Shown here in pieces: positions 1 through 64,000 of a stretch of DNA of 64,000 nt. A program made the position numbers and the translations under genes. The notes under the pieces are model-generated. The model did no database searches. It worked only from the letters and a program-made list of their open reading frames with translations, and was not told where the DNA came from. Position 1 is the stretch's first letter; each line of letters starts with the position of its first letter. The DNA is from Streptomyces sp. YIM 121038 (lineage in GTDB: Bacteria; Actinomycetota; Actinomycetes; Streptomycetales; Streptomycetaceae), in the NCBI RefSeq assembly GCF_006088715.1, contig NZ_CP030771.1, positions 6,219,501 through 6,283,500 of the forward strand, in the 5' to 3' direction.

Positions 1-1
1 C

Positions 2-502
2 CTGGAGTCCCTGGCCCGGCACCGGGCCATCAGCGACGCCGCGCTCATCGGCGGCGACGAGGACCTGGTGTCGGCCGTCGAGGCCGCGCAGGGGTACGGC
101 GCCCGCGTCCACCTGTGGGGCATCGAGGCCCCCGACGGGCGCAACCAGGCGGAGCCGCTGCTGTGGGAGGTCGACAGCCAGCGCACCTTCGACGCCGACT
201 TCTTCAAGCCGTACATCAGCCGCCGCTCCGCCCTGCCGTACGAGGGCCCGCTGGCGGCCTCCCGGCCCTCGCGGGACGACGTGCGCTTCGTCGGCGCGCA
301 GATCTCCGCGAAGTGGCTGTCGGCGCGGGGCCGCGAAGCCCTCGTGGGGCTGCTCCCCGGCCACCCCTATCTGCCCGGTTCGGTCGACCAGGAGCTCCTC
401 GTCGAGGCGGAGCGGCTGCTCGACTACTCCCTGCGGGGCCAGTCCGACCTGCGGCGGGTGCTGCGGGACGGCTTCTGGGAGCACCTCCAGAAGTGCTACT
501 GA
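2..502 (+). CDS. NYN-domain (PIN-like) protein, C-terminal part
   Basis: The reading frame is open from the left edge to the TGA at 500-502, so the 5' end lies outside the window. The first visible residues (HRAISDAALIGGDEDL) resemble the acidic-residue strand of NYN/LabA-type PIN-fold nucleases, where the aspartates would bind metal. A roughly 100-residue tail follows that has no motif I recognise. NYN proteins are predicted RNA-processing nucleases; the substrate here is unknown. The gene converges with the alpha/beta hydrolase on the other strand, leaving 46 bases between the stops. Family assignment is from motif memory only. Confidence 0.75.
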   Translation: MESLARHRAISDAALIGGDEDLVSAVEAAQGYGARVHLWGIEAPDGRNQAEPLLWEVDSQRTFDADFFKPYISRRSALPYEGPLAASRPSRDDVRFVGAQISAKWLSARGREALVGLLPGHPYLPGSVDQELLVEAERLLDYSLRGQSDLRRVLRDGFWEHLQKCY

Positions 503-548
503 GGCGCCGGGCTCAGCGGGTCCGGACCGATCGGCGGGCCCGGTTCCA

Positions 549-1424
549 TCAGCGGGTCCGGTCCCAGAAGGAGACGAGGGCGGTGGCCGTCGCCTCGGGC
601 CGGTCGGTGTTGGGGGAGTGGTCGGCGCCCGTCACGACCGTGCGGTGCGCGCCGAGGCGCCGGGCCATGTCGTCCAGGAGAGGCACCGGCCAGGTGTCGT
701 CCCGCTCCCCGGACAGCACGTGTACGGGCAGCTCCAGGGCGGCGAGCTCGGCCACGCGGTCCGGCTCGACGCACAGCTGTCTGCCGGTGGCGATCAGCTG
801 GGCCGGGCTGTTGCGCAGCCAGCGGGCGCGCAGGGCGTCGCTGTCCGCGCCCCCGTTCACCTCGGCGTCCTGTGGCGGGTCCATGGCCCGCATCGCCTCC
901 CACACCGTGGCCATCGAGTGCGCCGCGAGGGCGTCCGTGAGCAGGGTGGCGCGGGTGCGCTGGGACGGTGCGATGCGGCCGGGGCCCGACGACATGAGCG
1001 TGAGCGAGGCGAAGGTGCCCGCGGGGGCGGCCAGCGCGGCCGTGCGGGCGATCAGGCCGCCCAGGGAGTGGCCGACCAGGTGCAGCGGGGTGCCGGGCGG
1101 GTCGTCGAGCGCGGCGGCCTGGGCGAGCACGTCGCGGGCCAACTCGCCCAAGGAGTAAGCGGATTCGTCGTCCGGGCCGTCGGACTCGTACTGTCCGCGT
1201 CCGTCCACGGCCACCGCGCGGTAGCCCGCGTCGGCCAGCGGCCGGAGCAGCGCGATGAAGTCCTCCTTGCTGCCGGTGAACCCGGGCAGGAGCAACGCGG
1301 ACCCCTTGACCCCGCCGGTCGTGCGGGCGGGCGCGGCGTCCAGGACGGCGAAGTCCCCGCGCGCGGTCTCCAGCACCCGGGCCCGGGTGCCGGGGGGCGG
1401 GGTGAAGGTGGGGGGCCTACTCAT
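549..1424 (-). CDS. alpha/beta-fold hydrolase
   Basis: This 291-residue protein has the alpha/beta hydrolase layout. The oxyanion-loop region is LLLPGFTGSKED, the nucleophile elbow GHSLGG places the catalytic serine near residue 120, an acid lies in SGERDD, and a C-terminal histidine lies in GADHSPNTD. No signal peptide is seen, so it is probably cytoplasmic. The ATG at 1424 was chosen because the protein begins directly with MSRPPTFTPPPG; longer versions of this frame run antisense through the neighbouring helicase gene and are not credible. The substrate cannot be told from the sequence. A hairpin terminator lies upstream, separating it from the helicase. Confidence 0.85.
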   Translation of the reverse strand: MSRPPTFTPPPGTRARVLETARGDFAVLDAAPARTTGGVKGSALLLPGFTGSKEDFIALLRPLADAGYRAVAVDGRGQYESDGPDDESAYSLGELARDVLAQAAALDDPPGTPLHLVGHSLGGLIARTAALAAPAGTFASLTLMSSGPGRIAPSQRTRATLLTDALAAHSMATVWEAMRAMDPPQDAEVNGGADSDALRARWLRNSPAQLIATGRQLCVEPDRVAELAALELPVHVLSGERDDTWPVPLLDDMARRLGAHRTVVTGADHSPNTDRPEATATALVSFWDRTR

Positions 1425-1476
1425 GCGACGTACGGTAACGCCTGCCCGCCACGGCGGCGCTGTGGGGGAGGACGGC

Positions 1477-1508
1477 AGAAAGCCCGCCGCGGTCGCGACG
1501 GGCTTTCT
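1477..1508 (-). terminator. Rho-independent terminator after the DEAD-box helicase
   Basis: A perfect 10-bp stem, AGAAAGCCCG pairing with CGGGCTTTCT, encloses a 12-base loop. It lies just past the helicase stop and upstream of the hydrolase start, so it should end the helicase transcript. Confidence 0.75.
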
Positions 1509-1525
1509 CAAGGGGTGGCGGGCTG

Positions 1526-3076
1526 CTACTCCGCGGCGTCGGGCTTGCCCGCGCGGGTGCGGCGGCGCCTGCGGGGCGCACGCGGAGCCGACTCCGGCTC
1601 GGCGGCGGGGGCCTCGGCGGCCGGAGCCTCGGCGGCAGCGGCGGCCTCCGCGGCGGACACCGGGGCTCCCGCGCGGGTGCGGCGGCGCCTGCGCGGCGTA
1701 CGCTCCTGGCGCTCGGCGGGCTCCTCCACGGTGGCGGCGGCGGTCCGGGAGCGGCCACGCGGGGACCGGCCCTTGGCGCCTCCGCGGGCGGACGGCTCGC
1801 CGAGGTCCTCGATCTCCTCGGCGTCGAGGCCCGCCCGGGTGCGCTCGGCGCGCGGCAGGACACCCTTCGTGCCGACGGGGATGTCGAGCTCCTCGTACAG
1901 GTGCGGGGAGCTGGAGTACGTCTCGACCGGGTCGTTGAAGTCCAGCTCGAGCGCCTTGTTGATCAGCTGCCAGCGCGGGATGTCGTCCCAGTCGACGAGC
2001 GTGATCGCGATGCCCTTGGCGCCCGCGCGGCCGGTGCGGCCGATGCGGTGCAGGTACGTCTTCTCGTCCTCGGGGGACTGGTAGTTGATGACGTGCGTGA
2101 CGCCCTCGACGTCGATGCCGCGGGCGGCGACGTCGGTGCACACGAGCACGTCGACCTTGCCGTTGCGGAAGGCGCGCAGGGCCTGCTCGCGGGCGCCCTG
2201 GCCGAGGTCGCCGTGGACCGCGCCGGAGGCGAAGCCGCGGCGCTCCAGCTGCTCGGCGATGTCCGCGGCCGTCCGCTTCGTCCGGCAGAAGATCATGGCG
2301 AGGCCACGGCCGTCGGCCTGGAGGATGCGGGACACCATCTCGGGCTTGTCCATGGAGTGCGCGCGGTACACGTGCTGCGCGATGTTCGCCACGGTCGCGC
2401 CCTGGTCGTCCGGCGCGGTGGCGCGGATGTGCGTGGGCTGCGACATGTAGCGGCGGGCGAGGCCGATGACGGCGCCCGGCATGGTCGCGGAGAAGAGCAT
2501 CGTCTGGCGCTTCACCGGCAGCAGGTTGATGATCTTCTCGACGTCGGGCAGGAAGCCCAGGTCGAGCATCTCGTCGGCCTCGTCGAGGACGAGGCACTTG
2601 ACGTGCTTCAGGTTCAGCTTGCGCTGGCCCGCGAGGTCGAGCAGGCGGCCGGGGGTGCCGACGACCACGTCGACGCCCTTCTTCAGGGCCTCGACCTGCG
2701 GCTCGTAGGCGCGGCCGCCGTATATGGCGAGGACGCGGACGTTGCGCGCCTTGCCGGCGGTCAGGAGGTCGTTGGTGACCTGCGTGCACAGCTCGCGGGT
2801 GGGGACGACGACGAGCGCCTGCGGAGCCTGCGTCAGGTCGTCGGGCGTGCCGCGGCCCGCCTCGACGTCGGCGGGGACGACGACGCGCTCGAGGATCGGC
2901 AGGCCGAAGCCGAGCGTCTTGCCGGTGCCGGTCTTGGCCTGGCCGATGACGTCGGTGCCGGAGAGCGCGACGGGGAGCGTCATCTCCTGGATGGGGAAGG
3001 GGTTCACGATGCCGACGGCCTCGAGGGCCTCGGCTGTCTCGGGGAGGATCCCGAGATCCCGGAAAGTCGTAGTCAG
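1526..3076 (-). CDS. DEAD/DEAH-box ATP-dependent RNA helicase
   Basis: RhlE/DeaD-type RNA helicase of about 516 residues, expected to unwind RNA in ribosome assembly or mRNA turnover. Motifs in order: Q motif GIVNPFPIQ, Walker A AKTGTGKT, PTREL, TPGRLLD, DEAD (VLDEADEMLD), SAT (FSATMP), ARGID and HRIGRTGRAG. The C-terminal 110 residues are a basic, alanine-rich tail with two copies of an Arg-rich RRRRTRAG element, encoded by near-identical 24-base repeats. Such tails usually bind RNA. The Q-motif segment FRDLGILPETAEALEAVGI lies upstream of the first GTG (3007), so translation must start earlier. The best candidate is CTG at 3076, with AGAGG upstream; no ATG, GTG or TTG is available in frame there. 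Confidence 0.9.
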   Translation of the reverse strand: MTTTFRDLGILPETAEALEAVGIVNPFPIQEMTLPVALSGTDVIGQAKTGTGKTLGFGLPILERVVVPADVEAGRGTPDDLTQAPQALVVVPTRELCTQVTNDLLTAGKARNVRVLAIYGGRAYEPQVEALKKGVDVVVGTPGRLLDLAGQRKLNLKHVKCLVLDEADEMLDLGFLPDVEKIINLLPVKRQTMLFSATMPGAVIGLARRYMSQPTHIRATAPDDQGATVANIAQHVYRAHSMDKPEMVSRILQADGRGLAMIFCRTKRTAADIAEQLERRGFASGAVHGDLGQGAREQALRAFRNGKVDVLVCTDVAARGIDVEGVTHVINYQSPEDEKTYLHRIGRTGRAGAKGIAITLVDWDDIPRWQLINKALELDFNDPVETYSSSPHLYEELDIPVGTKGVLPRAERTRAGLDAEEIEDLGEPSARGGAKGRSPRGRSRTAAATVEEPAERQERTPRRRRRTRAGAPVSAAEAAAAAEAPAAEAPAAEPESAPRAPRRRRRTRAGKPDAAE

Positions 3077-3512
3077 GGCAATGCCTCTTCTGTGAGACGC
3101 GGCGCGAGGCGAACGCTGGGGGTCGTGACCGTGTCGGGGACTACCGGCCGCCTGTGGAACGAACCGGGCGGGCCAGGTGGCACGGGACCACTGCCGACGC
3201 TCGAGCGCTCACACCGCTGAGGGTCCCTCCGCATGCCGTACGCACCATGCGTACGCCCTGGAGGGCTGTCTGGTCGGAGCCGATCGGGCCACCGACCGGG
3301 CATCCTCATTCATACGGCCCGTCGAATATTCGGCGGGCGCATTACCACTGTACCCCGGAATCTCGCATGAGTGTCCGGCGATTTGTGTCACCCGGCTCGC
3401 ACCGGCGCTCCCGGTGGCCCGGCGCGCGCCCCCTCGGCGGCCGTACGTCGTTGTCGTCACAGTGGCTGACCAGGGCCTTACGCCACCGCGCCGCCGGGCT
3501 ATTGTGCGGTTC
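3077..3512. other. Divergent intergenic region with inverted repeat
   Basis: This 436-base region between the divergent helicase and ferritin-like genes must hold both promoters. It contains a perfect inverted repeat, CGTACGCA-CCA-TGCGTACG, at 3237-3255, which could be an operator or a hairpin in a long helicase leader. I see no convincing gene here; the frames extending through it look like accidental read-through. Confidence 0.5.
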
Positions 3513-4277
3513 ATGGAGACGCCTGACAACGCAGCTCAGCCCGCGAAGGACGCAGCCGACGCCGGGGCCGCCGCCACCCCCACCGGGGTGGCCGCCCAGG
3601 ACTGGGCGAAAGCTTCCGCCGACCCGCAGTACCGCGCCGCGGTCGTGGACCTGCTCGGCGCGCTCGCCTACGGAGAGCTCGCGGCGTTCGAGCGGCTCGC
3701 GGAGGACGCCAAGCTGGCGCCGACGCTGGCCGACAAGGCGGAGCTGGCGAAGATGGCGTCCGCCGAGTTCCACCACTTCGAGCAGTTGCGGGACCGGCTC
3801 GCCGCGGTCGGCGAGGAGCCGACCGGGGCCATGCAGCCCTTCGTCGCCGCGCTGGACGGCTTCCACCGGCAGACGGCGCCGTCCGACTGGCTGGAGGGCC
3901 TGGTCAAGGCGTACGTCGGCGACTCCATCGCCAGTGACTTCTACCGCGAGGTCGCGGCCCGGCTCGACGTCGACACGCGCGGGCTCGTCCTCGGCGTCCT
4001 CGACGACACCGGGCACGCGAGCTTCGCCGTGGAGAAGGTGCGCGCCGCGATCGAGGCGGACCCGCGCGTCGGCGGGCGGCTCGCGCTGTGGGCGCGGCGG
4101 CTGATGGGGGAGGCCCTCTCGCAGTCGCAGCGGGTGGTGGCCGACCGGGACGCGCTCTCGACCATGCTGGTCGGCGGCGTCGCGGACGGCTTCGACCTCG
4201 CCGAGGTCGGGCGGATGTTCTCGCGGATCACCGAGGCGCACACCAAGCGGATGGCCGCGCTGGGCCTGGCGGCCTGA
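3513..4277 (+). CDS. ferritin-like fold protein (MiaE-like family)
   Basis: A 254-residue helical protein of the actinobacterial ferritin-like family related to tRNA hydroxylase MiaE. Candidate di-iron ligands are visible as AYGELAAFERL near residue 50 and the E-x-x-H in SAEFHHFEQL near residue 90, with further acidic residues in the later helices. The first 30 residues are Ala/Pro-rich and probably disordered. The ATG at 3513 is used because the upstream frame runs through the promoter region; an in-frame GTG lies three codons earlier. Actual tRNA hydroxylation is not established for this subfamily. The gene keeps its position beside the DEAD helicase, as in mycobacteria. Confidence 0.85.
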   Translation: METPDNAAQPAKDAADAGAAATPTGVAAQDWAKASADPQYRAAVVDLLGALAYGELAAFERLAEDAKLAPTLADKAELAKMASAEFHHFEQLRDRLAAVGEEPTGAMQPFVAALDGFHRQTAPSDWLEGLVKAYVGDSIASDFYREVAARLDVDTRGLVLGVLDDTGHASFAVEKVRAAIEADPRVGGRLALWARRLMGEALSQSQRVVADRDALSTMLVGGVADGFDLAEVGRMFSRITEAHTKRMAALGLAA

Positions 4278-4308
4278 GTCCGGCCCCGGGCCCCGGCCCG
4301 GAGCCCGG

Positions 4309-4332
4309 CGGCCCGGACGCGAGTCCGGGCCG
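4309..4332. terminator. GC-rich hairpin between convergent genes
   Basis: A perfect 10-bp stem (CGGCCCGGAC/GTCCGGGCCG) with a GCGA loop lies between the convergent ferritin-like and small membrane protein genes. It could end transcription from either side, although there is no clear U-tract. Confidence 0.6.
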
Positions 4333-4343
4333 CGCGCGGTGGC

Positions 4344-4613
4344 CTACGCCGTGAGCTGGCGGCGGCGCAGGCGGCGGTCAGGGCGGAGCAGCAGGGACAG
4401 CAGCGCGGCCGCGACGATCACGGCACCCACCAGGGTCATGGCCGAGCGGCCGGGGCCGAGCGCCGTGTGCGCGATGAACGCTCCTACGAGCGCCCCGCCC
4501 GCCCCGGTCGCGAGGACGAGCGTGCGGGACGGCAGGCGGTGGCCGAGCCGGTGGGCCGTCGCCCAGGCGAGGGCCAGGCCGAGCAGCGCGGAGCCGAGAG
4601 CTTCCAGGATCAC
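4344..4613 (-). CDS. small integral membrane protein
   Basis: An 89-residue protein with about three hydrophobic segments: residues 3-20, a Gly/Ala-rich segment near 32-50 and VGAVIVAAALLSLLL near 62-77. It ends in a strongly basic tail (RPDRRLRRRQ), which suggests a cytoplasmic C-terminus. No catalytic motif is visible and I do not recognise a function. Its position between DUF3107 and the ferritin-like gene corresponds to the small Rv3209-type gene in mycobacteria, which is also uncharacterised. Confidence 0.65.
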   Translation of the reverse strand: MILEALGSALLGLALAWATAHRLGHRLPSRTLVLATGAGGALVGAFIAHTALGPGRSAMTLVGAVIVAAALLSLLLRPDRRLRRRQLTA

Positions 4614-4786
4614 GATGGGGGTCCCTCCCTCGTGGTCGGGTGCGGTCGCGGACGACCGCGGCGGATCATGGGGGCAAAACGGTCCTAGCCGGTCCTACCC
4701 CCGGCCGTCGGAACGCAACCCTCCACCCCATCCATGTCCGGAGCTCGCCGCCGCTTCCCGTACACCGGGTGAACAGCGGGTGAACA

Positions 4787-4829
4787 CACGGGAGCGGCCC
4801 GGTGGTCCACCCACCGGGCCGCTCCCGTG
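4787..4829 (-). terminator. Strong hairpin terminator after the DUF3107 gene
   Basis: A 19-bp perfect stem with a TCCAC loop (arms 4787-4805 and 4811-4829) lies 31 bases beyond the DUF3107 stop on the minus strand. This is one of the most stable hairpins in the window. Confidence 0.85.
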
Positions 4830-4859
4830 CGCGCCGCTGCGGCGCGCGCCGTCCGCGTG

Positions 4860-5087
4860 CTACAGCGTGCCGAAGCCCACCTTGCGCTGGGCCGGCTCGC
4901 CGATCTCCACGTACGCGAGGCGGTCGGCGGGGACCAGGACCTTGCGGCCGTGGTCGTCCGTCAGGCTCAGCAGCGGGGCCTTGCCCGTCAGGGCCTCGGA
5001 GACCGCGCTCTCGACCTCCTCGGCGCTCTGACCGCTCTCCAGAACGATCTCGCGCGGCGCGTGCTGCACGCCGATCTTGACCTCCAC
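4860..5087 (-). CDS. DUF3107 family protein
   Basis: A 75-residue acidic protein beginning MEVKIGVQHAPREI, which is the typical full-length form of the actinobacterial DUF3107 family (TB9.4-like in mycobacteria). The sequence predicts a small alpha/beta fold without cysteines, membrane segments or catalytic signatures. The biochemical role is unknown. It is transcribed in the same direction as, and downstream of, the TetR regulator, with about 195 bases between them, and has its own strong terminator. The neighbourhood is conserved across Actinobacteria, which argues for a housekeeping role. Confidence 0.85.
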   Translation of the reverse strand: MEVKIGVQHAPREIVLESGQSAEEVESAVSEALTGKAPLLSLTDDHGRKVLVPADRLAYVEIGEPAQRKVGFGTL

Positions 5088-5242
5088 GCTTTGTCCCTCC
5101 GACGGTCAGTGATGTGCGCGGCCGCCCGCGCCGTACCTGCACAGATTAGCCCGGTGAGGCGACGCTGACGGCTCCGGCCGCGCACGCCAGGAGCGAACAC
5201 GCGCCGGGAAGAGAAGCGGGCGGGGGCTGAGCGTCCGTCCGC

Positions 5243-5278
5243 CTGCTCCGGGGCCCTCGGCTGCTCCGGGGCCCTCGG
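5243..5278. repeat. 18-bp tandem duplication
   Basis: Two exact copies of CTGCTCCGGGGCCCTCGG stand head to tail just past the stop codon of the TetR gene. They are probably a replication-slippage product with no evident function. Confidence 0.8.
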
Positions 5279-5281
5279 CTC

Positions 5282-5923
5282 TCAGTGGCCCTCGGCGCCG
5301 TGCAGCGGGAAGCCCGCGATGCCGCGCCAGGCCAGCGAGGTGAGCAGCTGGACCGCCTTCTCCCGCGAGACGCCGCCGTCGCTGTGCAGCCAGGAGCGCG
5401 CGACGACCTGGGCGAGGCCGCCGAGCCCGGAGGCAAGGAGCATCGACTCGGCCTCGGGCAGGCCGGTGTCCTCCACGATGACCTCGCAGATCGCCTCCGC
5501 GCACTGGAGCGTCACCTTGTCGACGCGCTCGCGGACCGCGGGCTCGTTGGTGAGGTCCGACTCGAAGACGAGCCGGAAGGCGCCGCCGTCGTCCTCCACG
5601 TACCCGAAGTAGGCGTCCATCGTCGCCGCGACGCGCTGCTTGTTGTCGGTCGTCGAGGCCAGGGCCGCGCGCACCGCCTGCAGCAGGTTGTCGCAGTGCT
5701 GGTCGAGCAGGGCCAGGTAGAGGTCGAGCTTGCCGGGGAAGTGCTGGTAGAGCACCGGCTTGCTGACACCTGCCCGCTCGGCGATGTCGTCCATCGCCGC
5801 CGAGTGGTACCCCTGGGCGACGAAGACCTCCTGGGCCGCGCCGAGGAGTTGGTTGCGTCGGGCACGGCGCGGCAGGCGAGTGCCCCGCGGGCGTGCCGCC
5901 TCTGTCTGCTCGATGGCTGTCAC
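5282..5923 (-). CDS. TetR/AcrR-family transcriptional regulator
   Basis: A 213-residue TetR-family repressor. The N-terminal helix-turn-helix (about residues 20-65) includes FVAQGYHSAAMDDIAERAGV and SKPVLYQHFPGKLDL, an almost canonical TetR HTH. The remainder is the helical ligand-binding and dimer domain. The GTG at 5923 is chosen because GGGAGG stands five bases before it; an upstream ATG at 5971 has no such site. The ligand and targets are unknown. It is the syntenic partner of Rv3208 in M. tuberculosis, upstream of the DUF3107 gene. Confidence 0.9.
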   Translation of the reverse strand: MTAIEQTEAARPRGTRLPRRARRNQLLGAAQEVFVAQGYHSAAMDDIAERAGVSKPVLYQHFPGKLDLYLALLDQHCDNLLQAVRAALASTTDNKQRVAATMDAYFGYVEDDGGAFRLVFESDLTNEPAVRERVDKVTLQCAEAICEVIVEDTGLPEAESMLLASGLGGLAQVVARSWLHSDGGVSREKAVQLLTSLAWRGIAGFPLHGAEGH

Positions 5924-6090
5924 GCCGCCTCCCAGAATCGTCCTTAGTTGCGGTGTGCGCCGCGCCGCCATCGTACTTTTCGGTAACTGCGATGTGCGCG
6001 GTGCGAGCGCAGAATTTCACGGACCGGGCACCCATGGAAGCGGTGCGTAGCAGGGCAAACACGGGCAGCTGTGCGAGCGTGCGCCCCCGC

Positions 6091-6309
6091 TCAGCGGTAG
6101 TCGTCCTCGTCCAGGTCGACCACGCGGGCCTGCTCGGCGACGTCGGCCACGTTGGCGGCGCCGGGGTCGACGTCCTCCAGGGAGCCGTCGTGCTGCGGTG
6201 CCAGGTCGGTGTGCTGCTCGGCGGCGTCGGCCTCGGGCGTCTCCTCGTCGTAGCCGTCCTCGGCCTCCTCGGCCTCGAACGTGTCCGGGTCGCTGGGGTC
6301 AACGGTCAT
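6091..6309 (-). CDS. small, very acidic protein of unknown function
   Basis: A 72-residue protein dominated by Asp, Glu and Ala, with only a few basic residues and no cysteine. It is likely disordered. The ATG at 6309 is preceded by GAGGAG at a workable distance, which supports it as a real gene despite its low complexity. No family is recognised. Its 5' leader contains an octanucleotide repeat array (6381-6436), so its expression could vary with repeat number. Confidence 0.65.
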   Translation of the reverse strand: MTVDPSDPDTFEAEEAEDGYDEETPEADAAEQHTDLAPQHDGSLEDVDPGAANVADVAEQARVVDLDEDDYR

Positions 6310-6699
6310 GATGGGGACTCCTCGGATCTCTTGCCGGTGTCTGCGGCGTCTGCGGCGTCTTCGGTGTCTCTCGGTGCGGTTCGGGGTCTCGGGGTCTCGG
6401 GGTCTCGGGGTCTCGGGGTCTCGGGGTCTCGGGGTCTTCGGGTTGTTCCGGTTCGTCTTCGTCCCCGGTGCGGTTCTCCCCGGCTCCGCCGGGGTCTCCT
6501 CCGTACGGGACGTTCCGGGGTACGAGTGCCCTGTTCGCGGGCCTCTTCCCCGCGAGTTCCCCATGTCCCCAGGGAACACCCGATCGGAGCGCTCCGCGAT
6601 CTCTCGCCCGGTCCCCGCGTGATCTGTTACGGGATCCAAACGGCACCTGTGACCCCGAACACGCGATCCAACGCGTGATCGTCTCGTAACATTGCCCGC
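6310..6699. other. Divergent intergenic region with repeats
   Basis: This 390-base region lies between the acidic-protein gene and the divergent hydrolase gene. It holds the octanucleotide array described separately, preceded by a looser 9-base repeat (GTCTGCGGC-like) at 6338-6369. Next to the hydrolase start there is an inverted repeat CACGCG-ATCCAA-CGCGTG (6660-6677), a possible operator. I see no further gene. Confidence 0.55.
6381..6436. repeat. Octanucleotide tandem array, 7 copies
   Basis: Seven perfect head-to-tail copies of TCGGGGTC fill 56 bases. Eight is not a multiple of three and the array lies in a promoter/leader, so a change in copy number would alter spacing rather than protein sequence. 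Confidence 0.95.
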
Positions 6700-7737
6700 A
6701 TGTCTTCGACCGAGTTGCCGGACGTGCTGGCCGCCACCGTCGCCCCCAAACCGGGCGCCGTCGGTGTCGCGGAGGGCGAGCGCATGGACTCGGTCACGCT
6801 GCCCGGCCTGACGCTCTCGGTGCGCGGCCGGGCCGCGGCGGACACGGATCTGCCGCCCGCGCTGTACGTGCACGGGCTCGGCGGCTCCTCGCAGAACTGG
6901 TCGGCCCTGATGCCGCTGCTCCAGGACGTCGTGGACGGCGAGGCCCTCGACCTGCCGGGCTTCGGCGACTCACCGCCCCCGGACGACGGGGACTACTCGG
7001 TCACCGGGCACGCGCGTGCGGTCATCCGCTATCTGGACGCCCGCGGACGCGGCCCCGTCCATCTGGTGGGCAACTCCCTGGGCGGCGCCGTCACCACCCG
7101 CGTCGCCGCGGTCCGCCCCGACCTCGTGCGCACCCTCACCCTGGTCTCGCCCGCCCTGCCCGAGCTGCGGGTGCAGCGCACCGCCGTACCCACGGGCCTG
7201 CTCGCGCTGCCCGGGGTGGCGGGCCTGTTCACCCGGCTGACCAAGGAGTGGACACCGGCGCAGCGGGTGCGCAGCGTCATGGGGCTCTGCTACGGCGATC
7301 CGGCCAAGGTCTCGCCGGAGGCGTTCGCGGCGGCCGTGCGCGAAATGGAGCGCCGGCTCGCACACCCCTACTTCTGGGACGCCATGGCCCGCTCGGCCCG
7401 CGGCATCGTGAACGCGTACACGCTCGGCGGCCAGCACGGTCTGTGGCGGCAGGCCGAGCGGGTGCTCGCACCGACGCTGCTCGTGTACGGGGGCCGGGAC
7501 CGGCTGGTGTCGTACCGCATGGCGCGCCGGGCCGCGGCGGCCTTCGGCGGCTCGCGGCTGCTCACGCTGCCCGACGCCGGGCACGTGGCGATGATGGAGT
7601 TTCCGGACGCGGTGGCCACCGCGATCCGTGAACTCGTGGCTGATGCGGGTGAGTTGAGGGATCCTCGTGAGGTGCGCAAGGGTGGCGGCGTGAACGACGA
7701 CCGCCGCGAGCCGGGTACTTCGGGTACGAGGAGCTGA
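6700..7737 (+). CDS. alpha/beta-fold hydrolase
   Basis: A 345-residue alpha/beta hydrolase. The HGLGGSSQNW loop is the oxyanion region, GNSLGG carries the predicted nucleophile Ser126, an acid sits in YGGRDRLV and the catalytic histidine in DAGHVAMMEFP. The C-terminal 40 residues are polar and probably disordered. It is not secreted by any visible signal. The gene ends nine bases before the DUF3152 gene and probably forms a two-gene operon with it. An inverted repeat at 6660-6677 lies just upstream of the ATG. The substrate is unknown. Confidence 0.85.
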   Translation: MSSTELPDVLAATVAPKPGAVGVAEGERMDSVTLPGLTLSVRGRAAADTDLPPALYVHGLGGSSQNWSALMPLLQDVVDGEALDLPGFGDSPPPDDGDYSVTGHARAVIRYLDARGRGPVHLVGNSLGGAVTTRVAAVRPDLVRTLTLVSPALPELRVQRTAVPTGLLALPGVAGLFTRLTKEWTPAQRVRSVMGLCYGDPAKVSPEAFAAAVREMERRLAHPYFWDAMARSARGIVNAYTLGGQHGLWRQAERVLAPTLLVYGGRDRLVSYRMARRAAAAFGGSRLLTLPDAGHVAMMEFPDAVATAIRELVADAGELRDPREVRKGGGVNDDRREPGTSGTRS

Positions 7738-7745
7738 CACGCCGC

Positions 7746-9116
7746 GTGGGACGTCATAGCCGCCGGACCCCGGCCGACACGACAGACACCAGCAGCACCC
7801 CTGGCATACCCGAGTCCCAGGCGACCGAGCCCGGGACCGGCGGCGGCCGCCGCCGGCGCGGTGACACTCCCGCGCACGGCACGCCCCAGGTGACGCCGCC
7901 GCACGGCACCCCCGAGCACGGCGCCCCCGCGCACGGCACCCCGCAGGCCACCCCGCCCCGCGGCGTCCCGCACGTGCGCGGCGGGCACCCCGAGCAGCGT
8001 GAGCCCGGGGGCGGCTGGGGTCCGGTCGGCGGCGCCGCGCCGAAGGCCAGGACCGGTGCGCCGCGGCCGCGGCGGGTGCCGGGGCCGAGACGGGAGGACG
8101 TCGCGGCCTTCGACGCCCTCGGTGCCCCGGACGGCTTCGAGGGCGCGGACGTGTTCGCGGCGGGCGCCACGCCCGTGCGGCGCCCCGCGCCCCGCGACCC
8201 GTACGCGTCCGTGACCGCCTGGGAGACCGACGCCGGGGACGACGGCGACGGCACCGGCGGCTCCCCGGGCGCCGCCGCGGCCGACGGCGGGACCCCGTCG
8301 GGCGGGCGGCTCAGCAGCCGTACCGTCATCGGTGCGGCCGCCGCGACCGTGACCCTGGCCCTCGCCATCGTCGTGGCCGCCCAGGTCACCGACGACGGCA
8401 AGGGCTCGGGCTCCGACACGCAGGCCGCCGACCACGGCGCGGGCGACGACCGCGACGCCCGCGGCTCCGCCTCGCGCTCGGACAACCGGCCCGCGCCGAC
8501 CGACACCGCGACCCCGGAGTCGTACGACGCGAAGATGGGCAAGAAGTACCCGCTGGACGCGAAGCTCGCCGCGTCCGGGCAGTTCGCGGCGATGCCCGGG
8601 TTCGACAAGGCGCCCGGCAAGGGGCAGAAGTTCCGCTACCGCGTCGACGTCGAGAAGGGCATGGGCCTGGACGGCGCCCTGTTCGCGCAGGCCGTGCAGA
8701 AGACCCTGAACGACAGCCGGAGCTGGGCCCACGGCGGGGCCCGCACCTTCGAGCGGATCTCCTCCGGGAAGCCGGACTTCGTCATCACCCTGGCGAGCCC
8801 GGTGACCACCGCGAAGTGGTGTGCGAAGTCCGGTCTCGAAACGCTCCAGCAGAACGTGTCGTGCGACTCGGCGTCCACCGACCGCATCATGATCAACGCC
8901 TATCGGTGGGCCCAGGGGGCCAAGACCTACGGCGACCGCATCCACCCGTACCGCCAGATGCTGATCAACCACGAGGTCGGCCACCGGCTCGGCCACGGCC
9001 ACGTGGACTGCCAGCGCGACGGCGAACTCGCGCCCGTGATGCAGCAGCAGACCAAGTTCCTCGACCACGACGGGATCCACTGCAAGCCCAACCCCTGGGT
9101 GTTTCCCAAGGGGTGA
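7746..9116 (+). CDS. DUF3152 family membrane-anchored metallopeptidase-like protein
   Basis: A 456-residue protein with three parts. The N-terminal part is a Pro/Gly-rich cytoplasmic region with repeated HGTPQ-TPP units. A transmembrane helix follows near residues 190-212 (VIGAAAATVTLALAIVVAAQ). The extracellular part is a DUF3152 domain with HEVGHRLGHGH near residue 408. That motif matches the HExxHxxGxxH zinc signature of metzincin-type peptidases. Four cysteines surround it and may form disulfides. Proteolysis has not, to my knowledge, been shown for this family. The GTG start follows an imperfect GGAG site. In mycobacteria this gene lies directly next to moeZ; here 11 kb separate them. 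Confidence 0.85.
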   Translation: MGRHSRRTPADTTDTSSTPGIPESQATEPGTGGGRRRRGDTPAHGTPQVTPPHGTPEHGAPAHGTPQATPPRGVPHVRGGHPEQREPGGGWGPVGGAAPKARTGAPRPRRVPGPRREDVAAFDALGAPDGFEGADVFAAGATPVRRPAPRDPYASVTAWETDAGDDGDGTGGSPGAAAADGGTPSGGRLSSRTVIGAAAATVTLALAIVVAAQVTDDGKGSGSDTQAADHGAGDDRDARGSASRSDNRPAPTDTATPESYDAKMGKKYPLDAKLAASGQFAAMPGFDKAPGKGQKFRYRVDVEKGMGLDGALFAQAVQKTLNDSRSWAHGGARTFERISSGKPDFVITLASPVTTAKWCAKSGLETLQQNVSCDSASTDRIMINAYRWAQGAKTYGDRIHPYRQMLINHEVGHRLGHGHVDCQRDGELAPVMQQQTKFLDHDGIHCKPNPWVFPKG

Positions 9117-9148
9117 GACGGCCTGGCTCGACAGGTGGGACATCGCGT

Positions 9149-9177
9149 TGACATTCCGCGAGGCATCGTCCATATTT
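9149..9177 (+). promoter_or_regulatory. Sigma-70-type promoter for a leaderless transcript
   Basis: TTGACA (9149-9154), a 17-base spacer and CATATT (9172-9177) make a good housekeeping promoter. A start site about seven bases beyond the -10 would coincide with the ATG at 9184, so the first ORF would be translated without a 5' UTR. Confidence 0.7.
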
Positions 9178-9183
9178 CTCCGC

Positions 9184-9276
9184 ATGTCGACCCGTCACGC
9201 CTCCCCGAGCGCCGCCCTTGAGCTGGCGCTGTTCGGCGTGACCGCGCTCTGCGTGGCCGATATTCACTGTCGCTGA
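9184..9276 (+). CDS. putative leader peptide (30 residues)
   Basis: A 30-residue ORF starts exactly where the promoter at 9149-9177 should begin transcription. It has no ribosome-binding site, as expected for a leaderless message. The peptide ends CVADIHCR, with two cysteines in its last nine residues. Short Cys-ending leader peptides upstream of transporter or sulfur operons are familiar in Actinobacteria, where ribosome stalling at Cys codons can control the downstream genes. Control of the ABC operon starting at 9477 is my inference. No clear terminator or antiterminator pair is seen in the 200 bases between them. Confidence 0.5.
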   Translation: MSTRHASPSAALELALFGVTALCVADIHCR

Positions 9277-9476
9277 CGCCCGCCCCGGCGAGTGCGTCGC
9301 GCTTCTTCTTCCTTCACCGCGTTCCGTGCCCCTGTGGGGCGCGCTCCCTACGCGGCCCACGATGTGGTCAGCTGTCCGCATCCTGGACAGACGGTCTTGG
9401 ACGTACGTGCCCGGGGCGGGCTCCCGCGCTTTCCTCCGCTCCCCTTCATCTCCTCAGCTTTCCGAGAGGCACTCCG
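9277..9476 (+). other. Leader between the short ORF and the ABC operon
   Basis: These 200 bases hold a small inverted repeat, CTGTCC/GGACAG (9372-9390), and an imperfect stem around GTGGGGCGCG (9335-9361). No U-tract follows either. The ATG of the binding protein is preceded by CCGAGAGGCACTCCG, a usable ribosome-binding site. Confidence 0.4.
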
Positions 9477-11201
9477 ATGCGTCTGCGTCGTCAGAAGTCC
9501 GTCATATCCCGCCGCGTGGCAGCGGCATCCGCCACCCTGGTCGTCCTGGCCGCCGGCGCCGCCGCCTGCGGGCCCGAGGACGGCAACGACGCCGGAGGCG
9601 ACGGCAAGGCCGAGAAGGGCGGCACGCTCACCGTCCTCAACCGCGACCCCCAGAAGACCTTCGACCCCGCCCGCCTTTACACCTCCGGCGGCGGCAACGT
9701 GCCGAGCCTGGTCTTCCGCACCCTGACCACCCGCAACCGCGAGGACGGCGCCGAGGGCGCGAAGGTCGTCCCGGACCTCGCCGAGAGCCTCGGCAAGCCG
9801 AGCAAGAACGCCACGGTGTGGACGTACACCCTGAAGAAGGGCCTCAAGTTCGAGGACGGCACGCCGATCACGACCAAGGACATCAAGTACGGCATCGAGC
9901 GCTCCTTCGCGGCCGAGCTGTCCGGCGGCGCGCCCTTCCTGCGCGACTGGCTCATCGGCGGCGCCACGTACGAGGGCCCGTACAAGGACAAGAAGGGCCT
10001 CGACTCGGTCGAGACGCCGGACGAGCGCACGATCGTCTTCCATCTGAACAAGCCCGTCGGCGACTTCGACTACGTGGCCACGCAGACGTCGTTCGCGCCC
10101 GTGCCGAAGGCCAAGGACAAGGGCACCAAGTACGAGGAGCACCCGATCTCCTCGGGCCCGTACCAGGTCGTCAAGAACACAGGCGGCGGCGAGCGCCTCC
10201 AGCTGGAGCGCAACCCGCACTGGTCGGCGAAGACCGACGCCGAGCGCAAGGCCTACCCGGACAAGATCGACGTCCGCTCCGGCTTCAACTCGTCCGTCAT
10301 CAACCAGCGCCTCTCCGCGAGCCAGGGCGCCGACGCCGCCGCCGTCACCACCGACACCAACCTCGGCCCGGCCGAGCTCGCCAAGGTCACCGGCGACAAG
10401 AAGCTGGCCTCGCAGGTCGGCACCGGCCACTTCGGCTACACCAACTACCTGGCCTTCAACCCGAAGAAGAAGCCCTTCGACAACCCGAAGGTCCGCCAGG
10501 CCGTCGCCTACGCCGTCGACCGCTCCTCGGTCATCAACGCCGCGGGCGGCTCCTCCCTCGCCGAGCCCGCGACGACCTTCCTGCCCAACCAGGAGTCGTT
10601 CGGCTACCAGAAGTTCGACCACTTCCCGGCGGGCGCGAGCGGCAACCCGAAGAAGGCCAAGGAGCTCCTGAAGGAGGCCGGCTACAAGGACGGCCTGACC
10701 ATCACGCTCACGCATTCCAACGCCAAGAACTTCGAGACCAGCCCGGAGATCGCCACCGCCCTCCAGGACTCCCTGAAGAAGGCCGGCATCACCGTCAAGC
10801 TCCAGGGCCTGGAGGACAACGACTACGAGGACAAGGTCCACGACGCCAAGGACGAGCCGGGCCTCTTCCTCGCCCACTGGGGTGCCGACTGGCCCTCCGG
10901 CGGCCCCTTCCTCGCCCCGATCTTCGACGGCCGCCAGATCGTCAAGGACGGCTACAACTTCAACTCCTCCTTCCTGAACGACAAGGCCGTCAACAAGGAG
11001 ATCGACGAGATCAACAAGCTGACGGACCACGCCGCGGCCGCCGAGCGCTGGGGCGCGCTCGACAAGAAGATCGGTGAGAAGGCCGTCAACGTGCCGCTGT
11101 TCCACCCGGTCTACAAGCGCCTGTACGGCAAGGACATCAAGAACGTCGTGATCAGCGACTGGACGGGCGTCCTCGACATCTCCCAGGTCGCGGTCAAGTA
11201 G
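9477..11201 (+). CDS. peptide ABC transporter substrate-binding lipoprotein
   Basis: A 574-residue family 5 (DppA/OppA-type) solute-binding protein. The twin-Arg-containing N-terminus leads to a lipobox ending at Cys31 (AAGAAAC), so it should be a lipid-anchored extracytoplasmic protein. Family features include GGTLTVLNRDPQKTFDP near the mature N-terminus, a core with FEDGTPITTKDIKYGIERSF, and LSFR-type domain-swap strands further on. It presumably delivers oligopeptides to the permeases encoded next. It is the first gene of a four-gene operon; the next start is 20 bases downstream. Confidence 0.92.
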   Translation: MRLRRQKSVISRRVAAASATLVVLAAGAAACGPEDGNDAGGDGKAEKGGTLTVLNRDPQKTFDPARLYTSGGGNVPSLVFRTLTTRNREDGAEGAKVVPDLAESLGKPSKNATVWTYTLKKGLKFEDGTPITTKDIKYGIERSFAAELSGGAPFLRDWLIGGATYEGPYKDKKGLDSVETPDERTIVFHLNKPVGDFDYVATQTSFAPVPKAKDKGTKYEEHPISSGPYQVVKNTGGGERLQLERNPHWSAKTDAERKAYPDKIDVRSGFNSSVINQRLSASQGADAAAVTTDTNLGPAELAKVTGDKKLASQVGTGHFGYTNYLAFNPKKKPFDNPKVRQAVAYAVDRSSVINAAGGSSLAEPATTFLPNQESFGYQKFDHFPAGASGNPKKAKELLKEAGYKDGLTITLTHSNAKNFETSPEIATALQDSLKKAGITVKLQGLEDNDYEDKVHDAKDEPGLFLAHWGADWPSGGPFLAPIFDGRQIVKDGYNFNSSFLNDKAVNKEIDEINKLTDHAAAAERWGALDKKIGEKAVNVPLFHPVYKRLYGKDIKNVVISDWTGVLDISQVAVK

Positions 11202-11221
11202 GGCCCGTCGGTAGATCTGTC

Positions 11222-12229
11222 ATGAGTGAGGCCCTGTTGGCCTCGGAGAGCGGGGGAGCGGACGCCGCCACGGCGTCCGCTCCCGGCTCCTCCGGAGCCC
11301 GTCAGTTCTGGCGGCGGCTGCGCACGCGGCGCGCCGCCCTCGTCGCGGGCGCGATCGTCGTCCTGCTCGTCCTGGTCGCGCTCGCCGCGCCCCTGCTCAC
11401 CGCCCTGGAGGGCCAGGACCCCACCACGTACCACCCGGAGCTCATCGACTCCGCGCGTGGCGGCGTGCCCGTCGGCTCCTTCGGCGGCATGAGCGCCGAG
11501 CACTGGCTCGGCGTCGAGCCGCAGACCGGCCGCGACCTCTTCGCCCGCCTGGTGTACGGCGCCCGGGTCTCCCTCGGCGTCGCGCTGATCGCGACGCTGC
11601 TCCAGGTCACCCTCGGCATCGTCGTCGGGCTCGCCAGCGGGCTCGGCAACCGCTGGGTCGACCTCGCGCTCAGCCGCGCCACCGACGTCATGGTGGCGCT
11701 GCCCCTGATGGTCCTCGCGCTCGGCCTTCTCGCCGTCGTGCCCAGCGACTTCCCGCGTCCCGTGCTCGTCGCGCTCGTCGTCGGCGTGGTCGGCTGGGGC
11801 GGCATGGCCAAGATCGTGCGTGCCCAGACCATCACGCTCAAGGAGCTCGACCACGTCGCCGCGGCCCGCCTCAGCGGCTGGGGCGGGGTGCGCATCGCCC
11901 GCCGCGAGCTGCTGCCCGCGCTCGCCGCGCCCGTCATCACGTACTCCGCGCTGCTCGTCCCCACCAACATCACCGTGGAGGCGGCCCTCTCCTTCCTCGG
12001 CGTCGGGGTCAAGCCGCCCACCGCGTCCTGGGGCCAGATGCTCACCTCCGCCGACGTCTGGTACGAGGCGGCACCGCAGTACCTGCTGCTGCCCGCGGGC
12101 GTCCTGTTCGTGACCGTGCTGGCCCTGACCGTCCTCGGCGACGGCGTGCGCACCGCCCTCGACCCGCGTGCGGCCTCGCGGCTGCGGGTGGGCGCGAAGC
12201 GGGCCAAGAAGAAGGGGGCGGAAGCGTGA
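11222..12229 (+). CDS. ABC transporter permease, DppC-type
   Basis: A 335-residue inner-membrane permease of the DppC/OppC class. It has an N-terminal cytoplasmic stretch, one early transmembrane helix (residues 40-60) and the binding-protein-dependent permease domain with five further helices. The EAA loop that contacts the ATPase is visible as EL-DHVAAARLSGWGGVRIARRE, and the C-terminal signature SFLGVGVKPPTASWGQML is typical. The stop overlaps the GTG of the next permease by four bases, indicating translational coupling. Here the DppC-type gene precedes the DppB-type gene, the reverse of the usual order. Confidence 0.92.
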   Translation: MSEALLASESGGADAATASAPGSSGARQFWRRLRTRRAALVAGAIVVLLVLVALAAPLLTALEGQDPTTYHPELIDSARGGVPVGSFGGMSAEHWLGVEPQTGRDLFARLVYGARVSLGVALIATLLQVTLGIVVGLASGLGNRWVDLALSRATDVMVALPLMVLALGLLAVVPSDFPRPVLVALVVGVVGWGGMAKIVRAQTITLKELDHVAAARLSGWGGVRIARRELLPALAAPVITYSALLVPTNITVEAALSFLGVGVKPPTASWGQMLTSADVWYEAAPQYLLLPAGVLFVTVLALTVLGDGVRTALDPRAASRLRVGAKRAKKKGAEA

Positions 12230-13233
12230 GCCTGGGCTCCGGATTCACCGGCTTCATGGTGCGGCGCGCCCTCGGCGCCGTCGTCACGCTGTTCGTCCTG
12301 TCCGTCGTGATCTACGCCGTCTTCTACGTCGCCCCCGGCGACGTCGCGCAGATCACCTGCGGTCCGCGCTGCTCGCCCGCCCAGGTCCAGCAGGTCTCCG
12401 AGCAGCTCAAGCTCGACGACCCGATGTACGCGCGGTACTTCGAGTTCCTGCGCGGCATCTTCGCCGGCCACGACTACTCGACCGGCACCGGCGTGCAGCA
12501 CTGCGACGCGCCCTGCCTCGGCCTGTCGTACCAGACAGACCAGCAGGTCACCGATCTGATCCTGAACAAGGTGCCGGTCACGGGCTCGCTCGCCCTCGGC
12601 GCGATGGTCCTGTGGCTGATCCTCGGCGTCGGCACCGGCGTCCTCTCGGCGTGGCGGCGCGGCCGCCCCACCGAGCGGATCCTGACCGCTGTCACGCTCG
12701 CGGGCACGGCGACCCCCGTGTTCGTGATCGGCCTGCTCCTGATGGTCCTGGTCTGCGGCCAGCTCCAATGGCTGCCGTTCCCGCAGTACGTGCCCTTCAC
12801 CGAGGACCCGCAGCAGTGGGCGTGGAACCTCCTCCTGCCCTGGGTGTCGCTCGCCCTCATCGAGTCCGCCAAGTACGCGCGCCTGACCCGGTCCGCGATG
12901 CTGGAGACCCTCGCCGAGGACCACGTGCGCACCTTCCGCGCGTACGGGATCAGCGAGCGCTCCCTCGTCGGGCGGCACGCCCTGCGCGGCGCCCTCGCGC
13001 CCGTGATCGCGCTGACGGCCAACGACTTCGGGACCATGTTCGGCGGCGCCCTGCTCACCGAGACCCTGTTCGGCCTGCCCGGACTCGGCCGCGAACTCGT
13101 GCAGGCCGTCCGGGTCGTCGACCTGCCGGTGGTCGTCGGCATGGTCCTCATCACCGGCTTCTTCGTGGTCCTCGCCAACGCCGTCGCGGACGTGCTGTAC
13201 GCGGTGGCCGACCGACGGGTGGTGCTCCCATGA
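12226..13233 (+). CDS. ABC transporter permease, DppB-type
   Basis: A 335-residue permease of the DppB/OppB class. It starts with the characteristic VRRALGAVVTLFVLSVV helix, and its periplasmic loop contains CGPRCSPAQVQQV. The EAA-like loop reads LETLAEDHVRTFRAYGISER. A C-terminal signature (LLTETLFGLPGLGRELVQAV) matches the family. The GTG start overlaps the preceding stop and the stop overlaps the next ATG, both by four bases. The loop has extra cysteines (CGPRC and CDAPC) that could form a disulfide. Confidence 0.92.
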   Translation: MSLGSGFTGFMVRRALGAVVTLFVLSVVIYAVFYVAPGDVAQITCGPRCSPAQVQQVSEQLKLDDPMYARYFEFLRGIFAGHDYSTGTGVQHCDAPCLGLSYQTDQQVTDLILNKVPVTGSLALGAMVLWLILGVGTGVLSAWRRGRPTERILTAVTLAGTATPVFVIGLLLMVLVCGQLQWLPFPQYVPFTEDPQQWAWNLLLPWVSLALIESAKYARLTRSAMLETLAEDHVRTFRAYGISERSLVGRHALRGALAPVIALTANDFGTMFGGALLTETLFGLPGLGRELVQAVRVVDLPVVVGMVLITGFFVVLANAVADVLYAVADRRVVLP

Positions 13234-14867
13234 GCCTCGACGACCAGCTCGTGCACGTGGACGGCCTGAGCGTCGGCTTCGGCGACGTACGCGCCGTGGA
13301 CGACGTCTCCTTCACGCTGGCGCGCGGCGCCGCCCTCGCCCTCGTCGGCGAGTCGGGATCCGGCAAGTCCACCGTCGCCTCCGCGCTGCTCGGCCTGCAC
13401 CGGGACACCGGGGCACGGGTCACCGGCGCCGTGCGCGTCGGCGGCGTCGACGTCACCGGGGCCGGCGACCGCGAACTGCGGCGGCTGCGCGGCGGGGTCG
13501 CCGCGATGGTCTTCCAGGACCCCCTGTCCTCGCTCGACCCGTACTACGCGGTCGGCGACCAGATCGCCGAGGTGTACCGCGCCCACTCCGGGGCCTCGCG
13601 CCGCGCGGCACGCGCGCGTGCCGTCGACGTCCTCGGCCGCGTCGGCATCGCCGACGCGGCGCGGCGGTCGCGCTCGCGCCCGCACGAGTTCAGCGGCGGC
13701 ATGCGCCAGCGCACCCTGATCGCCATGGCCCTCGCCTGCGAGCCCGACCTGCTCATCGCCGACGAGCCGACCACCGCCCTCGACGTGACGGTGCAGGCGC
13801 AGATCCTCGACCTGCTGCACGAGCTGCGCGCGGAGAGCGGCATGGGCCTGCTCCTGGTCACCCACGACGTGGGCGTGGCCGCCGAGAGCGTGGACGACGT
13901 GCTCGTCATGCGGCACGGGCGCGTCGTGGAGCGCGGCGGCGTCGCCGACGTCCTCGCCGCGCCCCGGGAGGCGTACACCAAGCAGCTCCTGAGCGCCGTG
14001 CCGCGCGTCGACTCCGTACGGGACGACCGCTCCGGCGACCTCGGCGACGTCGTCGTCGAGGCGAAGGGGCTGCGGCGCGAGTTCGGGCGCGGCAAGGGCG
14101 CCTTCGTCGCCGTCGACGACGTGTCGCTGACCGTGCGGCGCGGCGAGACCCTCGGCGTCGTCGGCGAGAGCGGCAGCGGCAAGACCACGCTGGGCCGGAT
14201 GCTCGTGGGACTCCTGGAGCCCACCTCGGGACGGCTGAGCTTCGGCGGCGCCGAGAAGCAGGGCACCGGCCCCGTGCCGGGGGTGCAGATGGTGTTCCAG
14301 GACCCCGTCTCCTCGCTCAACCCGCGCCGCTCGGTGGGCGAGTCCGTCGCCGATCCGCTGCGTGCGCGGGGCGACCGCGACGAGGCCGCGATCCGCGCCC
14401 GCGTACGGGACCTGATGGAGCGCGTCGGCCTCGACCCGGCGCACTACGACCGCTACCCGCACGAGTTCAGCGGCGGCCAGCGCCAGCGCGTCGGCATCGC
14501 GCGGGCGCTCGCCGCCGAGCCCCGGCTCATCGTCTGCGACGAACCGGTCTCGGCGCTCGACGTGACCACGCAGGCCCAGGTCACCGCGTTGCTCGCGGAG
14601 CTCCAGCGGGAGCTGGGGCTCGCGCTCGTCTTCGTCGCGCACGACCTCGCGGTGGTGCGCCAGGTCAGCGACCGGGTCGCGGTGATGCGGCGCGGCCGGC
14701 TCGTCGAGTACGGCTCCGTGGACGAGGTCTACGACACGCCCCGGGACCCGTACACGAAGGACCTGCTCGCGGCCGTGCCCGCCCTCGACCCGGCGCTCGC
14801 CGCCGAACGGCGCGCGGCCCGTCTCGCCCGGTCAGGACCGGCCCCGGAGGAATTGGCCGTGGCATGA
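13230..14867 (+). CDS. fused double ABC ATPase, DppD-DppF type
   Basis: A 545-residue protein joins the two ATPases that are separate (DppD and DppF) in many bacteria. The first half has Walker A GESGSGKST, signature FSGGMRQR and Walker B LLIADEPTTALDV. The second half has GESGSGKTT, FSGGQRQR and LIVCDEPVSALDV. Both halves end in the oligopeptide-ATPase region with DPYTK or EAYTK motifs, so both nucleotide sites look intact. The ATG overlaps the DppB-type stop. It energises peptide uptake by the operon and is the last gene of it. Confidence 0.93.
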   Translation: MSLDDQLVHVDGLSVGFGDVRAVDDVSFTLARGAALALVGESGSGKSTVASALLGLHRDTGARVTGAVRVGGVDVTGAGDRELRRLRGGVAAMVFQDPLSSLDPYYAVGDQIAEVYRAHSGASRRAARARAVDVLGRVGIADAARRSRSRPHEFSGGMRQRTLIAMALACEPDLLIADEPTTALDVTVQAQILDLLHELRAESGMGLLLVTHDVGVAAESVDDVLVMRHGRVVERGGVADVLAAPREAYTKQLLSAVPRVDSVRDDRSGDLGDVVVEAKGLRREFGRGKGAFVAVDDVSLTVRRGETLGVVGESGSGKTTLGRMLVGLLEPTSGRLSFGGAEKQGTGPVPGVQMVFQDPVSSLNPRRSVGESVADPLRARGDRDEAAIRARVRDLMERVGLDPAHYDRYPHEFSGGQRQRVGIARALAAEPRLIVCDEPVSALDVTTQAQVTALLAELQRELGLALVFVAHDLAVVRQVSDRVAVMRRGRLVEYGSVDEVYDTPRDPYTKDLLAAVPALDPALAAERRAARLARSGPAPEELAVA

Positions 14868-14915
14868 CTCCGCGTGAGCGGGAACGGCTCCCCACGAGCC
14901 CCGCATGACGCCTTT

Positions 14916-14946
14916 CGTCGCGCTATGAGGCTTCTATAGCGCGACG
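14916..14946. terminator. Perfect hairpin after the ABC operon
   Basis: An 11-bp perfect inverted repeat (CGTCGCGCTAT/ATAGCGCGACG) with a nine-base loop lies 48 bases past the ATPase stop. It could be a terminator for the ABC operon or a palindromic operator for the following operon. Confidence 0.6.
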
Positions 14947-14989
14947 GAACGCTACCGGCGCGGGAAAGTTACTGCTCTTCACCCCTTTT

Positions 14990-15076
14990 GGTGGCGCGAT
15001 GGACAACCGTCCGTCGCGCCACCGGCATGTCCGCATACGTTCGTCCCGCTGCGAGCCGCCGGGCCAACGGCGGCTC
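14990..15076 (+). promoter_or_regulatory. Two consecutive leader hairpins upstream of the PelF-like gene
   Basis: The first hairpin (14990-15023) has a 15-bp stem with one T-G wobble and an AACC loop. The second (15053-15076) has a perfect 9-bp stem (GAGCCGCCG/CGGCGGCTC) around GGCCAA. They end 28 bases before the GTG start of the glycosyltransferase and would form a structured 5' leader if transcription starts upstream. Confidence 0.5.
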
Positions 15077-15103
15077 CCCATAGGGCAGATCGGGGGTGCA
15101 CGC

Positions 15104-16939
15104 GTGCGCATTGGACTGCTTACGGAGAGTGGCTATCCGTATGTGGGCGGTGAGGCCAGGCTCTGGTGCGACCGGCTCGTGCGCGGGCTCGGGCGGCACG
15201 AGTTCGACGTCTACGCGCTGAGCCGCAGCGCCCGCCAGGAGGCGCTGGGCTGGGTCGACCTGCCCCCGCAGGTCCGCCGGGTGCGCAGCGCCGCGCTGTG
15301 GGGCGAGGCCTCCGGACGGCCGGTGCTGTGGGGGCGGCGCCGCGCGGGCCGGCGCTTCGCCGAGTGCTTCACGGAGCTCGCGGCGGGGCTGACGGGCGCG
15401 TCCGGTGAGGGCGTGACGCGCACGCCCGACGGGGGTGTGACGGGCACGTCCGGCGAGAGCGTGACGGGCACGTCCGATGAGTTGGCGGACCGTTTCGGCA
15501 ACGGCCTCTACGGCCTCGCCGAACTCGCCCGCGACACCGGCGGGCTCGCCGGGGCCCTGCGCTCCGAGGACGCCGTACGCGCCCTGGAGAGCGCCTGCCG
15601 CGCGCCCGGCGCGCACCGGGCCGCCCGCGCCGCCCGCGTGCCCGACCTGCTCGCCGTCGCGGCGGACCTGGAGCGGACCCTGCGCCCGCTCTCCCTCGAC
15701 TGGTACGACGACGACACGCTCGGCGCCGTCGACCTCTGCCACGCCACGGCGGGCGGCGCCGCTGCGCTGCCCGGCCTGCTCGCCCGGCACTTCGCGGGCG
15801 TACCGCTGCTCGTCACCGAGTACGGCGTACGGCTGCGGGCGCACTACCTGGCGGGCGCGGGCGCCGTGGCGGGCGCGGGCGCCGCCGAAGAGCCCGCGCC
15901 GAGCGCACCCGCGCGGGCGCTGCTCGCCTCCTTCCACGGCAGGCTCGCCGCCGAGACCTACCGCGAGGCCACCGTCATCACCCCCGGCAACGCGCACGCC
16001 CGCCGCTGGCAGGAGCGGTGCGGTGCCGACCGCGCCAAGCTGCGCACGGTCTACCCGGGCCTGGAGGCCGACCGCTTCGCCGAGGTCGGCGAGCGCGAGG
16101 AGCCCGGCGAGCCGCACACGCTCCTGTGGGTCGGCCGGGTCGAGCCCGCCAAGGACCTGATCTCCCTCCTGCACGCCTTCGCCGAGGTCCGCAAGGAGGA
16201 ACCCGGGGCGCGCCTGCGGATCGTCGGCGCCCTCGCCGACGGGGACCGGGCCGCGGCCTACCTCGCCCACTGCCGGGCGCTCGCCGCGCAGCTGTTCCCC
16301 GACGAGGCCGAGGACGCGTACGCGGTCGGCGCCAACCCCGTCTCCTTCGAGGAGATCGGCAGCCCCGAGGCGCCGGACCTCGCCGACGCCTACGCCGGAG
16401 GCGGCGTGGTCGTCCTGTCGAGCGTCGTCGAGGGCTTCCCCATCAGCCTCATCGAGGCGATGCTCTGCGGCCGCGCCACGGTCTCCACGGACGTCGGCGC
16501 GGTGGTCGAGGTCATCGGCGGCACGGGCCTCGTGGTGCCGCCCCGCAACCCCCGGGCGCTCGCGCAGGCGTGCGTGCAGCTGCTGCGCGACCCCGAGCGC
16601 CGCGCACGCCTCGGTGCGGCGGCGCGGGCCCGGGCGCTCGAACTCTTCACGGTCGAGCAGAACATCGCGGCATTTCACAGCATTTACCTGGAGATCGTCT
16701 CGCACTGCCCGGTGCGACGCGAGACCGTGAACGAGGCGGGCGAGCCGGTGCCGTTCGCCCACCCGGCCGAGGCGTCCGTGCCGGGCCGGTGGGCCGTCGG
16801 CGGCCGCCTCGCGGGCGCGGTCCCCCTCGGCAGGCCCGCACCCCTCGGCACCGCCGCGACCGCCGCCACCGCCGCCACCGCCCCGAGCTGGGCCGCCCGC
16901 TGCGGCCTGCGGGGACACCTGGGGGAGGTGGCGTCGTGA
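15104..16939 (+). CDS. PelF-like GT4 glycosyltransferase with DUF3492 domain
   Basis: A 611-residue cytosolic glycosyltransferase. The N-terminal DUF3492-type region opens with RIGLLTESGYPYVGGEARLW, resembling the start of PelF. The GT-B C-terminal domain shows LLWVGRVEPAKD, RLRIVG and the EX7E-type retaining motif in EGFPISLIEAM, followed by VVPPRNP. PelF uses UDP-GalNAc to build the Pel polysaccharide in Pseudomonas; a similar sugar is inferred here. A short degenerate Gly/Thr repeat (15410-15480) and an Ala-rich C-terminal tail are not part of the fold. The GTG at 15104 has GGGGG upstream. It is the first gene of a coupled operon. Confidence 0.8.
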   Translation: MRIGLLTESGYPYVGGEARLWCDRLVRGLGRHEFDVYALSRSARQEALGWVDLPPQVRRVRSAALWGEASGRPVLWGRRRAGRRFAECFTELAAGLTGASGEGVTRTPDGGVTGTSGESVTGTSDELADRFGNGLYGLAELARDTGGLAGALRSEDAVRALESACRAPGAHRAARAARVPDLLAVAADLERTLRPLSLDWYDDDTLGAVDLCHATAGGAAALPGLLARHFAGVPLLVTEYGVRLRAHYLAGAGAVAGAGAAEEPAPSAPARALLASFHGRLAAETYREATVITPGNAHARRWQERCGADRAKLRTVYPGLEADRFAEVGEREEPGEPHTLLWVGRVEPAKDLISLLHAFAEVRKEEPGARLRIVGALADGDRAAAYLAHCRALAAQLFPDEAEDAYAVGANPVSFEEIGSPEAPDLADAYAGGGVVVLSSVVEGFPISLIEAMLCGRATVSTDVGAVVEVIGGTGLVVPPRNPRALAQACVQLLRDPERRARLGAAARARALELFTVEQNIAAFHSIYLEIVSHCPVRRETVNEAGEPVPFAHPAEASVPGRWAVGGRLAGAVPLGRPAPLGTAATAATAATAPSWAARCGLRGHLGEVAS

Positions 16940-18261
16940 CGGGACGTGACGCGGCCGCCGCGGCACAGGGTCGTGGCGCGGCGGCGCTGAGGGGTGGCGC
17001 GACCGGCCTGGGTGGGGAAGCGGAGGCCGCGGGCTGCAGCGCGACCGGCCCGGGCGGAGGCGTGGAGGCCCCGGGCGGCTGTGCGACCGGCCTGGACGGA
17101 GGCGCGAAGGCCCCGGGCGGCGGTGCCTTCGCCCCGAGCCGTGGCGCGCAGTCCCCCCGGCGCGGCACGGGCGACCCCGTCAAGGCCCTCCTCCACCGGC
17201 ACCGCGAACTCTGCGAACGGGCCGTCGACCCGCTGGAGATCGCGGCGGGCCTGGAGGCGCACGGCGTCACCGACCGCACGGCCGCGCGGTTCCGGCACCG
17301 CGACGTGTTCGCCCTCGCCGAGGAGATGTACGCGCGCGTGCCGCGCGACAGCGACGAGTGGGACGCCCTCGACGCCCCGGGGCACGGCAGCTCCGGCCGA
17401 CCGGCGGGCGCCGCCCCCGAAGTCCACGCCGCCTGGCCGGTGTTCGCGCTGCTGCCCGGCGCGGTGTGCGCCCTCACCGTCGCCGGGCTCGCCCTCACCA
17501 CGGGCGGCGTGCGCCTCGCGGTGGGCCTGGGCGGCGCGTTCGCCCTCGCCGCCACGGTCCGCGTCGCCCTGCGCCACGGCCCGCTGCGCACCCCGCGCCC
17601 CGCCGCGTCGGCCACGCGCGCGTGGACGTGCTGGCTGCTCGCGTACGCCCTGTGCGGCGAGGGGCTGCTGCGCGCCGCCGCGCCGGGCGGGACCGACCGG
17701 GCCCTGCCGCCCTCGGCCCTCGCCGCCCTCGGGCTCGCCGCCGCCGTCGTGCCCGGCACGGCGTGCGCACGGCTGTTCACGGTGCGGGCCCGCCGACGGC
17801 TCGGCAGGAGCCGGGGGCTCGCCGACTTCGCCGCGTCCGTACGGCCCCTCCTGCTCGGCGTGTTCGCGCTCTACGCGACCGCGGTGGGCCTGGCGCTGGC
17901 CGGAGCCGACGCCGCGCTCGGCCTCGCCGGCGCGGCGGGCGCGGGCGGCGTGACCCCCTGCCTGGGCGTCGGGGCGCTGGCCGCGCTGCTGTGGCTCGGG
18001 CGGCTCCTCGCGGCGCACGGCTCCACGCGCGCGCCCGCCCTCGTGTACGCCGCGGTCGGCGCGACCGGGGCGGCGGCCCTGGCCCTCGCGTGGGCCGCCC
18101 GCCTTCCGGGCTGCGGCTTCCTCGCCACGCCGGTGGAGACCGCGGCCCTCACCTGGGGCGTGCCCGCCGCCGTCTGCGGGGCGGGGGCCGCGCTCCTGCT
18201 GGCCCGCGCGGTCCGCGTGCTGGGCCGCGCCTCCGCGCACGCCTGCGGGGGTGCGGCATGA
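16936..18261 (+). CDS. polytopic membrane protein of the PelF-like operon
   Basis: A 441-residue protein. Residues 20-75 are a low-complexity Gly/Ala region made of about three 45-base repeat units. A conserved-looking soluble segment follows (RHRELCERAVDPLEIAAGL to EEMYARVPR, about 80-140), then roughly eight to ten hydrophobic helices to the C-terminus. The GTG start overlaps the glycosyltransferase stop by four bases. The position suggests the membrane exporter role that PelG fills in pel operons, but the N-terminal PelG signature is not present. Function is therefore unassigned. Confidence 0.7.
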   Translation: MTGRDAAAAAQGRGAAALRGGATGLGGEAEAAGCSATGPGGGVEAPGGCATGLDGGAKAPGGGAFAPSRGAQSPRRGTGDPVKALLHRHRELCERAVDPLEIAAGLEAHGVTDRTAARFRHRDVFALAEEMYARVPRDSDEWDALDAPGHGSSGRPAGAAPEVHAAWPVFALLPGAVCALTVAGLALTTGGVRLAVGLGGAFALAATVRVALRHGPLRTPRPAASATRAWTCWLLAYALCGEGLLRAAAPGGTDRALPPSALAALGLAAAVVPGTACARLFTVRARRRLGRSRGLADFAASVRPLLLGVFALYATAVGLALAGADAALGLAGAAGAGGVTPCLGVGALAALLWLGRLLAAHGSTRAPALVYAAVGATGAAALALAWAARLPGCGFLATPVETAALTWGVPAAVCGAGAALLLARAVRVLGRASAHACGGAA

Positions 18262-18560
18262 ACGCGTGCGCCGCCGCTCGGGGCTCGCGGCTCCAGGGCC
18301 TGCGACTCCAAGGCTCGCGGTTCCAGCGCCCGAGGCTCCTGCGCCCGAGGCTCCAGGGCCCCCGGCTCCAGCGTCCGAGCCCTCAGCACCCCCGCGGCGA
18401 ACCCGAGCCCTCCGACCACCCCGCCCCCGAACGGCCCGAACCCCCGCTCCCGCGGCCCCGGCGCGGGCCCCGGCGGCGCGGGCCCCGGTCGCGGCGGGCC
18501 GCGCCGGTCCATCCGTTACCCGAGACAGCCGGCACCACCCTGAAGGAGAAACACAGATGA
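18258..18560 (+). CDS. small basic low-complexity protein (100 residues)
   Basis: The ORF begins with an ATGA overlap to the upstream stop and ends with an ATGA overlap to the next ORF, which is the main evidence that it is translated. The product is very rich in Arg, Pro, Leu and Gln. Its first half is a repeated RLQGPRL-like unit from degenerate tandem DNA repeats (18285-18375). It has no membrane segment and I recognise no family. It may serve mainly to carry ribosomes to the downstream epimerase gene. A different frame across the same bases (18251-18604) is also open, so the call is tentative. Confidence 0.4.
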   Translation: MNACAAARGSRLQGLRLQGSRFQRPRLLRPRLQGPRLQRPSPQHPRGEPEPSDHPAPERPEPPLPRPRRGPRRRGPRSRRAAPVHPLPETAGTTLKEKHR

Positions 18561-18604
18561 CAAGGCCCAGCATCCGAGCGTCCGTCCCCGGAGGCGCCCG
18601 ATGA
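18557..18604 (+). CDS. 15-codon coupling micro-ORF
   Basis: A 15-residue ORF with an ideal AAGGAG ribosome-binding site eight bases before its ATG. The ATG overlaps the preceding stop (ATGA) and its stop overlaps the epimerase ATG (ATGA at 18601). The arrangement suggests translational coupling rather than a functional peptide. Confidence 0.4.
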   Translation: MTRPSIRASVPGGAR

Positions 18605-19551
18605 GGGTGTTGCTGATCGGAGCCAACGGATACCTCGGCCGGTTCGTCGCCGACCGGCTGCTCGCCGACCCGGCGGTCCAGCTCACCGCGCTCGGCCGCG
18701 GGGACGACTCGGACGTACGGTTCGACCTCGCCAGCGGCAGCCCCGGCGCGCTGACCCGCTTCCTGGACGCCGTACACCCGGGCGTCGTCATCAACTGCGC
18801 GGGCGCCACCCGCGGCGGCGCCCGCGAACTGACCCGGCACAACACCGTCGCCGTCGCCACCATCTGCGAGGCCCTGCGCCGCAGCGGCTGCGGCGCCCGC
18901 CTGGTGCAACTCGGCTGCGGCGCCGAGTACGGCCCGAGCCAGCCCGGCTCGTCCACCGCCGAGGACGCCGTGCCACGGCCCGGCGGCCCCTACGGCGTCA
19001 GCAAGCTGGCCGCCACCGAACTCGTCCTCGGCTCCGGCCTGGACGCCGTGGTCCTGCGGGTGTTCTCGCCCGCGGGCCCCGGCACCCCCGCCGGATCGCC
19101 GCTCGGCCGCCTCGCCGAGGCCATGCGCCGCGCCATGCAGTCCGGCGACGGCGAGCTCAAGCTCGGCGGGCTCGGCGTCCAGCGCGACTTCATCGACGTC
19201 CGCGACATCGCCCGGGCCGTGCACGCCGCCTCGCTCTCCGCCGCCCAGGGCATCGTCAACATCGGCTCCGGGCGCGCCGTGCGGCTGCGCGACGCCGCCG
19301 CCGTGCTCGCCCGCGTCGCCGGCTACGGCGGCGCCCTGCACGAACTCGACCAGCCGCCCGGCAGGCCCGGCCTCCACCCGCGGGTCGACGCCGACCACGC
19401 CGCGCCCGCCGCCTACCCCTACCCGGACGGCTGCGGCAGCTGGCAGCAGGCCGACGTGCGCACCGCGCGCGACCGGCTCGGCTGGCGGCCGCGCATCAAC
19501 CTCGAAGAGTCGCTCGCCGACATCTGGATGGAGGCCGCATGCCGCATCTAG
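18601..19551 (+). CDS. NAD-dependent epimerase/dehydratase (extended SDR)
   Basis: A 316-residue extended short-chain dehydrogenase. The Rossmann motif GANGYLG near residue 7 binds NAD, the catalytic YGVSK motif lies near residue 131, and VQRDFIDVRDIARA near 195 is typical of sugar-nucleotide epimerases. The start has GGAGG six bases upstream. In several pel clusters an SDR (PelX) makes UDP-GalNAc from UDP-GlcNAc; an equivalent C4-epimerase role here is inferred from context, and the substrate cannot be read from the sequence. It overlaps the next gene by 13 bases. Confidence 0.8.
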   Translation: MRVLLIGANGYLGRFVADRLLADPAVQLTALGRGDDSDVRFDLASGSPGALTRFLDAVHPGVVINCAGATRGGARELTRHNTVAVATICEALRRSGCGARLVQLGCGAEYGPSQPGSSTAEDAVPRPGGPYGVSKLAATELVLGSGLDAVVLRVFSPAGPGTPAGSPLGRLAEAMRRAMQSGDGELKLGGLGVQRDFIDVRDIARAVHAASLSAAQGIVNIGSGRAVRLRDAAAVLARVAGYGGALHELDQPPGRPGLHPRVDADHAAPAAYPYPDGCGSWQQADVRTARDRLGWRPRINLEESLADIWMEAACRI

Positions 19552-20351
19552 GCCGCACACCGCACCCCGGCCCCACCCCCCGGCCGGGCCGCGGACCGCG
19601 TCCCACCGGCACGACGGCCCTCGGCCCGCGGACCGCCCCGCGCGTCGGCTTCGGCGTCCCCGGCACCGCCCACCCCCTGCTGGCCTCCGCCGAGTGGGCC
19701 GAACTCACCCGGGCCCACGGCTCCTTGCACTGGGTCGTCCTGAACGTCGCGGGCGGCCCGGGCGACCGGCCCGACCCACACTGCCTCGACGCCGCCGGAC
19801 GACTGCGGAACGCGGGCGTCCGGGTCCTCGGCCACCTCGACGCGGCGTACGGCGCCCGGAGTTTCGGCGAACTCGTCTCCGACGCCCACCGCTATCTCGA
19901 CTGGTACCTCGTCGACGGCTTCTACCTCGCCCGCTGCCCGACGGAGCGCGCGGCGCTGCCCGAGGTCCGGCGCACCGTCACCACCCTGCGCGCGCTCCTC
20001 GGCAGGGCCCACGTCGTGTTCGGGCACGGCACGCACCCGTACCCCGGATACATCGAGAGCGCCGACCAGTTGGTGACGTTCAGCGGGCCCTGGAGCGACT
20101 ACCGCTGGTCCCAGGTCGCCGAGTGGACCGCCGACTACCCGCCCGAGTGCTTCTGCCACCTCGTACACGGCGTACCGCGCGGCCACCTCGACGAGGCGCT
20201 GCGCGTCGCCCGCTGGCAGGGCGCCTCGACGATCTACTTCACCGACCGCACGGACGGCGGCGGCAGCGGCGCGGGCGGCGACCCCTGGGAGGCCCTGCCC
20301 GGTTACTGGGACGAGATCGTCTCGCGTATCGGACCAGGTGTCTCGGAATGA
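19539..20351 (+). CDS. spherulin-4 (GH135-like) family protein
   Basis: A 270-residue protein with a 40-residue Pro/Arg-rich N-terminus and a TIM-barrel-like domain beginning RVGFGVPGTAHPLL. The features HWVVLNVAGGPG, RVLGHLDAAYGARSFGELVSD and YLVDGFYLAR match the spherulin-4 family, whose fungal member Sph3 (GH135) cleaves alpha-1,4-linked galactosaminoglycan. The usual acidic pair after the VDG strand is absent (VDGFYLAR), so activity may be altered or lost. No export signal is visible. The ATG has GGAGG just upstream within the epimerase gene. It is the last gene of the operon. Confidence 0.75.
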   Translation: MPHLGRTPHPGPTPRPGRGPRPTGTTALGPRTAPRVGFGVPGTAHPLLASAEWAELTRAHGSLHWVVLNVAGGPGDRPDPHCLDAAGRLRNAGVRVLGHLDAAYGARSFGELVSDAHRYLDWYLVDGFYLARCPTERAALPEVRRTVTTLRALLGRAHVVFGHGTHPYPGYIESADQLVTFSGPWSDYRWSQVAEWTADYPPECFCHLVHGVPRGHLDEALRVARWQGASTIYFTDRTDGGGSGAGGDPWEALPGYWDEIVSRIGPGVSE

Positions 20352-20414
20352 AGAAGGCCGTGGCAGTGTTACGGAGAGAACAACCGTTCCGCATATCCGA
20401 CCAACGGAGTCCCC

Positions 20415-21593
20415 GTGTCGCTGCCACCCCTGGTCGAGCCAGCATCTGAGCTCACCGTCGACGAGGTCCGCAGGTACTCCCGCCACCTGATCATCCCGGA
20501 CGTCGGGATGGACGGGCAGAAGCGGCTGAAGAACGCCAAGGTGCTCTGTGTGGGCGCCGGCGGCCTCGGGTCACCGGCGCTGATGTACCTCGCGGCGGCG
20601 GGTGTCGGCACCCTCGGCATCGTGGAGTTCGACGAGGTCGACGAGTCGAACCTGCAGCGCCAGATCATCCACAGCCAGTCCGACATCGGCCGCTCCAAGG
20701 CCGAGTCGGCCCGCGACAGCGTCCTCGGCATCAACCCGTACGTGAACGTGGTCCTGCACGAGCAGCGGCTCGAAGCCGACAACGTGATGGACATCTTCAG
20801 CCAGTACGACCTGATCGTCGACGGCACCGACAACTTCGCGACCCGCTACCTGGTCAACGACGCCTGCGTGCTCCTGAACAAGCCGTACGTATGGGGCTCC
20901 ATCTACCGCTTCGACGGCCAGGCCTCGGTGTTCTGGTCCGAGCACGGCCCCTGCTACCGCTGCCTCTACCCGGAGCCCCCGCCCCCCGGCATGGTCCCGT
21001 CCTGCGCCGAGGGCGGCGTGCTCGGCGTGCTGTGCGCGTCCATCGGCTCCATCCAGGTCAACGAGGCCATCAAGCTCCTCGCGGGCATCGGCGAGCCGCT
21101 CGTCGGCCGCCTGATGATCTACGACGCCCTGGAGATGCAGTACCGCCAGGTCAAGGTCCGCAAGGACCCCGACTGCGCGGTCTGCGGCGAGAACCCCACC
21201 GTCACCGAGCTCATCGACTACGAGGCCTTCTGCGGCGTCGTGTCCGAGGAGGCCCAGGAGGCGGCCGCCGGTTCGACGATCACTCCCAAGCAGCTCAAGG
21301 AGTGGATCGACGCCGACGAGAAGATCGAGATCATCGACGTCCGCGAGCCGAACGAGTACGAGATCGTCTCGATCCCGGGCGCCAAGCTGATCCCGAAGAA
21401 CGAGTTCCTCATGGGCACCGCCCTGCAGGGCCTGCCGCAGGACAAGAAGATCGTCCTGCACTGCAAGACGGGCGTCCGCAGTGCGGAGGTCCTCGCCGTC
21501 CTGAAGTCCGCGGGCTTCGCGGACGCCGTGCACGTCGGCGGCGGCGTGATCGGCTGGGTCAACCAGATCGAGCCCGAGAAGCCCGTCTACTAG
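20415..21593 (+). CDS. moeZ: MoeZ: adenylyltransferase/sulfurtransferase
   Basis: A 392-residue MoeB-rhodanese fusion. The N-terminal E1-like domain carries the ATP loop GAGGLGSPALMYLAAAGVG, the R residues of NLQRQ, and two zinc CxxC pairs (CYRC and CAVC). The C-terminal rhodanese domain has the active-site loop CKTGVRS with Cys350. It adenylates ubiquitin-like carrier proteins and transfers sulfur to them, serving molybdopterin synthase, thiamine and cysteine or thiopeptide pathways. Length and domains are standard for actinobacteria. The GTG start follows GGAG. A bidirectional hairpin follows the stop. Confidence 0.95.
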   Translation: MSLPPLVEPASELTVDEVRRYSRHLIIPDVGMDGQKRLKNAKVLCVGAGGLGSPALMYLAAAGVGTLGIVEFDEVDESNLQRQIIHSQSDIGRSKAESARDSVLGINPYVNVVLHEQRLEADNVMDIFSQYDLIVDGTDNFATRYLVNDACVLLNKPYVWGSIYRFDGQASVFWSEHGPCYRCLYPEPPPPGMVPSCAEGGVLGVLCASIGSIQVNEAIKLLAGIGEPLVGRLMIYDALEMQYRQVKVRKDPDCAVCGENPTVTELIDYEAFCGVVSEEAQEAAAGSTITPKQLKEWIDADEKIEIIDVREPNEYEIVSIPGAKLIPKNEFLMGTALQGLPQDKKIVLHCKTGVRSAEVLAVLKSAGFADAVHVGGGVIGWVNQIEPEKPVY

Positions 21594-21626
21594 ACGTCGG
21601 GCCGCCGGGCCCACCGCCTCGGCCTC

Positions 21627-21661
21627 AGCGGCCCCCGGGTGACTGCCACCCGGGGGCCGCT
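21627..21661. terminator. Bidirectional terminator between moeZ and S33 peptidase
   Basis: A perfect 15-bp stem (AGCGGCCCCCGGGTG and its complement) with an ACTGC loop lies between two convergent stops, so it can serve both transcripts. Confidence 0.85.
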
Positions 21662-21663
21662 CG

Positions 21664-23262
21664 TCATGGCGCGCAGACCTTGCCGTCGCGCGGGACCTCG
21701 CCCTTGAGCAGATAGTCGTTGACCGTGCCGTCGACGCAGTCGCTGCCGTTGCCGTACGCCCCGTGGCCCTCGCCCTTCCAGGTGAGCTGGACGCCGACGC
21801 CCTCGCCCAGCTCGTCCGCCATCTTCCGGGCGCCCTCGTACGGCGTCGCCGGGTCGCCGGTGGTGCCGACGACCAGGATCGGGGCGGCGCCGGGAGCGCT
21901 CACCTCGGGCGTGTCCCGCAGGCCGGCCACTGGCCAGTCGTGGCACCAGCCCGCCGTGTCCCAGGCCATGAAGCCGCCGAACACCGGGGATATCTCCCGG
22001 AACGCGGCGAGCCGCGCCTTGGCCTCGGCCGCCGTCGGCCGCTCCTTGGCGTCCCGGCAGCCGATCGCGCGCTGCGCGTGGCTCTGGGTGCTGTACGCGC
22101 CGGACGCGTCCCGGTCGTTGTACGTGTCGGCCAGCTCCAGGAGTCCCGTGCCGTCGCCCTTCTCGGCCTTCTCCAGGGCGTCGGTGAGCACCGGCCAGGT
22201 CTGCCTGCTGTACAGCGCGACCGTGATGCCCGTCGTCGCGAGGGCCTCGCCGAGCCTGCGGCCGGGCGTGGACGTCCGCAGCGGCTTCGCGTCCACGCGG
22301 CGCAGCAGCTCGGCTATCCTCCGCGTGCCCGTGGCGGGGACCTCTCCGGAGGACCTGAGGTAGTTCTCCAGGGCGCGCTGGAAGCCCCGGGCCTGGTTCC
22401 GCGCGTGGCCCACCGTGCCCGCCGTCGGGTCGACGACCGCGTCGAGGGTGAGGCGGCCCACCTTCTTCGGGAACAAGTGGGCGTACGTGCCGCCCAGTTC
22501 GGTGCCGTACGAGATGCCGAAGTAGTGCAGCTTCTCGTCGCCGAGGACCTGCCGCAGGACGTCCATGTCGCGGGCGGCGTCGGCCGTCGAGACGTGCGGC
22601 AGGAGCTTCTTCGCGGCCCGCGCGCAGCCCGCGCCGAACGCGGCCGCGTCGCCCAGATACGCCTTCTCCTCGGCCGGGGTGTCCGGGGTGGGGTCCGTGT
22701 TCTCCGCCGCCTGGGTCCGCTGGTCGCTGCGGCAGCGCACGCCCTCGCTGCCCGCGACGCCGCGCGGGTCGAAGCTCACCAGGTCGTACCGCTCGCGCAG
22801 GTCGCCGTACGCGCCCGCGAACGCCGGGAGCATGGAGACGCCCGAGCCGCCGGGCCCGCCGAAGTTGAACAGGAGCGAGCCGATGCGGTCGCCGCGCTTC
22901 TTGGCGGTGGACGCGGCGCGGATCAGGGCGATGCCGATGGTCTCGCCGTCCGGCTTCGCGTAGTCCAGCGGGACCTTCAGGGTCGCGCACCGCCACTCGC
23001 CGCCGGGCGGGGCGTCCTTGCCCGAGCCCTCGCACGCGCCCCAGTCGAGCCGCTGTGCGACCACGGCCGCGGGCAGCGTGGACGACGGGTCCGGCCGCGG
23101 CTTCGGGTCGGCGCCCTGGGCCGCGGGGCGCTCACCGCTTCTGCCGCCGTCGCTGCCGTCCTTGCCGCCCTTGTCGTCGGACGAGCCGGTGCACCCCACG
23201 GCGAGCGCGGCCACCAGGGTCGCCGCGGTGGCCAGGGCCGCCGACCGTACGAAAAGCGGCAT
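21664..23262 (-). CDS. secreted S33-family peptidase lipoprotein
   Basis: A 532-residue alpha/beta-hydrolase peptidase of the tripeptidyl-aminopeptidase type. The signal peptide ends in a lipobox at Cys24 (LAVGC), so the enzyme should be lipid-anchored outside the cell. A low-complexity Gly/Ser/Asp linker follows. Motifs: FNFGGPGGSG oxyanion loop, GISYGTELG with nucleophile Ser251, TTGDPATPYEGA carrying the acid and GEGHGAYG carrying the histidine. It presumably trims peptides from protein N-termini. It is a close tandem paralogue of the next gene upstream, 86 bases away in the same direction. Confidence 0.9.
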   Translation of the reverse strand: MPLFVRSAALATAATLVAALAVGCTGSSDDKGGKDGSDGGRSGERPAAQGADPKPRPDPSSTLPAAVVAQRLDWGACEGSGKDAPPGGEWRCATLKVPLDYAKPDGETIGIALIRAASTAKKRGDRIGSLLFNFGGPGGSGVSMLPAFAGAYGDLRERYDLVSFDPRGVAGSEGVRCRSDQRTQAAENTDPTPDTPAEEKAYLGDAAAFGAGCARAAKKLLPHVSTADAARDMDVLRQVLGDEKLHYFGISYGTELGGTYAHLFPKKVGRLTLDAVVDPTAGTVGHARNQARGFQRALENYLRSSGEVPATGTRRIAELLRRVDAKPLRTSTPGRRLGEALATTGITVALYSRQTWPVLTDALEKAEKGDGTGLLELADTYNDRDASGAYSTQSHAQRAIGCRDAKERPTAAEAKARLAAFREISPVFGGFMAWDTAGWCHDWPVAGLRDTPEVSAPGAAPILVVGTTGDPATPYEGARKMADELGEGVGVQLTWKGEGHGAYGNGSDCVDGTVNDYLLKGEVPRDGKVCAP

Positions 23263-23348
23263 GTCTCGCTTCCCCCCTCGAATGAACGTCCGGCCATCCT
23301 AGGCGGGGCCACTGACAGCGCCCCGGCACGCCCTCGGCCGCGCGCCCC

Positions 23349-24941
23349 TCAAGTGCCGGACGGGACCGCCGCCTTGCCCGCCGCCTTGCCCGTGCCGCAG
23401 ACCGTGCCCGACGTCGGCACCGTGCCGTTCAGGAGGTAGCCGTCCACCGCGCCCCGCACGCACGCGTCCCCGCTGTCGTACGCGCCGTGCCCCTGGCCCT
23501 TGTACGTCAGCTCGACGCCCACGCCCTCGCCGAGCGCGTCGACCATCTTGCGGGCGCCCTCGTAGGGAGTCGCGGGGTCCCCGGTGTTGCCGATGACGAG
23601 GATCGGCGCCGCGTCGGGGGCACTGACGTCCGGGTGGTCGGCCTGGCCCGGCACGGCCCAGTCGGTGCAGCCGAGCATGCCCCACGCCAGATAGTCGCCG
23701 AACAGCGGCGAGGCCGCCCGGAAGCGGGGGAGCTTCGCCTCGACGTCGGCCGTCGTGTACCGCGGCTTGTCGTCGGCGCAGTTGATGGCGACGTTCGCCG
23801 CCGACAGGTTGCTGTACTCGCCGTCCTCGTTGCGCCCGTTCATCGAGTCGGACAGGAGCATGAGGATCCGGCCGTCGCCGTCGTAGGCCTCTTCCAGGCC
23901 CTCGGTGAGGTAGGGCCAGAAGTCCTGGGAGTACAGGGCCTGCACGATGCCGTTGGTGGCCGCGGTCTGGGTCAGGCGGCGCGGCGGAAGACCGGGCAGC
24001 GGCTTGGCGTCCAGGTCCTTCAGGAGCTTGGCGATGCGGTCCTTGACGTCGTCCTCGGTGTCGCCGACGGGGCAGTCGTCCTTCTGGGAGACGCAGTCCT
24101 TCGCGAAGTTGTCGAGGGCGAGCTGGAAGCCCTTGGCCTGCCCGAGGGAGCCCTGTTCGGCCGTCTCGGTGGGGTCGACGACCGCGTCGAACACGGCGCG
24201 GCCGACGTTCTTGGGGAACAAGTGCGCGTAGACGCCGCCGAGTTCGGTGCCGTAGGAGATGCCGAAGTAGTGCAGCTTCTTGTCGCCGAGCACCTGGCGC
24301 ATCAGGTCCATGTCGCGGGCCACGTCAGTGGTGCGCACATGGGGGAGCACCTTGCCGGAGTTCTCCTCGCACGCCTCGTTGAAGCCCTTGACGTTGTCGA
24401 TGAACTCCTTGCGCTCGGCCTCGTCGTCGGGCGTCGCGTCCTGCTGGAAGTACCTGTCGAGCTGTGCGTCGTCCTCGCACCGCACGCCGTCGCTGCGGCC
24501 GACGCCGCGCGGGTCGAAGCTCACCAGGTCGTACCGGGTGCGCAGCTTCGCGTAGTCGGCGCCGAACGCGGGCAGCGTCGTGACGCCCGAGCCGCCGGGG
24601 CCGCCGAAGTTGAACACGAGCGAGCCGACGCGCTTGTCCTCGGCGCCACTGGCCCGGGCGCGGATGAGCGCGATGCCGATCGTGTCGCCCTCGGGCTCGT
24701 CCCAGTCCAGCGGGGCCTTCATGGTGGCGCACTGCCACCGCGCGCCGCCGGGCAGCGGTGACGGGGCCCCGCCGCCGCCCTCGGCCGCGGACGGCGCCGG
24801 GCAGTCCTTCCAGCTGAGCTTCTGGTCCGGCCGGGCCTCGTCGGCTGTGTCCGAGGCCGCGTCACCGCAGGCCGCGAGCGCGGTGGACAGCAGGACGGCG
24901 GTGGCGGCCAGGGCCCTGGCACGCGGCGGGAGCTTGGGCAT
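23349..24941 (-). CDS. secreted S33-family peptidase lipoprotein (paralogue)
   Basis: A 530-residue paralogue of the neighbouring S33 enzyme, with a lipobox at Cys25 (ALAAC). It has the same motif order: FNFGGPGGSG, GISYGTELG with Ser229, NTGDPATPYEGA and GQGHGAYD. Compared with its neighbour it has an extra cysteine pair in a CVSQKDDCPVGDTEDD insertion and a longer Ala/Gly C-terminal tail. ATG 24941 is used because the protein then starts with a standard basic signal peptide. The two genes probably arose by duplication and may share a promoter upstream of this copy. Confidence 0.9.
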   Translation of the reverse strand: MPKLPPRARALAATAVLLSTALAACGDAASDTADEARPDQKLSWKDCPAPSAAEGGGGAPSPLPGGARWQCATMKAPLDWDEPEGDTIGIALIRARASGAEDKRVGSLVFNFGGPGGSGVTTLPAFGADYAKLRTRYDLVSFDPRGVGRSDGVRCEDDAQLDRYFQQDATPDDEAERKEFIDNVKGFNEACEENSGKVLPHVRTTDVARDMDLMRQVLGDKKLHYFGISYGTELGGVYAHLFPKNVGRAVFDAVVDPTETAEQGSLGQAKGFQLALDNFAKDCVSQKDDCPVGDTEDDVKDRIAKLLKDLDAKPLPGLPPRRLTQTAATNGIVQALYSQDFWPYLTEGLEEAYDGDGRILMLLSDSMNGRNEDGEYSNLSAANVAINCADDKPRYTTADVEAKLPRFRAASPLFGDYLAWGMLGCTDWAVPGQADHPDVSAPDAAPILVIGNTGDPATPYEGARKMVDALGEGVGVELTYKGQGHGAYDSGDACVRGAVDGYLLNGTVPTSGTVCGTGKAAGKAAVPSGT

Positions 24942-25040
24942 GGCTCCATCCTGCGGGGGAGCGGGGCGGGGCGCTCGGGGCACGAGCCGTGCGGGTGACC
25001 TGGCCGCCTCCGGACCGCACGCGGCCGGGGCGGCGGCGCG

Positions 25041-28000
25041 CTACAGCTGGCCCTTGCGGGTCAGGTGGTTGAAGAACAGCCATCCGGGGAGCACCGGGAG
25101 CCACAGCGTGAGCAGCCGGTACAGCAGCACGGCGGGGGCGGCCACGTCCTTGGGCACGCCCACGGCGACGAGACCGAGGGTGAGGGTCGCCTCGACCGCG
25201 CCGATGCCACCGGGCGTGGGCGCGGCCGAGCCGAGCGCGTTGCCCGCGAGGAAGACCACGGCGACGCTGGCCAGGCTGAGGGTGCCCATCTCCTCGCTGG
25301 CGAAGGCCCGCACCGACGCGTCCAGGCACAGCACGAAGAAGAACGTCAGGAGCAGCATCCCGCCGATGCCGGTGAGCAGCTTCTGCGGGCGCTGCAGGAC
25401 GTCCAGCATGCGCGGCACGACACCCGCGAACAGCGACCTCACGCGCGTGACGACGATCTTCCGCAGGAACGGGATGGCGGTCACCACCAGGACGAGCACC
25501 GCCACCGACAACAGGCCCGCGATGACCGTGCGCGACGGCGTCAGCGACGGCGTCTTCTCGGTGCCCGTCAGATAGCCGAAGACGAGCAGCAGCAGGATGT
25601 GCGAGCCGAGCCCGAACAGCTGCGAGGCGCCGACACTCGCCACCGCGAGCCCGGAGCGCACCCCGGACCGCTGGAGGAACCGGGTGTTCAGCGCGACACC
25701 GCCGACCGCCGCTGGCGCCACGATCTTCACGAACGACCCGGCGACCTGCGCGGCCACCGCCCGCAGGAACGGCACCCGCTCCGGCACGAAGCCCAGCAGG
25801 CTCATCGCCGCCGCGAAGTAGCTCAGCGCCGAGAACGCCACGGCCGCGGCGACCCAGCCCCACTCGGCCTCTCCGACGATGGTGCCGAAGTCGACGTGGG
25901 TGAGCTGCGAGAGCAGGAAGTACGCGCCGATGGCACCGGCGATGAAGCTGATCAGCGTGCGCGGCCTGATCCGCTCCAGCTGCGCGGGCTCCACGGGCGC
26001 CGTCGGCCGGATCAGCAGCACTTGGTGGCGGATCTGGGTGAGCAGGTCCTCCTCGCGGGCCTGCTCCAGGGCCTCGTCTATGGCCTGCTTCTCGGCCTGC
26101 TTCTCCGCGCGCAGCGACTTGCGGGCCGCCGCCGAGTCCGGGGCCTGCTCCTCCGGCTCGTCGTCGCCGCGCGCCACCTTGGCCCGCTGGGACGCTTCCA
26201 GGACGGCGTCGCGCTCGCGCTGGGCGCGCTCGCGGGCCCGCTTGCGCAGCGTCGCGCGCGTGGAGCGCGTCAGGGCGATCGGCTGGAGCAGCGGCAGACA
26301 GTCGGCCACGGCGTCGGGCCCGAGCACCTCGACCGCGGAGGCGACCGCGCGCTCCGCGCCGACGCGCAGCCCGAAGGCGGTGAGCAGCTGCGCGATGTCC
26401 ATCCGCAGCACCAGGTCACCGGCCGCGATCTCGCCGCCGCGCAGATCCGTCAGGATCACCCTGCCGGAACGATCCACCAGGATGGCGTCCCCGGCGAGCC
26501 TGCGGTGCGCGATGCGCCGCGACTGGAGCGCCCGCACCTGCCGCCAGGTCTCGCGCAGCAGCTCGTCGGTGAGCGCCGCGTCGGGCAGCGAGTCCAGGGT
26601 CCGCCCGCCCGTGTGCTCGTAGACGAGGATCACCGCGTCCGGGCCGAGCTCGGAGGTGGCGATCAGCTTCGGCGCGTTGGCGCCCGCCGCGATCGCCGCG
26701 TACGCGAGGAGGGCCTCCTGCTCCAGCGCCTGGCGCAGCGACTGGAGGCTGCGCCGGGTGGTGATGCTGCGCAGGGTGAGGCGCCGCCAGACCCGGTAGA
26801 AGAAGCCCTGTGCCTGCTGTTCGCGGTCGATGACCGTGACGTCGAGCGGTGGCCCGTCCTCCAGCGTGACGAAGTAGCGCCGGCCGCGGTCCCCCTGGTC
26901 GGTGCTGTCCCCGCTGTCCTCGCGGGCGGCGCTCACCGGGCGGAAGCCGACGTGCCGCAGGCCCGCGAGCAGCGTCTGCCCGGTGGGCTGCACGTTCGGC
27001 GAGCCGACCGCGTACAGCGTGCCGTAGGCGACGGTCCAGCCGATCAGGACCGTCAGGATGATCGAGAACGGTGTCGTGTTGCCCGACACGAGCATCGTGA
27101 ACGCTTCGAGCAGCAGCACCACGAGCAGGACGACGCGCCACCGCGGGCGGCGCGCCATGCCCACGGCCGTCATGTACGCGATGACCGGGGCGAGGTAGCC
27201 GTGCACCGGGTCGGTCAGCGCGTGCACGTCGCCGGGCGAGGGCTGTGTCAGGGCGTCCTGGATGGACTCGGGGGCTCCTCTGGCGACCCACAGGTCGGTG
27301 GCCAGGGTCACGCCGTGCGCGAGGACGGCCGCGAGGACGCCGTCGGCGATCCGCAGCCCGTCCCGCTTGATCAGCCGCTCGATCGCGAACGCCACGGGCA
27401 CGAGCAGGACGCCGATGCTCGCGGTCAGGCCCGCCAGCTTCATCAGCAGGTCCGGCGGCTCGCCGGTGCCCGCGTTGATGTCCTGCTCCAGGCCGGACGT
27501 CGTGCCGTGCGCGAACGCGGAGATCGCGAGCAGCACGGCGATCGCCAGCATGCCGATGAGCAGCCGCATCAGGTCGGAGGGGCGGTGCACGCGCGCGGGG
27601 AGCAGCGGTTCGTCGCCCTCCAGGCGCTCGGCGTAGGAGTCGTCGGCGCAGTCGGTGTCGAAGCCGGGCACCTCCGCCGGGGCCGGGGCTGGGGCCTGGA
27701 CCTGGGCCGGGGCCTGGGCGGCGGCCGGTCCGGGCGCGGTGTCCGCGGGGTGCGGGCCTGTGGGACGCGGTTCGGCGGAGCGCGGCTCGGAGGGGTGCGG
27801 GTCCGTGGAGCGAGGCTCGGAGGGATGCGATTCCGTGCGGCGCGGCGTGGAGGGGTGCGATTCCGTGGGACGCGGTTCCGTAGGGCCGGACGGCTGCTCG
27901 GCGCGGGTCAGGGCCCGCGATTCCCGGCCGTCCCCGGCCTCGCCGACGGGCTCACCGGTACCGGGGCGTGACGTGTCCGCGGAGGTGCCAGCCGTCTTGT

Positions 28001-28049
28001 CGGAATGCACGCTCTGCTGCTCCGTCGCCTCTTCTTGATCTCGTATCAC
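25041..28049 (-). CDS. large membrane protein: kinase-like domain fused to LPG-synthase/flippase region
   Basis: A 1002-residue protein with four parts. A disordered N-terminus contains repeated ESHPSEPR-like units (residues 55-100). Six or seven helices follow (about 160-350). A cytoplasmic protein-kinase-like domain spans about 385-610. After a charged coiled region (610-690), the C-terminal half (700-1000) is a lysylphosphatidylglycerol-synthase-type membrane domain with GGVALNTRFLQRSG and PTPGGIGAVEATLTLGLVA. The kinase catalytic loop reads HRRLAGDAILVD and the DFG position reads TDLRGG, so the HRD aspartate is replaced. No aminoacyl-transfer domain follows, so this is more likely a lipid transporter or sensor than an LPG synthase. 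Confidence 0.8.
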   Translation of the reverse strand: MIRDQEEATEQQSVHSDKTAGTSADTSRPGTGEPVGEAGDGRESRALTRAEQPSGPTEPRPTESHPSTPRRTESHPSEPRSTDPHPSEPRSAEPRPTGPHPADTAPGPAAAQAPAQVQAPAPAPAEVPGFDTDCADDSYAERLEGDEPLLPARVHRPSDLMRLLIGMLAIAVLLAISAFAHGTTSGLEQDINAGTGEPPDLLMKLAGLTASIGVLLVPVAFAIERLIKRDGLRIADGVLAAVLAHGVTLATDLWVARGAPESIQDALTQPSPGDVHALTDPVHGYLAPVIAYMTAVGMARRPRWRVVLLVVLLLEAFTMLVSGNTTPFSIILTVLIGWTVAYGTLYAVGSPNVQPTGQTLLAGLRHVGFRPVSAAREDSGDSTDQGDRGRRYFVTLEDGPPLDVTVIDREQQAQGFFYRVWRRLTLRSITTRRSLQSLRQALEQEALLAYAAIAAGANAPKLIATSELGPDAVILVYEHTGGRTLDSLPDAALTDELLRETWRQVRALQSRRIAHRRLAGDAILVDRSGRVILTDLRGGEIAAGDLVLRMDIAQLLTAFGLRVGAERAVASAVEVLGPDAVADCLPLLQPIALTRSTRATLRKRARERAQRERDAVLEASQRAKVARGDDEPEEQAPDSAAARKSLRAEKQAEKQAIDEALEQAREEDLLTQIRHQVLLIRPTAPVEPAQLERIRPRTLISFIAGAIGAYFLLSQLTHVDFGTIVGEAEWGWVAAAVAFSALSYFAAAMSLLGFVPERVPFLRAVAAQVAGSFVKIVAPAAVGGVALNTRFLQRSGVRSGLAVASVGASQLFGLGSHILLLLVFGYLTGTEKTPSLTPSRTVIAGLLSVAVLVLVVTAIPFLRKIVVTRVRSLFAGVVPRMLDVLQRPQKLLTGIGGMLLLTFFFVLCLDASVRAFASEEMGTLSLASVAVVFLAGNALGSAAPTPGGIGAVEATLTLGLVAVGVPKDVAAPAVLLYRLLTLWLPVLPGWLFFNHLTRKGQL

Positions 28050-28222
28050 CAGTCACCGCCCGCATGATGGTGGCATGCCCCGCCGACAACGGGGGGCATC
28101 AGGGGGCAATCCGGGGGCGCGAAACGGTCACGATTTGCCACATCGGACCTAGTCGTACACGCCTCCACACGCTCCGTATCCGACCGGTCACCCTGTCGGT
28201 GGCATGGGGCAGGATGGTCCGG

Positions 28223-28618
28223 ATGAGCGAGGAGAGCGCAGCGGTACCGGAGCTTCCGGAGTACGCGGAACGCGTCCTGGAAGTGGCGGAAATGATTCCC
28301 CCGGGCCGGGTGATGACGTACGGAGACGTCGCCGAATGGCTGGAGGAGGGCGGCCCCCGCCAGGTCGGCCGGGTGATGGCCCTCTACGGAGGCGCGGTGC
28401 CGTGGTGGCGCGTGGTCCGCGCCGACGGCGCCCTGCTGCCCGGACACGAACTGCGCGCCCTGGAGGCCTACCGCGCGGAGGGCACGCCCCTGCGACAGGC
28501 GGGCCGGGCGACACAGGGACACGTGCCGCGCATCGACATGCGCCGGGCGCGCTGGGACGGCGGGGCCGCCGCCGACGGACCGGGCGAGCGGCCGCAGGCT
28601 CCGGAAGGTCACATCTGA
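28223..28618 (+). CDS. alkyltransferase-like (ATL) DNA-binding protein
   Basis: A 131-residue member of the MGMT DNA-binding-domain family. The recognisable core is PPGRVMTYGDVAEWL, then RQVGRVMALYGGAVPWWRVV. At the position of the alkyl-acceptor cysteine (PCHRV in MGMT) it has tryptophan (PWWRV, Trp61). It therefore cannot accept alkyl groups and should act as an ATL, binding O6-alkylguanine and flagging it for nucleotide excision repair. A helix-rich Arg/Gly tail of about 25 residues is extra. It lies upstream of the adnA/adnB repair genes, as in mycobacteria. ATG 28214 is an alternative start. Confidence 0.9.
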   Translation: MSEESAAVPELPEYAERVLEVAEMIPPGRVMTYGDVAEWLEEGGPRQVGRVMALYGGAVPWWRVVRADGALLPGHELRALEAYRAEGTPLRQAGRATQGHVPRIDMRRARWDGGAAADGPGERPQAPEGHI

Positions 28619-28789
28619 CAGCTTCCGGCATCCGGGCACGCGGTGGTGGGCCGCTGGTGGCCCGTACGGGGGAAGCCACCCGTCCCACACGGCCACTGGC
28701 GTAGCGTCGACAGCACGCATGCACCCTCACCCCGTGACCGCCTCGCGGCCACACCTCGATCAGAACACCCACCAGGACCGGCGACCCAC

Positions 28790-31700
28790 GTGAGCTCCAC
28801 TTCCTCCGCACGGCACGCGCGGCACCCCTCGTACCAGCAGGTACGGCAGGGGGCCACGGGCGCCTACCGACTGGTGCGTACCCCGCCGGTCGCCGCGGAC
28901 CCCCCTGAACTGGACGCACGCCAGCGCGCCGTGGTTGACCACGACGGCGGTCCGCTGCTCGTTCTCGCAGGTCCGGGCACCGGCAAGACCACGACCCTGG
29001 TCGAGTCGGTCGCCGCCCGCGTGGCCAAGGGCACCGACCCCGAGCGCGTCCTGGTACTCACCTTCAGCCGCAAGGCCGCGGTGGAGCTGCGCGACCGCAT
29101 GGCCCACCGGATAGGCGCCGCCGACGCCCCGCAGGCCACCACCTTCCACTCCTTCTGCTACGCCCTGGTCCGCGCCCACCAGGACGCCGACCTGTTCGTC
29201 GAACCGCTGCGCCTGCTCTCCGGACCCGAGCAGGACGTCGCCGTCCGCGAGCTCCTCGCCGGGCAGCTCGGCCTCGGCGAGGAAGGCCTCGCCCGGGTCC
29301 GCTGGCCCGACGAACTGCGCGCCTGTCTGACCACGCGCGGCTTCGCCGACGAGGTCCGCGCCGTCCTCGCCCGCAGCCGCGAGCTGGGCCTCGGCCCCGA
29401 CGCCCTCGACGCCTTCGCCCGCCGCAGCGGACGCCCCGACTGGCGCGCCGCGGCCGCGTTCCTCGCCGAGTACCTCGACGTCCTCGACCTCCAAGGAGTG
29501 CTCGACTACGCCGAACTGGTGCACCGCGCGGTGCTGCTCGCCCACCGGCCCGAGGTGGCGCGGGCCCTCGTCGCGCAGTACGACGCCGTGTTCGTGGACG
29601 AGTACCAGGACACCGACCCCTCCCAGGTGCGCCTCCTGCACGCCCTCGCCGACGGCGGCCGCGACCTCGTCGCCTTCGGAGACCCCGACCAGTCGATCTA
29701 CACCTTCCGGGGCGCCGACGTGAACGGCATCCTCCGGTTCCCGTCCGACTTCCCGCGCGCGGACGGCACCCCGGCACCGGTCGAGGTCCTGACGACGTCC
29801 CGCCGCTCCGGCGCCGGACTCCTCGCGGCCACCCGGCTCCTCGCCCGGCGCATGCCGCTGACCCGGCTGCCCGCCGAGAAGGTGCGCGCCCACCGCGACC
29901 TCGCCGCCGTCAGGGACGGCGGGCGCGTGGACGTCCTCACCTTCCCCACGGCCGGTACGGAGATCGACAACATCGCGGACGTCCTGCGCCGCGCGCACCT
30001 GGAGGACGGCGTCCCCTGGAGCGAGATGGCCGTACTCGTGCGCGCGGGCGCCCGCACCCTGCCCTCCTTCCGCCGCGCCCTCACCGCCGCGGGCGTCCCC
30101 CTGGACATAGACGGCGACGACATCCCCCTGCGCCACGAACCGGCCGTGACGGCGCTCCTGACGGCCTTGCGGGCGGTGGCCACGGCGGAGGCCGAGGGCC
30201 AGGCGCGCCCAGGGGCCGCCGGGGACGACGGCCCGGCCGCCCCCCAGGTCACCCCCGCCTGGCTCGGCACCGAGACCGCCCTCGCCCTGCTCACCTCGCC
30301 GCTCGCGGGCATGGACGCCGCCGACCTGCGCCGCCTCGGCCGCGCCCTGCGCGAGGAGGAGCGCGCCGCGGGCAACCACCTGCCGCCGCCCTCCGACGAA
30401 CTGCTCGCCCGCGCCCTCGCCGAACCGGAGCGGCTCGTCGCGCACGACCCCTCGTACGCGAAGGGCGCCCAGCGCCTCGGCGAGCTCATCGGCCGGGCCC
30501 GCGCGTGCCTCGCGGGCGGCGGCACCGCCGAGCAGGCGCTGTGGGAGCTGTGGGACGGCACCCCCTGGCCGCGCCGCCTGGAGCGCGCCGCCCGGCGCGG
30601 CGGCGCGGCGGGCCGCAACGCCGACCGCGACCTCGACGCGGTGTGCGCCCTGTTCGCCACCGCGGCCCGCGCCGAGGAGCGCACCGGCGGCCGGGGCGCC
30701 CTGAACTTCCTGGAGGAGATCGAGGCCCAGGACATCGCCGCCGACACGCTCACCCGCCGCGCCGTGCGCCCCGACGCCGTACGCCTCATGACGGCACACC
30801 GCTCCAAGGGCCTGCAGTGGCGGCTCGTCGTCGTCGCGGGCGTCCAGGAGGGGCTCTGGCCCGACCTGCGCCGCCGCGGCTCCCTCCTGGAGGCCGACCG
30901 CATCGGGCGCGACGGCATCGCCGAACCCCTCACCCCCGGAGCGCTGCTCTCCGAAGAGCGCCGCCTGTTCTACGTCGCCGCCACCCGCGCGCGTGAACGC
31001 CTGGTCGTCACCGCCGTCAAGGCGCCCGCCGACGACGGCGACCAGCCGTCCCGCTTCCTCACCGAACTCGGCGTCGAACCCAAGGACGTCACGGGCCGCC
31101 CGCGCCGCCCCCTGTCGGTCTCCGCCCTGGTCGCGGAGTTGCGCGCCACGACCGTCGACCCGCACGCGTCGGACGCCCTGCGCGAGGCCGCGGCCCACCG
31201 CCTGGCCCGCCTCGCCGGGCTCTCCGACACCGACGGCCGCCCCCTCGTGCCCTCCGCGCACCCCTCCCGCTGGTGGGGCATGCACGAGCCCACGGCCGGC
31301 ACGGCACCCCTACGGGACCGCGACAAGCCGGTCACCCTCTCCGGCAGCGCCCTGGACCAGCTCGCCAACACCTGCGCCCTGCAGTGGTTCCTGGGCCGCG
31401 AGGTGAAGGCGGACGCGCCCGCGACCGCCGCCCAGGGCTTCGGCAACGTCGTCCACGTCCTGGCCGACGAGGTCGCCTCCGGACACACGCCCGCCGACCT
31501 CGACGTCCTCATGGAACGCCTCGAATCGGTGTGGGACGCCCTCGCCTTCGACGCCCCCTGGAAGTCCGACCAGGAGAAGGAGCACGCGCGCGTAGCGCTC
31601 GAACGGTTCCTCCAGTGGCACATCAGCGGCGCCCACGCGGGCCGCACCCCCGTAGCCAGCGAGCACGGCTTCGACGTGACCCTGGAAGCGGGCCCCTACG

Positions 31701-32146
31701 AAGTACGCGTGCGCGGCTCCATGGACCGCGTCGAACGCGACGCGGACGGCCGCGCCTACGTAGTGGACTTCAAGACCGGCAAACAGGCCCCCAGCGCCGC
31801 CGACGTCGCCCGCCACCCCCAGCTGGCCGTCTACCAGCTCGCGCTGCGCGAAGGCGCGGCCGACGACGCCTTCGGCGGCACCCGCCCCGAGGCGGGCGGC
31901 GCGGAGCTGGTGCACCTGCGCCAGGGCGCCGCCAAGAAGGACGGCGGCGACACCCTGCCGAAGGTCCAGTCGCAGCAGCCCCTGGAGAGCGGCGACGACG
32001 GCGACTGGGTCGGCGACCTCCTCGCCACCGCCGCGGGCAAGGTCCTCGACGAACGCTTCACCCCCGCAACGGGCCAGCACTGCACCCACTGCGCCTTCCG
32101 CACCTCCTGCAGCGCCCTCCCGGAGGGCCGCCAGGTCGTGGAGTGA
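28790..32146 (+). CDS. adnA: AdnA-type helicase-nuclease subunit
   Basis: A 1118-residue UvrD-like motor fused to a RecB-family nuclease, matching AdnA of the mycobacterial AdnAB double-strand-break resection complex. Motor motifs: AGPGTGKTTT (residue 60), DEYQDTDPSQ (269), GDPDQSIYTFRGAD, TAHRSKGLQW (668) and VAATRARERL. Nuclease motifs: RGSMDRV, VVDFKTGK (about 991) and QLAVYQLA. A cysteine in LANTCALQWF plus C-terminal CTHCAFRTSC suggests an AddB-like 4Fe-4S cluster. The GTG at 28790 is chosen from family length. Unusually, a small antisense gene separates it from adnB, so normal co-translation is broken. Confidence 0.88.
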   Translation: MSSTSSARHARHPSYQQVRQGATGAYRLVRTPPVAADPPELDARQRAVVDHDGGPLLVLAGPGTGKTTTLVESVAARVAKGTDPERVLVLTFSRKAAVELRDRMAHRIGAADAPQATTFHSFCYALVRAHQDADLFVEPLRLLSGPEQDVAVRELLAGQLGLGEEGLARVRWPDELRACLTTRGFADEVRAVLARSRELGLGPDALDAFARRSGRPDWRAAAAFLAEYLDVLDLQGVLDYAELVHRAVLLAHRPEVARALVAQYDAVFVDEYQDTDPSQVRLLHALADGGRDLVAFGDPDQSIYTFRGADVNGILRFPSDFPRADGTPAPVEVLTTSRRSGAGLLAATRLLARRMPLTRLPAEKVRAHRDLAAVRDGGRVDVLTFPTAGTEIDNIADVLRRAHLEDGVPWSEMAVLVRAGARTLPSFRRALTAAGVPLDIDGDDIPLRHEPAVTALLTALRAVATAEAEGQARPGAAGDDGPAAPQVTPAWLGTETALALLTSPLAGMDAADLRRLGRALREEERAAGNHLPPPSDELLARALAEPERLVAHDPSYAKGAQRLGELIGRARACLAGGGTAEQALWELWDGTPWPRRLERAARRGGAAGRNADRDLDAVCALFATAARAEERTGGRGALNFLEEIEAQDIAADTLTRRAVRPDAVRLMTAHRSKGLQWRLVVVAGVQEGLWPDLRRRGSLLEADRIGRDGIAEPLTPGALLSEERRLFYVAATRARERLVVTAVKAPADDGDQPSRFLTELGVEPKDVTGRPRRPLSVSALVAELRATTVDPHASDALREAAAHRLARLAGLSDTDGRPLVPSAHPSRWWGMHEPTAGTAPLRDRDKPVTLSGSALDQLANTCALQWFLGREVKADAPATAAQGFGNVVHVLADEVASGHTPADLDVLMERLESVWDALAFDAPWKSDQEKEHARVALERFLQWHISGAHAGRTPVASEHGFDVTLEAGPYEVRVRGSMDRVERDADGRAYVVDFKTGKQAPSAADVARHPQLAVYQLALREGAADDAFGGTRPEAGGAELVHLRQGAAKKDGGDTLPKVQSQQPLESGDDGDWVGDLLATAAGKVLDERFTPATGQHCTHCAFRTSCSALPEGRQVVE

Positions 32147-32312
32147 ACCCGGCTGCCATACTGCGGACTCATGCCTCTAATGTGCTTGGAACGGCTGCAC
32201 CAGGGCATCGCTGTTAGGCTCTGCCAAGAGTTGCGTTGGGCCTTGACGCAGCCAAGTGCCCTGGAGGGCCAGATCCTTCAAGGCACTCGGATAGCCGTAC
32301 GGAACCCTCCTG

Positions 32313-32618
32313 CTACGGCAAGTTGGCTGCCAGCCTGCAAGCGCGGTCGGCGTGGTTTGTCTTGACTCCCAAGTTGTACAGCACGCCCTTGCATGCTGCC
32401 TGACTTGCCACTTGGCTTAGCGAATCCTGGTGCTTGTACGCGCCGTCGCAAATTGCCTTCACTTTCGAGCCAACTGTGTAGCCCTTCTGCTTCAGGTAGT
32501 ACGTGCAGTCATAAGCTGAAGCCGCAGCTGGCGCCGCCGTCGCGATCGGCATAACCGCCGCCGCACCCGCGAGCATGCTCACTGCCACAAGGATTCGCTT
32601 CGCCTTGCGTGATTTCAC
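32313..32618 (-). CDS. small secreted four-cysteine protein, antisense between adnA and adnB
   Basis: A 101-residue protein with a textbook signal peptide: basic MKSRKAKR, a hydrophobic core, and a predicted cleavage after APAAASA near residue 35. The mature 66-residue part has four cysteines (YDCTYYLK, KAICDG, QAACKG, DRACRL) and could form two disulfides. The GTG start at 32618 is preceded by AAGGAG four bases away, a strong site. Codon use is unusual for the window, with many A/T-ending codons, and the flanking 700 bases are also lower in GC. I recognise no family. It is likely a recent acquisition inserted into the adnA-adnB junction. Confidence 0.75.
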   Translation of the reverse strand: MKSRKAKRILVAVSMLAGAAAVMPIATAAPAAASAYDCTYYLKQKGYTVGSKVKAICDGAYKHQDSLSQVASQAACKGVLYNLGVKTNHADRACRLAANLP

Positions 32619-32890
32619 ACTTCTCCTTGCTGGTGATCGATTGGTTAACGATTCCTGGCACTGGGCCGAGCTGAAAGTAGATCATGCATTCGGATGCAAG
32701 ATCAAAGTGGTAAAGGGGAGGCCTGGCCTGATTCCCTTGCCTGCTTGCCCTGCATTCGGCACCAGGATGTCGCGGGGCCATATGGAGTTGGATGCCCTCG
32801 ACCTGACCTATGGCGCTCAAGTCCGGGCTGGCAGCCTCAGCCACTGATCGCTGGCCCCAGTTGTCAGCGGCCGCCGCTAGCCTTTCCGAC

Positions 32891-35800
32891 GTGCCCTCCC
32901 GCCTCACCGACCCCGACGAGCTCAAAGAGCTCCTCGGCATCCCGTTCACCCCGGAGCAGACGGCCTGCATTACCGCGCCGCCCGCCCCGCAGGTCATCGT
33001 GGCCGGAGCCGGGTCGGGCAAGACGACGGTGATGGCCGCGCGCGTGGTGTGGCTGGTCGGCACCGGCCAGGTCGCCCCCGAGCAGGTCCTCGGCCTGACG
33101 TTCACCAACAAGGCGGCGGGCGAGCTCGCCGACCGCGTCCGCCAGGCCCTCGTCAAGGCGGGCGTCACCGACCCGGACCCGGCCGACCCCGACGACGCCC
33201 CGGGCGAACCGGTCATCTCCACGTACCACGCCTTCGCCGGACGCCTGCTGACCGACCACGGCCTGCGCATCGGTCTGGAACCCACCTCCCGGCTCCTCGC
33301 CGACGCCACCCGCTTCCAGCTCGCCGCGCGCGTGCTGCGCGAGGCCCCCGGCCCGTACCCGGCCCTCACCCGCTCCTTCCCGGACCTCGTCAGCGACCTC
33401 CTGGCCCTCGACGGCGAGCTCTCCGAGCACCTCGTGGACCCCACCCGGCTCCGCGCGTACGACACCGAGCTGCTGCGCACCCTGGCAGGCGCCAAGCTCA
33501 CCAACGGCGACCTCCGCAAGGTCCCCGAAGCGGCGGCCGCCCGCACCGAGCTCACCGGCCTCGTCGAGCGCTACCGCGACGCCAAGCGCGCCCGCGACCT
33601 GCTCGACTTCGGCGACCAGATCGCCCACTCCGCGACGCTCGCCCGCACCCGCGCGGACGTCGGCGCGATCCTGCGCGAGGAGTTCCGCGTCGTCCTGCTC
33701 GACGAGTACCAGGACACGTCCGTGGCCCAGCGCATCCTCCTCGCGGGCCTGTTCGGCGGCGGCACCGGCCACCCCGTCACCGCGGTCGGCGACCCCTGCC
33801 AGGCCATCTACGGCTGGCGCGGCGCCTCCGTCGCCAACCTCGACGACTTCCCGCACCACTTCGCCCACGCCGACGGCCGCCCCGCCACCCGCCACGCGCT
33901 GAGCGAGAACCGCCGCAGCGGCGGCCGCCTCCTCGACCTCGCCAACGGCCTCGCCGCCCCGCTGCGCGCCCGCCACGCGGGCGTGGAGGCCCTGCGGCCC
34001 GCCCCCGGCGCCGAGCGCGACGGCACCGTCCGGTGCGCGCTCCTGCGCACCCACGCCGAAGAGATCGACTGGATCGCCGACTCCCTCGCCCACCTCGTCC
34101 GCACCGGCACCGCCCCCGGCGAGATCGCCGTCCTGTGCCGCACGGCCACCGACTTCGCCGACATCCAGGGCGCCCTCGTCGCCCGCGACGTACCCGTCGA
34201 GGTCGTCGGCCTCTCCGGACTGCTGCACCTCCCCGAAGTCGCCGACCTCGTCGCGGTCTGCGAGGTCCTCCAGGACCCCGGCGCCAACGCCTCCCTGGTC
34301 CGGCTCCTCACCGGCCCCCGCTGGCGCGTCGGCGCCCGCGACCTCGCCCTCCTCGGCCGCCGCGCCCGCCTCCTCGTCCGCCACGGCCACCCGGCGCCCG
34401 GCGGACCCGACGACCCCGAAGCCGCCGACCGCCGCCTCGCCCAGGCCGTGGAAGGCGTCGACCCCTCCGAGGTGATATCGCTCGCGGACGCGCTCGACAC
34501 CTTCCTGGAGTCGCCGATCGGCACCTCCGAAGACGACGGCCTGCCCTTCTCCGCGGAAGCGCGCGTCCGGTTCGCCCACCTCGCCGCCGAACTGCGCGAC
34601 CTGCGCCGCTCCCTCGCCGACCCGCTGATGGACGTCCTGCACCGCGTCCTCGCCGTCACCGGCCTGGAAGTCGAGCTGTCCGCGTCCCCGCACGCCCTGG
34701 CCGCCCGCCGCCGCGAGACCCTGTCCAACTTCCTGGACGTCGCCGCGTCCTTCGCCGCCCACGACCCCGCGGCCTCCCTGCTCGCCTTCCTCGGCTTCCT
34801 GCGCACCGCCGCGCAGTACGAGAAGGGCCTCGACAACGCCCTGCCCGGCGGCGAGAACACCGTCAAGGTCCTCACCGCCCACAAGTCCAAGGGCCTGGAG
34901 TGGGACGTCGTCGCCGTCCCCGGCCTCGTCACCGGCACCTTCCCGAGCGCCCAGGGCCGCGAGAAGTGGACCGCGCAGGCCAAGGTCGTCCCGCACGCCC
35001 TGCGCGGCGACGCCGACACCCTGCCCGACGTCGACACCTGGGACGCCAAGGGCCTCAAGGCCTTCCACACCGCCATGAAGGAGCACCAGCACACCGAGGA
35101 GCTCCGCCTCGGCTACGTGACGTTCACCCGCCCCCGCAGCCTCCTCCTCGGCTCCGGCCACTGGTGGGGCCCCACCCAGAAGAAGCCGCGCGGCCCGTCC
35201 GACTTCCTGACGGCGCTCCACGACCACTGCGCCGCCGGACACGGCGAGATCGAAGCCTGGGCCGACGAGCCGCAGGACGGCGAGGAGAACCCCGCCCTGC
35301 GCGAGGCCGCCGCCGACCACGCCTGGCCGCTCCCCCTCGACCCCGCCTCCCTGACCCGCCGCCGCGCCGCCGCGGACACCGTCCAGGCCCACCTGGACCG
35401 CCTCAGGACGGGCACGGCCCGAGACCACCAGGAGCCCCACCCGGCGGCGGACCCGGAATGGCCGCCGCCCCCGGAGGACGACGAGCTCCACGAAGAGGAC
35501 GTGTTCCCCGCAGAGAACGGCGCGCCCCACGAAGGCGAGGGCGAGCCCTACGAAGACAACGGCGAGCCCTACGAAGGCAACGGCTCTGGCGAGACCCCCT
35601 ACGACGACGGCAGCCCCCCGCCCGAGGCCGAGGACCCCTCCGCCTGGGACTCCTGGACCAGCGACCGCCCTCAGCCCCCGGCCCCGGCCCCGGCCCCCGT
35701 CATCCCGCACGCACGCGAGCCGCACGCCACCGGACCCGAGCAGCCCCTCACCCCGGAAGAGCTGCGCACACTCGCCTCCTGGGACCGCGACCTGGACGCC

Positions 35801-36562
35801 CTCGCCGACGAGCTCCTGCGCGCCCGCGAAGGCGTGTGCGACGTGCCCCTGCCCGCCTCGCTCACCGCCTCCCAGGTGCTGCGCCTGGCCGCCGACCCCG
35901 ACGGCCTCGCCCAGGAGCTCGCGCGGCCCATGCCCCGGCCCCCCCAGCCCGCGACCCGGCGGGGCACCCGCTTCCACGCCTGGGTGGAGGCCCGCTTCGA
36001 AGAGCTGCGCCTGCCCATGCTCGGCCCGGACGAACTGCCCGGCGGCGCCCCCGGAGAGGCCGACATCGCCGACGAACGCGACCTGGAGGCCCTCAAGGAG
36101 GCCTTCGAGCGCACCGAGTACGCCCACCGCACGCCCTACCGCGCCGAAGCCCCCGTCCAGCTGACCCTCGGCGGCCGCCTCATCCGCGGCCGCGTCGACG
36201 CCGTCTACAAACAGGGCGACGGCGACGACGCCACGTACGAGATCCTCGACTGGAAGACCAGCCGCACCCAGGACGCCGACCCGCTCCAGCTCGCCGTGTA
36301 CCGCCTGGCCTGGGCCGAGCAGTACGGCGTCCCCCTGGAGTCGGTGACCGCCGCGTTCCTGTACGTCCGCAGCGGCGACGTCGTACGCCCCCGACACCTG
36401 CCCGGCCGGGCCGAGCTGGAACGGCTCCTGCTCGGCGAGGGCGAGAAGGAGGGCGGGAACGAGCACGAGAACGAGGGCCGGGCCGACCGCGAGGCCACCG
36501 GCGAGGGCGGCGGCCCCGAGGCCGACCGGCCACCGGACAGGACCGCTCCCGCGGGCCGATAG
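32891..36562 (+). CDS. adnB: AdnB-type helicase-nuclease subunit
   Basis: A roughly 1223-residue partner of AdnA. The motor has VAGAGSGKTTV (residue 38), LTFTNKAAGELADR, DEYQDTSVAQ (271), GDPCQAIYGWRGAS and TAHKSKGLEWD (661). A 130-residue acidic Pro/Glu-rich insertion (about residues 850-980) includes PYEDNGEPYEGN repeats. The nuclease domain has RGTRFHAWVEARF, GRVDAVY, YEILDWKTSR (about 1118) and QLAVYRLAWA. No C-terminal cysteine cluster is visible. The GTG at 32891 is preferred because it begins close to the conserved LTDPDELKELLGIPFTPEQ; an ATG at 32810 is possible. The C-terminal 50 residues are low complexity. Confidence 0.85.
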   Translation: MPSRLTDPDELKELLGIPFTPEQTACITAPPAPQVIVAGAGSGKTTVMAARVVWLVGTGQVAPEQVLGLTFTNKAAGELADRVRQALVKAGVTDPDPADPDDAPGEPVISTYHAFAGRLLTDHGLRIGLEPTSRLLADATRFQLAARVLREAPGPYPALTRSFPDLVSDLLALDGELSEHLVDPTRLRAYDTELLRTLAGAKLTNGDLRKVPEAAAARTELTGLVERYRDAKRARDLLDFGDQIAHSATLARTRADVGAILREEFRVVLLDEYQDTSVAQRILLAGLFGGGTGHPVTAVGDPCQAIYGWRGASVANLDDFPHHFAHADGRPATRHALSENRRSGGRLLDLANGLAAPLRARHAGVEALRPAPGAERDGTVRCALLRTHAEEIDWIADSLAHLVRTGTAPGEIAVLCRTATDFADIQGALVARDVPVEVVGLSGLLHLPEVADLVAVCEVLQDPGANASLVRLLTGPRWRVGARDLALLGRRARLLVRHGHPAPGGPDDPEAADRRLAQAVEGVDPSEVISLADALDTFLESPIGTSEDDGLPFSAEARVRFAHLAAELRDLRRSLADPLMDVLHRVLAVTGLEVELSASPHALAARRRETLSNFLDVAASFAAHDPAASLLAFLGFLRTAAQYEKGLDNALPGGENTVKVLTAHKSKGLEWDVVAVPGLVTGTFPSAQGREKWTAQAKVVPHALRGDADTLPDVDTWDAKGLKAFHTAMKEHQHTEELRLGYVTFTRPRSLLLGSGHWWGPTQKKPRGPSDFLTALHDHCAAGHGEIEAWADEPQDGEENPALREAAADHAWPLPLDPASLTRRRAAADTVQAHLDRLRTGTARDHQEPHPAADPEWPPPPEDDELHEEDVFPAENGAPHEGEGEPYEDNGEPYEGNGSGETPYDDGSPPPEAEDPSAWDSWTSDRPQPPAPAPAPVIPHAREPHATGPEQPLTPEELRTLASWDRDLDALADELLRAREGVCDVPLPASLTASQVLRLAADPDGLAQELARPMPRPPQPATRRGTRFHAWVEARFEELRLPMLGPDELPGGAPGEADIADERDLEALKEAFERTEYAHRTPYRAEAPVQLTLGGRLIRGRVDAVYKQGDGDDATYEILDWKTSRTQDADPLQLAVYRLAWAEQYGVPLESVTAAFLYVRSGDVVRPRHLPGRAELERLLLGEGEKEGGNEHENEGRADREATGEGGGPEADRPPDRTAPAGR

Positions 36563-36572
36563 GCTCGTGACC

Positions 36573-37994
36573 ATGAGTAAGTCCGCCGACCAAGCTGACA
36601 GCGTCGTCAGCGCCGTACGCGAGTACGTCGACGACCACCGTGCCGCCTTCCTCGACGACCTCGCCGAGTGGCTGCGCATCCCGTCCGTGTCGGCGCAGCC
36701 CGAGCACGCCGACGACGTGCGCCGCAGCGCCGACTGGCTGGCCGCCCGGCTGAAGGACACCGGCTTCCCGACCGCCGAGGTCTGGGAGACAGCCGGCGCC
36801 CCGGCCGTCTTCGCCGAATGGCCCTCCGGAGACCCGCAGGCACCCACCGTCCTCGTCTACGGCCACCACGACGTACAGCCCGCCGCCCGCGAGGACGGCT
36901 GGGACACCGACCCCTTCGAGCCCGTCATCCGCGACAACCGCCTCTACGCGCGCGGCGCCGCCGACGACAAGGGCCAGGTCTTCTTCCACACCCTCGGCGT
37001 GCGCGCCCACCTCGCCGTCACCGGCCGCACCGCCCCCGCCGTGAACCTCAAGCTGATCGTCGAGGGCGAGGAGGAGTCCGGCTCCGCCCACTTCCGCGAC
37101 CTGATCGAGCGCCACCGCGACCGCCTGGCCGCCGACGCCGTCGTCGTCTCCGACACCGGCATGTGGTCCAAGGACACCCCGACCGTCTGCACCGGCATGC
37201 GCGGCCTCGCCGACTGCGAGATCGAGCTGTACGGCCCCGACCAGGACATCCACTCCGGCTCCTTCGGCGGTGCCGTACCCAACCCGGCCACCGCCGCCGC
37301 CCGCCTCGTCGCCGCCCTGCACGACGAGCACGCGCGCGTGGCCGTACCGGGCTTCTACGACGGCATCATCGAGCTCACCGACCGCGAACGGCAGCTCTTC
37401 GCCGCACTGCCCTTCGACGAGGCCGAGTGGCTGCGCACCGCCAAGTCGCACGCCCCCCACGGAGAGGCGGGACACACCACCCTGGAGCGCGTCTGGGCCC
37501 GCCCGACCGCCGAGGTCAACGGCATCGGAGGCGGCTACCAGGGCGCGGGCGGCAAGACGATCATCCCGTCGAGCGCCCTGCTGAAGCTCTCCTTCCGCCT
37601 GGTCGCGGGCCAGGACCCCGACCACGTGGAAGAAGCCGTCCGCACCTGGGTCGCCGACCAGCTGCCCGCAGGCATCCGCCACACCATCACCTTCGGCGCC
37701 GCGACCCGCCCCTGCCTGACCCCGCTCGACCACCCCGCCCTGCAGTCCGTGGCCCGCGCCATGGGCAGCGCCTTCGAGCAGGAGATCCTCTTCACGCGCG
37801 AAGGCGGCTCAGGACCGGCAGCCGACCTCCAGGACGTCCTCGGGGCGCCCGTGCTCTTCCTCGGCATCTCCATTCCCTCGGACGGCTGGCACGCGCCGAA
37901 CGAGAAGGTCGAGCTCGACCTGCTCCTCAAGGGCGTCGAGACCACCGCCTACCTCTGGGGCGACCTCGCGGAGCACTGGCGCGATGCACACTGA
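36573..37994 (+). CDS. M20 family dipeptidase
   Basis: A 473-residue zinc peptidase of the M20 dipeptidase group. Metal and catalytic motifs in order: VYGHHDVQPA (His ligand and catalytic Asp), GAADDKGQ (bridging Asp), EGEEESGS (catalytic Glu and Glu ligand), VVSDTGM and a late histidine in SDGWHAPNE. It has no signal peptide, so it should hydrolyse dipeptides in the cytoplasm. It starts 10 bases after the adnB stop and may be cotranscribed, although its function is unrelated to DNA repair. A GTG two codons upstream is an alternative start. Confidence 0.92.
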   Translation: MSKSADQADSVVSAVREYVDDHRAAFLDDLAEWLRIPSVSAQPEHADDVRRSADWLAARLKDTGFPTAEVWETAGAPAVFAEWPSGDPQAPTVLVYGHHDVQPAAREDGWDTDPFEPVIRDNRLYARGAADDKGQVFFHTLGVRAHLAVTGRTAPAVNLKLIVEGEEESGSAHFRDLIERHRDRLAADAVVVSDTGMWSKDTPTVCTGMRGLADCEIELYGPDQDIHSGSFGGAVPNPATAAARLVAALHDEHARVAVPGFYDGIIELTDRERQLFAALPFDEAEWLRTAKSHAPHGEAGHTTLERVWARPTAEVNGIGGGYQGAGGKTIIPSSALLKLSFRLVAGQDPDHVEEAVRTWVADQLPAGIRHTITFGAATRPCLTPLDHPALQSVARAMGSAFEQEILFTREGGSGPAADLQDVLGAPVLFLGISIPSDGWHAPNEKVELDLLLKGVETTAYLWGDLAEHWRDAH

Positions 37995-38054
37995 GCACAC
38001 CGAAGACACCTGCTCGCTGAACCACCCATTCCACCGGGGGAGTTGGAAGCACCA

Positions 38055-39002
38055 GTGACCACCTGGACCGACCGCGCCGCAGACCGCCCCGTCTCGCTCA
38101 CCGCGCCGAGCGGCATCGACCGCGCGGCCCACCACCGCCTCGACGAGGCCTGGCTCGCCGCCGCGTGGAGCCACCCCTCGACACGCGTCTTCGTGGTCTC
38201 CGGCGGCCAGGTCCTCATCGACGAGACCCCCGACGGCCGCACCGAACTGGTGATGACCCCCAGCTTCGAAGCGCCCCTCACCGAAGCCCACCGCTACTTC
38301 CTGGGCACCGACGACGACGGCGTGAGCTACTTCGCCCTCCAGAAGGACTCCCTGCCCGGCCGCATGGACGCCTCCGCACGCGCCGCCGGACTGCGCGAGG
38401 CGGGCCTGCTCCTGTCGCCCCGCGACGCCGGCCTGATGGTGCACGCCGTCGCCCTGGAGAACTGGCAGCGCATGCACCGCTTCTGCTCGCGCTGCGGCGA
38501 GCGCACCGTCATCGCGGCCGCCGGCCACATCCGCCGCTGCCAGGCCTGCGGCGCCGAGCACTACCCGCGCACCGACCCCGCCGTGATCATGCTCGTGACG
38601 GACGACAAGGACCGCGCCCTCCTCGGCCGCCAGGTCCACTGGCCCGAAGGCCGCTTCTCCACGCTCGCGGGCTTCGTGGAGCCCGGCGAGTCCATCGAGC
38701 AGTCCGTCCGCCGCGAGGTCTGGGAAGAAGCGGGCGTCACCGTAGGAGACGTCGAGTACGTCGCCAGCCAGCCCTGGCCGTTCCCGTCCAGCCTCATGCT
38801 CGGCTTCATGGCCCAGGCCACCTCGTCGGAGATCAACGTCGACGGCGAGGAGATCCACGAGGCCCGCTGGTTCTCCCGCGACGACCTGCGGGCCGCGTTC
38901 GAGTCCGGGGAGGTCCTGCCTCCCTACGGCATCTCGATCGCGGCCCGCCTGATCGAACTCTGGTACGGCGAGTCCCTGCCGCGGCCCGGCGCGGCGGCCT
39001 GA
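38055..39002 (+). CDS. nudC: NAD(+) diphosphatase / deNADding enzyme NudC
   Basis: A 315-residue NudC. The zinc ribbon is formed by CSRCGERT and CQACGAEH, followed by YPRTDPAVI. The NUDIX box is GFVEPGESIEQSVRREVWEEAGV-like, with all catalytic glutamates, and the array SQPWPFPSS eight residues later is the NADH-pyrophosphatase signature. It splits NAD(H) to NMN(H) and AMP and can remove NAD caps from RNA. GTG 38055 is chosen because a GGAAG site stands before it; a TTG at 38043 is the longer alternative. It converges with the mycoredoxin gene, leaving only 16 bases between stops. Confidence 0.95.
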   Translation: MTTWTDRAADRPVSLTAPSGIDRAAHHRLDEAWLAAAWSHPSTRVFVVSGGQVLIDETPDGRTELVMTPSFEAPLTEAHRYFLGTDDDGVSYFALQKDSLPGRMDASARAAGLREAGLLLSPRDAGLMVHAVALENWQRMHRFCSRCGERTVIAAAGHIRRCQACGAEHYPRTDPAVIMLVTDDKDRALLGRQVHWPEGRFSTLAGFVEPGESIEQSVRREVWEEAGVTVGDVEYVASQPWPFPSSLMLGFMAQATSSEINVDGEEIHEARWFSRDDLRAAFESGEVLPPYGISIAARLIELWYGESLPRPGAAA

Positions 39003-39018
39003 CCCGGCCCCCGGGGAC

Positions 39019-39258
39019 CTAGGCGAGCTTCTGCTTCACCTGCGCCAGCGAGGGGTTCGTCAGCGTCGAGCCGTCCGGGAAGAGAACGGTGGGAACCGTC
39101 TGGTTCCCACCGTTCGCCTTCTCGACGAACGCGGCGGACTCCGGGTCCTGCTCGATGTTGACCTCGGTGTACGCGATGCCCTCGCGGTCCATCTGGCCCT
39201 TCAGCCTGCGGCAGTAGCCGCACCAGGTGGTGCTGTACATCGTCACGGTGCCCGGCAT
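39019..39258 (-). CDS. mycoredoxin (glutaredoxin-like)
   Basis: A 79-residue glutaredoxin-fold protein with the redox motif CGYC at residues 13-16 (TMYSTTWCGYCRRLK) and the cis-proline region TVPTVLFPDGS. Its size and sequence match mycoredoxin-1, which reduces mycothiol mixed disulfides in Actinobacteria. The ATG at 39258 has AAGGAG nine bases upstream; longer versions of the frame run into repeats. It is divergent from uvrD2, with a repeat-rich promoter region between them that contains two tandem palindromes. Confidence 0.92.
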   Translation of the reverse strand: MPGTVTMYSTTWCGYCRRLKGQMDREGIAYTEVNIEQDPESAAFVEKANGGNQTVPTVLFPDGSTLTNPSLAQVKQKLA

Positions 39259-39280
39259 GTCTTCGCGCTCCTTCACGGCT

Positions 39281-39320
39281 CGGGGTGCGTCATCGCACTT
39301 CGGGGTGCGTCGTCGCACCC
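39281..39320. promoter_or_regulatory. Two tandem 20-bp palindromic units upstream of mycoredoxin
   Basis: Two head-to-tail copies of CGGGGTGCGTCRTCGCACYY each contain a short inverted repeat (GTGCG-TCRT-CGCAC). They begin 22 bases upstream of the mycoredoxin ATG and could be paired operators or leader hairpins. Confidence 0.5.
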
Positions 39321-39358
39321 AGTCGAACGTACGCGACCCCGCCGCCATTCCCACACCC

Positions 39359-39466
39359 ACGCCCCTCCCGGCAGAGCCCGCGCCCAGGCCCCTCCCGGCA
39401 GAGCCTGCACTCACGCCCCTCCCGCCCCAGCCCACACCCGCGTCTCACCCGCCAGAGCTCACACTC
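39359..39466. repeat. Degenerate 27-bp tandem repeat, four units
   Basis: Units starting at 39359, 39386, 39413 and 39440 share the pattern RCGCCCCTCCCGGCAGAGCC followed by a variable seven bases. The first two differ at only four positions and the later ones are more decayed. Confidence 0.8.
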
Positions 39467-39616
39467 GACACCAGGAGACGCCCCCGGGACCGACCGGCAC
39501 CAAGCCCTGCCCCGGACCAGCCACACCCGGACACACCCCGGGATTAATACGACTGCGACCACCACCCTGTGGATAACCCCGCTCACGCGCCCCACAGGAA
39601 CTGGCAGCATTGAAGG

Positions 39617-41824
39617 GTGACAGCAGCAACGCACTCCACCCTCTTCCCGCGGGTCCCGGACTCGGCCGACGCGGTGCTCGACGGGCTCGACCCCGAGCAG
39701 CGCGAGGTCGCCACGGCCCTGCACGGGCCGGTCTGCGTGCTCGCGGGCGCGGGCACGGGCAAGACCCGCGCCATCACCCACCGCATCGCGTACGGAGTGC
39801 GCGCGGGCATCCTCCAGCCCGCCAGCGTGCTCGCCGTCACCTTCACCAACCGCGCCGCCGGCGAGATGCGCGGCCGACTGCGCCAGCTCGGCGCCCAAGG
39901 CGTCCAGGCCCGCACCTTCCACTCCGCGGCCCTGCGCCAGCTCCAGTACTTCTGGCCCAAGGCCGTCGGCGGCTCCCTGCCCCGACTCGTGGAACGCAAG
40001 ATCCAACTCGTCGCCGACGCCGCGACCGCCTGCCGCATCCGCCTCGACCGCAACGAACTGCGGGACGCCACCGGCGAGATCGAATGGTCCAAGGTCACCC
40101 AGACCGTCCCCGCGGACTACGCCGCCGCGGCCGCCAGAGCTGGCCGCGAGACCCCCCGCGACCCCGCCGAGATCTCCCAGCTCTACGCGGCCTACGAAGA
40201 CCTCAAGCGAGACCGCTCCGTCATCGACTTCGAAGACGTCCTGCTCCTGGCCGTCGGCATCCTCCAGGACCGCCACGACATCGCCGAACAGGTCCGCTCC
40301 CAGTACCAGCACTTCGTCGTCGACGAGTACCAGGACGTCAGCCCGCTCCAGCAGCGCCTCCTGGAGCTGTGGCTCGGCGAGCGCGACAGCCTCTGCGTCG
40401 TCGGCGACGCCAGCCAGACCATCTACTCCTTCACCGGCGCCACCCCCGACCACCTCCTCGACTTCCGCACCCGCCACCCCGGCGCGACCGTCGTCAAACT
40501 CGTCCGGGACTACCGCTCCACCCCCCAGGTCGTCCGCCTCGCCAACGGCCTGCTCGCCCAGGCCCACGGCCGCGCCGCCGACCACCGCCTGGAACTGGTC
40601 TCCCAGCGCGAACCCGCCGCGGACCCCGTCTACACGGAGTACGCGGACGAACCCGCCGAAGCCGAAGGCGCCGCCCGCCGCATCCGCGCCCTCATGACCG
40701 ACGGCCTCCCCGCCAGCGAGATCGCGATCCTGTTCCGCACGAACTCCCAGTCGGAGATCTACGAACAGGCCCTCGCCGACGCAGGCATCCCCTACCAGCT
40801 CCGCGGCGCCGAGCGCTTCTTCGAACGCACCGAGGTGCGCGAGGCCGGCGCGGCCCTCCGCGGCGCCGCCCGCTTCGGCGGCAACGACGCCCTCCTCGAC
40901 GACGTCGTCGACCTGCCCTCCCAGGTCCGCGCCGTCCTCTCCACCAAGGGCTGGACCACCGAGCCCCCCGCGGGCTCCGGCGCCGTCCGCGACCGCTGGG
41001 AGTCCCTGGCCGCCCTCGTGCGCCTCGCCGAGGACTTCGCCCGCGCCAACCCCGCCGCGACCCTCGCCGACCTCGTGGCCGAGCTGGACGAGCGCGCCGC
41101 CGCCCAGCACGCCCCCACCGTCGAAGGCGTCACCCTCGCCTCCCTGCACGCCGCCAAGGGCCTGGAGTGGGACGCCGTCTTCCTGGTCGGCCTCGCCGAA
41201 GGCATGATGCCGATCACCTACGCCAAGACCGACGAACAGGTCGAGGAGGAGCGCCGCCTCCTCTACGTCGGCGTGACCCGCGCCCGAGCCCACCTCTATC
41301 TGTCCTGGGCGGTGTCCCGCTCCCCGGGCGGGCGCCCCAACCGCAGGGCCACCCGGTTCCTCGACGGACTGCGCCCCGGCTCGGGAGCGACCGCCGGGGC
41401 ACGCGCGGCGGGCGGCACGGGAGGCATCGAGCGCGGCACCGGCGGCGGCACCGAACCCGGCGGCCCCAGAGCCCGCCGCCGCACCAGCCGCACCCCGGCC
41501 CGCTGCCGCGTCTGCGGCCGCACCCTCACCGACGCCGGTGAGATGAAACTCATGCGGTGCGAGGACTGCCCGTCCGACATGGACGAAGGGCTCTACGAGC
41601 GCCTGTGGGAGTGGCGCGCGGGGCACGCGCGACGCATCGGACAGCCCCCGTTCTGCCTCTTCACGGACAAAACCTTGATCGCCATCGCCGAGTCCGTGCC
41701 CGAGGAGGAGGGCGAGCTCGCCCGCATCCCCGGCGTCGGCCAGCGCAAGGTACGCACCTACGGCGCCGACGTCCTGGCCATTTGTGCAGGTCAGGAGGTT
41801 ACCGACGGCGGCGAGGCCAACTGA
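39617..41824 (+). CDS. uvrD2: ATP-dependent DNA helicase UvrD2
   Basis: A 735-residue superfamily 1A helicase. Motifs: VLAGAGTGKTRAITHRIAYG (residues 41-60), VTFTNRAAGEMRGRL, VVDEYQDVSPLQQ, GDASQTIYSFTGA, LHAAKGLEWD and YVGVTRARAHL. The UvrD2-specific tail follows: a tetracysteine zinc module (CRVCGR and CEDCPSD, about residues 631-652) and an HRDC domain at the C-terminus (ARIPGVGQRKVRTYG). The order matches M. tuberculosis UvrD2, an essential gene there. It lies directly upstream of the wblC leader; the wblC promoter sits just past its stop. Confidence 0.94.
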   Translation: MTAATHSTLFPRVPDSADAVLDGLDPEQREVATALHGPVCVLAGAGTGKTRAITHRIAYGVRAGILQPASVLAVTFTNRAAGEMRGRLRQLGAQGVQARTFHSAALRQLQYFWPKAVGGSLPRLVERKIQLVADAATACRIRLDRNELRDATGEIEWSKVTQTVPADYAAAAARAGRETPRDPAEISQLYAAYEDLKRDRSVIDFEDVLLLAVGILQDRHDIAEQVRSQYQHFVVDEYQDVSPLQQRLLELWLGERDSLCVVGDASQTIYSFTGATPDHLLDFRTRHPGATVVKLVRDYRSTPQVVRLANGLLAQAHGRAADHRLELVSQREPAADPVYTEYADEPAEAEGAARRIRALMTDGLPASEIAILFRTNSQSEIYEQALADAGIPYQLRGAERFFERTEVREAGAALRGAARFGGNDALLDDVVDLPSQVRAVLSTKGWTTEPPAGSGAVRDRWESLAALVRLAEDFARANPAATLADLVAELDERAAAQHAPTVEGVTLASLHAAKGLEWDAVFLVGLAEGMMPITYAKTDEQVEEERRLLYVGVTRARAHLYLSWAVSRSPGGRPNRRATRFLDGLRPGSGATAGARAAGGTGGIERGTGGGTEPGGPRARRRTSRTPARCRVCGRTLTDAGEMKLMRCEDCPSDMDEGLYERLWEWRAGHARRIGQPPFCLFTDKTLIAIAESVPEEEGELARIPGVGQRKVRTYGADVLAICAGQEVTDGGEAN

Positions 41825-41847
41825 TTCAAACTCGTCGAAAAAATAGT

Positions 41848-41877
41848 TTGCGCATGCGCCAGCAATCCCCATAGGTT
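41848..41877 (+). promoter_or_regulatory. wblC promoter with AT-rich upstream element
   Basis: TTGCGC (41848-41853), an 18-base spacer and TAGGTT (41872-41877). The bases just upstream, GAAAAAATAGT, are strikingly AT-rich for this genome. WhiB7/WblC promoters characteristically need an AT-rich element next to the -35 for the AT-hook to bind, so autoregulation is likely. Confidence 0.75.
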
Positions 41878-41940
41878 CTTAACACGGAAACGGCGGGCTT
41901 CTCCGGAGCCCCGGTTCCATGCTGTACTTGTCAGTCCGAA

Positions 41941-41960
41941 GGATCGGCCCCGGCCGATCC
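41941..41960 (+). promoter_or_regulatory. Early hairpin in the wblC leader
   Basis: GGATCGGCC and GGCCGATCC form a nearly complete palindrome about 60 bases into the predicted wblC transcript. It ends 28 bases before the uORF start and may stabilise the leader RNA. Confidence 0.5.
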
Positions 41961-41987
41961 CCTAGACGCCGAGAGGAGGCGAATCCA

Positions 41988-42317
41988 GTGATCAGCATCA
42001 ACGAGAGCTTCATCAGCACCGCCAAAATGACCGATCGCTCGGTCGTCGCCTCCTGCCTGCTCGGCTTCTCGCACCAGAGCACCGGTCTGTCCGTCGGCAA
42101 TGCCGCCGCTCGTCCGGGTGCCTCCCTGCCTGCCATGGGTCTCCAGATCCGTGAAGGCAATGAGCGACCGACCCAGGCACCGGAAGCAGCAGTAGCGGCG
42201 GCACAGGCGCAGGCCTATGCCTTCGCGGCGGCCGGTGCCGGATTCCGGAAGCAGACGACGCAGCACCACACGATGTGGGCCTTCCGTGGGCTCGAACCCT
42301 GGAGTGATCCAGTCTGA
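41988..42317 (+). CDS. wblC upstream ORF (regulatory leader ORF)
   Basis: A 109-residue reading frame starting with GTG, preceded by GAGAGGAGG eight bases away, an excellent ribosome-binding site. The product starts MISINESFISTAKMTDRS and has no membrane segment or family signature. Its stop overlaps a tetraloop hairpin (42313-42328) just before a Rho-independent terminator. For whiB7/wblC genes, translation of a leader ORF is known to control read-through into the regulator when antibiotics slow ribosomes. This ORF is in the right place for that, and its role is more likely regulatory than enzymatic. Confidence 0.75.
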   Translation: MISINESFISTAKMTDRSVVASCLLGFSHQSTGLSVGNAAARPGASLPAMGLQIREGNERPTQAPEAAVAAAQAQAYAFAAAGAGFRKQTTQHHTMWAFRGLEPWSDPV

Positions 42318-42339
42318 TCTCGATCAGACCGGCGCCTTC

Positions 42340-42380
42340 AGGGCCGCGGAACCCCACCCGGGATCCGCGGCCCTTCTGTT
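42340..42380 (+). terminator. Attenuator terminator of wblC
   Basis: An 11-bp perfect stem (AGGGCCGCGGA/TCCGCGGCCCT, arms 42340-42350 and 42364-42374) with a 13-base loop is followed by TCTGTTTT. It lies 23 bases past the uORF stop and about 105 bases before the wblC start, so it can block transcription of wblC when the uORF is translated normally. Confidence 0.85.
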
Positions 42381-42484
42381 TTCCCCGAAACAGGGAGACA
42401 GACCGAAGGGGCCACAGCAAGACCCGGTACCAGCCGCAAACCGGCCGACCCCGGCCGGAACGACCAGACGAGGAAGAACACCCC

Positions 42485-42853
42485 GTGCAACTCGAAGCGC
42501 ACGCCCCGTCCGTACCGCCTTCAGACACGCTCCCCCCGCCCGCACCCACGGAGGACCCGACCTTGACTCCCCTCACAGCGCTCACCGCGCTCGACGACGC
42601 CATCGAGAACCTCGGCGTACCCGTCCCCTGCCGCGCCTACGACCCCGAGGTCTTCTTCGCGGAGTCCCCGGCCGACGTCGAGTACGCCAAGTCGCTCTGC
42701 CGCACCTGCCCGCTGATGGAGGCCTGCCTCGCCGGCGCCAAGGAGCGGCGTGAGCCGTGGGGTGTCTGGGGCGGTGAGCTGTTCGTCCAGGGCGTCGTCG
42801 TAGCCCGCAAGCGCCCGCGTGGCCGTCCGCGGAAGAACCCGGTAGTGGCATGA
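42485..42853 (+). CDS. wblC: WblC (WhiB7) antibiotic-response transcription factor
   Basis: A 122-residue WhiB-like iron-sulfur regulator. Cluster ligands are Cys49, Cys72, Cys75 and Cys81 (LCRTCPLMEAC), followed by the GVWGG turn (93-97). The C-terminal AT-hook RGRPRKNP (112-119) distinguishes WhiB7/WblC from other WhiB proteins. With the principal sigma factor it activates genes for intrinsic resistance to ribosome-targeting antibiotics. The gene has its own promoter, uORF and attenuator. GTG 42485 gives the usual length; an in-frame TTG at 42563 behind GGAGG could give a shorter form. Confidence 0.95.
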   Translation: MQLEAHAPSVPPSDTLPPPAPTEDPTLTPLTALTALDDAIENLGVPVPCRAYDPEVFFAESPADVEYAKSLCRTCPLMEACLAGAKERREPWGVWGGELFVQGVVVARKRPRGRPRKNPVVA

Positions 42854-43173
42854 GTACCGCCGGAACGATCGATCGCCCCCTGACGCACGACCCGAAGAAG
42901 CAGGCCCCGATGAAGGCACCCGCGAGTGAGCCCACCGGCTCCGCGACCCCAGACTTCACCCCCACCGGCGCGACCGGCTCGCGCCAGAACAGGACCCGAG
43001 AAATGCAACTCATCCCAGAAGCCATGGCCCGTGCGCATATGCACGAGCGACTGCGTGAGGCCGAGCAGCAACGCCCGGCCGTCCGCCTGATCGCGGCCCG
43101 CCGCATGCAGCGCCGCGCCGAGCGCGCCTCGCTGCGCGCCCGCCGCGCGCTCGCCATGGCGGTCATGCAGTAG
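42850..43173 (+). CDS. small basic protein coupled to wblC
   Basis: A 107-residue protein whose ATG overlaps the wblC stop by four bases (ATGA), so it is translated with wblC and shares its antibiotic-dependent control. The first 50 residues are polar and probably disordered. The C-terminal half is a continuous Arg/Ala-rich amphipathic helix (AVRLIAARRMQRRAERASLR). The composition suggests RNA, DNA or ribosome binding, but no family is recognised and the function is unknown. The operon ends with a strong terminator 52 bases later. Confidence 0.75.
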   Translation: MSTAGTIDRPLTHDPKKQAPMKAPASEPTGSATPDFTPTGATGSRQNRTREMQLIPEAMARAHMHERLREAEQQRPAVRLIAARRMQRRAERASLRARRALAMAVMQ

Positions 43174-43225
43174 ATCCGCCGCCACACGGCAACCGGAAGC
43201 TCCGGCGAGCTTCCCGGCGAACCCA

Positions 43226-43257
43226 GCGGGGGCCGGTCCGAACGGACCGGCCCCCGC
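43226..43257 (+). terminator. wblC operon terminator
   Basis: A perfect 14-bp stem (GCGGGGGCCGGTCC and complement) with a GAAC loop lies downstream of the wblC-coupled gene. Confidence 0.85.
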
Positions 43258-43305
43258 GGTGCGTTGTGCCCGCCGATCACCCGGCGACGGCGATAAGGTC
43301 ACCGA

Positions 43306-43497
43306 GTGGACCAGCAGCCTTCTCAACCTGCGGACACCGAGAACCTCGTGTGCTCCCGCTGCGGCACGGTCGCCGACGGCCGGCCCCCCACCTGGACCTG
43401 CTCCGTGGAGAACGGCGTCCGCCACTACTTCTGCGACATCTGTGCGCGGGACAACATCCGGGCCATTGAGGGGAGACTCGACTCGGCCTGGTGGTGA
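43306..43497 (+). CDS. small zinc-ribbon-like protein
   Basis: A 63-residue protein with two Cys pairs, CSRCGTVADGRPPTWTC and YFCDICARDNIR, that look like a treble-clef or zinc-ribbon arrangement. A tryptophan-rich end (LDSAWW) follows. It has no signal peptide. It lies after the wblC operon terminator, so it probably has its own promoter. No specific function is recognised; small zinc ribbons of this kind often bind RNA or partner proteins. The gene converges with the ABC1 kinase gene across a C-rich tract. Confidence 0.75.
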   Translation: MDQQPSQPADTENLVCSRCGTVADGRPPTWTCSVENGVRHYFCDICARDNIRAIEGRLDSAWW

Positions 43498-43509
43498 CCG
43501 ACGCCTCGC

Positions 43510-43557
43510 GGGGGGGCTTCCCCTCCCCCCCCCGCCCCCTCCCCACCCCCACCCCCG
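43510..43557. repeat. Poly-C tract with G-quadruplex potential on the minus strand
   Basis: The plus strand is almost pure C with single-base breaks. On the minus strand this reads as runs of four or more G separated by single bases, directly after the ABC1 kinase stop. This is a strong G-quadruplex-forming sequence in that gene's 3' UTR. Confidence 0.8.
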
Positions 43558-43564
43558 CGTCAGG

Positions 43565-44965
43565 TCATGCCTCGGCCGCCGCGTCGTCCAGCTCCTGGCC
43601 GTCGCTCGGGTCGTGCTGCTCCTCCGGCTCCGCCGGTTCGTCGTCCGGCAGGAATCCGGGGACCCACTCCTCCAGCTCGTCCCGCATGCGTACGGTCGCG
43701 CCCAGCTGGCACAGGACGCCGATGGTGCTGAGCGTCACGCGGTGTATCAGCAGGTACGACGGCGGGAGGTTCAGCCGTTTGCCCAACTGGTGGGCGGGGG
43801 AGCGGGGGTCGGCCACACGTGTCGCCTGGCTGCGCATCCAGCCGCGTGTGAAGGTGAACTCGTCCGCGAGGGCGGGTTCGATGATCGGCAGCAGATAGTC
43901 GAGGACCGCTTCGGGCTCCAGGTCGACGGAGTCCTTGACGAAGCCTTCTTCGCACAGCATCTCGTAGACCGCGTCGGCCTGGCCCTCGACCGTCATCCGC
44001 AGGGAGCGGCCGATCGTCGGGGGCAGTCCGCCGGGCAGTCGGTCCACCGTGCCGAAGTCCAGGACGCCGAGACGCCATTCGCCCTTCTCGCCCGGCAGCA
44101 GACGGAAGTTCCCGGGGTGTGGATCGGCGTGCAGCAGGCCGGTGCGGGCCGGTCCTGAGAACAGGAAGCGGGCGAGGAGCTGGCCCGCACGGTCCCGCTC
44201 CTCCTGCGAGCCGTCGGTGATCACGTCGGCCAGCGGCACGCCGTCGATCCACTCCGTCACCAGGACCTGCTCGCTCTGGTGGACCACGTCGGGCACGATC
44301 ACGTCAGGGTCGTCCGCGAACTCCTCGGCGTGGGCGCGCTGGGCCTGCGCCTCCAGGCCGTAGTCCAGCTCCTCGGAGACGCGGTCGCGCAGCTCCGCGA
44401 TGAGGGGCTTGATGTCCATGCCAGGGATCAGCGGGCCAAGGACCCGGGCGAAGCGGCCCAGTTGGTTCAGGTCCGAGAGCAGGGCTTCGCCCGCTCCCGG
44501 GTACTGGACCTTCACCGCGACGTCGCGCCCGTCCGCCCATACGGCTCGGTGCACCTGGCCGATCGAGGCGGCCGCGGCGGGCTTGTCCTCGAACTCGAGG
44601 AACAGCTCCCGCCAGTCCTCGCCGAGCCGCTCCGCGAGCACGGTGTGCACGGTGCGGGTCGGCATGGGCGGTGCGGCTTCCTGAAGTTTCGTCAGGGCCG
44701 CGCGGTAGGGACCGGCGACCTCCTCCGGCAGGGCCGATTCGAAGACGGACATGGCCTGCCCGAACTTCATCGCCCCGCCCTTCAGCTCACCGAGCACCTT
44801 GAACAGCTGCTCCGCCGTGCGTTGTTGCAGCTCACGGCCCACGAGTTCCGCCGACTTGCCGCCGATTCTCTTGCCGAGCCCCCAGGTCGCGCGGCCCGCG
44901 AAGCCGAGCGGCAGCGCGGCCAGTTTGGCGGTACGGGTAACCGCCTTCCGGGGAAGATCAGACAT
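43565..44965 (-). CDS. ABC1/UbiB-family atypical kinase
   Basis: A 466-residue member of the AarF/UbiB/COQ8 family. The diagnostic KxGQ motif is GGAMKFGQAMSV near residue 66. The Ala-rich loop AAASIGQVHRA replaces the usual Gly-rich loop, the ATP-binding lysine is in DVAVKVQYPG, catalytic residues are in LLHADPHPGNF and the metal-binding DFG in GVLDFGTVD. Family members use ATP to support isoprenoid-quinone biosynthesis; in Actinobacteria the partner would be menaquinone, which is inferred. The ATG at 44965 has GGAGGGG upstream. The C-terminus is acidic and disordered. Confidence 0.92.
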   Translation of the reverse strand: MSDLPRKAVTRTAKLAALPLGFAGRATWGLGKRIGGKSAELVGRELQQRTAEQLFKVLGELKGGAMKFGQAMSVFESALPEEVAGPYRAALTKLQEAAPPMPTRTVHTVLAERLGEDWRELFLEFEDKPAAAASIGQVHRAVWADGRDVAVKVQYPGAGEALLSDLNQLGRFARVLGPLIPGMDIKPLIAELRDRVSEELDYGLEAQAQRAHAEEFADDPDVIVPDVVHQSEQVLVTEWIDGVPLADVITDGSQEERDRAGQLLARFLFSGPARTGLLHADPHPGNFRLLPGEKGEWRLGVLDFGTVDRLPGGLPPTIGRSLRMTVEGQADAVYEMLCEEGFVKDSVDLEPEAVLDYLLPIIEPALADEFTFTRGWMRSQATRVADPRSPAHQLGKRLNLPPSYLLIHRVTLSTIGVLCQLGATVRMRDELEEWVPGFLPDDEPAEPEEQHDPSDGQELDDAAAEA

Positions 44966-44998
44966 GCGCCCCTCCAAGTCCCAGACAGCCGCGCCCTC

Positions 44999-46144
44999 TC
45001 AGGCGGTGACACCGGTCATTGTCCCGTGTGGCTCTCGATCCACGGCGGTGTCCTCCCTCTTAACGCGCTCACTCGCCCCACACGGGCAAGTAGCGTGCGC
45101 CGGTACGCGCTGGGCGCGCCAGGCGTAGCGCGGTGCCGCCGTCAGCCAGCGGACTCCCGTGAGGGAGGGTGCCGCGCCGTCCAGGAAGGCCAGTGCGTGT
45201 GCCGCTGCGAGGCCGGCCACGGTGGTGGACAGGGCCAGGTCGCAGGCGGGCACCTGGCGCCGGTGTCCCGAGTGCCACTGTGCCAGCATGCGCGGCCAGG
45301 CGGGGTCGCGGTCCGTCTCGGTCAGGGCGAGGCAGCTCGCGCAGGCGCTCACACCCGGCAGCACCAGGGGGCCGACCACGCCCGTGCCCTCGATCACGCC
45401 CGCGTACAGGTGCGGCGTTCCGGCGGCGAGCAGCGGCTCTGCTCCGGACGGGGCCGGGGCGTAGGCGTCGAGGCCGTCGCGCGGGGTGAGCAGGACCAGG
45501 GACAGAGGGTGCTCGCCGTCGGCTCTGTCCTCGGGGTGCCGTGGCGGGCGGCTCGGCGCGGCTCGGCGCGCGGCCCGTCGTGCCGCTGCGTCCCTGCGCT
45601 GGCCGATGGAGTCGGCGGGGAGCCCGCCGGGAGCGATGTCCCAGGGTTCGACGCACCCTCCGTCCCGCACGTCCACCTGGCCGACCCCCGCGCCGGACAG
45701 GACCGACGCCACGACCGCGCCCACGCGGCCGGTGCCCTGCACACGCACGCGGGTGGCACGGCGGGCGGCCAGTTTGCGGATGGCGTCGTGGGGGCGGGGG
45801 GTGACGGCCGACAGGGTGGCCAGGTCCGGGCGCAGCCGGTCCATGGTGTCCGGGCGGGCGCGCAGGGCCTCGGCCGCAGGGCCGCCGCCCGTCGCGTCGT
45901 CGAGCAGCCCGGCGTGGTCCAGGCGCTGGAGCAGCGCGTCCACGTGTCCGTCCGGCAGGCCCATTCTCCTGGCTTCCGCGCGCAGCAGGGGCAGGCCTCG
46001 GGTGCCGTCGAGGAGTGTGAGGAAGCTGCCTGTCGCGGTGTCCACGGGGCCGAGTACGCGGGCGTGGGCGGGCGTCACCCCGAACTGGACGGTGTTGAGA
46101 TCGCGCCAGCCGCGTCGTAGCGCGGGCTTGAGGATCGGATGCAT
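44999..46144 (-). CDS. E1/ThiF-like protein (cyclodehydratase leader-binding type)
   Basis: A 381-residue protein with an N-terminal winged-helix-like part (residues 1-110) and a ThiF/E1 Rossmann domain. The nucleotide loop reads VQGTGRVGAVVASVLSGAGV. Two zinc pairs are visible, CASC and, near the C-terminus, CPCG. The N-R-Q and K positions that complete the adenylation site in MoeB or ThiF are not recognisable (EPWDIAPGG and GQRRD), so it may bind a peptide rather than activate one. Similar ocin-ThiF proteins bind precursor leaders in thiazole/oxazole peptide synthesis, but no precursor gene is seen nearby. ATG 46144 follows GGGGGAAC. Confidence 0.8.
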   Translation of the reverse strand: MHPILKPALRRGWRDLNTVQFGVTPAHARVLGPVDTATGSFLTLLDGTRGLPLLRAEARRMGLPDGHVDALLQRLDHAGLLDDATGGGPAAEALRARPDTMDRLRPDLATLSAVTPRPHDAIRKLAARRATRVRVQGTGRVGAVVASVLSGAGVGQVDVRDGGCVEPWDIAPGGLPADSIGQRRDAAARRAARRAAPSRPPRHPEDRADGEHPLSLVLLTPRDGLDAYAPAPSGAEPLLAAGTPHLYAGVIEGTGVVGPLVLPGVSACASCLALTETDRDPAWPRMLAQWHSGHRRQVPACDLALSTTVAGLAAAHALAFLDGAAPSLTGVRWLTAAPRYAWRAQRVPAHATCPCGASERVKREDTAVDREPHGTMTGVTA

Positions 46145-46456
46145 GCGTTCCCCCGTGTCATGCCGAGCCGAGTCATGCCGTGTGGTGTCGTCGAGTGTCT
46201 GGATGTTGTTGTGCGGTGTGCGGCGTGCAGTGCCGCGTCGTGCCGCGTCGCGTCGTGCTGGGTGTACGTGTCGCGAGGCGAGACGTTGCCGTTCGACGGT
46301 CAGCATGCCCGGCCGGGCTGGGGTGTGCTCGGGGTTGTCCACAGGCGGCGAGTGTTTGTCGTACTAATCGAGCTAATCGAGCGCACGGGGAGGGGATCGA
46401 TACCGAACCGTCCCGGAGGCGGGACTTCCCGCTTGCCGAACGGGTAACGTCAAGGC
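46145..46456. other. Divergent intergenic region with short repeats
   Basis: This 312-base region between the E1-like and YgjP-like genes is less GC-rich than its surroundings. It has repeated CGTCGTGC/GCCGCGTC words (46220-46260) and an exact tandem duplication of CTAATCGAG (46364-46381) that could be a regulator site. No gene is apparent. Confidence 0.5.
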
Positions 46457-47050
46457 GTGCCCGCCGACCCACTGCACCGCGGAAGTCCACAGCGCAGCGC
46501 GACCAGCCCGCCGTCGTCCGGCTCGGCGGCGACCGCGGTCGAGGTGCGACGGAGCGCCCGCCGACGCAGAACGGTCTCGGCGTACCGCGAGGGGGACCGC
46601 ACGGTCGTCCTCATCCCCGCCCGGATGTCCGAGGCGGAGGAGCAGCGTTGGGTGACCGTCATGCTAGACAAACTGGCCGCGCAGGAGAGCAAGCGGGTCC
46701 TCGGGGACAGTGAGCTCGCCGAGCGGGCGCGGCGGCTCTCGGAGCAGTTCTTCGACGGCAGGGCGCGTCCCACGTCCGTGCGCTGGGTGACGAATCAGAA
46801 CACCCGGTGGGGCTCGTGCACGCCCTCGGAGGGCAGCATCCGCCTGTCGCACCGGTTGCAGGGCATGCCCGAGTACGTGGTCGACTACGTCCTGGTCCAC
46901 GAGCTCGCGCATTTGCTGGTCCCGGGGCACGGGCCGCGTTTCTGGCAGCTCCTGGAGGCCTATCCGCGCACGGAGCGCGCCCGCGGCTATCTCGAAGGAG
47001 TGGCGGCCGCGGACCGGCTGCCGCACCTGCCCGCCGCCCGGGAGGAGTGA
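46457..47050 (+). CDS. YgjP-like (DUF45) metallopeptidase domain protein
   Basis: A 197-residue protein of the YgjP/SprT-like zinc-peptidase family. The zinc motif HELAHLLVPGHGPRFW supplies HExxH plus the downstream histidine, and NTRWGSCTPSEGSIRLSHRL is the typical preceding strand. The first 45 residues are Ser/Arg-rich and disordered. There is no signal peptide. The substrate is unknown. It is divergent from the E1-like gene and lies upstream of the TerD-AIM24 genes. The GTG start has only a weak ribosome-binding site (AAGG), so a start a few codons further in is possible. Confidence 0.85.
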   Translation: MPADPLHRGSPQRSATSPPSSGSAATAVEVRRSARRRRTVSAYREGDRTVVLIPARMSEAEEQRWVTVMLDKLAAQESKRVLGDSELAERARRLSEQFFDGRARPTSVRWVTNQNTRWGSCTPSEGSIRLSHRLQGMPEYVVDYVLVHELAHLLVPGHGPRFWQLLEAYPRTERARGYLEGVAAADRLPHLPAAREE

Positions 47051-47191
47051 CCGGGGCCTCGGCGCGGCAGGGCGGCCGGGGCACCCCGCGGTGGTTGTGT
47101 ACCGGGTCTGTACCGGCTTCGTCCGTTGTCGGACTTTGCGGTTAGCCTGGCGCGACGCATTCACCATCGGGATGGGGGACGGTCGTTACGT

Positions 47192-48931
47192 ATGCCCAGG
47201 GAATTCCAACGCGGCCATAAGGCCAAGATCAGTGACCTCACCGCAGGGACCGACCTGTACGTCGGTGTGCACCTCGCTGCCCCCGGGCTGACCTTCGACA
47301 TCAGCTGCTTCGGCCTCGACGCGGACGAGCGGCTGTCCGACGACCGCTACTTCATCTTCTTCAACCAGCCGAAGTCCCCGGAGGAGTCGCTGCAGCTCCT
47401 GGGCGCGCAGGCCGGTGACAACGAGTCCTTCCGCGTCACCCTCGACCGGATCCCGCCGCAGATCCAGAAGCTGTCGTTCACTGCTGCGATCGACGGCGCC
47501 GGGCAGATGTCCCAGCTCGCCTCCGGTTACATCCGGATCGTCGCGGGCGGCGAAGAGGTGGCCCGGTACGCCTTCGACGGCTCGGAGTTCTCCACCGAGC
47601 GGGCGCTGATGCTCGGCGACTTCTATCTGAAGGACGTGTGGCGCTTCGCCGCGATCGGGCAGGGCTTCGACGGCGGCCTGGACGCGCTGCTGCGTAACTT
47701 CGGCGGCGAGGTCGCCGAGGAAGAGCCCGCGGCGCCCGAGCCGCAGGCCCAGGCCCAGGTGCCCGGTTTCGCACCGCCCGGCGGCGCCACGCCGCCGCCC
47801 GCCTTCGCGGCTCCGGCGGCCCCCGCCCCGGCGGCTCCGGCCCCCGTGCCCGCCCCGGCGCCCGTCCCGCACACCCCGCCCCCGGCGAACGTGACGCCCC
47901 CGCCCGCCCCGGCCCCGCCCGCCCCGGCCCCGCCCGCCCCGGTCGCGTCCGCGCCCGTCCCGCCCGCCCCGTCCGTGCACTCCGCGCAGACCATCGTCGC
48001 CCCGCTGGGCCAGCCGGGCGCCCCGGTGCCGCCCCCGGCCCCCCTGCCGCCCCAGGCCCCGGCGCCGTACGGCCAGCCGCCCGGTTACGGTCAGCAGCCC
48101 TCGGCGCCCCTGCCGCCCGGCTACGGCCAGCCCTCCGCACCCCCGCCTCCGGGATACGGCCAGCCCGCCGCGCCTCCATCGCCCGGTTACGGTCAGCAGC
48201 CTCCGGCGCCGGTGCCCGGCCAGGCCCCGCCGCCCTTCGCGCAGGGTGTCCCGGGAGCGGCCCCGCAGGGCGCCGGTGTGGCTGCCGCGCTGCAGAAGTA
48301 CCGCGAGGCGGGCACGGGCCAGCGCTGGACGCAGCAGAACGAGAAGCTGGTCCGCATCGACCTGAACGTCGGCGGCCAGCCCGTGCTCGCCCGGCAGGGC
48401 AGCATGGTGCTCTACCAGGGCAAGGTCGAGTTCAGCTACAAGGGCGCGGGCTTCGCGGGCCGCGTCGTGGGCAACGCCACCGGCCAGGAGATGCAGCTGA
48501 TGCGCTGTACGGGCCGCGGCCAGGTCTTCCTCGCCGAAGAGGGCACCCATCTGCACCCCATCGAGCTCCAGGGGGACGCCATCTGCGTCTCCGCGGAGAA
48601 CGTCCTCGCCTTCGACGAGTCCCTCCAGCACGAGGTGCGCCGCATCGAGGGGCACGGCATCCCCGGGGGCGCGCTGTTCGTCATGCAGTTCCAGGGGAGC
48701 GGCACCGTCGTCGTGAAGACGCACGGCATGCCCGTCGTGCTGCCGGTGACCCCGACCACCTTCGCCGACTGCCACGCCGTCGTCGCCTGGTCGGCCGCCG
48801 CGCAGGCGATCGTTTCCAGCCAGGTCAGGCTGCGGGCGAACGCCTCCGCGGGCGCCACGGGGGAGAGCGTGAACCTCCAGTTCCGCGGCGCGCCCGGCAA
48901 CTTCATCGTCGTCCAGCCGTACGAGGTCTGA
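47192..48931 (+). CDS. TerD-AIM24 fusion protein
   Basis: A 579-residue protein. Residues 1-170 are a TerD domain (TAGTDLYVGVHL, FGLDADERLSDDRYFIFFNQ, DFYLKDVWRFAAIGQGFDGG), the calcium-binding stress-response fold. A Pro-rich linker (about 177-365) contains PPGYGQ-type repeats. The C-terminal AIM24 domain (366-579) contains VGGQPVLARQGSMVLYQGK and DAICVSAENVLAFDESL. The ATG is chosen from the TerD N-terminus MPREFQRGHKAKI. Such fusions are predicted to be membrane-associated sensors in Ter-type stress systems; the exact role is unknown. Two stand-alone AIM24 genes follow within 12-15 bases. Confidence 0.88.
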   Translation: MPREFQRGHKAKISDLTAGTDLYVGVHLAAPGLTFDISCFGLDADERLSDDRYFIFFNQPKSPEESLQLLGAQAGDNESFRVTLDRIPPQIQKLSFTAAIDGAGQMSQLASGYIRIVAGGEEVARYAFDGSEFSTERALMLGDFYLKDVWRFAAIGQGFDGGLDALLRNFGGEVAEEEPAAPEPQAQAQVPGFAPPGGATPPPAFAAPAAPAPAAPAPVPAPAPVPHTPPPANVTPPPAPAPPAPAPPAPVASAPVPPAPSVHSAQTIVAPLGQPGAPVPPPAPLPPQAPAPYGQPPGYGQQPSAPLPPGYGQPSAPPPPGYGQPAAPPSPGYGQQPPAPVPGQAPPPFAQGVPGAAPQGAGVAAALQKYREAGTGQRWTQQNEKLVRIDLNVGGQPVLARQGSMVLYQGKVEFSYKGAGFAGRVVGNATGQEMQLMRCTGRGQVFLAEEGTHLHPIELQGDAICVSAENVLAFDESLQHEVRRIEGHGIPGGALFVMQFQGSGTVVVKTHGMPVVLPVTPTTFADCHAVVAWSAAAQAIVSSQVRLRANASAGATGESVNLQFRGAPGNFIVVQPYEV

Positions 48932-48942
48932 GGGAGCCCGTC

Positions 48943-49626
48943 ATGAACCAGTACCAGCTCGCGGGCTTCGCCCCGGCCCCGGTGGCCGCCCGCATGGAGA
49001 ACCACGGCCACCACATGCTGAAGGTGGCCATGCAGACCGGAAACGACCTCTTCGCGCGCGTGGGATCGATGGTCGCCTACGAAGGGTTCGTGCAGTACGA
49101 GCCGAACCCGCCCGCCGTCCGCCAGATCGCCCGCGACTGGATCACCGGCGAGGGCGCGCCCCTGATGAAGTGCTCCGGAGACGGCCTGCTGTACCTCGCC
49201 GACTACGGGGCGGACGTCGTCGTCATCAACCTGGCGGGCGACTCGCTCTCGGTGAACGGCACCAACCTCCTCGCTTTCGACGCGAGCCTCCAGTGGGGCG
49301 TCGAGCGGGTCAAGGGACTCGCCAAGTTCGCGGGCCAGGGCCTGTGGAACATCAAGGTCTCCGGGCAGGGCTGGGTGGCGCTGACCTCGCGCGGCACGCC
49401 CATCGTCGTCGACTGCGGCCGCGGTGAGGACGAGACGTACGTGGACCCCGACGCCCTGATCGCCTGGTCGCCGAACCTGAAGGTGAAGGGCAAGCGCAGC
49501 TTCAAGGCCGGTTCCCTCATCGGGCGCGGCAGCGGCGAGGCCTACCAGATGGGCTTCTCCGGGGAGGGCATCGTCGTCGTACAGCCCAGTGAGGACAGCA
49601 CCGACCGCCTCCGGATCCGGAGCTGA
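48943..49626 (+). CDS. AIM24 family protein (first copy)
   Basis: A 227-residue protein that is a single AIM24 beta-sandwich domain. Markers are MLKVAMQTGNDLFARVGSMV, DSLSVNGTNLLAFDASLQW and the C-terminal GEGIVVVQPSED. AIM24 proteins resemble TerD-linked beta-sandwich modules and occur in mitochondria and many bacteria; the biochemical activity is unknown. It begins 11 bases after the TerD-AIM24 stop with GGGAG upstream, so it is in the same operon. It is clearly paralogous to the AIM24 domain before it and to the next gene. Confidence 0.88.
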   Translation: MNQYQLAGFAPAPVAARMENHGHHMLKVAMQTGNDLFARVGSMVAYEGFVQYEPNPPAVRQIARDWITGEGAPLMKCSGDGLLYLADYGADVVVINLAGDSLSVNGTNLLAFDASLQWGVERVKGLAKFAGQGLWNIKVSGQGWVALTSRGTPIVVDCGRGEDETYVDPDALIAWSPNLKVKGKRSFKAGSLIGRGSGEAYQMGFSGEGIVVVQPSEDSTDRLRIRS

Positions 49627-49640
49627 GGGGGAGCACCACC

Positions 49641-50396
49641 ATGCAGAGCTCGCTTTTCGCGCACTCCGAGCAGCAGTCCCAGGAGCGCTACACCGTCCAG
49701 AACCCGCAGCTGCTGCGCGTCGCCCTGGAGGGCCACGACGACGTACTCGCCCGCAAGGGCGCCATGGTCGCCTACCAGGGGCTCATCGAGTTCGACGCCG
49801 AGTTCCAGTCCGGCGGGCAGCGGCGGGCCCGGGCGCACACGGGTGAGGGCCTGGACCTGATGCGCTGCCACGGCCAGGGCACCGTCTACTTCGCGAACCT
49901 CGCCCAGTACATCCACGTCGTGGACGTGGAGCAGGACGGCCTGACGGTGGACAGCTCCTACGTCCTCGCCATGGACTCCTCGCTGTCCCACCAGGTGATC
50001 GCGGTGGACAGCCAGTACGGGATCTCCGGCTCCGGCAAGTACCAGCTGAACATCACCGGGCGCGGCAAGGTCGCCCTGATGACCTCCGGGCAGCCGCTGA
50101 TGCTCCAGGTCACCCCGGACCGGTACGTCAACGCCGACGCGGACGCGATCGTCGCCTGGTCCAGCGGGCTGCGGGTGCAGATGCAGGCACAGACGCACTC
50201 CTCGGGCGTGTGGCGGCGCCGCGGCAACACCGGCGAGGGCTGGGAGCTCAGCTTCATGGGACAGGGCTACGCGCTCGTCCAGCCCAGCGAGCTGCTGCCG
50301 CCGCAGCACGCCCAGATCGGCCAGGGGGCACGCGCCCAGTTCGGCATGGGCCAGCAGGGCGCCCGGGGGCAGAACCAGAGCAACGTCTGGAACTGA
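49641..50396 (+). CDS. AIM24 family protein (second copy)
   Basis: A 251-residue stand-alone AIM24 protein. Markers are NPQLLRVALEGHDDVLARKG, LTVDSSYVLAMDSSLSHQV and YALVQPSELLPP. The last 30 residues are Gln/Gly-rich (GARAQFGMGQQGARGQNQSN) and probably disordered. It starts 14 bases after the previous gene with GAGGGGGAG upstream and ends the three-gene TerD-AIM24 operon before a strong bidirectional terminator. Three related domains in tandem suggest a hetero-oligomeric assembly, which is inference. Confidence 0.88.
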   Translation: MQSSLFAHSEQQSQERYTVQNPQLLRVALEGHDDVLARKGAMVAYQGLIEFDAEFQSGGQRRARAHTGEGLDLMRCHGQGTVYFANLAQYIHVVDVEQDGLTVDSSYVLAMDSSLSHQVIAVDSQYGISGSGKYQLNITGRGKVALMTSGQPLMLQVTPDRYVNADADAIVAWSSGLRVQMQAQTHSSGVWRRRGNTGEGWELSFMGQGYALVQPSELLPPQHAQIGQGARAQFGMGQQGARGQNQSNVWN

Positions 50397-50440
50397 GCCC
50401 GACCCGTCTGTGTCCGGCCGTCTGTGTCCGGACCTCCATC

Positions 50441-50476
50441 GGTAAGGGGCGGTCGCCATGGCGACCGCCCCTTACC
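50441..50476. terminator. Bidirectional terminator, 17-bp stem
   Basis: GGTAAGGGGCGGTCGCC pairs perfectly with its complement across only two bases, between the convergent AIM24 and NUDIX genes. Confidence 0.85.
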
Positions 50477-50498
50477 CATGCCGCCTATCAGGAGGCCG

Positions 50499-51029
50499 TC
50501 ACACCGGCAGGCGCTCCCGCGTGGCCTCCACGAGCCGGACGACGGACGTGTCGGCCACGTCCGCCACCTCGTCGTACGCGAACCAGCGCAGGTCCAGGGA
50601 CTCGTCGCTGATCGCCGCCACCGCTCCGGGCGGCGCGAGCGCGGCGTACTGCACGTCCAGGTGCTGGGTGCAGGGACCCGGGATCGGGTGGCGGTCCAGG
50701 CGCACCGGGCCGCCCGGCAGCAGGGTCAGGCCCTCGACGCCGGACTCCTCGGTGGCCTCGCGCAGCGCCGCCTGGGCGAGGGTGCGGTCGTCCGGCTCGC
50801 AGTGGCCGCCCATCTGGAGCCACATGCCCAGCTTCTTGTGCAGCGTGAGCAGCACGCGCCCGCGGGCCGGGTCGACGACCAGCGCGCTGGCCGTCACATG
50901 GCCGTCCGTGCAGGCCTTCCACATGCCGTCGTCCGGGTGGGCGGACAGATGGTCCAAGTAGTACTGCCGCAGGTCTTCCTGGTGCTCGTACGCCTTCAGG
51001 ACGAGCACCGCGTCGTCGCGCAGAGTCAC
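50499..51029 (-). CDS. NUDIX hydrolase
   Basis: A 176-residue NUDIX protein. The catalytic box is complete: GGHCEPDDRTLAQAALREATEESG carries the G-x5-E-x7-RE-x2-EE-x-G pattern. The N-terminal helix region (LRQYYLDHLSAHPDDGMWKA) and TASALVVDPARGRVLL strand are typical of the small actinobacterial NUDIX group. The substrate is unknown; nucleotide diphosphate derivatives are the class expectation. The GTG start overlaps the stop of the DUF2342 gene by four bases (GTGA), so the two are translationally coupled. Confidence 0.9.
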   Translation of the reverse strand: MTLRDDAVLVLKAYEHQEDLRQYYLDHLSAHPDDGMWKACTDGHVTASALVVDPARGRVLLTLHKKLGMWLQMGGHCEPDDRTLAQAALREATEESGVEGLTLLPGGPVRLDRHPIPGPCTQHLDVQYAALAPPGAVAAISDESLDLRWFAYDEVADVADTSVVRLVEATRERLPV

Positions 51030-52504
51030 TTGCCGTCGTCGTCCTTGCCCTCGGGGGAGCCGCCCTCGGGGGAGCCGCCCTCGGCGGAGTCGTCACCCTT
51101 CGTGAGGTCCGGCTTGCCAGAAGCGCCGCCGTGCGCCGCCTCGCCGAGCATCTTGTCCAGCTCGGAGAAGTCCAGCTGCTCGCGGTGCACGAAGCCGTCC
51201 GGGTCGTCCAGGTCGGACGCCGTGGGGAGCATGTCCGGGTGCGCCCACAGGCCGTCGCGGCCGTCGACGCCGCGCGCGTCCGTGAGGGAGGCCCACAGGC
51301 GCGAGGCGTCCCGCAGACGGCGCGGGCGCAGCTCCAGGCCGATGAGCGTCGCGAACGTCTGCTCGGCGGGCCCGCCGGTGGCACGGCGGCGGCGCAGCGT
51401 CTCACGCAGCGCGTCGGCCGACGACAGGCGCGGCTTGGCCGCCGCGTGCACGACCGCGTCCACCCAGCCCTCGACGAGCGCCAGGGCCGTCTCCAGGCGG
51501 GCCAGGGCGGCCTTCTGCTCGGGGGAGTCTTCGGGCTGGAACATGCCCTGCTGGAGGGCTTCCTGAAGCTGCTCCGGATTCTGCGGGTCGAACTGGCCGA
51601 CGACGTCTTCCAGCTTGCTCGTGTCGACCTTGATCCCGCGGGCGTAGCCCTCGACGGCGCCGAACAGGTGCGAGCGCAGCCACGGCACGTGCGCGAAGAG
51701 CCGCTGGTGGGCGGCCTCGCGCAGGGCCAGATACAGCCGCACCTCGTCCATGGGGACGCTGAGGTCCTTGCCGAACGCGGTCACGTTCACCGGCAGGAGG
51801 GCCGCGCGGCCCGCCGGGCCGAGGGGCAGGCCGACGTCCGTGGAGCCCACGACCTCGCCCGCGAGGACGCCCACGGCCTGGCCGATCTGCTGGCCGAACA
51901 TGGCGCCGCCCATGGAGCGCATCATCCCGATCAGCGGGCCCGCCATGGCCTGCATCTCCTCGGGCAGGACGTCGCCCATGGCCACGCCGACGCGCTCGGC
52001 GACGGGGTCGACGAGCTCCTTCCACGCCGGCAGGGTCGCCTCGACCCACTCGGCGCGGCTCCAGGCCACGGCGGTGCCGGAGCCGGACGGCAGGGAGGTG
52101 GCGTCGTCCAGCCAGAGGTCGGCCAGGCGCACGGCCTCCTCGACGGCGGTCCGCTCGGCGGGCCCGACGCTGGCGTCCTTGGTGCCGTCCGCCGTGCCCT
52201 GGGCGACGGTCTGGCGGGCGATGTCCTTGGCCATGTCCCAGTTCACGGGACCGCCCTCGTACGACAGCATCTGGCCGAGCTGCTGGAAGGCGGCGCCCAG
52301 GTCGCTGGGGTTCATGGAACCGAACATCGCGGCGAACGGGTTGTCCCCGCCGCCGGGGCCGCCCAGACCGGGCACACCGAAGCCGAACGGGTTCCCGGGG
52401 CCACCGGAACCCTGTCCCCCTCCGGGGGTGTCCTTCTTCTTGCCCTCGTCGCCGTCCTCCGGCTCCTCCGGCGGAAGGCCGAATCCGAATGGGGTGTCAC
52501 TCAC
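51026..52504 (-). CDS. DUF2342 (zinc-dependent metalloprotease-like) protein
   Basis: A 492-residue member of the actinobacterial DUF2342 family, often annotated as a zinc-dependent metalloprotease. The N-terminus is Gly/Pro-rich with FGFG and NPFGFG motifs. The core contains PVNVTAFGKDLSVPMDEVRL and REAAHQRLFAHVPWL, in which an E-x-x-H is present but the first histidine of HExxH is not. The C-terminal 40 residues are acidic repeats (GGSPEGGSPEGKDDDG). Proteolytic activity is therefore uncertain. GTG 52504 has GAGGAAA upstream. The gene keeps its syntenic place near the PDZ protease and E1-like gene. Confidence 0.85.
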   Translation of the reverse strand: MSDTPFGFGLPPEEPEDGDEGKKKDTPGGGQGSGGPGNPFGFGVPGLGGPGGGDNPFAAMFGSMNPSDLGAAFQQLGQMLSYEGGPVNWDMAKDIARQTVAQGTADGTKDASVGPAERTAVEEAVRLADLWLDDATSLPSGSGTAVAWSRAEWVEATLPAWKELVDPVAERVGVAMGDVLPEEMQAMAGPLIGMMRSMGGAMFGQQIGQAVGVLAGEVVGSTDVGLPLGPAGRAALLPVNVTAFGKDLSVPMDEVRLYLALREAAHQRLFAHVPWLRSHLFGAVEGYARGIKVDTSKLEDVVGQFDPQNPEQLQEALQQGMFQPEDSPEQKAALARLETALALVEGWVDAVVHAAAKPRLSSADALRETLRRRRATGGPAEQTFATLIGLELRPRRLRDASRLWASLTDARGVDGRDGLWAHPDMLPTASDLDDPDGFVHREQLDFSELDKMLGEAAHGGASGKPDLTKGDDSAEGGSPEGGSPEGKDDDGK

Positions 52505-52642
52505 GGGTTTCCTCGGCTCGTAAGGCCACCGGATGGGTCCGGCGGCGGCTGCCCGACAACACCACCCAGCGTAGACACCGTGACGGGATCGGGCCTCGGT
52601 GCTTCGCCGCCTCGGGGGCTGCGGCAGGATGGATGCCACCTG

Positions 52643-52669
52643 GTACGTACGCGTCATTCGCATACGTAC
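52643..52669. promoter_or_regulatory. Inverted repeat upstream of the SDR gene
   Basis: GTACGTACGCG and CGCATACGTAC are 11-base arms with one mismatch around TCATT, 26 bases before the SDR start. This is a plausible operator in the divergent DUF2342/SDR promoter region. Confidence 0.5.
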
Positions 52670-52694
52670 TGAAGACAACCGCTGGAGACGCCCG

Positions 52695-53807
52695 GTGAGT
52701 TCCCCAGATCCGCAGGTTCGCGCAGCGCGAAACCCTTCGACCCCGGCCCCCGTCCGCGGGCCTGTCGTCGCCGTGACCGGCGCCGCGGCGGGCGTCGGCG
52801 CGCTGCTGACCGAGCGCCTGGCAGAGTCCGACGAGATCAAGCAGGTCGTGGCCATCGACGAGCGGCGCGGCGAGTGCGCGACGGCCCAGTGGCACATCCT
52901 GGACGTCCGCGACCCCGCGATCGCCGAGAAGCTGCGCGGCGTGGACGTCGTCGTGCACCTCGCGCTCGACCTCGACCTGGAGACCGACGGGGCGGCCCGT
53001 ACCGCGTACAACGTACGGGGTACGCAGACCGTCCTGACCGCGGCCGCCGCCGCGGGGGTGCACCGGGTCGTGCTGTGCACCTCGGCGATGGTCTACGGAG
53101 CGCTCGCCGAGAACGAACTGCCCCTCTCCGAAGACGCCGAATTGCGGGCGACAGCGGAGGCCACCGGTGTCGGCGACCTCCTGGAGATCGAGCGGCTCGC
53201 CCGGCGCGCGCCCCGGGCCCACCCCGGCCTGAACGTCACCGTGGTGCGGCCCGCCGTGCTCGTCGGCGGCACCGACACCGCGCTGACCCGCTACTTCGAG
53301 TCGCCGCGGCTGCTCGTCGTCGCCGGGTCCCGGCCCGCGTGGCAGTTCTGCCACGTCGAGGACCTGTGCAGCGCCCTGGAGTACGCCGTCCTGGAGAAGG
53401 TCGAGGGCGAGCTGGCCGTCGGCTGCGACGGCTGGCTGGAGCAGGAGGAGGTCGAGGAGCTCAGCGGGATCCGGCGCATGGAGCTGCCGTCCGCCGTCGC
53501 CCTCGGGGCGGCCGCGCGGCTGCACCGCATCGGGCTGACGCCGTCCCCGGCGGGCGACCTGGCGTACACGATGTACCCCTGGGTCGTCAGCGGGAGCCGG
53601 CTGCACGACGCGGGGTGGCGGCCGCAGTGGACCAACGAGGAGGTCCTCGCGGAGCTGCTCGAGGAGGTCGCGGGGCGGCGGACCGTGGCGGGCCGGCGGC
53701 TCGGGCGCAAGGACGCGACGGCGGCCGGGGCCGCGGGCGCCACGGTGGCCCTGCTGGGTACGGCCGCCCTGGTGCGGCGGGCCCGGAAGGCGCGGCGGCG
53801 GCTCTGA
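52695..53807 (+). CDS. SDR-family NAD(P)-binding epimerase-like protein
   Basis: A 370-residue extended SDR. The cofactor loop is VAVTGAAAGVGALL near residue 24, and VVVHLALDLDLE and NVRGTQTVLTAAAAAGV are family strands. The expected YxxxK active-site motif is not recognisable; the equivalent area reads MVYGALAENELPL and GDLLEIERLAR. It may therefore bind NAD(P) without ordinary epimerase chemistry. The C-terminus has a hydrophobic stretch (AAGATVALLGTAALV) followed by Arg/Lys, possibly a membrane anchor. GTG 52695 has GGAG upstream. The substrate is unknown. Confidence 0.82.
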   Translation: MSSPDPQVRAARNPSTPAPVRGPVVAVTGAAAGVGALLTERLAESDEIKQVVAIDERRGECATAQWHILDVRDPAIAEKLRGVDVVVHLALDLDLETDGAARTAYNVRGTQTVLTAAAAAGVHRVVLCTSAMVYGALAENELPLSEDAELRATAEATGVGDLLEIERLARRAPRAHPGLNVTVVRPAVLVGGTDTALTRYFESPRLLVVAGSRPAWQFCHVEDLCSALEYAVLEKVEGELAVGCDGWLEQEEVEELSGIRRMELPSAVALGAAARLHRIGLTPSPAGDLAYTMYPWVVSGSRLHDAGWRPQWTNEEVLAELLEEVAGRRTVAGRRLGRKDATAAGAAGATVALLGTAALVRRARKARRRL

Positions 53808-53871
53808 GGGCCCCTCCGGGGCCCTGAACCCCCGGCTGGGCCTCTTCTGCCCCCTCGCTCGCCGTTGGTGG

Positions 53872-53918
53872 GCTGTGCCCACCCGTTCCGCCCGCTGGGC
53901 GGACCGGCTGCCCACAGC
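53872..53918. repeat. REP-like imperfect palindrome
   Basis: Two 22-base arms, beginning GCTGTGCCCACC and GGGCGGACCGG, match at 18 of 22 positions around GCT. The motif resembles intergenic palindromes I associate with Streptomyces genomes. It lies between the SDR and moaE genes. Confidence 0.6.
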
Positions 53919-54032
53919 CGGGGGAGGCGCCACGGGGCGTGTGCCGGGTCGTAGGGATGGCCAAGCCGGGCCTGTGGGGGCTGGGGGATAGCGCTATTCC
54001 GTCGGGTCCGGGGCGTGCGGCACCATGGCCCC

Positions 54033-54497
54033 ATGGCACGTACTCCGATCGATCACCCGGGTGAGCAGGCCGCCGACGAGCCGATCCGGCTGCTGGCAGT
54101 CCGGGACGCTCCGCTGTCGCTGGACGAGGTCTTCCGGGCCGTCGGTGACGACGCCGCGGGCGGCACGGCCCTGTTCGTCGGGACGGTGCGCAACCACGAC
54201 GGGGGCGCCGACGTGGACGCGCTCGCGTACTCCAGTCACCCCACCGCCGAGGCCGAGCTGCGGCGGGTGGCGGAGAAGGTCGTCGCGGACTTCCCCGTCC
54301 GTGCCCTGGCCGCCGTGCACCGCGTCGGCGCCCTCACCGTCGGTGACCTCGCGGTCGTCGTCGCCGTCTCCTGCCCGCACCGGGCCGAGGCCTTCGCGGC
54401 CTGCCGCAAGCTGATCGACGACCTCAAGCACGAGGTGCCCATCTGGAAGCACCAGACGTTCTCCGACGGCCAGGAGGAGTGGGTCGGCGCCTGCTAG
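54033..54497 (+). CDS. moaE: MoaE-type molybdopterin synthase catalytic subunit
   Basis: A 154-residue MoaE. Recognisable blocks are GGTALFVGTVRNHDGGADV, YSSHPTAEAELRRVAEKV, VGDLAVVVAVSCPHRAEAFAACR and the C-terminal catalytic strand VPIWKHQTFSDGQEEWVGAC with its lysine. It converts precursor Z to molybdopterin with thiocarboxylated MoaD. MoeZ, encoded elsewhere in this window, would recharge MoaD, but no MoaD gene is present here. ATG 54033 is chosen from the usual length; a GTG at 54015 is possible. Confidence 0.93.
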   Translation: MARTPIDHPGEQAADEPIRLLAVRDAPLSLDEVFRAVGDDAAGGTALFVGTVRNHDGGADVDALAYSSHPTAEAELRRVAEKVVADFPVRALAAVHRVGALTVGDLAVVVAVSCPHRAEAFAACRKLIDDLKHEVPIWKHQTFSDGQEEWVGAC

Positions 54498-54649
54498 CCC
54501 TGTGGGGCGGCCCGCGTACGGGACTCCGCGGGTGGTGCGTCCGCGGAACTCCGGTTGCGTAACCGGACCCCTGCCGTGAGCGTTGTCGGAGCGGCGGGTT
54601 AATCTGCTGATCAGTCAGTTGTGGTCGCTCATGGGGTCGGGAGGTCGAC

Positions 54650-54829
54650 ATGGCATCACTTGCCTGGTTGCTCATTCCACTTCTGGCGGCGGTCGGCGCT
54701 GGTCTGTGGGCCCTTTTGGCCCATCGCAACCGCGAGAGCGGGAAGACCGGCGACATCAGCGAGCTGAACGGCTACGCGGCGTTCCGCAAGGCGATGGAGA
54801 AGACCCACTCGGGTACCGACGCCGTCTGA
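54650..54829 (+). CDS. small single-pass membrane protein (59 residues)
   Basis: A 59-residue protein beginning MASLAWLLIPLLAAVGAGLW, a clear N-terminal transmembrane helix, followed by a polar tail (HRNRESGKTGDISELNGYAA). The ATG has GGGAGG six bases upstream, which makes translation very likely. Genes of this type sit upstream of the PDZ/Lon-like protease gene in Streptomyces, but I know of no function. It could be a small partner or regulator of a membrane protein. Confidence 0.75.
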   Translation: MASLAWLLIPLLAAVGAGLWALLAHRNRESGKTGDISELNGYAAFRKAMEKTHSGTDAV

Positions 54830-54927
54830 TCCGCGGTCCCCGCGACGCCCGGGGGACCGCCCAGCGGCCTGCCCGTACGGACCGGCCCCGGGGGTGCCCT
54901 CACAGGACCGTCCCGTACTGTCGTTCC

Positions 54928-56022
54928 ATGCCACGCCGCACGGCGACGCTGCTCGCCTCCACCCTGATGCTCATCGCGCTGCTCTGCGCGGGAGTGCTCG
55001 TCAAAGTGCCGTACTCGGAGATGTCCCCCGGGCCGACGGTGAACACCCTGGGTGACCACGACGGCGAGCCGGTACTCCAGATCTCGGGCCGCAAGACGTA
55101 CCCGACGACCGGTCACCTGAACATGACGACGGTCCGGGTCACCAGCGCCGACTACAAGATGAACCTCGCCGAGGCCGTCTACGGCTGGCTCTCGCACGAC
55201 AACATCGTCGTGCCCCACGAGACGCTGTACCCGGACGGCAAGACCGAGCAGCAGTCGACCCGGGAGAACGCCGAGGAGTTCAGCCAGTCCCAGGAGAGCG
55301 CGAAGGTCGCCGCCCTGAAGGAACTGGACATCCCGGTGAAGACCCAGGTGGTCGTCGGCAGCGTCTTCAAGGACAGCCCGGCCGAGGGCCGGCTGCACGC
55401 GGGCGACGTCATCAGGAGCGTCGACGGCACGGCCGTGAAGAAGACCACGGACGTCGCGAAGCTCGTCACCCGGCACAAGCCCGGCGAGGCCGTCACGTTC
55501 ACCGTCGTACCGGTCAAGGAGGCGGCCGCCGCCGAGAAGGCGGGCAAGGAGCCGACCAGGACCGAGGACGTCAAGATCACCACGGACAGGTCCGACGACG
55601 AGGGCAAGGCCCGGGCGATCGTCGGCATCCAGGCCGGGACCGACCACACCTTCCCGTTCACCATCGACATCAAGCTCGCCGACGTGGGCGGGCCGAGCGC
55701 GGGCCTGATGTTCGCGCTCGGGATCGTCGACAAGATCACACCGGGCGACCTCACGGGCGGCAAGTTCGTCGCGGGCACCGGCACGATCGACGACGACGGC
55801 AAGGTCGGCCCGATCGGCGGCATCGAGATGAAGACCGTGGGCGCGCGCGACAAGGGCGCGGAGTACTTCCTCACGCCCAAGGACAACTGCGCGACCGCCG
55901 CGAAGGACGTCCCCGGCGGGCTCACGCTGGTCAAGGTCGACACCATCGCCGACGCGGTGAAGTCCCTCGACAAGATCCGCAAGGGAGACACCGCCGGTCT
56001 GCCGCAGTGCACCAAGGGCTGA
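54928..56022 (+). CDS. PDZ-domain S16 (Lon-like) membrane-anchored protease
   Basis: A 364-residue protein anchored by an N-terminal helix (ATLLASTLMLIALLCAGVLV). A PDZ domain covers about residues 130-200 (GSVFKDSPAEGRLHAGDVIR). A Lon-type proteolytic domain follows (about 220-345) with the catalytic dyad Ser257 in GGPSAGLMFAL and Lys302 in GPIGGIEMK, spaced as in Lon. It lacks an ATPase domain, so it is an ATP-independent extracytoplasmic protease of the YlbL/Rv3194c type, probably handling membrane or envelope proteins. The substrate is unknown. Confidence 0.93.
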   Translation: MPRRTATLLASTLMLIALLCAGVLVKVPYSEMSPGPTVNTLGDHDGEPVLQISGRKTYPTTGHLNMTTVRVTSADYKMNLAEAVYGWLSHDNIVVPHETLYPDGKTEQQSTRENAEEFSQSQESAKVAALKELDIPVKTQVVVGSVFKDSPAEGRLHAGDVIRSVDGTAVKKTTDVAKLVTRHKPGEAVTFTVVPVKEAAAAEKAGKEPTRTEDVKITTDRSDDEGKARAIVGIQAGTDHTFPFTIDIKLADVGGPSAGLMFALGIVDKITPGDLTGGKFVAGTGTIDDDGKVGPIGGIEMKTVGARDKGAEYFLTPKDNCATAAKDVPGGLTLVKVDTIADAVKSLDKIRKGDTAGLPQCTKG

Positions 56023-56037
56023 GCCCACGGAAACGGC

Positions 56038-56066
56038 CGCGGCCGGGGCGGTGGGCCCCGGCCGCG
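56038..56066. terminator. Terminator between protease and PPA1309 genes
   Basis: A perfect 12-bp stem (CGCGGCCGGGGC and complement) with a GGTGG loop lies between convergent stops and can serve both genes. Confidence 0.8.
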
Positions 56067-56102
56067 TACTCGGTCAGATGCTGTGGAGCGCCCGCGGAGC
56101 GG

Positions 56103-56660
56103 CTACTCCGCGAACGTCGCGTTCAGCGCGTCCGCGAGGCCCGGCACCAGGTCGGAGCCGGTCAGGACCTCCGTGGCGGAGTCCTTCTCGCGCAGCCGCA
56201 GGGCCGAGTCGCGCGCGCCGTCGCGCAGCACCGCGACCGTCATGCGGACCTCCTGGCGCTCGGGGTGCTTCGCCACCCACGCGGCGAGCTGCTTCTCGCT
56301 CAGATGCTGCGGAACGGACGCCTCCGCGGACGGCGGGAGCATCAGGCGCTCCACGGTGAGGGCACAGCCCGCGACGGAGTCGGGCCAGGCGATGGTGCCG
56401 AGGAACTCGTCGAGCGCGGCCCCGGCGGGCAGCTCGTCCTGCTCGATGGGGGTGAGCGGCGCGGCCGAGCCGTCGTCGGGGAGGCCGAGGCGGTCGGCGA
56501 GGCCGGGCTCCTGGGTGCGCAGTCGCGCGGTGTCCACCAGGGCGAAGAGACGGGCGGGCTGATCCCAGCCGAGGCTCGCGACGTACTCGTCGATTTCGAG
56601 CACGGCGCGGGTGAGCGGGCTCGCGGCCATCGGAGGGCCGGAGGGGGAAACGTTGGGCAT
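56103..56660 (-). CDS. PPA1309 family protein
   Basis: A 185-residue protein of the actinobacterial PPA1309 family. Typical stretches are LTRAVLEIDEYVASLGWDQPARLFALVDTARL-type sequence at the N-terminus, the TIAWPDSVAGCALTVERLMLP strand region and ERQEVRMTVAVLRDGARDSALRL. It is an alpha/beta cytosolic protein without a known function. ATG 56660 has AGGAT upstream; a TTG two codons earlier is possible. It is divergent from the UPF0182 gene, and the pair is conserved in Streptomyces. Confidence 0.9.
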   Translation of the reverse strand: MPNVSPSGPPMAASPLTRAVLEIDEYVASLGWDQPARLFALVDTARLRTQEPGLADRLGLPDDGSAAPLTPIEQDELPAGAALDEFLGTIAWPDSVAGCALTVERLMLPPSAEASVPQHLSEKQLAAWVAKHPERQEVRMTVAVLRDGARDSALRLREKDSATEVLTGSDLVPGLADALNATFAE

Positions 56661-56795
56661 GCCCAATATCCTGCCTGGTTCAGACCCCGGAACGGGAACT
56701 GAGTAAAGCGTCGGTAAGTTGCATCAGTGGGCTCTACGATCGCGGGGCCCGATTCAGCCACAGCTACAGCTACAGCGAACTTCGAGGTGCGCACC

Positions 56796-59747
56796 TTGGC
56801 TTTCCAGATGCCGGACCGCGGCGGAGGCCCGACGGGGCCACGGATCAGAGTGGGCCGACCGTCCCGTCGTGTCCGGACCCTGCTTTTGACGCTCGGCGTC
56901 CTGGCCGTGCTGGCCATGGCGTTCGTCATGTTCGCGGGGTTCTGGACGGACTGGCTCTGGTTCCGCTCGGTCGGCTACTCATCGGTCTTCACGACGACCC
57001 TGTCGACCAAGATCGGCCTGTTCTTCGTCTTCGGCCTCCTCATGGCGGCCGCGGTCGGTGTGAACATCTGGCTGGCGCACCGGCTGCGCCCGCCGCTGAG
57101 CGCCATGTCGATGGAGCAGCAGAGCCTCGACCGGTACCGCATGGCGATCGCGCCGTTCAAGAAGTGGCTCCTCATCGGGATCACCGCGCTCGTCGGCCTG
57201 ATCGCGGGCGCCTCCGCCGCGGGCCAGTGGCGCACCTGGCTGATGTGGGTCAACGGCGTGCCGTTCGGCCAGAAGGACCCCCAGTTCCACCTGGACGTCT
57301 CCTTCTTCGCCTTCGACCTGCCCTGGTACCGGTTCCTGCTGGGCTTCGGCTTCGCGGCCACGGTCCTCTCGGTGATCGCCGCCGCCCTGACGCACTACCT
57401 GTACGGCGGCCTGCGCATCACCAGCCCCGGCGGCCGGGCCACGGCCGCGGCGACCGGGCACCTCTCGGTGCTGATCGGCATCTTCGTGGCCCTCAAGGCC
57501 GTCGCGTACTGGCTCGACCGGTACGGCCTCGCGGTGAAGTCCAGTGACTTCAAGGCGACCGACAACTGGACGGGCCTCAGGTACGTCGACGCCAACGCCT
57601 ATCTGCCGGCGAAGACGATCCTGTTCTGCATCGCCGTCATCTGCGCGCTGCTGTTCTTCGCCACGCTGTGGCGGCGCACCTGGCAGCTGCCGGTCATCGG
57701 CTTCGGCCTGATGGTGCTCTCCGCGATCCTGATCGGCGGCCTGTACCCGGCCATCGTCCAGAAGTTCCAGGTCCAGCCGAACGAGCAGGCGAAGGAAGCC
57801 CCGTACGTCGAGAAGAACCTGGAAGCGACGCGCAAGGCGTACGACATCGGCGGCACCGATGTGAAGAAGTACCCGGGCGTGAGCAACACCCAGGACACGT
57901 CGAAGCTGCGCACCGCCGCGACCGACGCCGCCAGCTTCCGCCTGCTCGACCCGAACATCGTCTCGCCGACCTTCCAGCAGCTCCAGCAGATGAAGGCCTA
58001 CTACGGCTTCCCGTCGAACCTGGACGTCGACCGCTACAAGGACAAGGACGGCAAGGAGCAGGACACCGTCATCGGCCTGCGCGAGCTGGACCTGAACGGC
58101 GTCCAGAAGAACAACTGGATCAACGACCACTTCCGCTACACCCACGGCTACGGCGTCGTCGCGGCCAAGGGCACGGAGGCGAAGGGGTCGGGCGAGCCGG
58201 TCTTCACCGAGTCCGACCTGCCCTCCAAGGGCAATCTGCCGCGGTACCAGCAGCGCATCTACTACGGCGAGAAGACCACCCAGTACTCGATCGTCGGCGG
58301 TCCGCAGAAGGAGATCGACTACTCGGACGACAGCGGCGAGAAGACGACCAGCTACAAGGGCAAGAGCGGCGTCAACCTCTCCAACCCGCTGAACAGGGCC
58401 GCGTACGCGGTGTCGTTCGGCGAGCCCCAGATGCTGTACTCGGGCGCGATCGGCGAGGGCTCGCGGATCCTGTACAACCGCACGCCCAAGGAGCGCGTCG
58501 AGGCGGTGGCCCCCTGGCTGACGATCGACGGCGACGCCTACCCGGCGGTGGTCGACGGCAAGATCCAGTGGATCGTCGACGCCTACACGACGACGAACGG
58601 CTATCCGTACGCGTCGCGCACCACCCTCGGCGACACCACGGCCGACTCCCTGACGGCGCGGAACAACCAGCGCCAGGTGGTCGCCCAGCAGAACCAGGTC
58701 AACTACATCCGCAACTCGGTGAAGGCGACCGTCGACGCGTACAGCGGTGACGTCAAGTTGTACGAGTGGGACACCGAGGACCCCATTCTGAAGACGTGGC
58801 GCAAGGCGTTCCCGGACACCGTCAAGGACAAGAGCGAGATCTCGCCGGCCCTGATGGACCACCTGCGCTACCCGCAGGACCTGTTCAAGGTCCAGCGCGA
58901 GCTGCTCACCCGCTACCACGTGAAGGACGCCGACACGTTCCTCAGCGGCAGCGAGGTGTGGGAGGTCCCGAGCGACCCGACGAACCAGACGTCCAGCGCC
59001 GTCCCGCCGTACTACCTGAGCATGAAGATGCCGGGCAGCAAGAAGCAGGACTTCTCGCTGACGACGACCTTCGTGCCCAACAAGCGGAACAACCTGAGCG
59101 CCTTCATGGCGGTCAACGCGGACGCGGGCTCACCGGACTACGGCAAGATGCAGATCTTGAAGATGCCGACCGACAGAACGGTCGACGGTCCGAAGCTCGT
59201 GCAGAGTCAGTTCAACTCCGACAAGGACATCGCGGAGCAGATCAGACTCCTCAAGGGCGGCGACTCCGAAGTCGACTACGGCAATCTCCTGACCGTGCCC
59301 CTGGACGGAGGCCTGCTCTACGTGGAGCCGGTCTACGTCAAGGGCGGTGGGCTCAAGTACCCACTCCTGAAGCGCGTCCTCGTCACCTACGGAGACAAGA
59401 TCGCCTTCGAGAGCACCCTGGACAAGGCGCTCAACGTGGTCTTCGGAACCGAAGGGGCGACCCCCGTCGAGCCACCGGACAAACCGGGAAGCGGTGACAA
59501 GGAGAAGCCCGACAAGCAGAAGCCGCCGACGTCGGACAACCCCGACCTCCAGAAGGCCATCGACGACGCCCAGAAGGCGATCGACGAAGGCAAGGAGGCC
59601 CTCAAGGACGACGACTGGGAGGCCTACGGCAAGGCCCAGGCCAAGCTCCAGGAGGCCCTGGAGCGCGCCGAGGACGCCCAGTCCGACCAGGCGAAGAAGA
59701 GCGACAAGGGCGAGAAGGGCGACAAGGGCGGGGGCGGCGGCGGATAG
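56796..59747 (+). CDS. UPF0182 family membrane protein
   Basis: A 983-residue protein of the UPF0182 family (Rv3193c-like). Seven transmembrane helices lie in the first 310 residues (for example [19 protein letters not shown] and [17 protein letters not shown]). A very large extracellular region follows, with [34 protein letters not shown] and [18 protein letters not shown]. The C-terminus is a Lys/Glu-rich helix and a Gly-rich end. The TTG at 56796 is used because GAGGTG stands seven bases before it; ATG 56808 is the usual database start. The function is unknown, probably in the envelope. Confidence 0.9.
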
Positions 59748-59881
59748 CCGCTCACCCGGGACGCCCGGCCTCCCCCGGGACGCCCGCCCCCCGGGGGTGC
59801 CCGGGGCGCCCGGACCTCCCGGGGCGCGCGGACAGCGCGCGGAACCCACCCCGCGCCGTGATACGGTGACGTACACAACGG

Positions 59882-59955
59882 CGCGGGGTGGAGCAGCTCG
59901 GTAGCTCGCTGGGCTCATAACCCAGAGGTCGCAGGTTCAAATCCTGTCCCCGCTA
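59882..59955 (+). tRNA. tRNA-fMet (CAU), copy 1
   Basis: A 74-base cloverleaf. The acceptor is CGCGGGG/CCCCGCT, leaving position 1-72 as an unpaired C-U, the hallmark of an initiator. The anticodon stem CTGGG/CCCAG contains the three G-C pairs of initiators around the CTCATAA loop, anticodon CAU. The T-arm is GCAGG-TTCAAAT-CCTGT. The 3' CCA is not encoded. A stem-loop terminator follows directly. Confidence 0.95.
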
Positions 59956-59961
59956 CTCGCG

Positions 59962-60000
59962 ACGAAGGCCCGGATCCTGTCACAGGATCCGGGCCTTCGT
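59962..60000 (+). terminator. Terminator of tRNA-fMet copy 1
   Basis: ACGAAGGCCCGGATCCTGT pairs with its perfect complement across a single central base. The physical loop is probably TGTCACA. Confidence 0.85.
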
Positions 60001-60215
60001 CATGTCTTCGTCACGATCGGCGCGCCCCCTCCGCGACGCACTCATGCCGGTGTCCCATGCCAGTGATGTGGGGTTCGTGCGAAGAGTGGTCCGGGCGGGG
60101 GGAGTTGAGGGAAGCTGTGTTTCACTTATCTCTCTGTGGGCATGTCGACAAAACGCTGAAGTGACCTCACTGGCTGCGGTATACCAGGTGTACCCAGGTT
60201 GCAGGTGGTGCGACG

Positions 60216-62027
60216 ATGGACGTTATGGGGGACAAGGCAACTCTGTTGGAGACTGGGCGTTTTGTGCCGTCGGCCGACCGGGACGACCCGGGGGCCGCCG
60301 CGGAAGAGATGCAGCACCGGGTCGCGGCCGAGGCCGGGGACGTGGACGCGATGAGCGTCCTGGGAAGCCTGCTGCTGCGCCGCGGTGATCTCGACGGCGC
60401 CGAATCCCTGCTGCGCGCGGCGACCGCCGCCGGTGACCGTGCCGCGGCCAACAACCTGGGTGTCCTCCTGCACCAGCGCGGCTATGTGGAGGATGCCGCC
60501 GGATGGTGGCGGATCGCCGCCGTCGCGGGTTCGGCCGCCGCGGCCCACGCGCTCGGCAGGCACCACCGCGAGCGCGGTGACGAGCCCGCGGCCGAGTACT
60601 GGCTGCGCCAGTCCGCCGAGCAGGGCCACACCCTGGGCGCGTACGCGCTCGCCGACCTCCTGGAGCACCGGGGCGACGTCGGCGCGGAGCGCTGGATGCG
60701 CACCGCCGCCGAGCGCGGGCACCGCGAAGCGGCCTACCGCCTGGCGCGCGCCCTCGACCGGCGTGCCGAGCAGGAGCCGCCCGGCGAGGTCGGCGCCCGC
60801 CCCGGCGCGGGCCGCTCGCCGCTCGACGAGGCCGAGCAGTGGTACCGCCAGGCCGCCGCGCGCGGCCACCGCCGTGCCGCGCTGCACCTCGGCGCCATCC
60901 TGGAGAAGCGCGGCGAGCTCAAGGAGGCCGGGCGCTGGTACCTGACCTCCGCCAAGGACGGCGAGGCCAAGGCCGCGTGCGCCCTCGGCTTCCTGCTGCG
61001 CGACGCGGGCGACGAGACGAACGCCGCCGTGTGGTGGCTCAAGGCCGCCCAGGACGGCGACGGCAACGCGGCCAACGCGCTGGGCGCGCTGCACGCCGAG
61101 CGCGGCGAGACCCAGACCGCCGAGCGCTGGTACCGCGCGGCACTCGACGCGGGCGACGTGAACGGCGCGTACAACCTGGGCCTGCTGTGCGCCGAGCAGA
61201 AGCGCACCGCGCAGGCCGACCAGTGGTACCGCCGCGCCGCCTACGCCGGACACCGCGAGGCGGCGAACGCGCTCGCCGTGCTGCTGCTCCAGGGCGGCGA
61301 CGCCCTCGGCGCCGAGCCGTGGTTCTCCAAGGCCGCAGAGGCCGGCAGCGTGGACGCCGCCTTCAACCTCGGGATCCTGTACGCGAGCCGGGGCGACGAC
61401 ACGGCGGCGCTGCGCTGGTACGAGCGGGCCGCGGCCGCGGGGCACACCGACGCCGCGCTCCAGGTCGGCACGGCTCGCCTGCGCGACGGCGACGAGCAGG
61501 AGGCCGAGCGGCACCTGCGGTGCGCCGCGGGCGGCGGCAGCGCGGAGGCCGCGTACCGCCTCGGCACGGTGCTCGACGCGCGCCGCCCGGGCGCGGCCGC
61601 GCCCGCGCTCGGGGAGCCCGCGGCGCGCAAGACGGAGTGCGAGGAGTGGTACGAGCGCGCGGCCCAGCAGGGGCACCGGCGGGCCCAGGTGCGGGTCGGG
61701 ATGCTCGCCGCAGGGCGGGGCGACGTGGTCGAGGCGGCGCGGTGGTACCGCCTCGCGGCGGAGGCCGGGAGCCGCAACGGCGCGTTCAATCTGGGCCTGC
61801 TCCTCGCGCGCGAGGGCAGCGAGCCGGAGGCGGCACTGTGGTGGACGCGCGCCGCGGACGCCGGGCACGGCCGGGCCGCCCTGCGGCTCGCCCTGCTGTA
61901 CGCCCGCCGGGGGCAGCTCGCGGAGGGGCAGCGGTGGGCCTCGCGGGCGGTGGAGCTCGGGCCCGCGGAGGTCGCCGAGCGGGCGGGGCGGCTCGGCGAG
62001 GCGCTGCGGCAGGAGCTGTCGGCGTAG
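60216..62027 (+). CDS. Sel1/TPR repeat protein
   Basis: A 603-residue all-helical repeat protein. From about residue 35 to the end it consists of roughly fifteen Sel1-like/TPR units of 34-38 residues, for example AAYNLGLLCAEQ-type starts and AERWYRRAAEAGH-type ends. The interruptions near residues 180-205 and 450-475 are Pro/Ala-rich insertions. There is no signal peptide or membrane helix. Such proteins are scaffolds for protein-protein contacts; the partners are unknown. ATG 60216 has AGGTGG upstream. The gene lies between two identical initiator tRNA genes. Confidence 0.88.
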   Translation: MDVMGDKATLLETGRFVPSADRDDPGAAAEEMQHRVAAEAGDVDAMSVLGSLLLRRGDLDGAESLLRAATAAGDRAAANNLGVLLHQRGYVEDAAGWWRIAAVAGSAAAAHALGRHHRERGDEPAAEYWLRQSAEQGHTLGAYALADLLEHRGDVGAERWMRTAAERGHREAAYRLARALDRRAEQEPPGEVGARPGAGRSPLDEAEQWYRQAAARGHRRAALHLGAILEKRGELKEAGRWYLTSAKDGEAKAACALGFLLRDAGDETNAAVWWLKAAQDGDGNAANALGALHAERGETQTAERWYRAALDAGDVNGAYNLGLLCAEQKRTAQADQWYRRAAYAGHREAANALAVLLLQGGDALGAEPWFSKAAEAGSVDAAFNLGILYASRGDDTAALRWYERAAAAGHTDAALQVGTARLRDGDEQEAERHLRCAAGGGSAEAAYRLGTVLDARRPGAAAPALGEPAARKTECEEWYERAAQQGHRRAQVRVGMLAAGRGDVVEAARWYRLAAEAGSRNGAFNLGLLLAREGSEPEAALWWTRAADAGHGRAALRLALLYARRGQLAEGQRWASRAVELGPAEVAERAGRLGEALRQELSA

Positions 62028-62118
62028 CGGCCCTGTGAAGGCGGCCGGGCCCGCACGGGGCAGCCGGTGCCGGGCCGGGGCCCCTGGCGGACCGGTCGCC
62101 CGCCGCGACGGAAGGGAT

Positions 62119-62147
62119 TTGCGCTGGTCGTGGGCTTGGCGTACTGT
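62119..62147 (+). promoter_or_regulatory. Promoter of tRNA-fMet copy 2
   Basis: TTGCGC (62119-62124), a 17-base spacer and TACTGT (62142-62147), ending 12 bases before the tRNA. Confidence 0.7.
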
Positions 62148-62159
62148 TGGTTTCACCGA

Positions 62160-62233
62160 CGCGGGGTGGAGCAGCTCGGTAGCTCGCTGGGCTCATAACC
62201 CAGAGGTCGCAGGTTCAAATCCTGTCCCCGCTA
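62160..62233 (+). tRNA. tRNA-fMet (CAU), copy 2
   Basis: The 74-base sequence is identical to copy 1 at 59882, with the same unpaired C1-U72, three G-C pairs in the anticodon stem and CAU anticodon. CCA is not encoded. It has its own promoter and terminator, so it is an independent transcription unit. Confidence 0.95.
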
Positions 62234-62240
62234 CTGAAGG

Positions 62241-62277
62241 CCGAAGGCCCGGAACCGAAGAGGTTCCGGGCCTTCGG
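62241..62277 (+). terminator. Terminator of tRNA-fMet copy 2
   Basis: A perfect 16-bp stem (CCGAAGGCCCGGAACC and complement) with a GAAGA loop lies seven bases past the tRNA. Confidence 0.85.
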
Positions 62278-62297
62278 TGTGTCCGGGCGCGCCCGGA

Positions 62298-62340
62298 ACG
62301 AGTGAGGCCCGGCACCCCAGGGGTGCCGGGCCTCACTCGT
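62298..62340 (-). terminator. Terminator of the Fur-family gene
   Basis: Perfect 21-bp arms (62298-62318 and 62320-62340) flank one central base, directly past the Fur-family stop on the minus strand. Confidence 0.85.
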
Positions 62341-62349
62341 GTCGTCTGC

Positions 62350-62769
62350 TCAGGCGCTCGTCGCGCACCCGGGGCACACGCCCCGGTACGTGACCTCCAC
62401 GTCCGAGATCGTGAAGCCGAAGCGCTCGGAGTCGGGGAGGACCGACAGCGGGTTGCCCGTCGGGTGGACGTCACGGATCGCGCCGCACCGGGAGCACACC
62501 AGGTGCTGGTGCGGCCGGTGCGCGTTCGGGTCGTACCGCTTGGCTCTGCGGTCCGTGCTGACCTCGAGGATCTCGCCGAGCGAGACCAGCTCGCCCAGCG
62601 TGTTGTAGACGGTCGCCCGGGAGATCTCCGGCAGCTTCACGACGGCACGGGCATGCACCTCGTCCGCCGTCAGATGTACGTGGTCCCCATCGAGGACCTC
62701 GGCCACGACGCGCCGCTGTGCGGTCATCCGCCAGCCGCGTCCGCGCAGTCGTTCCAACAGGTCGCTCAT
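62350..62769 (-). CDS. Fur-family repressor (peroxide/catalase regulator type)
   Basis: A 139-residue Fur-family regulator. The winged helix covers residues 1-80 (RMTAQRRVVAEVL, EISRATVYNTLGELVSLGEI). The metal-binding part has the HRPHQHLVCSRCG block and the C-terminal CPGC pair, giving a four-cysteine zinc site. It is divergent from a catalase gene, the arrangement known for PerR/CatR/FurA peroxide-sensing repressors in Actinobacteria. A perfect palindrome inside the catalase promoter is its likely target. The exact subfamily cannot be set without comparison. Confidence 0.92.
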   Translation of the reverse strand: MSDLLERLRGRGWRMTAQRRVVAEVLDGDHVHLTADEVHARAVVKLPEISRATVYNTLGELVSLGEILEVSTDRRAKRYDPNAHRPHQHLVCSRCGAIRDVHPTGNPLSVLPDSERFGFTISDVEVTYRGVCPGCATSA

Positions 62770-62789
62770 GAATCCAGCCTAACAGGCAG

Positions 62790-62803
62790 GGGACCTAGGT
62801 CCC
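62790..62803. promoter_or_regulatory. 14-bp palindrome upstream of the Fur-family gene
   Basis: GGGACCTAGGTCCC is a perfect palindrome 20 bases upstream of the repressor ATG. It could be an autoregulatory site, although it does not resemble the other palindrome here. Confidence 0.4.
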
Positions 62804-62829
62804 GACTCAGTGTGACTTTGGAAGGCCAC

Positions 62830-62857
62830 TTGACTTAGACAATGTCTATCGTAGGAT
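62830..62857 (+). promoter_or_regulatory. Catalase promoter with embedded operator
   Basis: TTGACT (62830-62835), a 16-base spacer and TAGGAT (62852-62857). The spacer contains the perfect palindrome TAGACA-A-TGTCTA (62836-62848), so a bound repressor would block RNA polymerase. The divergent Fur-family protein is the obvious candidate. Confidence 0.8.
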
Positions 62858-62912
62858 CGAGTTCGGCAAACGCCAAGGGACAGGACTTGCAGTAATGACG
62901 CAGGAGGCGCAC

Positions 62913-64000
62913 GTGACGCAGGGACACCTCACCACCGAGGCCGGAGCGCCGGTCGCCGACAACCAGAACAGCGAGACCGCGGGCGTCGGCGGTCCCATGC
63001 TGCTCCAGGACCAGCACCTCCTGGAGAAGCTGGCGCACTTCAACCGCGAGCGCATCCCGGAGCGCGTGGTGCACGCGCGGGGCGCGGGCGCTTACGGCAC
63101 GTTCACGGCGACGGCGGACGTCACTCCGTACACGCGCGCCGCGTTCCTCTCCGAGATCGGCAAGGAGACCGAGGTCTTCCTGCGCTTCTCCACGGTCGCG
63201 GGCAACCTCGGCGCGGCCGACGCGGTGCGTGACCCGCGCGGCTTCTCGCTGAAGTTCTACACCGAGGAGGGCAACTACGACCTCGTCGGCAACAACACCC
63301 CGGTGTTCTTCATCCGGGACGCCATCAAGTTCCCCGACTTCATCCACACGCAGAAGCGCGACCCGTACACGGGCTCGCAGGAGGCCGACAACGTGTGGGA
63401 CTTCTGGGGGCTGAGCCCGGAGACCACCCACCAGGTGACCTGGCTGTTCGGTGACCGCGGCATCCCGGCGTCGTACCGCCACATGGACGGCTTCGGCTCG
63501 CACACCTTCCAGTGGAGCAACGAGGCGGGCGAGGTCTTCTGGGTCAAGTACCACTTCAAGACCGACCAGGGCATCAAGAACCTGACCGCCCGGGAGGCGG
63601 AGGCGCTCGCGGGCAAGGACCCCGACTCGCACCAGCGCGACCTGCGCGAGTCCATCGAGCGCGGCGAGTTCCCGACCTGGACCGTGCAGGTCCAGATCAT
63701 GCCCGCGGCCGACGCGGCGACCTACCGCTTCAACCCGTTCGACCTCACCAAGGTGTGGCCGCACGCGGACTACCCGCCGGTCGAGATCGGCAAGCTGGAG
63801 CTCAACCGCAACCCGGAGAACGTCTTCGCCGAGGTCGAGCAGGCGATCTTCTCGCCCGCGCACTTCGTCCCCGGCATCGGCCCCTCGCCGGACAAGATGC
63901 TCCAGGGCCGCCTCTTCGCGTACGCCGACGCCCACCGCTACCGGGTCGGCATCAACGCCGACCACCTGCCGGTGAACCGCCCGCACGCCACGGAGGCCCG
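62913..64000 (+). CDS. monofunctional heme catalase (N-terminal part)
   Basis: The first 362 residues of a clade 3-type small-subunit catalase; the gene continues beyond the window. The distal histidine is His54 in [13 protein letters not shown], the distal asparagine Asn127 in [11 protein letters not shown], and the proximal heme ligand Tyr337 in [12 protein letters not shown]. All are intact. It degrades hydrogen peroxide in the cytoplasm. GTG 62913 is chosen because AGGAGG stands five bases before it; an in-frame ATG at 62895 lacks a site. Expression should rise with peroxide through the Fur-family repressor next to it. Confidence 0.95.

Follow-up and report, generated by a model that had tools for sequence, protein, structure and literature searches.

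The question raised by this locus is whether four neighboring genes of Streptomyces sp. YIM 121038 constitute a machine that makes and trims a galactosamine-containing polymer, as had been proposed in a sequence-only reading of the window (the whole 64,000-nucleotide stretch of DNA analyzed). The four genes, here termed locus B, and their surroundings are as follows.

15104..16939, + strand: GT_B, a GT4 glycosyltransferase with DUF3492, PelF-like (GTG start, 611 aa)
16936..18261, + strand: TM_B, a polytopic membrane protein (GTG start, 441 aa)
18262..18600, + strand: intergenic low-complexity stretch
18557-18604: possible 15-codon ORF at the end of the intergenic stretch, overlapping the SDR_B start
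18601..19551, + strand: SDR_B, an extended SDR, RMD-like (316 aa; PF01370, 125.1 bits)
19539..20351, + strand: SPH_B, a Spherulin-4 protein (PF12138), GH135-like without the catalytic pair (270 aa)
20415..21593, + strand: moeZ, a constant flanking neighbor outside the system (NF005902 MoeZ, 758.7 bits)

All four genes were present on the + strand as first described, but their description as a single coupled operon was only partly borne out. TM_B overlaps GT_B by 4 bases and SPH_B overlaps SDR_B by 13 bases; however, 339 bp separate the TM_B and SDR_B genes, so the set is not coupled throughout. A leader peptide ahead of SDR_B was considered, as an in-frame short ORF occurs there in 36 of the 39 clade-B loci, yet this was weak evidence, since the ATG-AGR start of SDR_B dictates where the ORF must stop, and for that reason the candidate was not retained. 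An Rfam scan of the 6.5 kb around locus B gave no match, and simple sigma-70 and terminator scans of the locus found nothing. Consistent with the earlier observation that a PelG signature and a PelA deacetylase are absent here, neither pelG nor pelADA was present among the four genes, moeZ, the four upstream opp-type genes and the two downstream hydrolase-like genes that were scanned; nor was there an Agd3-type deacetylase among the scanned window genes. PelG (PF16933) had no match over its cut-off in the whole genome, where a single sub-threshold match lies elsewhere (25.2 versus 29 bits); 197 genomes from its class likewise gave none.

Family searches upheld the identification of the first gene product as a DUF3492/GT4 PelF-like glycosyltransferase, GT_B scoring 80.8 bits against PF11997 DUF3492 (cut-off 23.3) and, narrowly, 105.8 bits against NCBIfam PelF NF038011 (cut-off 100). 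The last was likewise confirmed as a spherulin-4/GH135-like protein by its match to PF12138 (73.9 bits, cut-off 30.2) and to the PDB entries 5d6t (E 2.1e-6) and 5c5g (E 8.1e-6). The Pfam Spherulin4 model detected the protein in 37 of the 61 relatives and misses many clade-B copies that are recovered with SPH_B as the query. Hydropathy, the only measure applied, gave no evident N-terminal hydrophobic signal in SPH_B, and its structure predicted from 24 close homologues had a pLDDT of 38 and was left unused.

The membrane protein had been proposed to be an exporter replacing PelG. No Pfam or NCBIfam family was matched in the scan of TM_B, and Foldseek with its model returned no match at E 0.001. 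TM_B has a conserved N-terminal soluble stretch at about residues 80-135, and residues 166-433 have a MOP-flippase-like predicted fold; modeling thus suggests that TM_B may be a protein of this kind. (The over-long L060 protein was dropped from the hhalign comparison of membrane proteins.) The predicted fold, and a genome without PelG over the cut-off, favor the idea of a non-PelG exporter, although it gained no family or Foldseek match.

The third protein had been read as an extended SDR epimerase resembling PelX. It is an extended SDR, but epimerase is an interpretation. The best PDB sequence match of SDR_B in both searches was 2pk3, a GDP-6-deoxy-4-keto-hexulose reductase (RMD), with 132.5 bits, followed by 6wjb (103.1), the RMD 6x3b (102.5) and the GalE 4zrm (85.3), these being pairwise scores. 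We take 6wj9, 6wja and 6wjb to be the PelX entries. The catalytic Ser position of SDR_B is Cys106, while Tyr131 and Lys135 are retained; the full Ser-Tyr-Lys triad of PelX/GalE-type 4-epimerases is therefore absent from it. The same Cys is found in 39 of 39 clade-B SDRs, all of which keep the Tyr and Lys of the triad, and in 80 of 80 SDRs from the best 80 of 182 loci. Cys is able to stand in for Ser in some enzymes. Because SDR_B appears nearer to the RMD reductases and carries Cys in place of the triad Ser, a PelX-type epimerase is unsupported.

Alterations were also seen in the other two enzymes. The catalytic or nucleotide-binding residues of GT4 enzymes include EX7E, the Arg/Lys pair, the GG loop and a His. 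GT_B of the window has the EX7E and GR..P.K motifs, with Arg and Lys retained, but the second Gly of the GGV loop is Glu17 and the His is Tyr. Among clade-B GTs, the loop Gly is replaced by Glu, Asp or Gln in all 35 that have a residue at this position, Arg is missing in 7/36 and Lys in 5/36 (two of these being gaps); the first Glu of EX7E is kept in 33/36 and the second in 36/36.

For the Spherulin-4 proteins, we took the catalytic residues of Sph3 to be Asp166 and Glu167. In the Sph3 chain of the PDB match, the Asp of FFDE lies 56 residues ahead of the Glu. The accessible text of PMC12054363 prints the pair as Asp196/Glu222 and gives Asp-to-Glu spacings of 58-69 for the other families listed; because the 56-residue spacing is near these values, Asp196 is likely a misprint for 166. 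Alignment with Sph3 and the locus-A copies described below placed Ala131 of SPH_B at the Asp and Ser182 at the Glu. The Glu is missing from 35 of 35 clade-B Spherulin-4 proteins, and from 80 of 80 among the best 80 of 182, whereas the Asp is kept in 25/35 clade-B copies and in 61/79 from the same best 80 (L142 has a gap there). Thus, as aligned, clade B has lost one or both GH135 catalytic residues, exchanged the SDR Ser for Cys and changed the GT loop and His. With the Glu (and in the window also the Asp) missing and no signal peptide evident, the proposal that SPH_B trims a polymer is unsupported. Spherulin-4 proteins should not be named galactosaminidases before their catalytic pair has been checked.

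The same genome contains a second, paralogous and more complete cassette of the slime type (locus A; contig 1, 7161134-7170085), 0.92 Mb from the window set. Its genes, called with a codon-usage gene caller, encode a secreted Agd3-type deacetylase, a PelF-like GT (170.1 and 201.3 against the PelF NF038011 and DUF3492 models), a membrane protein, sugar-nucleotide proteins and a Spherulin-4. The GT, membrane protein, SDR and Spherulin-4 genes have the same relative order in both loci, with two extra genes between those for the membrane protein and SDR in locus A, and these four genes of locus B are paralogous to the Agd3-type locus A. The Agd3 identity of the deacetylase rests on Pfam matches of its homologues (PF25115 Agd3_CE in 9 of 10 aligned, PF25116 CBM87 in 4 of 10); the protein of this genome did not itself reach E 1 against Agd3_CE, and PDB sequence searches with it found no Agd3. 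This marker deacetylase was found in 58/121 Streptomyces genomes sampled, about half of them, and locus-A Spherulin-4 proteins kept both catalytic residues in 14 of 14 cases. Because the secreted deacetylase and a Spherulin-4 with its catalytic pair belong to locus A, the view of locus B as the polymer machine is unsupported, although its Pel/galactosaminogalactan kinship stands. Annotation would lump the two loci, a galactosaminogalactan-type locus A and a near-genus-wide locus B with altered active sites.

The SDR and Spherulin-4 of locus B are near-universal in Streptomyces. All 132 genomes sampled from the genus contained SDR_B; none of 15 others of the order did. Across 199 genus members it was matched at E <= 1e-40 in 195, of which 190 were at <= 1e-100 (the five weaker matches may be locus-A copies or fragments), and a relative of SPH_B was matched at E <= 1e-30 in 187. 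In the survey of co-occurrence that had been suggested, the order GT-TM-SDR-SPH-moeZ recurred in 70/80 named Streptomyces loci (the best 80 of 182 found with SPH_B), which argues that the gene set is more than chance; moeZ was the next downstream gene in the loci examined that extend to it. Selection was by PF12138 match for the first 18 full B loci and by SDR for the next 20, which came mostly from genomes without a PF12138 match or with divergent SDRs. In five of these 20 (L087, L090, L091, L092 and L093) no Spherulin-4 was called beside the SDR, and L091 had the SDR and moeZ with no GT, TM or SPH called. At a contig end, L054 had SPH_B without the SDR.

Trees of GT, SDR and SPH, built with 14/36 GT_B, 16/39 SDR_B and 12/35 SPH_B proteins after a partial GT_A (L067) was dropped, each separated A from B with support of at least 95/80. 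In the SPH tree A and B were sisters, with Sph3 and others outside, and only there did the outside actinobacterial copy fall outside A + B; the SDR outgroup was unplaced. Locus-A-like GTs of other families grouped with A and not B (100/100), which fits either an older A/B split or a long B branch. Values of dN/dS, from hand-picked close pairs (nine for B, with eight for TM and SPH; three for A, with two for SDR), were below 1 in every pair: 0.03-0.13 for SDR_B (9 pairs), 0.02-0.14 for moeZ, 0.15-0.59 for GT_B, 0.28-0.71 for TM_B and 0.16-0.39 for SPH_B. Purifying selection on SDR_B is far stronger than on its operon partners, and SPH_B is as constrained as SPH_A with its catalytic pair kept (0.16-0.42, 3 pairs).

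From the gene order beside moeB SCO5178 (PMC4340878), we infer that the S. coelicolor orthologues of locus B are SCO5174-5177. According to the accessible parts of two reports, expression of SCO5174, SCO5175 and SCO5177 rises by log2 2.2-3.8 in the stages of the second mycelium (PMC3610822) and SCO5174 mutants produce less actinorhodin (PMC6585502). Our literature searches, which left most subscription papers outside reach, found no paper devoted to locus B.

Together, these data make it reasonably probable that locus B, as a paralogous form of a galactosaminogalactan/Pel-type cassette of bacteria, has become a near-universal Streptomyces locus with a changed function. As an altered second copy whose Spherulin-4 has lost catalytic residues, it probably has a job in developing hyphae other than slime making and cutting, and a glycan-related function is plausible. 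GT_B, with its EX7E kept, and the MOP-like TM_B could still be a synthase/exporter-like pair acting on a cell-surface or lipid-linked glycan of differentiating hyphae, with a donor that would differ from that of locus A. SDR_B might supply or edit an NDP-sugar as a 4-keto reductase type and, as suggested by its dN/dS and by L091, may also be used outside the locus-B operon, and SPH_B may be a cytosolic, non-cleaving partner that binds glycan or enzyme. That the whole cassette became a genus-wide, developmentally induced complex, with a non-cutting hydrolase-like protein and a Cys-bearing SDR, which senses or builds a different glycan needed for differentiation and antibiotic timing, is a more speculative proposal that we hold only tentatively. 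Locus B offers a good entry to a near-core function of differentiating Streptomyces hyphae. Some observations weigh against a changed function: with EX7E conserved, GT_B might yet work as a normal polymerase of the PelF kind, most clade-B Spherulin-4 proteins have kept the GH135 Asp, and 6wjb scores only about 30 bits under the RMD 2pk3 for SDR_B.

We consider it improbable that locus B alone makes and trims a galactosamine polymer, with the SDR forming UDP-GalNAc and TM_B standing in for PelG. A GT above the PelF cut-off, a GH135 relative and a MOP-like predicted fold agree with this, as do the galactosamine polysaccharides and a galactosaminidase reported for Streptomyces in the accessible text of PMC7229062, but the missing GH135 residues, the lack of an evident signal in SPH_B, the RMD-like SDR with its Cys, the changed GT loop and His, and the placing of the Agd3-type deacetylase in locus A all speak against it. 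Somewhat less doubtful, though still unlikely, is that in developing hyphae the GT, TM and Spherulin-4 form a complex that synthesizes nothing and instead senses a ligand or serves as a scaffold, with only the SDR active. Catalytic or nucleotide-binding positions are changed in three of three enzymes while overall sequence is conserved, some lineages have lost the GT Arg or Lys, and both the SDR constraint and L091 set the SDR apart from its partners; however, EX7E is kept almost throughout, a MOP-like membrane protein beside the GT argues for product export, and a catalytic residue is changed in the SDR as well. The lost catalytic residues and the loci with no Spherulin-4 called could also suggest a functionless, decaying relic of locus A. 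This we regard as very improbable given the genus-wide presence, fixed gene order and clade-specific conserved motifs of locus B, its dN/dS values, and the developmental induction and SCO5174 mutant phenotype of the inferred orthologues.

Of the RMD reductases (PDB 2pk3 and 6x3b), 2pk3 is closest to SDR_B, which differs by its Cys for the catalytic Ser. The fungal galactosaminogalactan cluster, as described in the accessible text of PMC12054363 and PMC7229062, shares a GH135 relative with locus B, and its Agd3-type deacetylase is matched in locus A; its synthase is an integral membrane protein, whereas a bacterial GT4 is present here, and the Spherulin-4 of locus B is non-catalytic and apparently cytosolic. 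Locus B resembles the Gram-positive pelDEADAFG operon of B. cereus in its PelF-type GT4 and membrane partner, and accessory epimerase and hydrolase genes occur in some such operons (PMC7112168, accessible text), but it differs in having no PelG over the cut-off in the genome, no PelADA in the four genes and an SDR that appears not to be GalE-like. In the actinobacterial Agd3 (CE18) operons, the accessible text of PMC7229062 describes a cytoplasmic GT, a multi-spanning membrane protein and a Spherulin-4 or GH114 protein, an arrangement that locus A fits. Locus B shares the GT, membrane protein and Spherulin-4 with these operons, but has no deacetylase, carries a hydrolase-like protein without the catalytic Glu and lies beside moeZ in Streptomyces.

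Gene calls and family matches confirmed that four genes lie on the forward strand upstream of moeZ (locus B), where the sequence-only reading had suggested a reduced or different Pel-like machine that makes and trims a galactosamine-containing polymer. The genes of this region were as follows.

15104-16939, +, GT_B, PelF-like glycosyltransferase (GT; gene call, NCBIfam PelF and DUF3492 matches)
16936-18261, +, TM_B, polytopic membrane protein (gene call, without family match)
18601-19551, +, SDR_B, extended short-chain-dehydrogenase-type enzyme (SDR; gene call)
19539-20351, +, SPH_B, Spherulin-4 (gene call)
20415-21593, +, moeZ, directly after the four-gene set
21664-24941, -, neighbouring pair of TAP-like alpha/beta-hydrolase genes that resemble each other (PF08386, PF00561)

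Oligopeptide-transport genes flank locus B on its 5' side and the hydrolase pair lies 3' beyond moeZ. This pair is convergent on moeZ, and similar genes adjoin moeZ in many B loci. The proposed coupling of the four genes held for GT_B/TM_B and SDR_B/SPH_B, which overlap, but 339 bp separate TM_B from SDR_B. A possible 15-codon ORF (18557-18604) with its own ribosome-binding-like stretch has a stop overlapping the SDR_B start. In 36 of 39 B loci a comparable short ORF lies ahead of the SDR gene, but the SDR start forces that stop. Imperfect short low-complexity repeats were visible by eye at 15400-15490 (in the GT_B gene), 17000-17130 (start of the TM_B gene) and 18280-18500 (the gap before SDR_B).

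In profile searches GT_B narrowly passed the NCBIfam PelF model (105.8 bits, cut-off 100) with a weak DUF3492 match (80.8 bits); a family search with TM_B assigned no family. Locus B is related to galactosaminoglycan-type machinery, and to that extent the galactosamine-polymer reading was right. However, the genome carries a second cassette, locus A, and of the two this is the stronger candidate for producing such a polymer. Scanning the genome (11.1 Mb, 2 contigs) with DUF3492 and Spherulin4 gave two places for each, the window (C1:6219501-6283500) and C1:7161134-7170085 (L004:4135-13086), 0.92 Mb away. The genes of locus A, in transcription order, were as follows.

Gene 1, secreted deacetylase-like protein, 719 aa (P0009)
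Gene 2, PelF-like GT, 525 aa (PelF 170.1 bits, DUF3492 201.3 bits)
Gene 3, membrane protein, 504 aa
Gene 4, 4,6-dehydratase-like SDR (LegB model 450.8, cut-off 475)
Gene 5, nucleotidyltransferase, 237 aa (PF00483, 130 bits)
Gene 6, SDR_A, 309 aa, paralogue of the window SDR
Gene 7, Spherulin-4, 233 aa

A uroporphyrinogen decarboxylase gene adjoins locus A. Elsewhere in the genome, a sub-threshold PelG-like match (C1:2309978-2310334; 25.2 against 29 bits) is perhaps another MOP-type transporter.

Comparison of active sites did not support the trimming role proposed for Spherulin-4. An Asp/Glu pair serves as nucleophile and acid/base in GH114, GH135, GH166 and GH191, according to the available text of PMC12054363. 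By alignment, every one of the 14 A copies keeps the Sph3 Glu (E222), which is lacking in all 35 B copies taken from genome loci and in all 80 from named loci (the best 80 of 182), two B sets that may have species in common. The residue there was Ser in 21, Ala in 8, Arg in 3 and Thr, Cys and Gln in one each of the 35, and in the named best 80 of 182 it was Ser in 53, Ala in 13, Arg in 9, Thr in 3 and Cys in 2. The GH135-type Asp was present in 14/14 A copies, in 25/35 B copies and in 61/79 from the named best 80 of 182; the window copy has Ala at this position. Judged from these residues, SPH_B is unlikely to work like Sph3. Clade-B Spherulin-4 carries its own conserved motifs, which reach the final residue. 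Several database entries label it 'phage tail protein', apparently a misannotation, and simple hydropathy alone made no signal peptide evident in Spherulin-4 of either clade.

The other enzymes differed between the loci as well. The catalytic Ser of the SDR is Cys in all B copies (39/39, and 80/80 of the named best 80 of 182) and Ser in 8/8 A copies. In a profile search against solved structures the RMD reductase 2pk3 came first for SDR_B (132.5 bits), as it did in a single-sequence search, ahead of the PelX entry 6wjb (103.1) and RMD 6x3b (102.5). SDR_B, taken for an epimerase in the sequence-only reading, is not a typical one. In the GT, 15/16 A copies have the second Gly of the GGV loop typical of A; at this position all 35 ungapped B copies carry Glu, Asp or Gln. 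The TEHGV His is Tyr in 31/35 B copies and His in 16/16 A copies. GT_B proteins conserve an Arg (29/36), a Lys (31/36) and the EX7E glutamates (33/36 and 36/36).

Trees of GT, SDR and Spherulin-4 all separated A from B (support at least 95/80). With Sph3 and actinobacterial homologues outside, the Spherulin-4 clades were sisters; because the A copies and the aligned outside sequences (Sph3, two far homologues and locus L097) retain the Glu, the simplest reading is that clade B lost it. In the GT tree the A-like GTs of other families group with A (100/100), and the SDR tree does not place the outgroup.

SDR_B matched 195/199 genus members at E <= 1e-40 and 190/199 at <= 1e-100; at <= 1e-50 it matched 132/132 genus members and 0/15 others of the order. 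The window Spherulin-4 had relatives in 187/199 (E <= 1e-30), and some of the weaker hits probably belong to locus A. The named sample, the best 80 of 182 loci found with this query, was all titled Streptomyces; 70 showed the complete GT-TM-SDR-SPH-moeZ order, nine were short and truncated at contig ends, and one (L175) had no called GT. The locus-A deacetylase was found in 58/121 genus members (E <= 1e-50) and 14/246 genomes of the class (E <= 1e-20).

Our best guess is that locus B has a glycan-related function in differentiating hyphae. The available text of PMC4340878 gives moeB as SCO5178 in S. coelicolor, and locus B is therefore expected to be SCO5174-SCO5177, numbers inferred from order beside moeB. 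As far as the accessible reports go, SCO5174 ('transferase'), SCO5175 and SCO5177 were log2 2.2-3.8 higher in second mycelium (24, 48, 72 h) than in first (PMC3610822), and mutants of SCO5174, a putative glycosyltransferase, had reduced actinorhodin (PMC6585502). A serious rival is a pseudoenzyme complex in which the SDR alone is active. Across nine close B pairs (eight for TM_B and SPH_B), dN/dS of SDR_B was 0.03-0.13, comparable to moeZ (0.02-0.14), and its partners lay well above it (GT_B 0.15-0.59, TM_B 0.28-0.71, SPH_B 0.16-0.39); at locus A, SPH_A gave 0.16-0.42 (3 pairs) and SDR_A 0.29 and 0.51. Among 20 loci picked by SDR, a called Spherulin-4 adjoined in 15 and not in five, and locus L091 retained only the SDR and moeZ, with GT, membrane protein and Spherulin-4 uncalled, hinting at a separate role for the locus-B SDR. 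The glycan-related function remains our preferred reading.

Locus A had a constant order in 15 Streptomyces loci (L004, L056-L069), deacetylase-GT-membrane protein-(SDR1-NTP-SDR2)-Spherulin-4, apart from a deacetylase that the gene calls break in L061 and an uncalled Spherulin-4 in L064. The bracketed block was present in 8 and absent in 7, giving seven-gene and four-gene forms; its dehydratase-like SDR, nucleotidyltransferase and SDR_A would be the enzymes one expects to find for making a 6-deoxy sugar. PDB sequence searches with the locus-A deacetylase did not find Agd3, and the protein of this genome, searched by itself, gave no Agd3_CE hit with an E value of 1 or better; among ten aligned family members, nine matched Pfam Agd3_CE and four CBM87. 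Bacterial Agd3 operons with a GT and a multi-spanning membrane protein, plus Spherulin-4 in some Actinobacteria, were reported in 2020, in the available text of PMC7229062. Locus A has these components in common with them and is therefore of a known kind.
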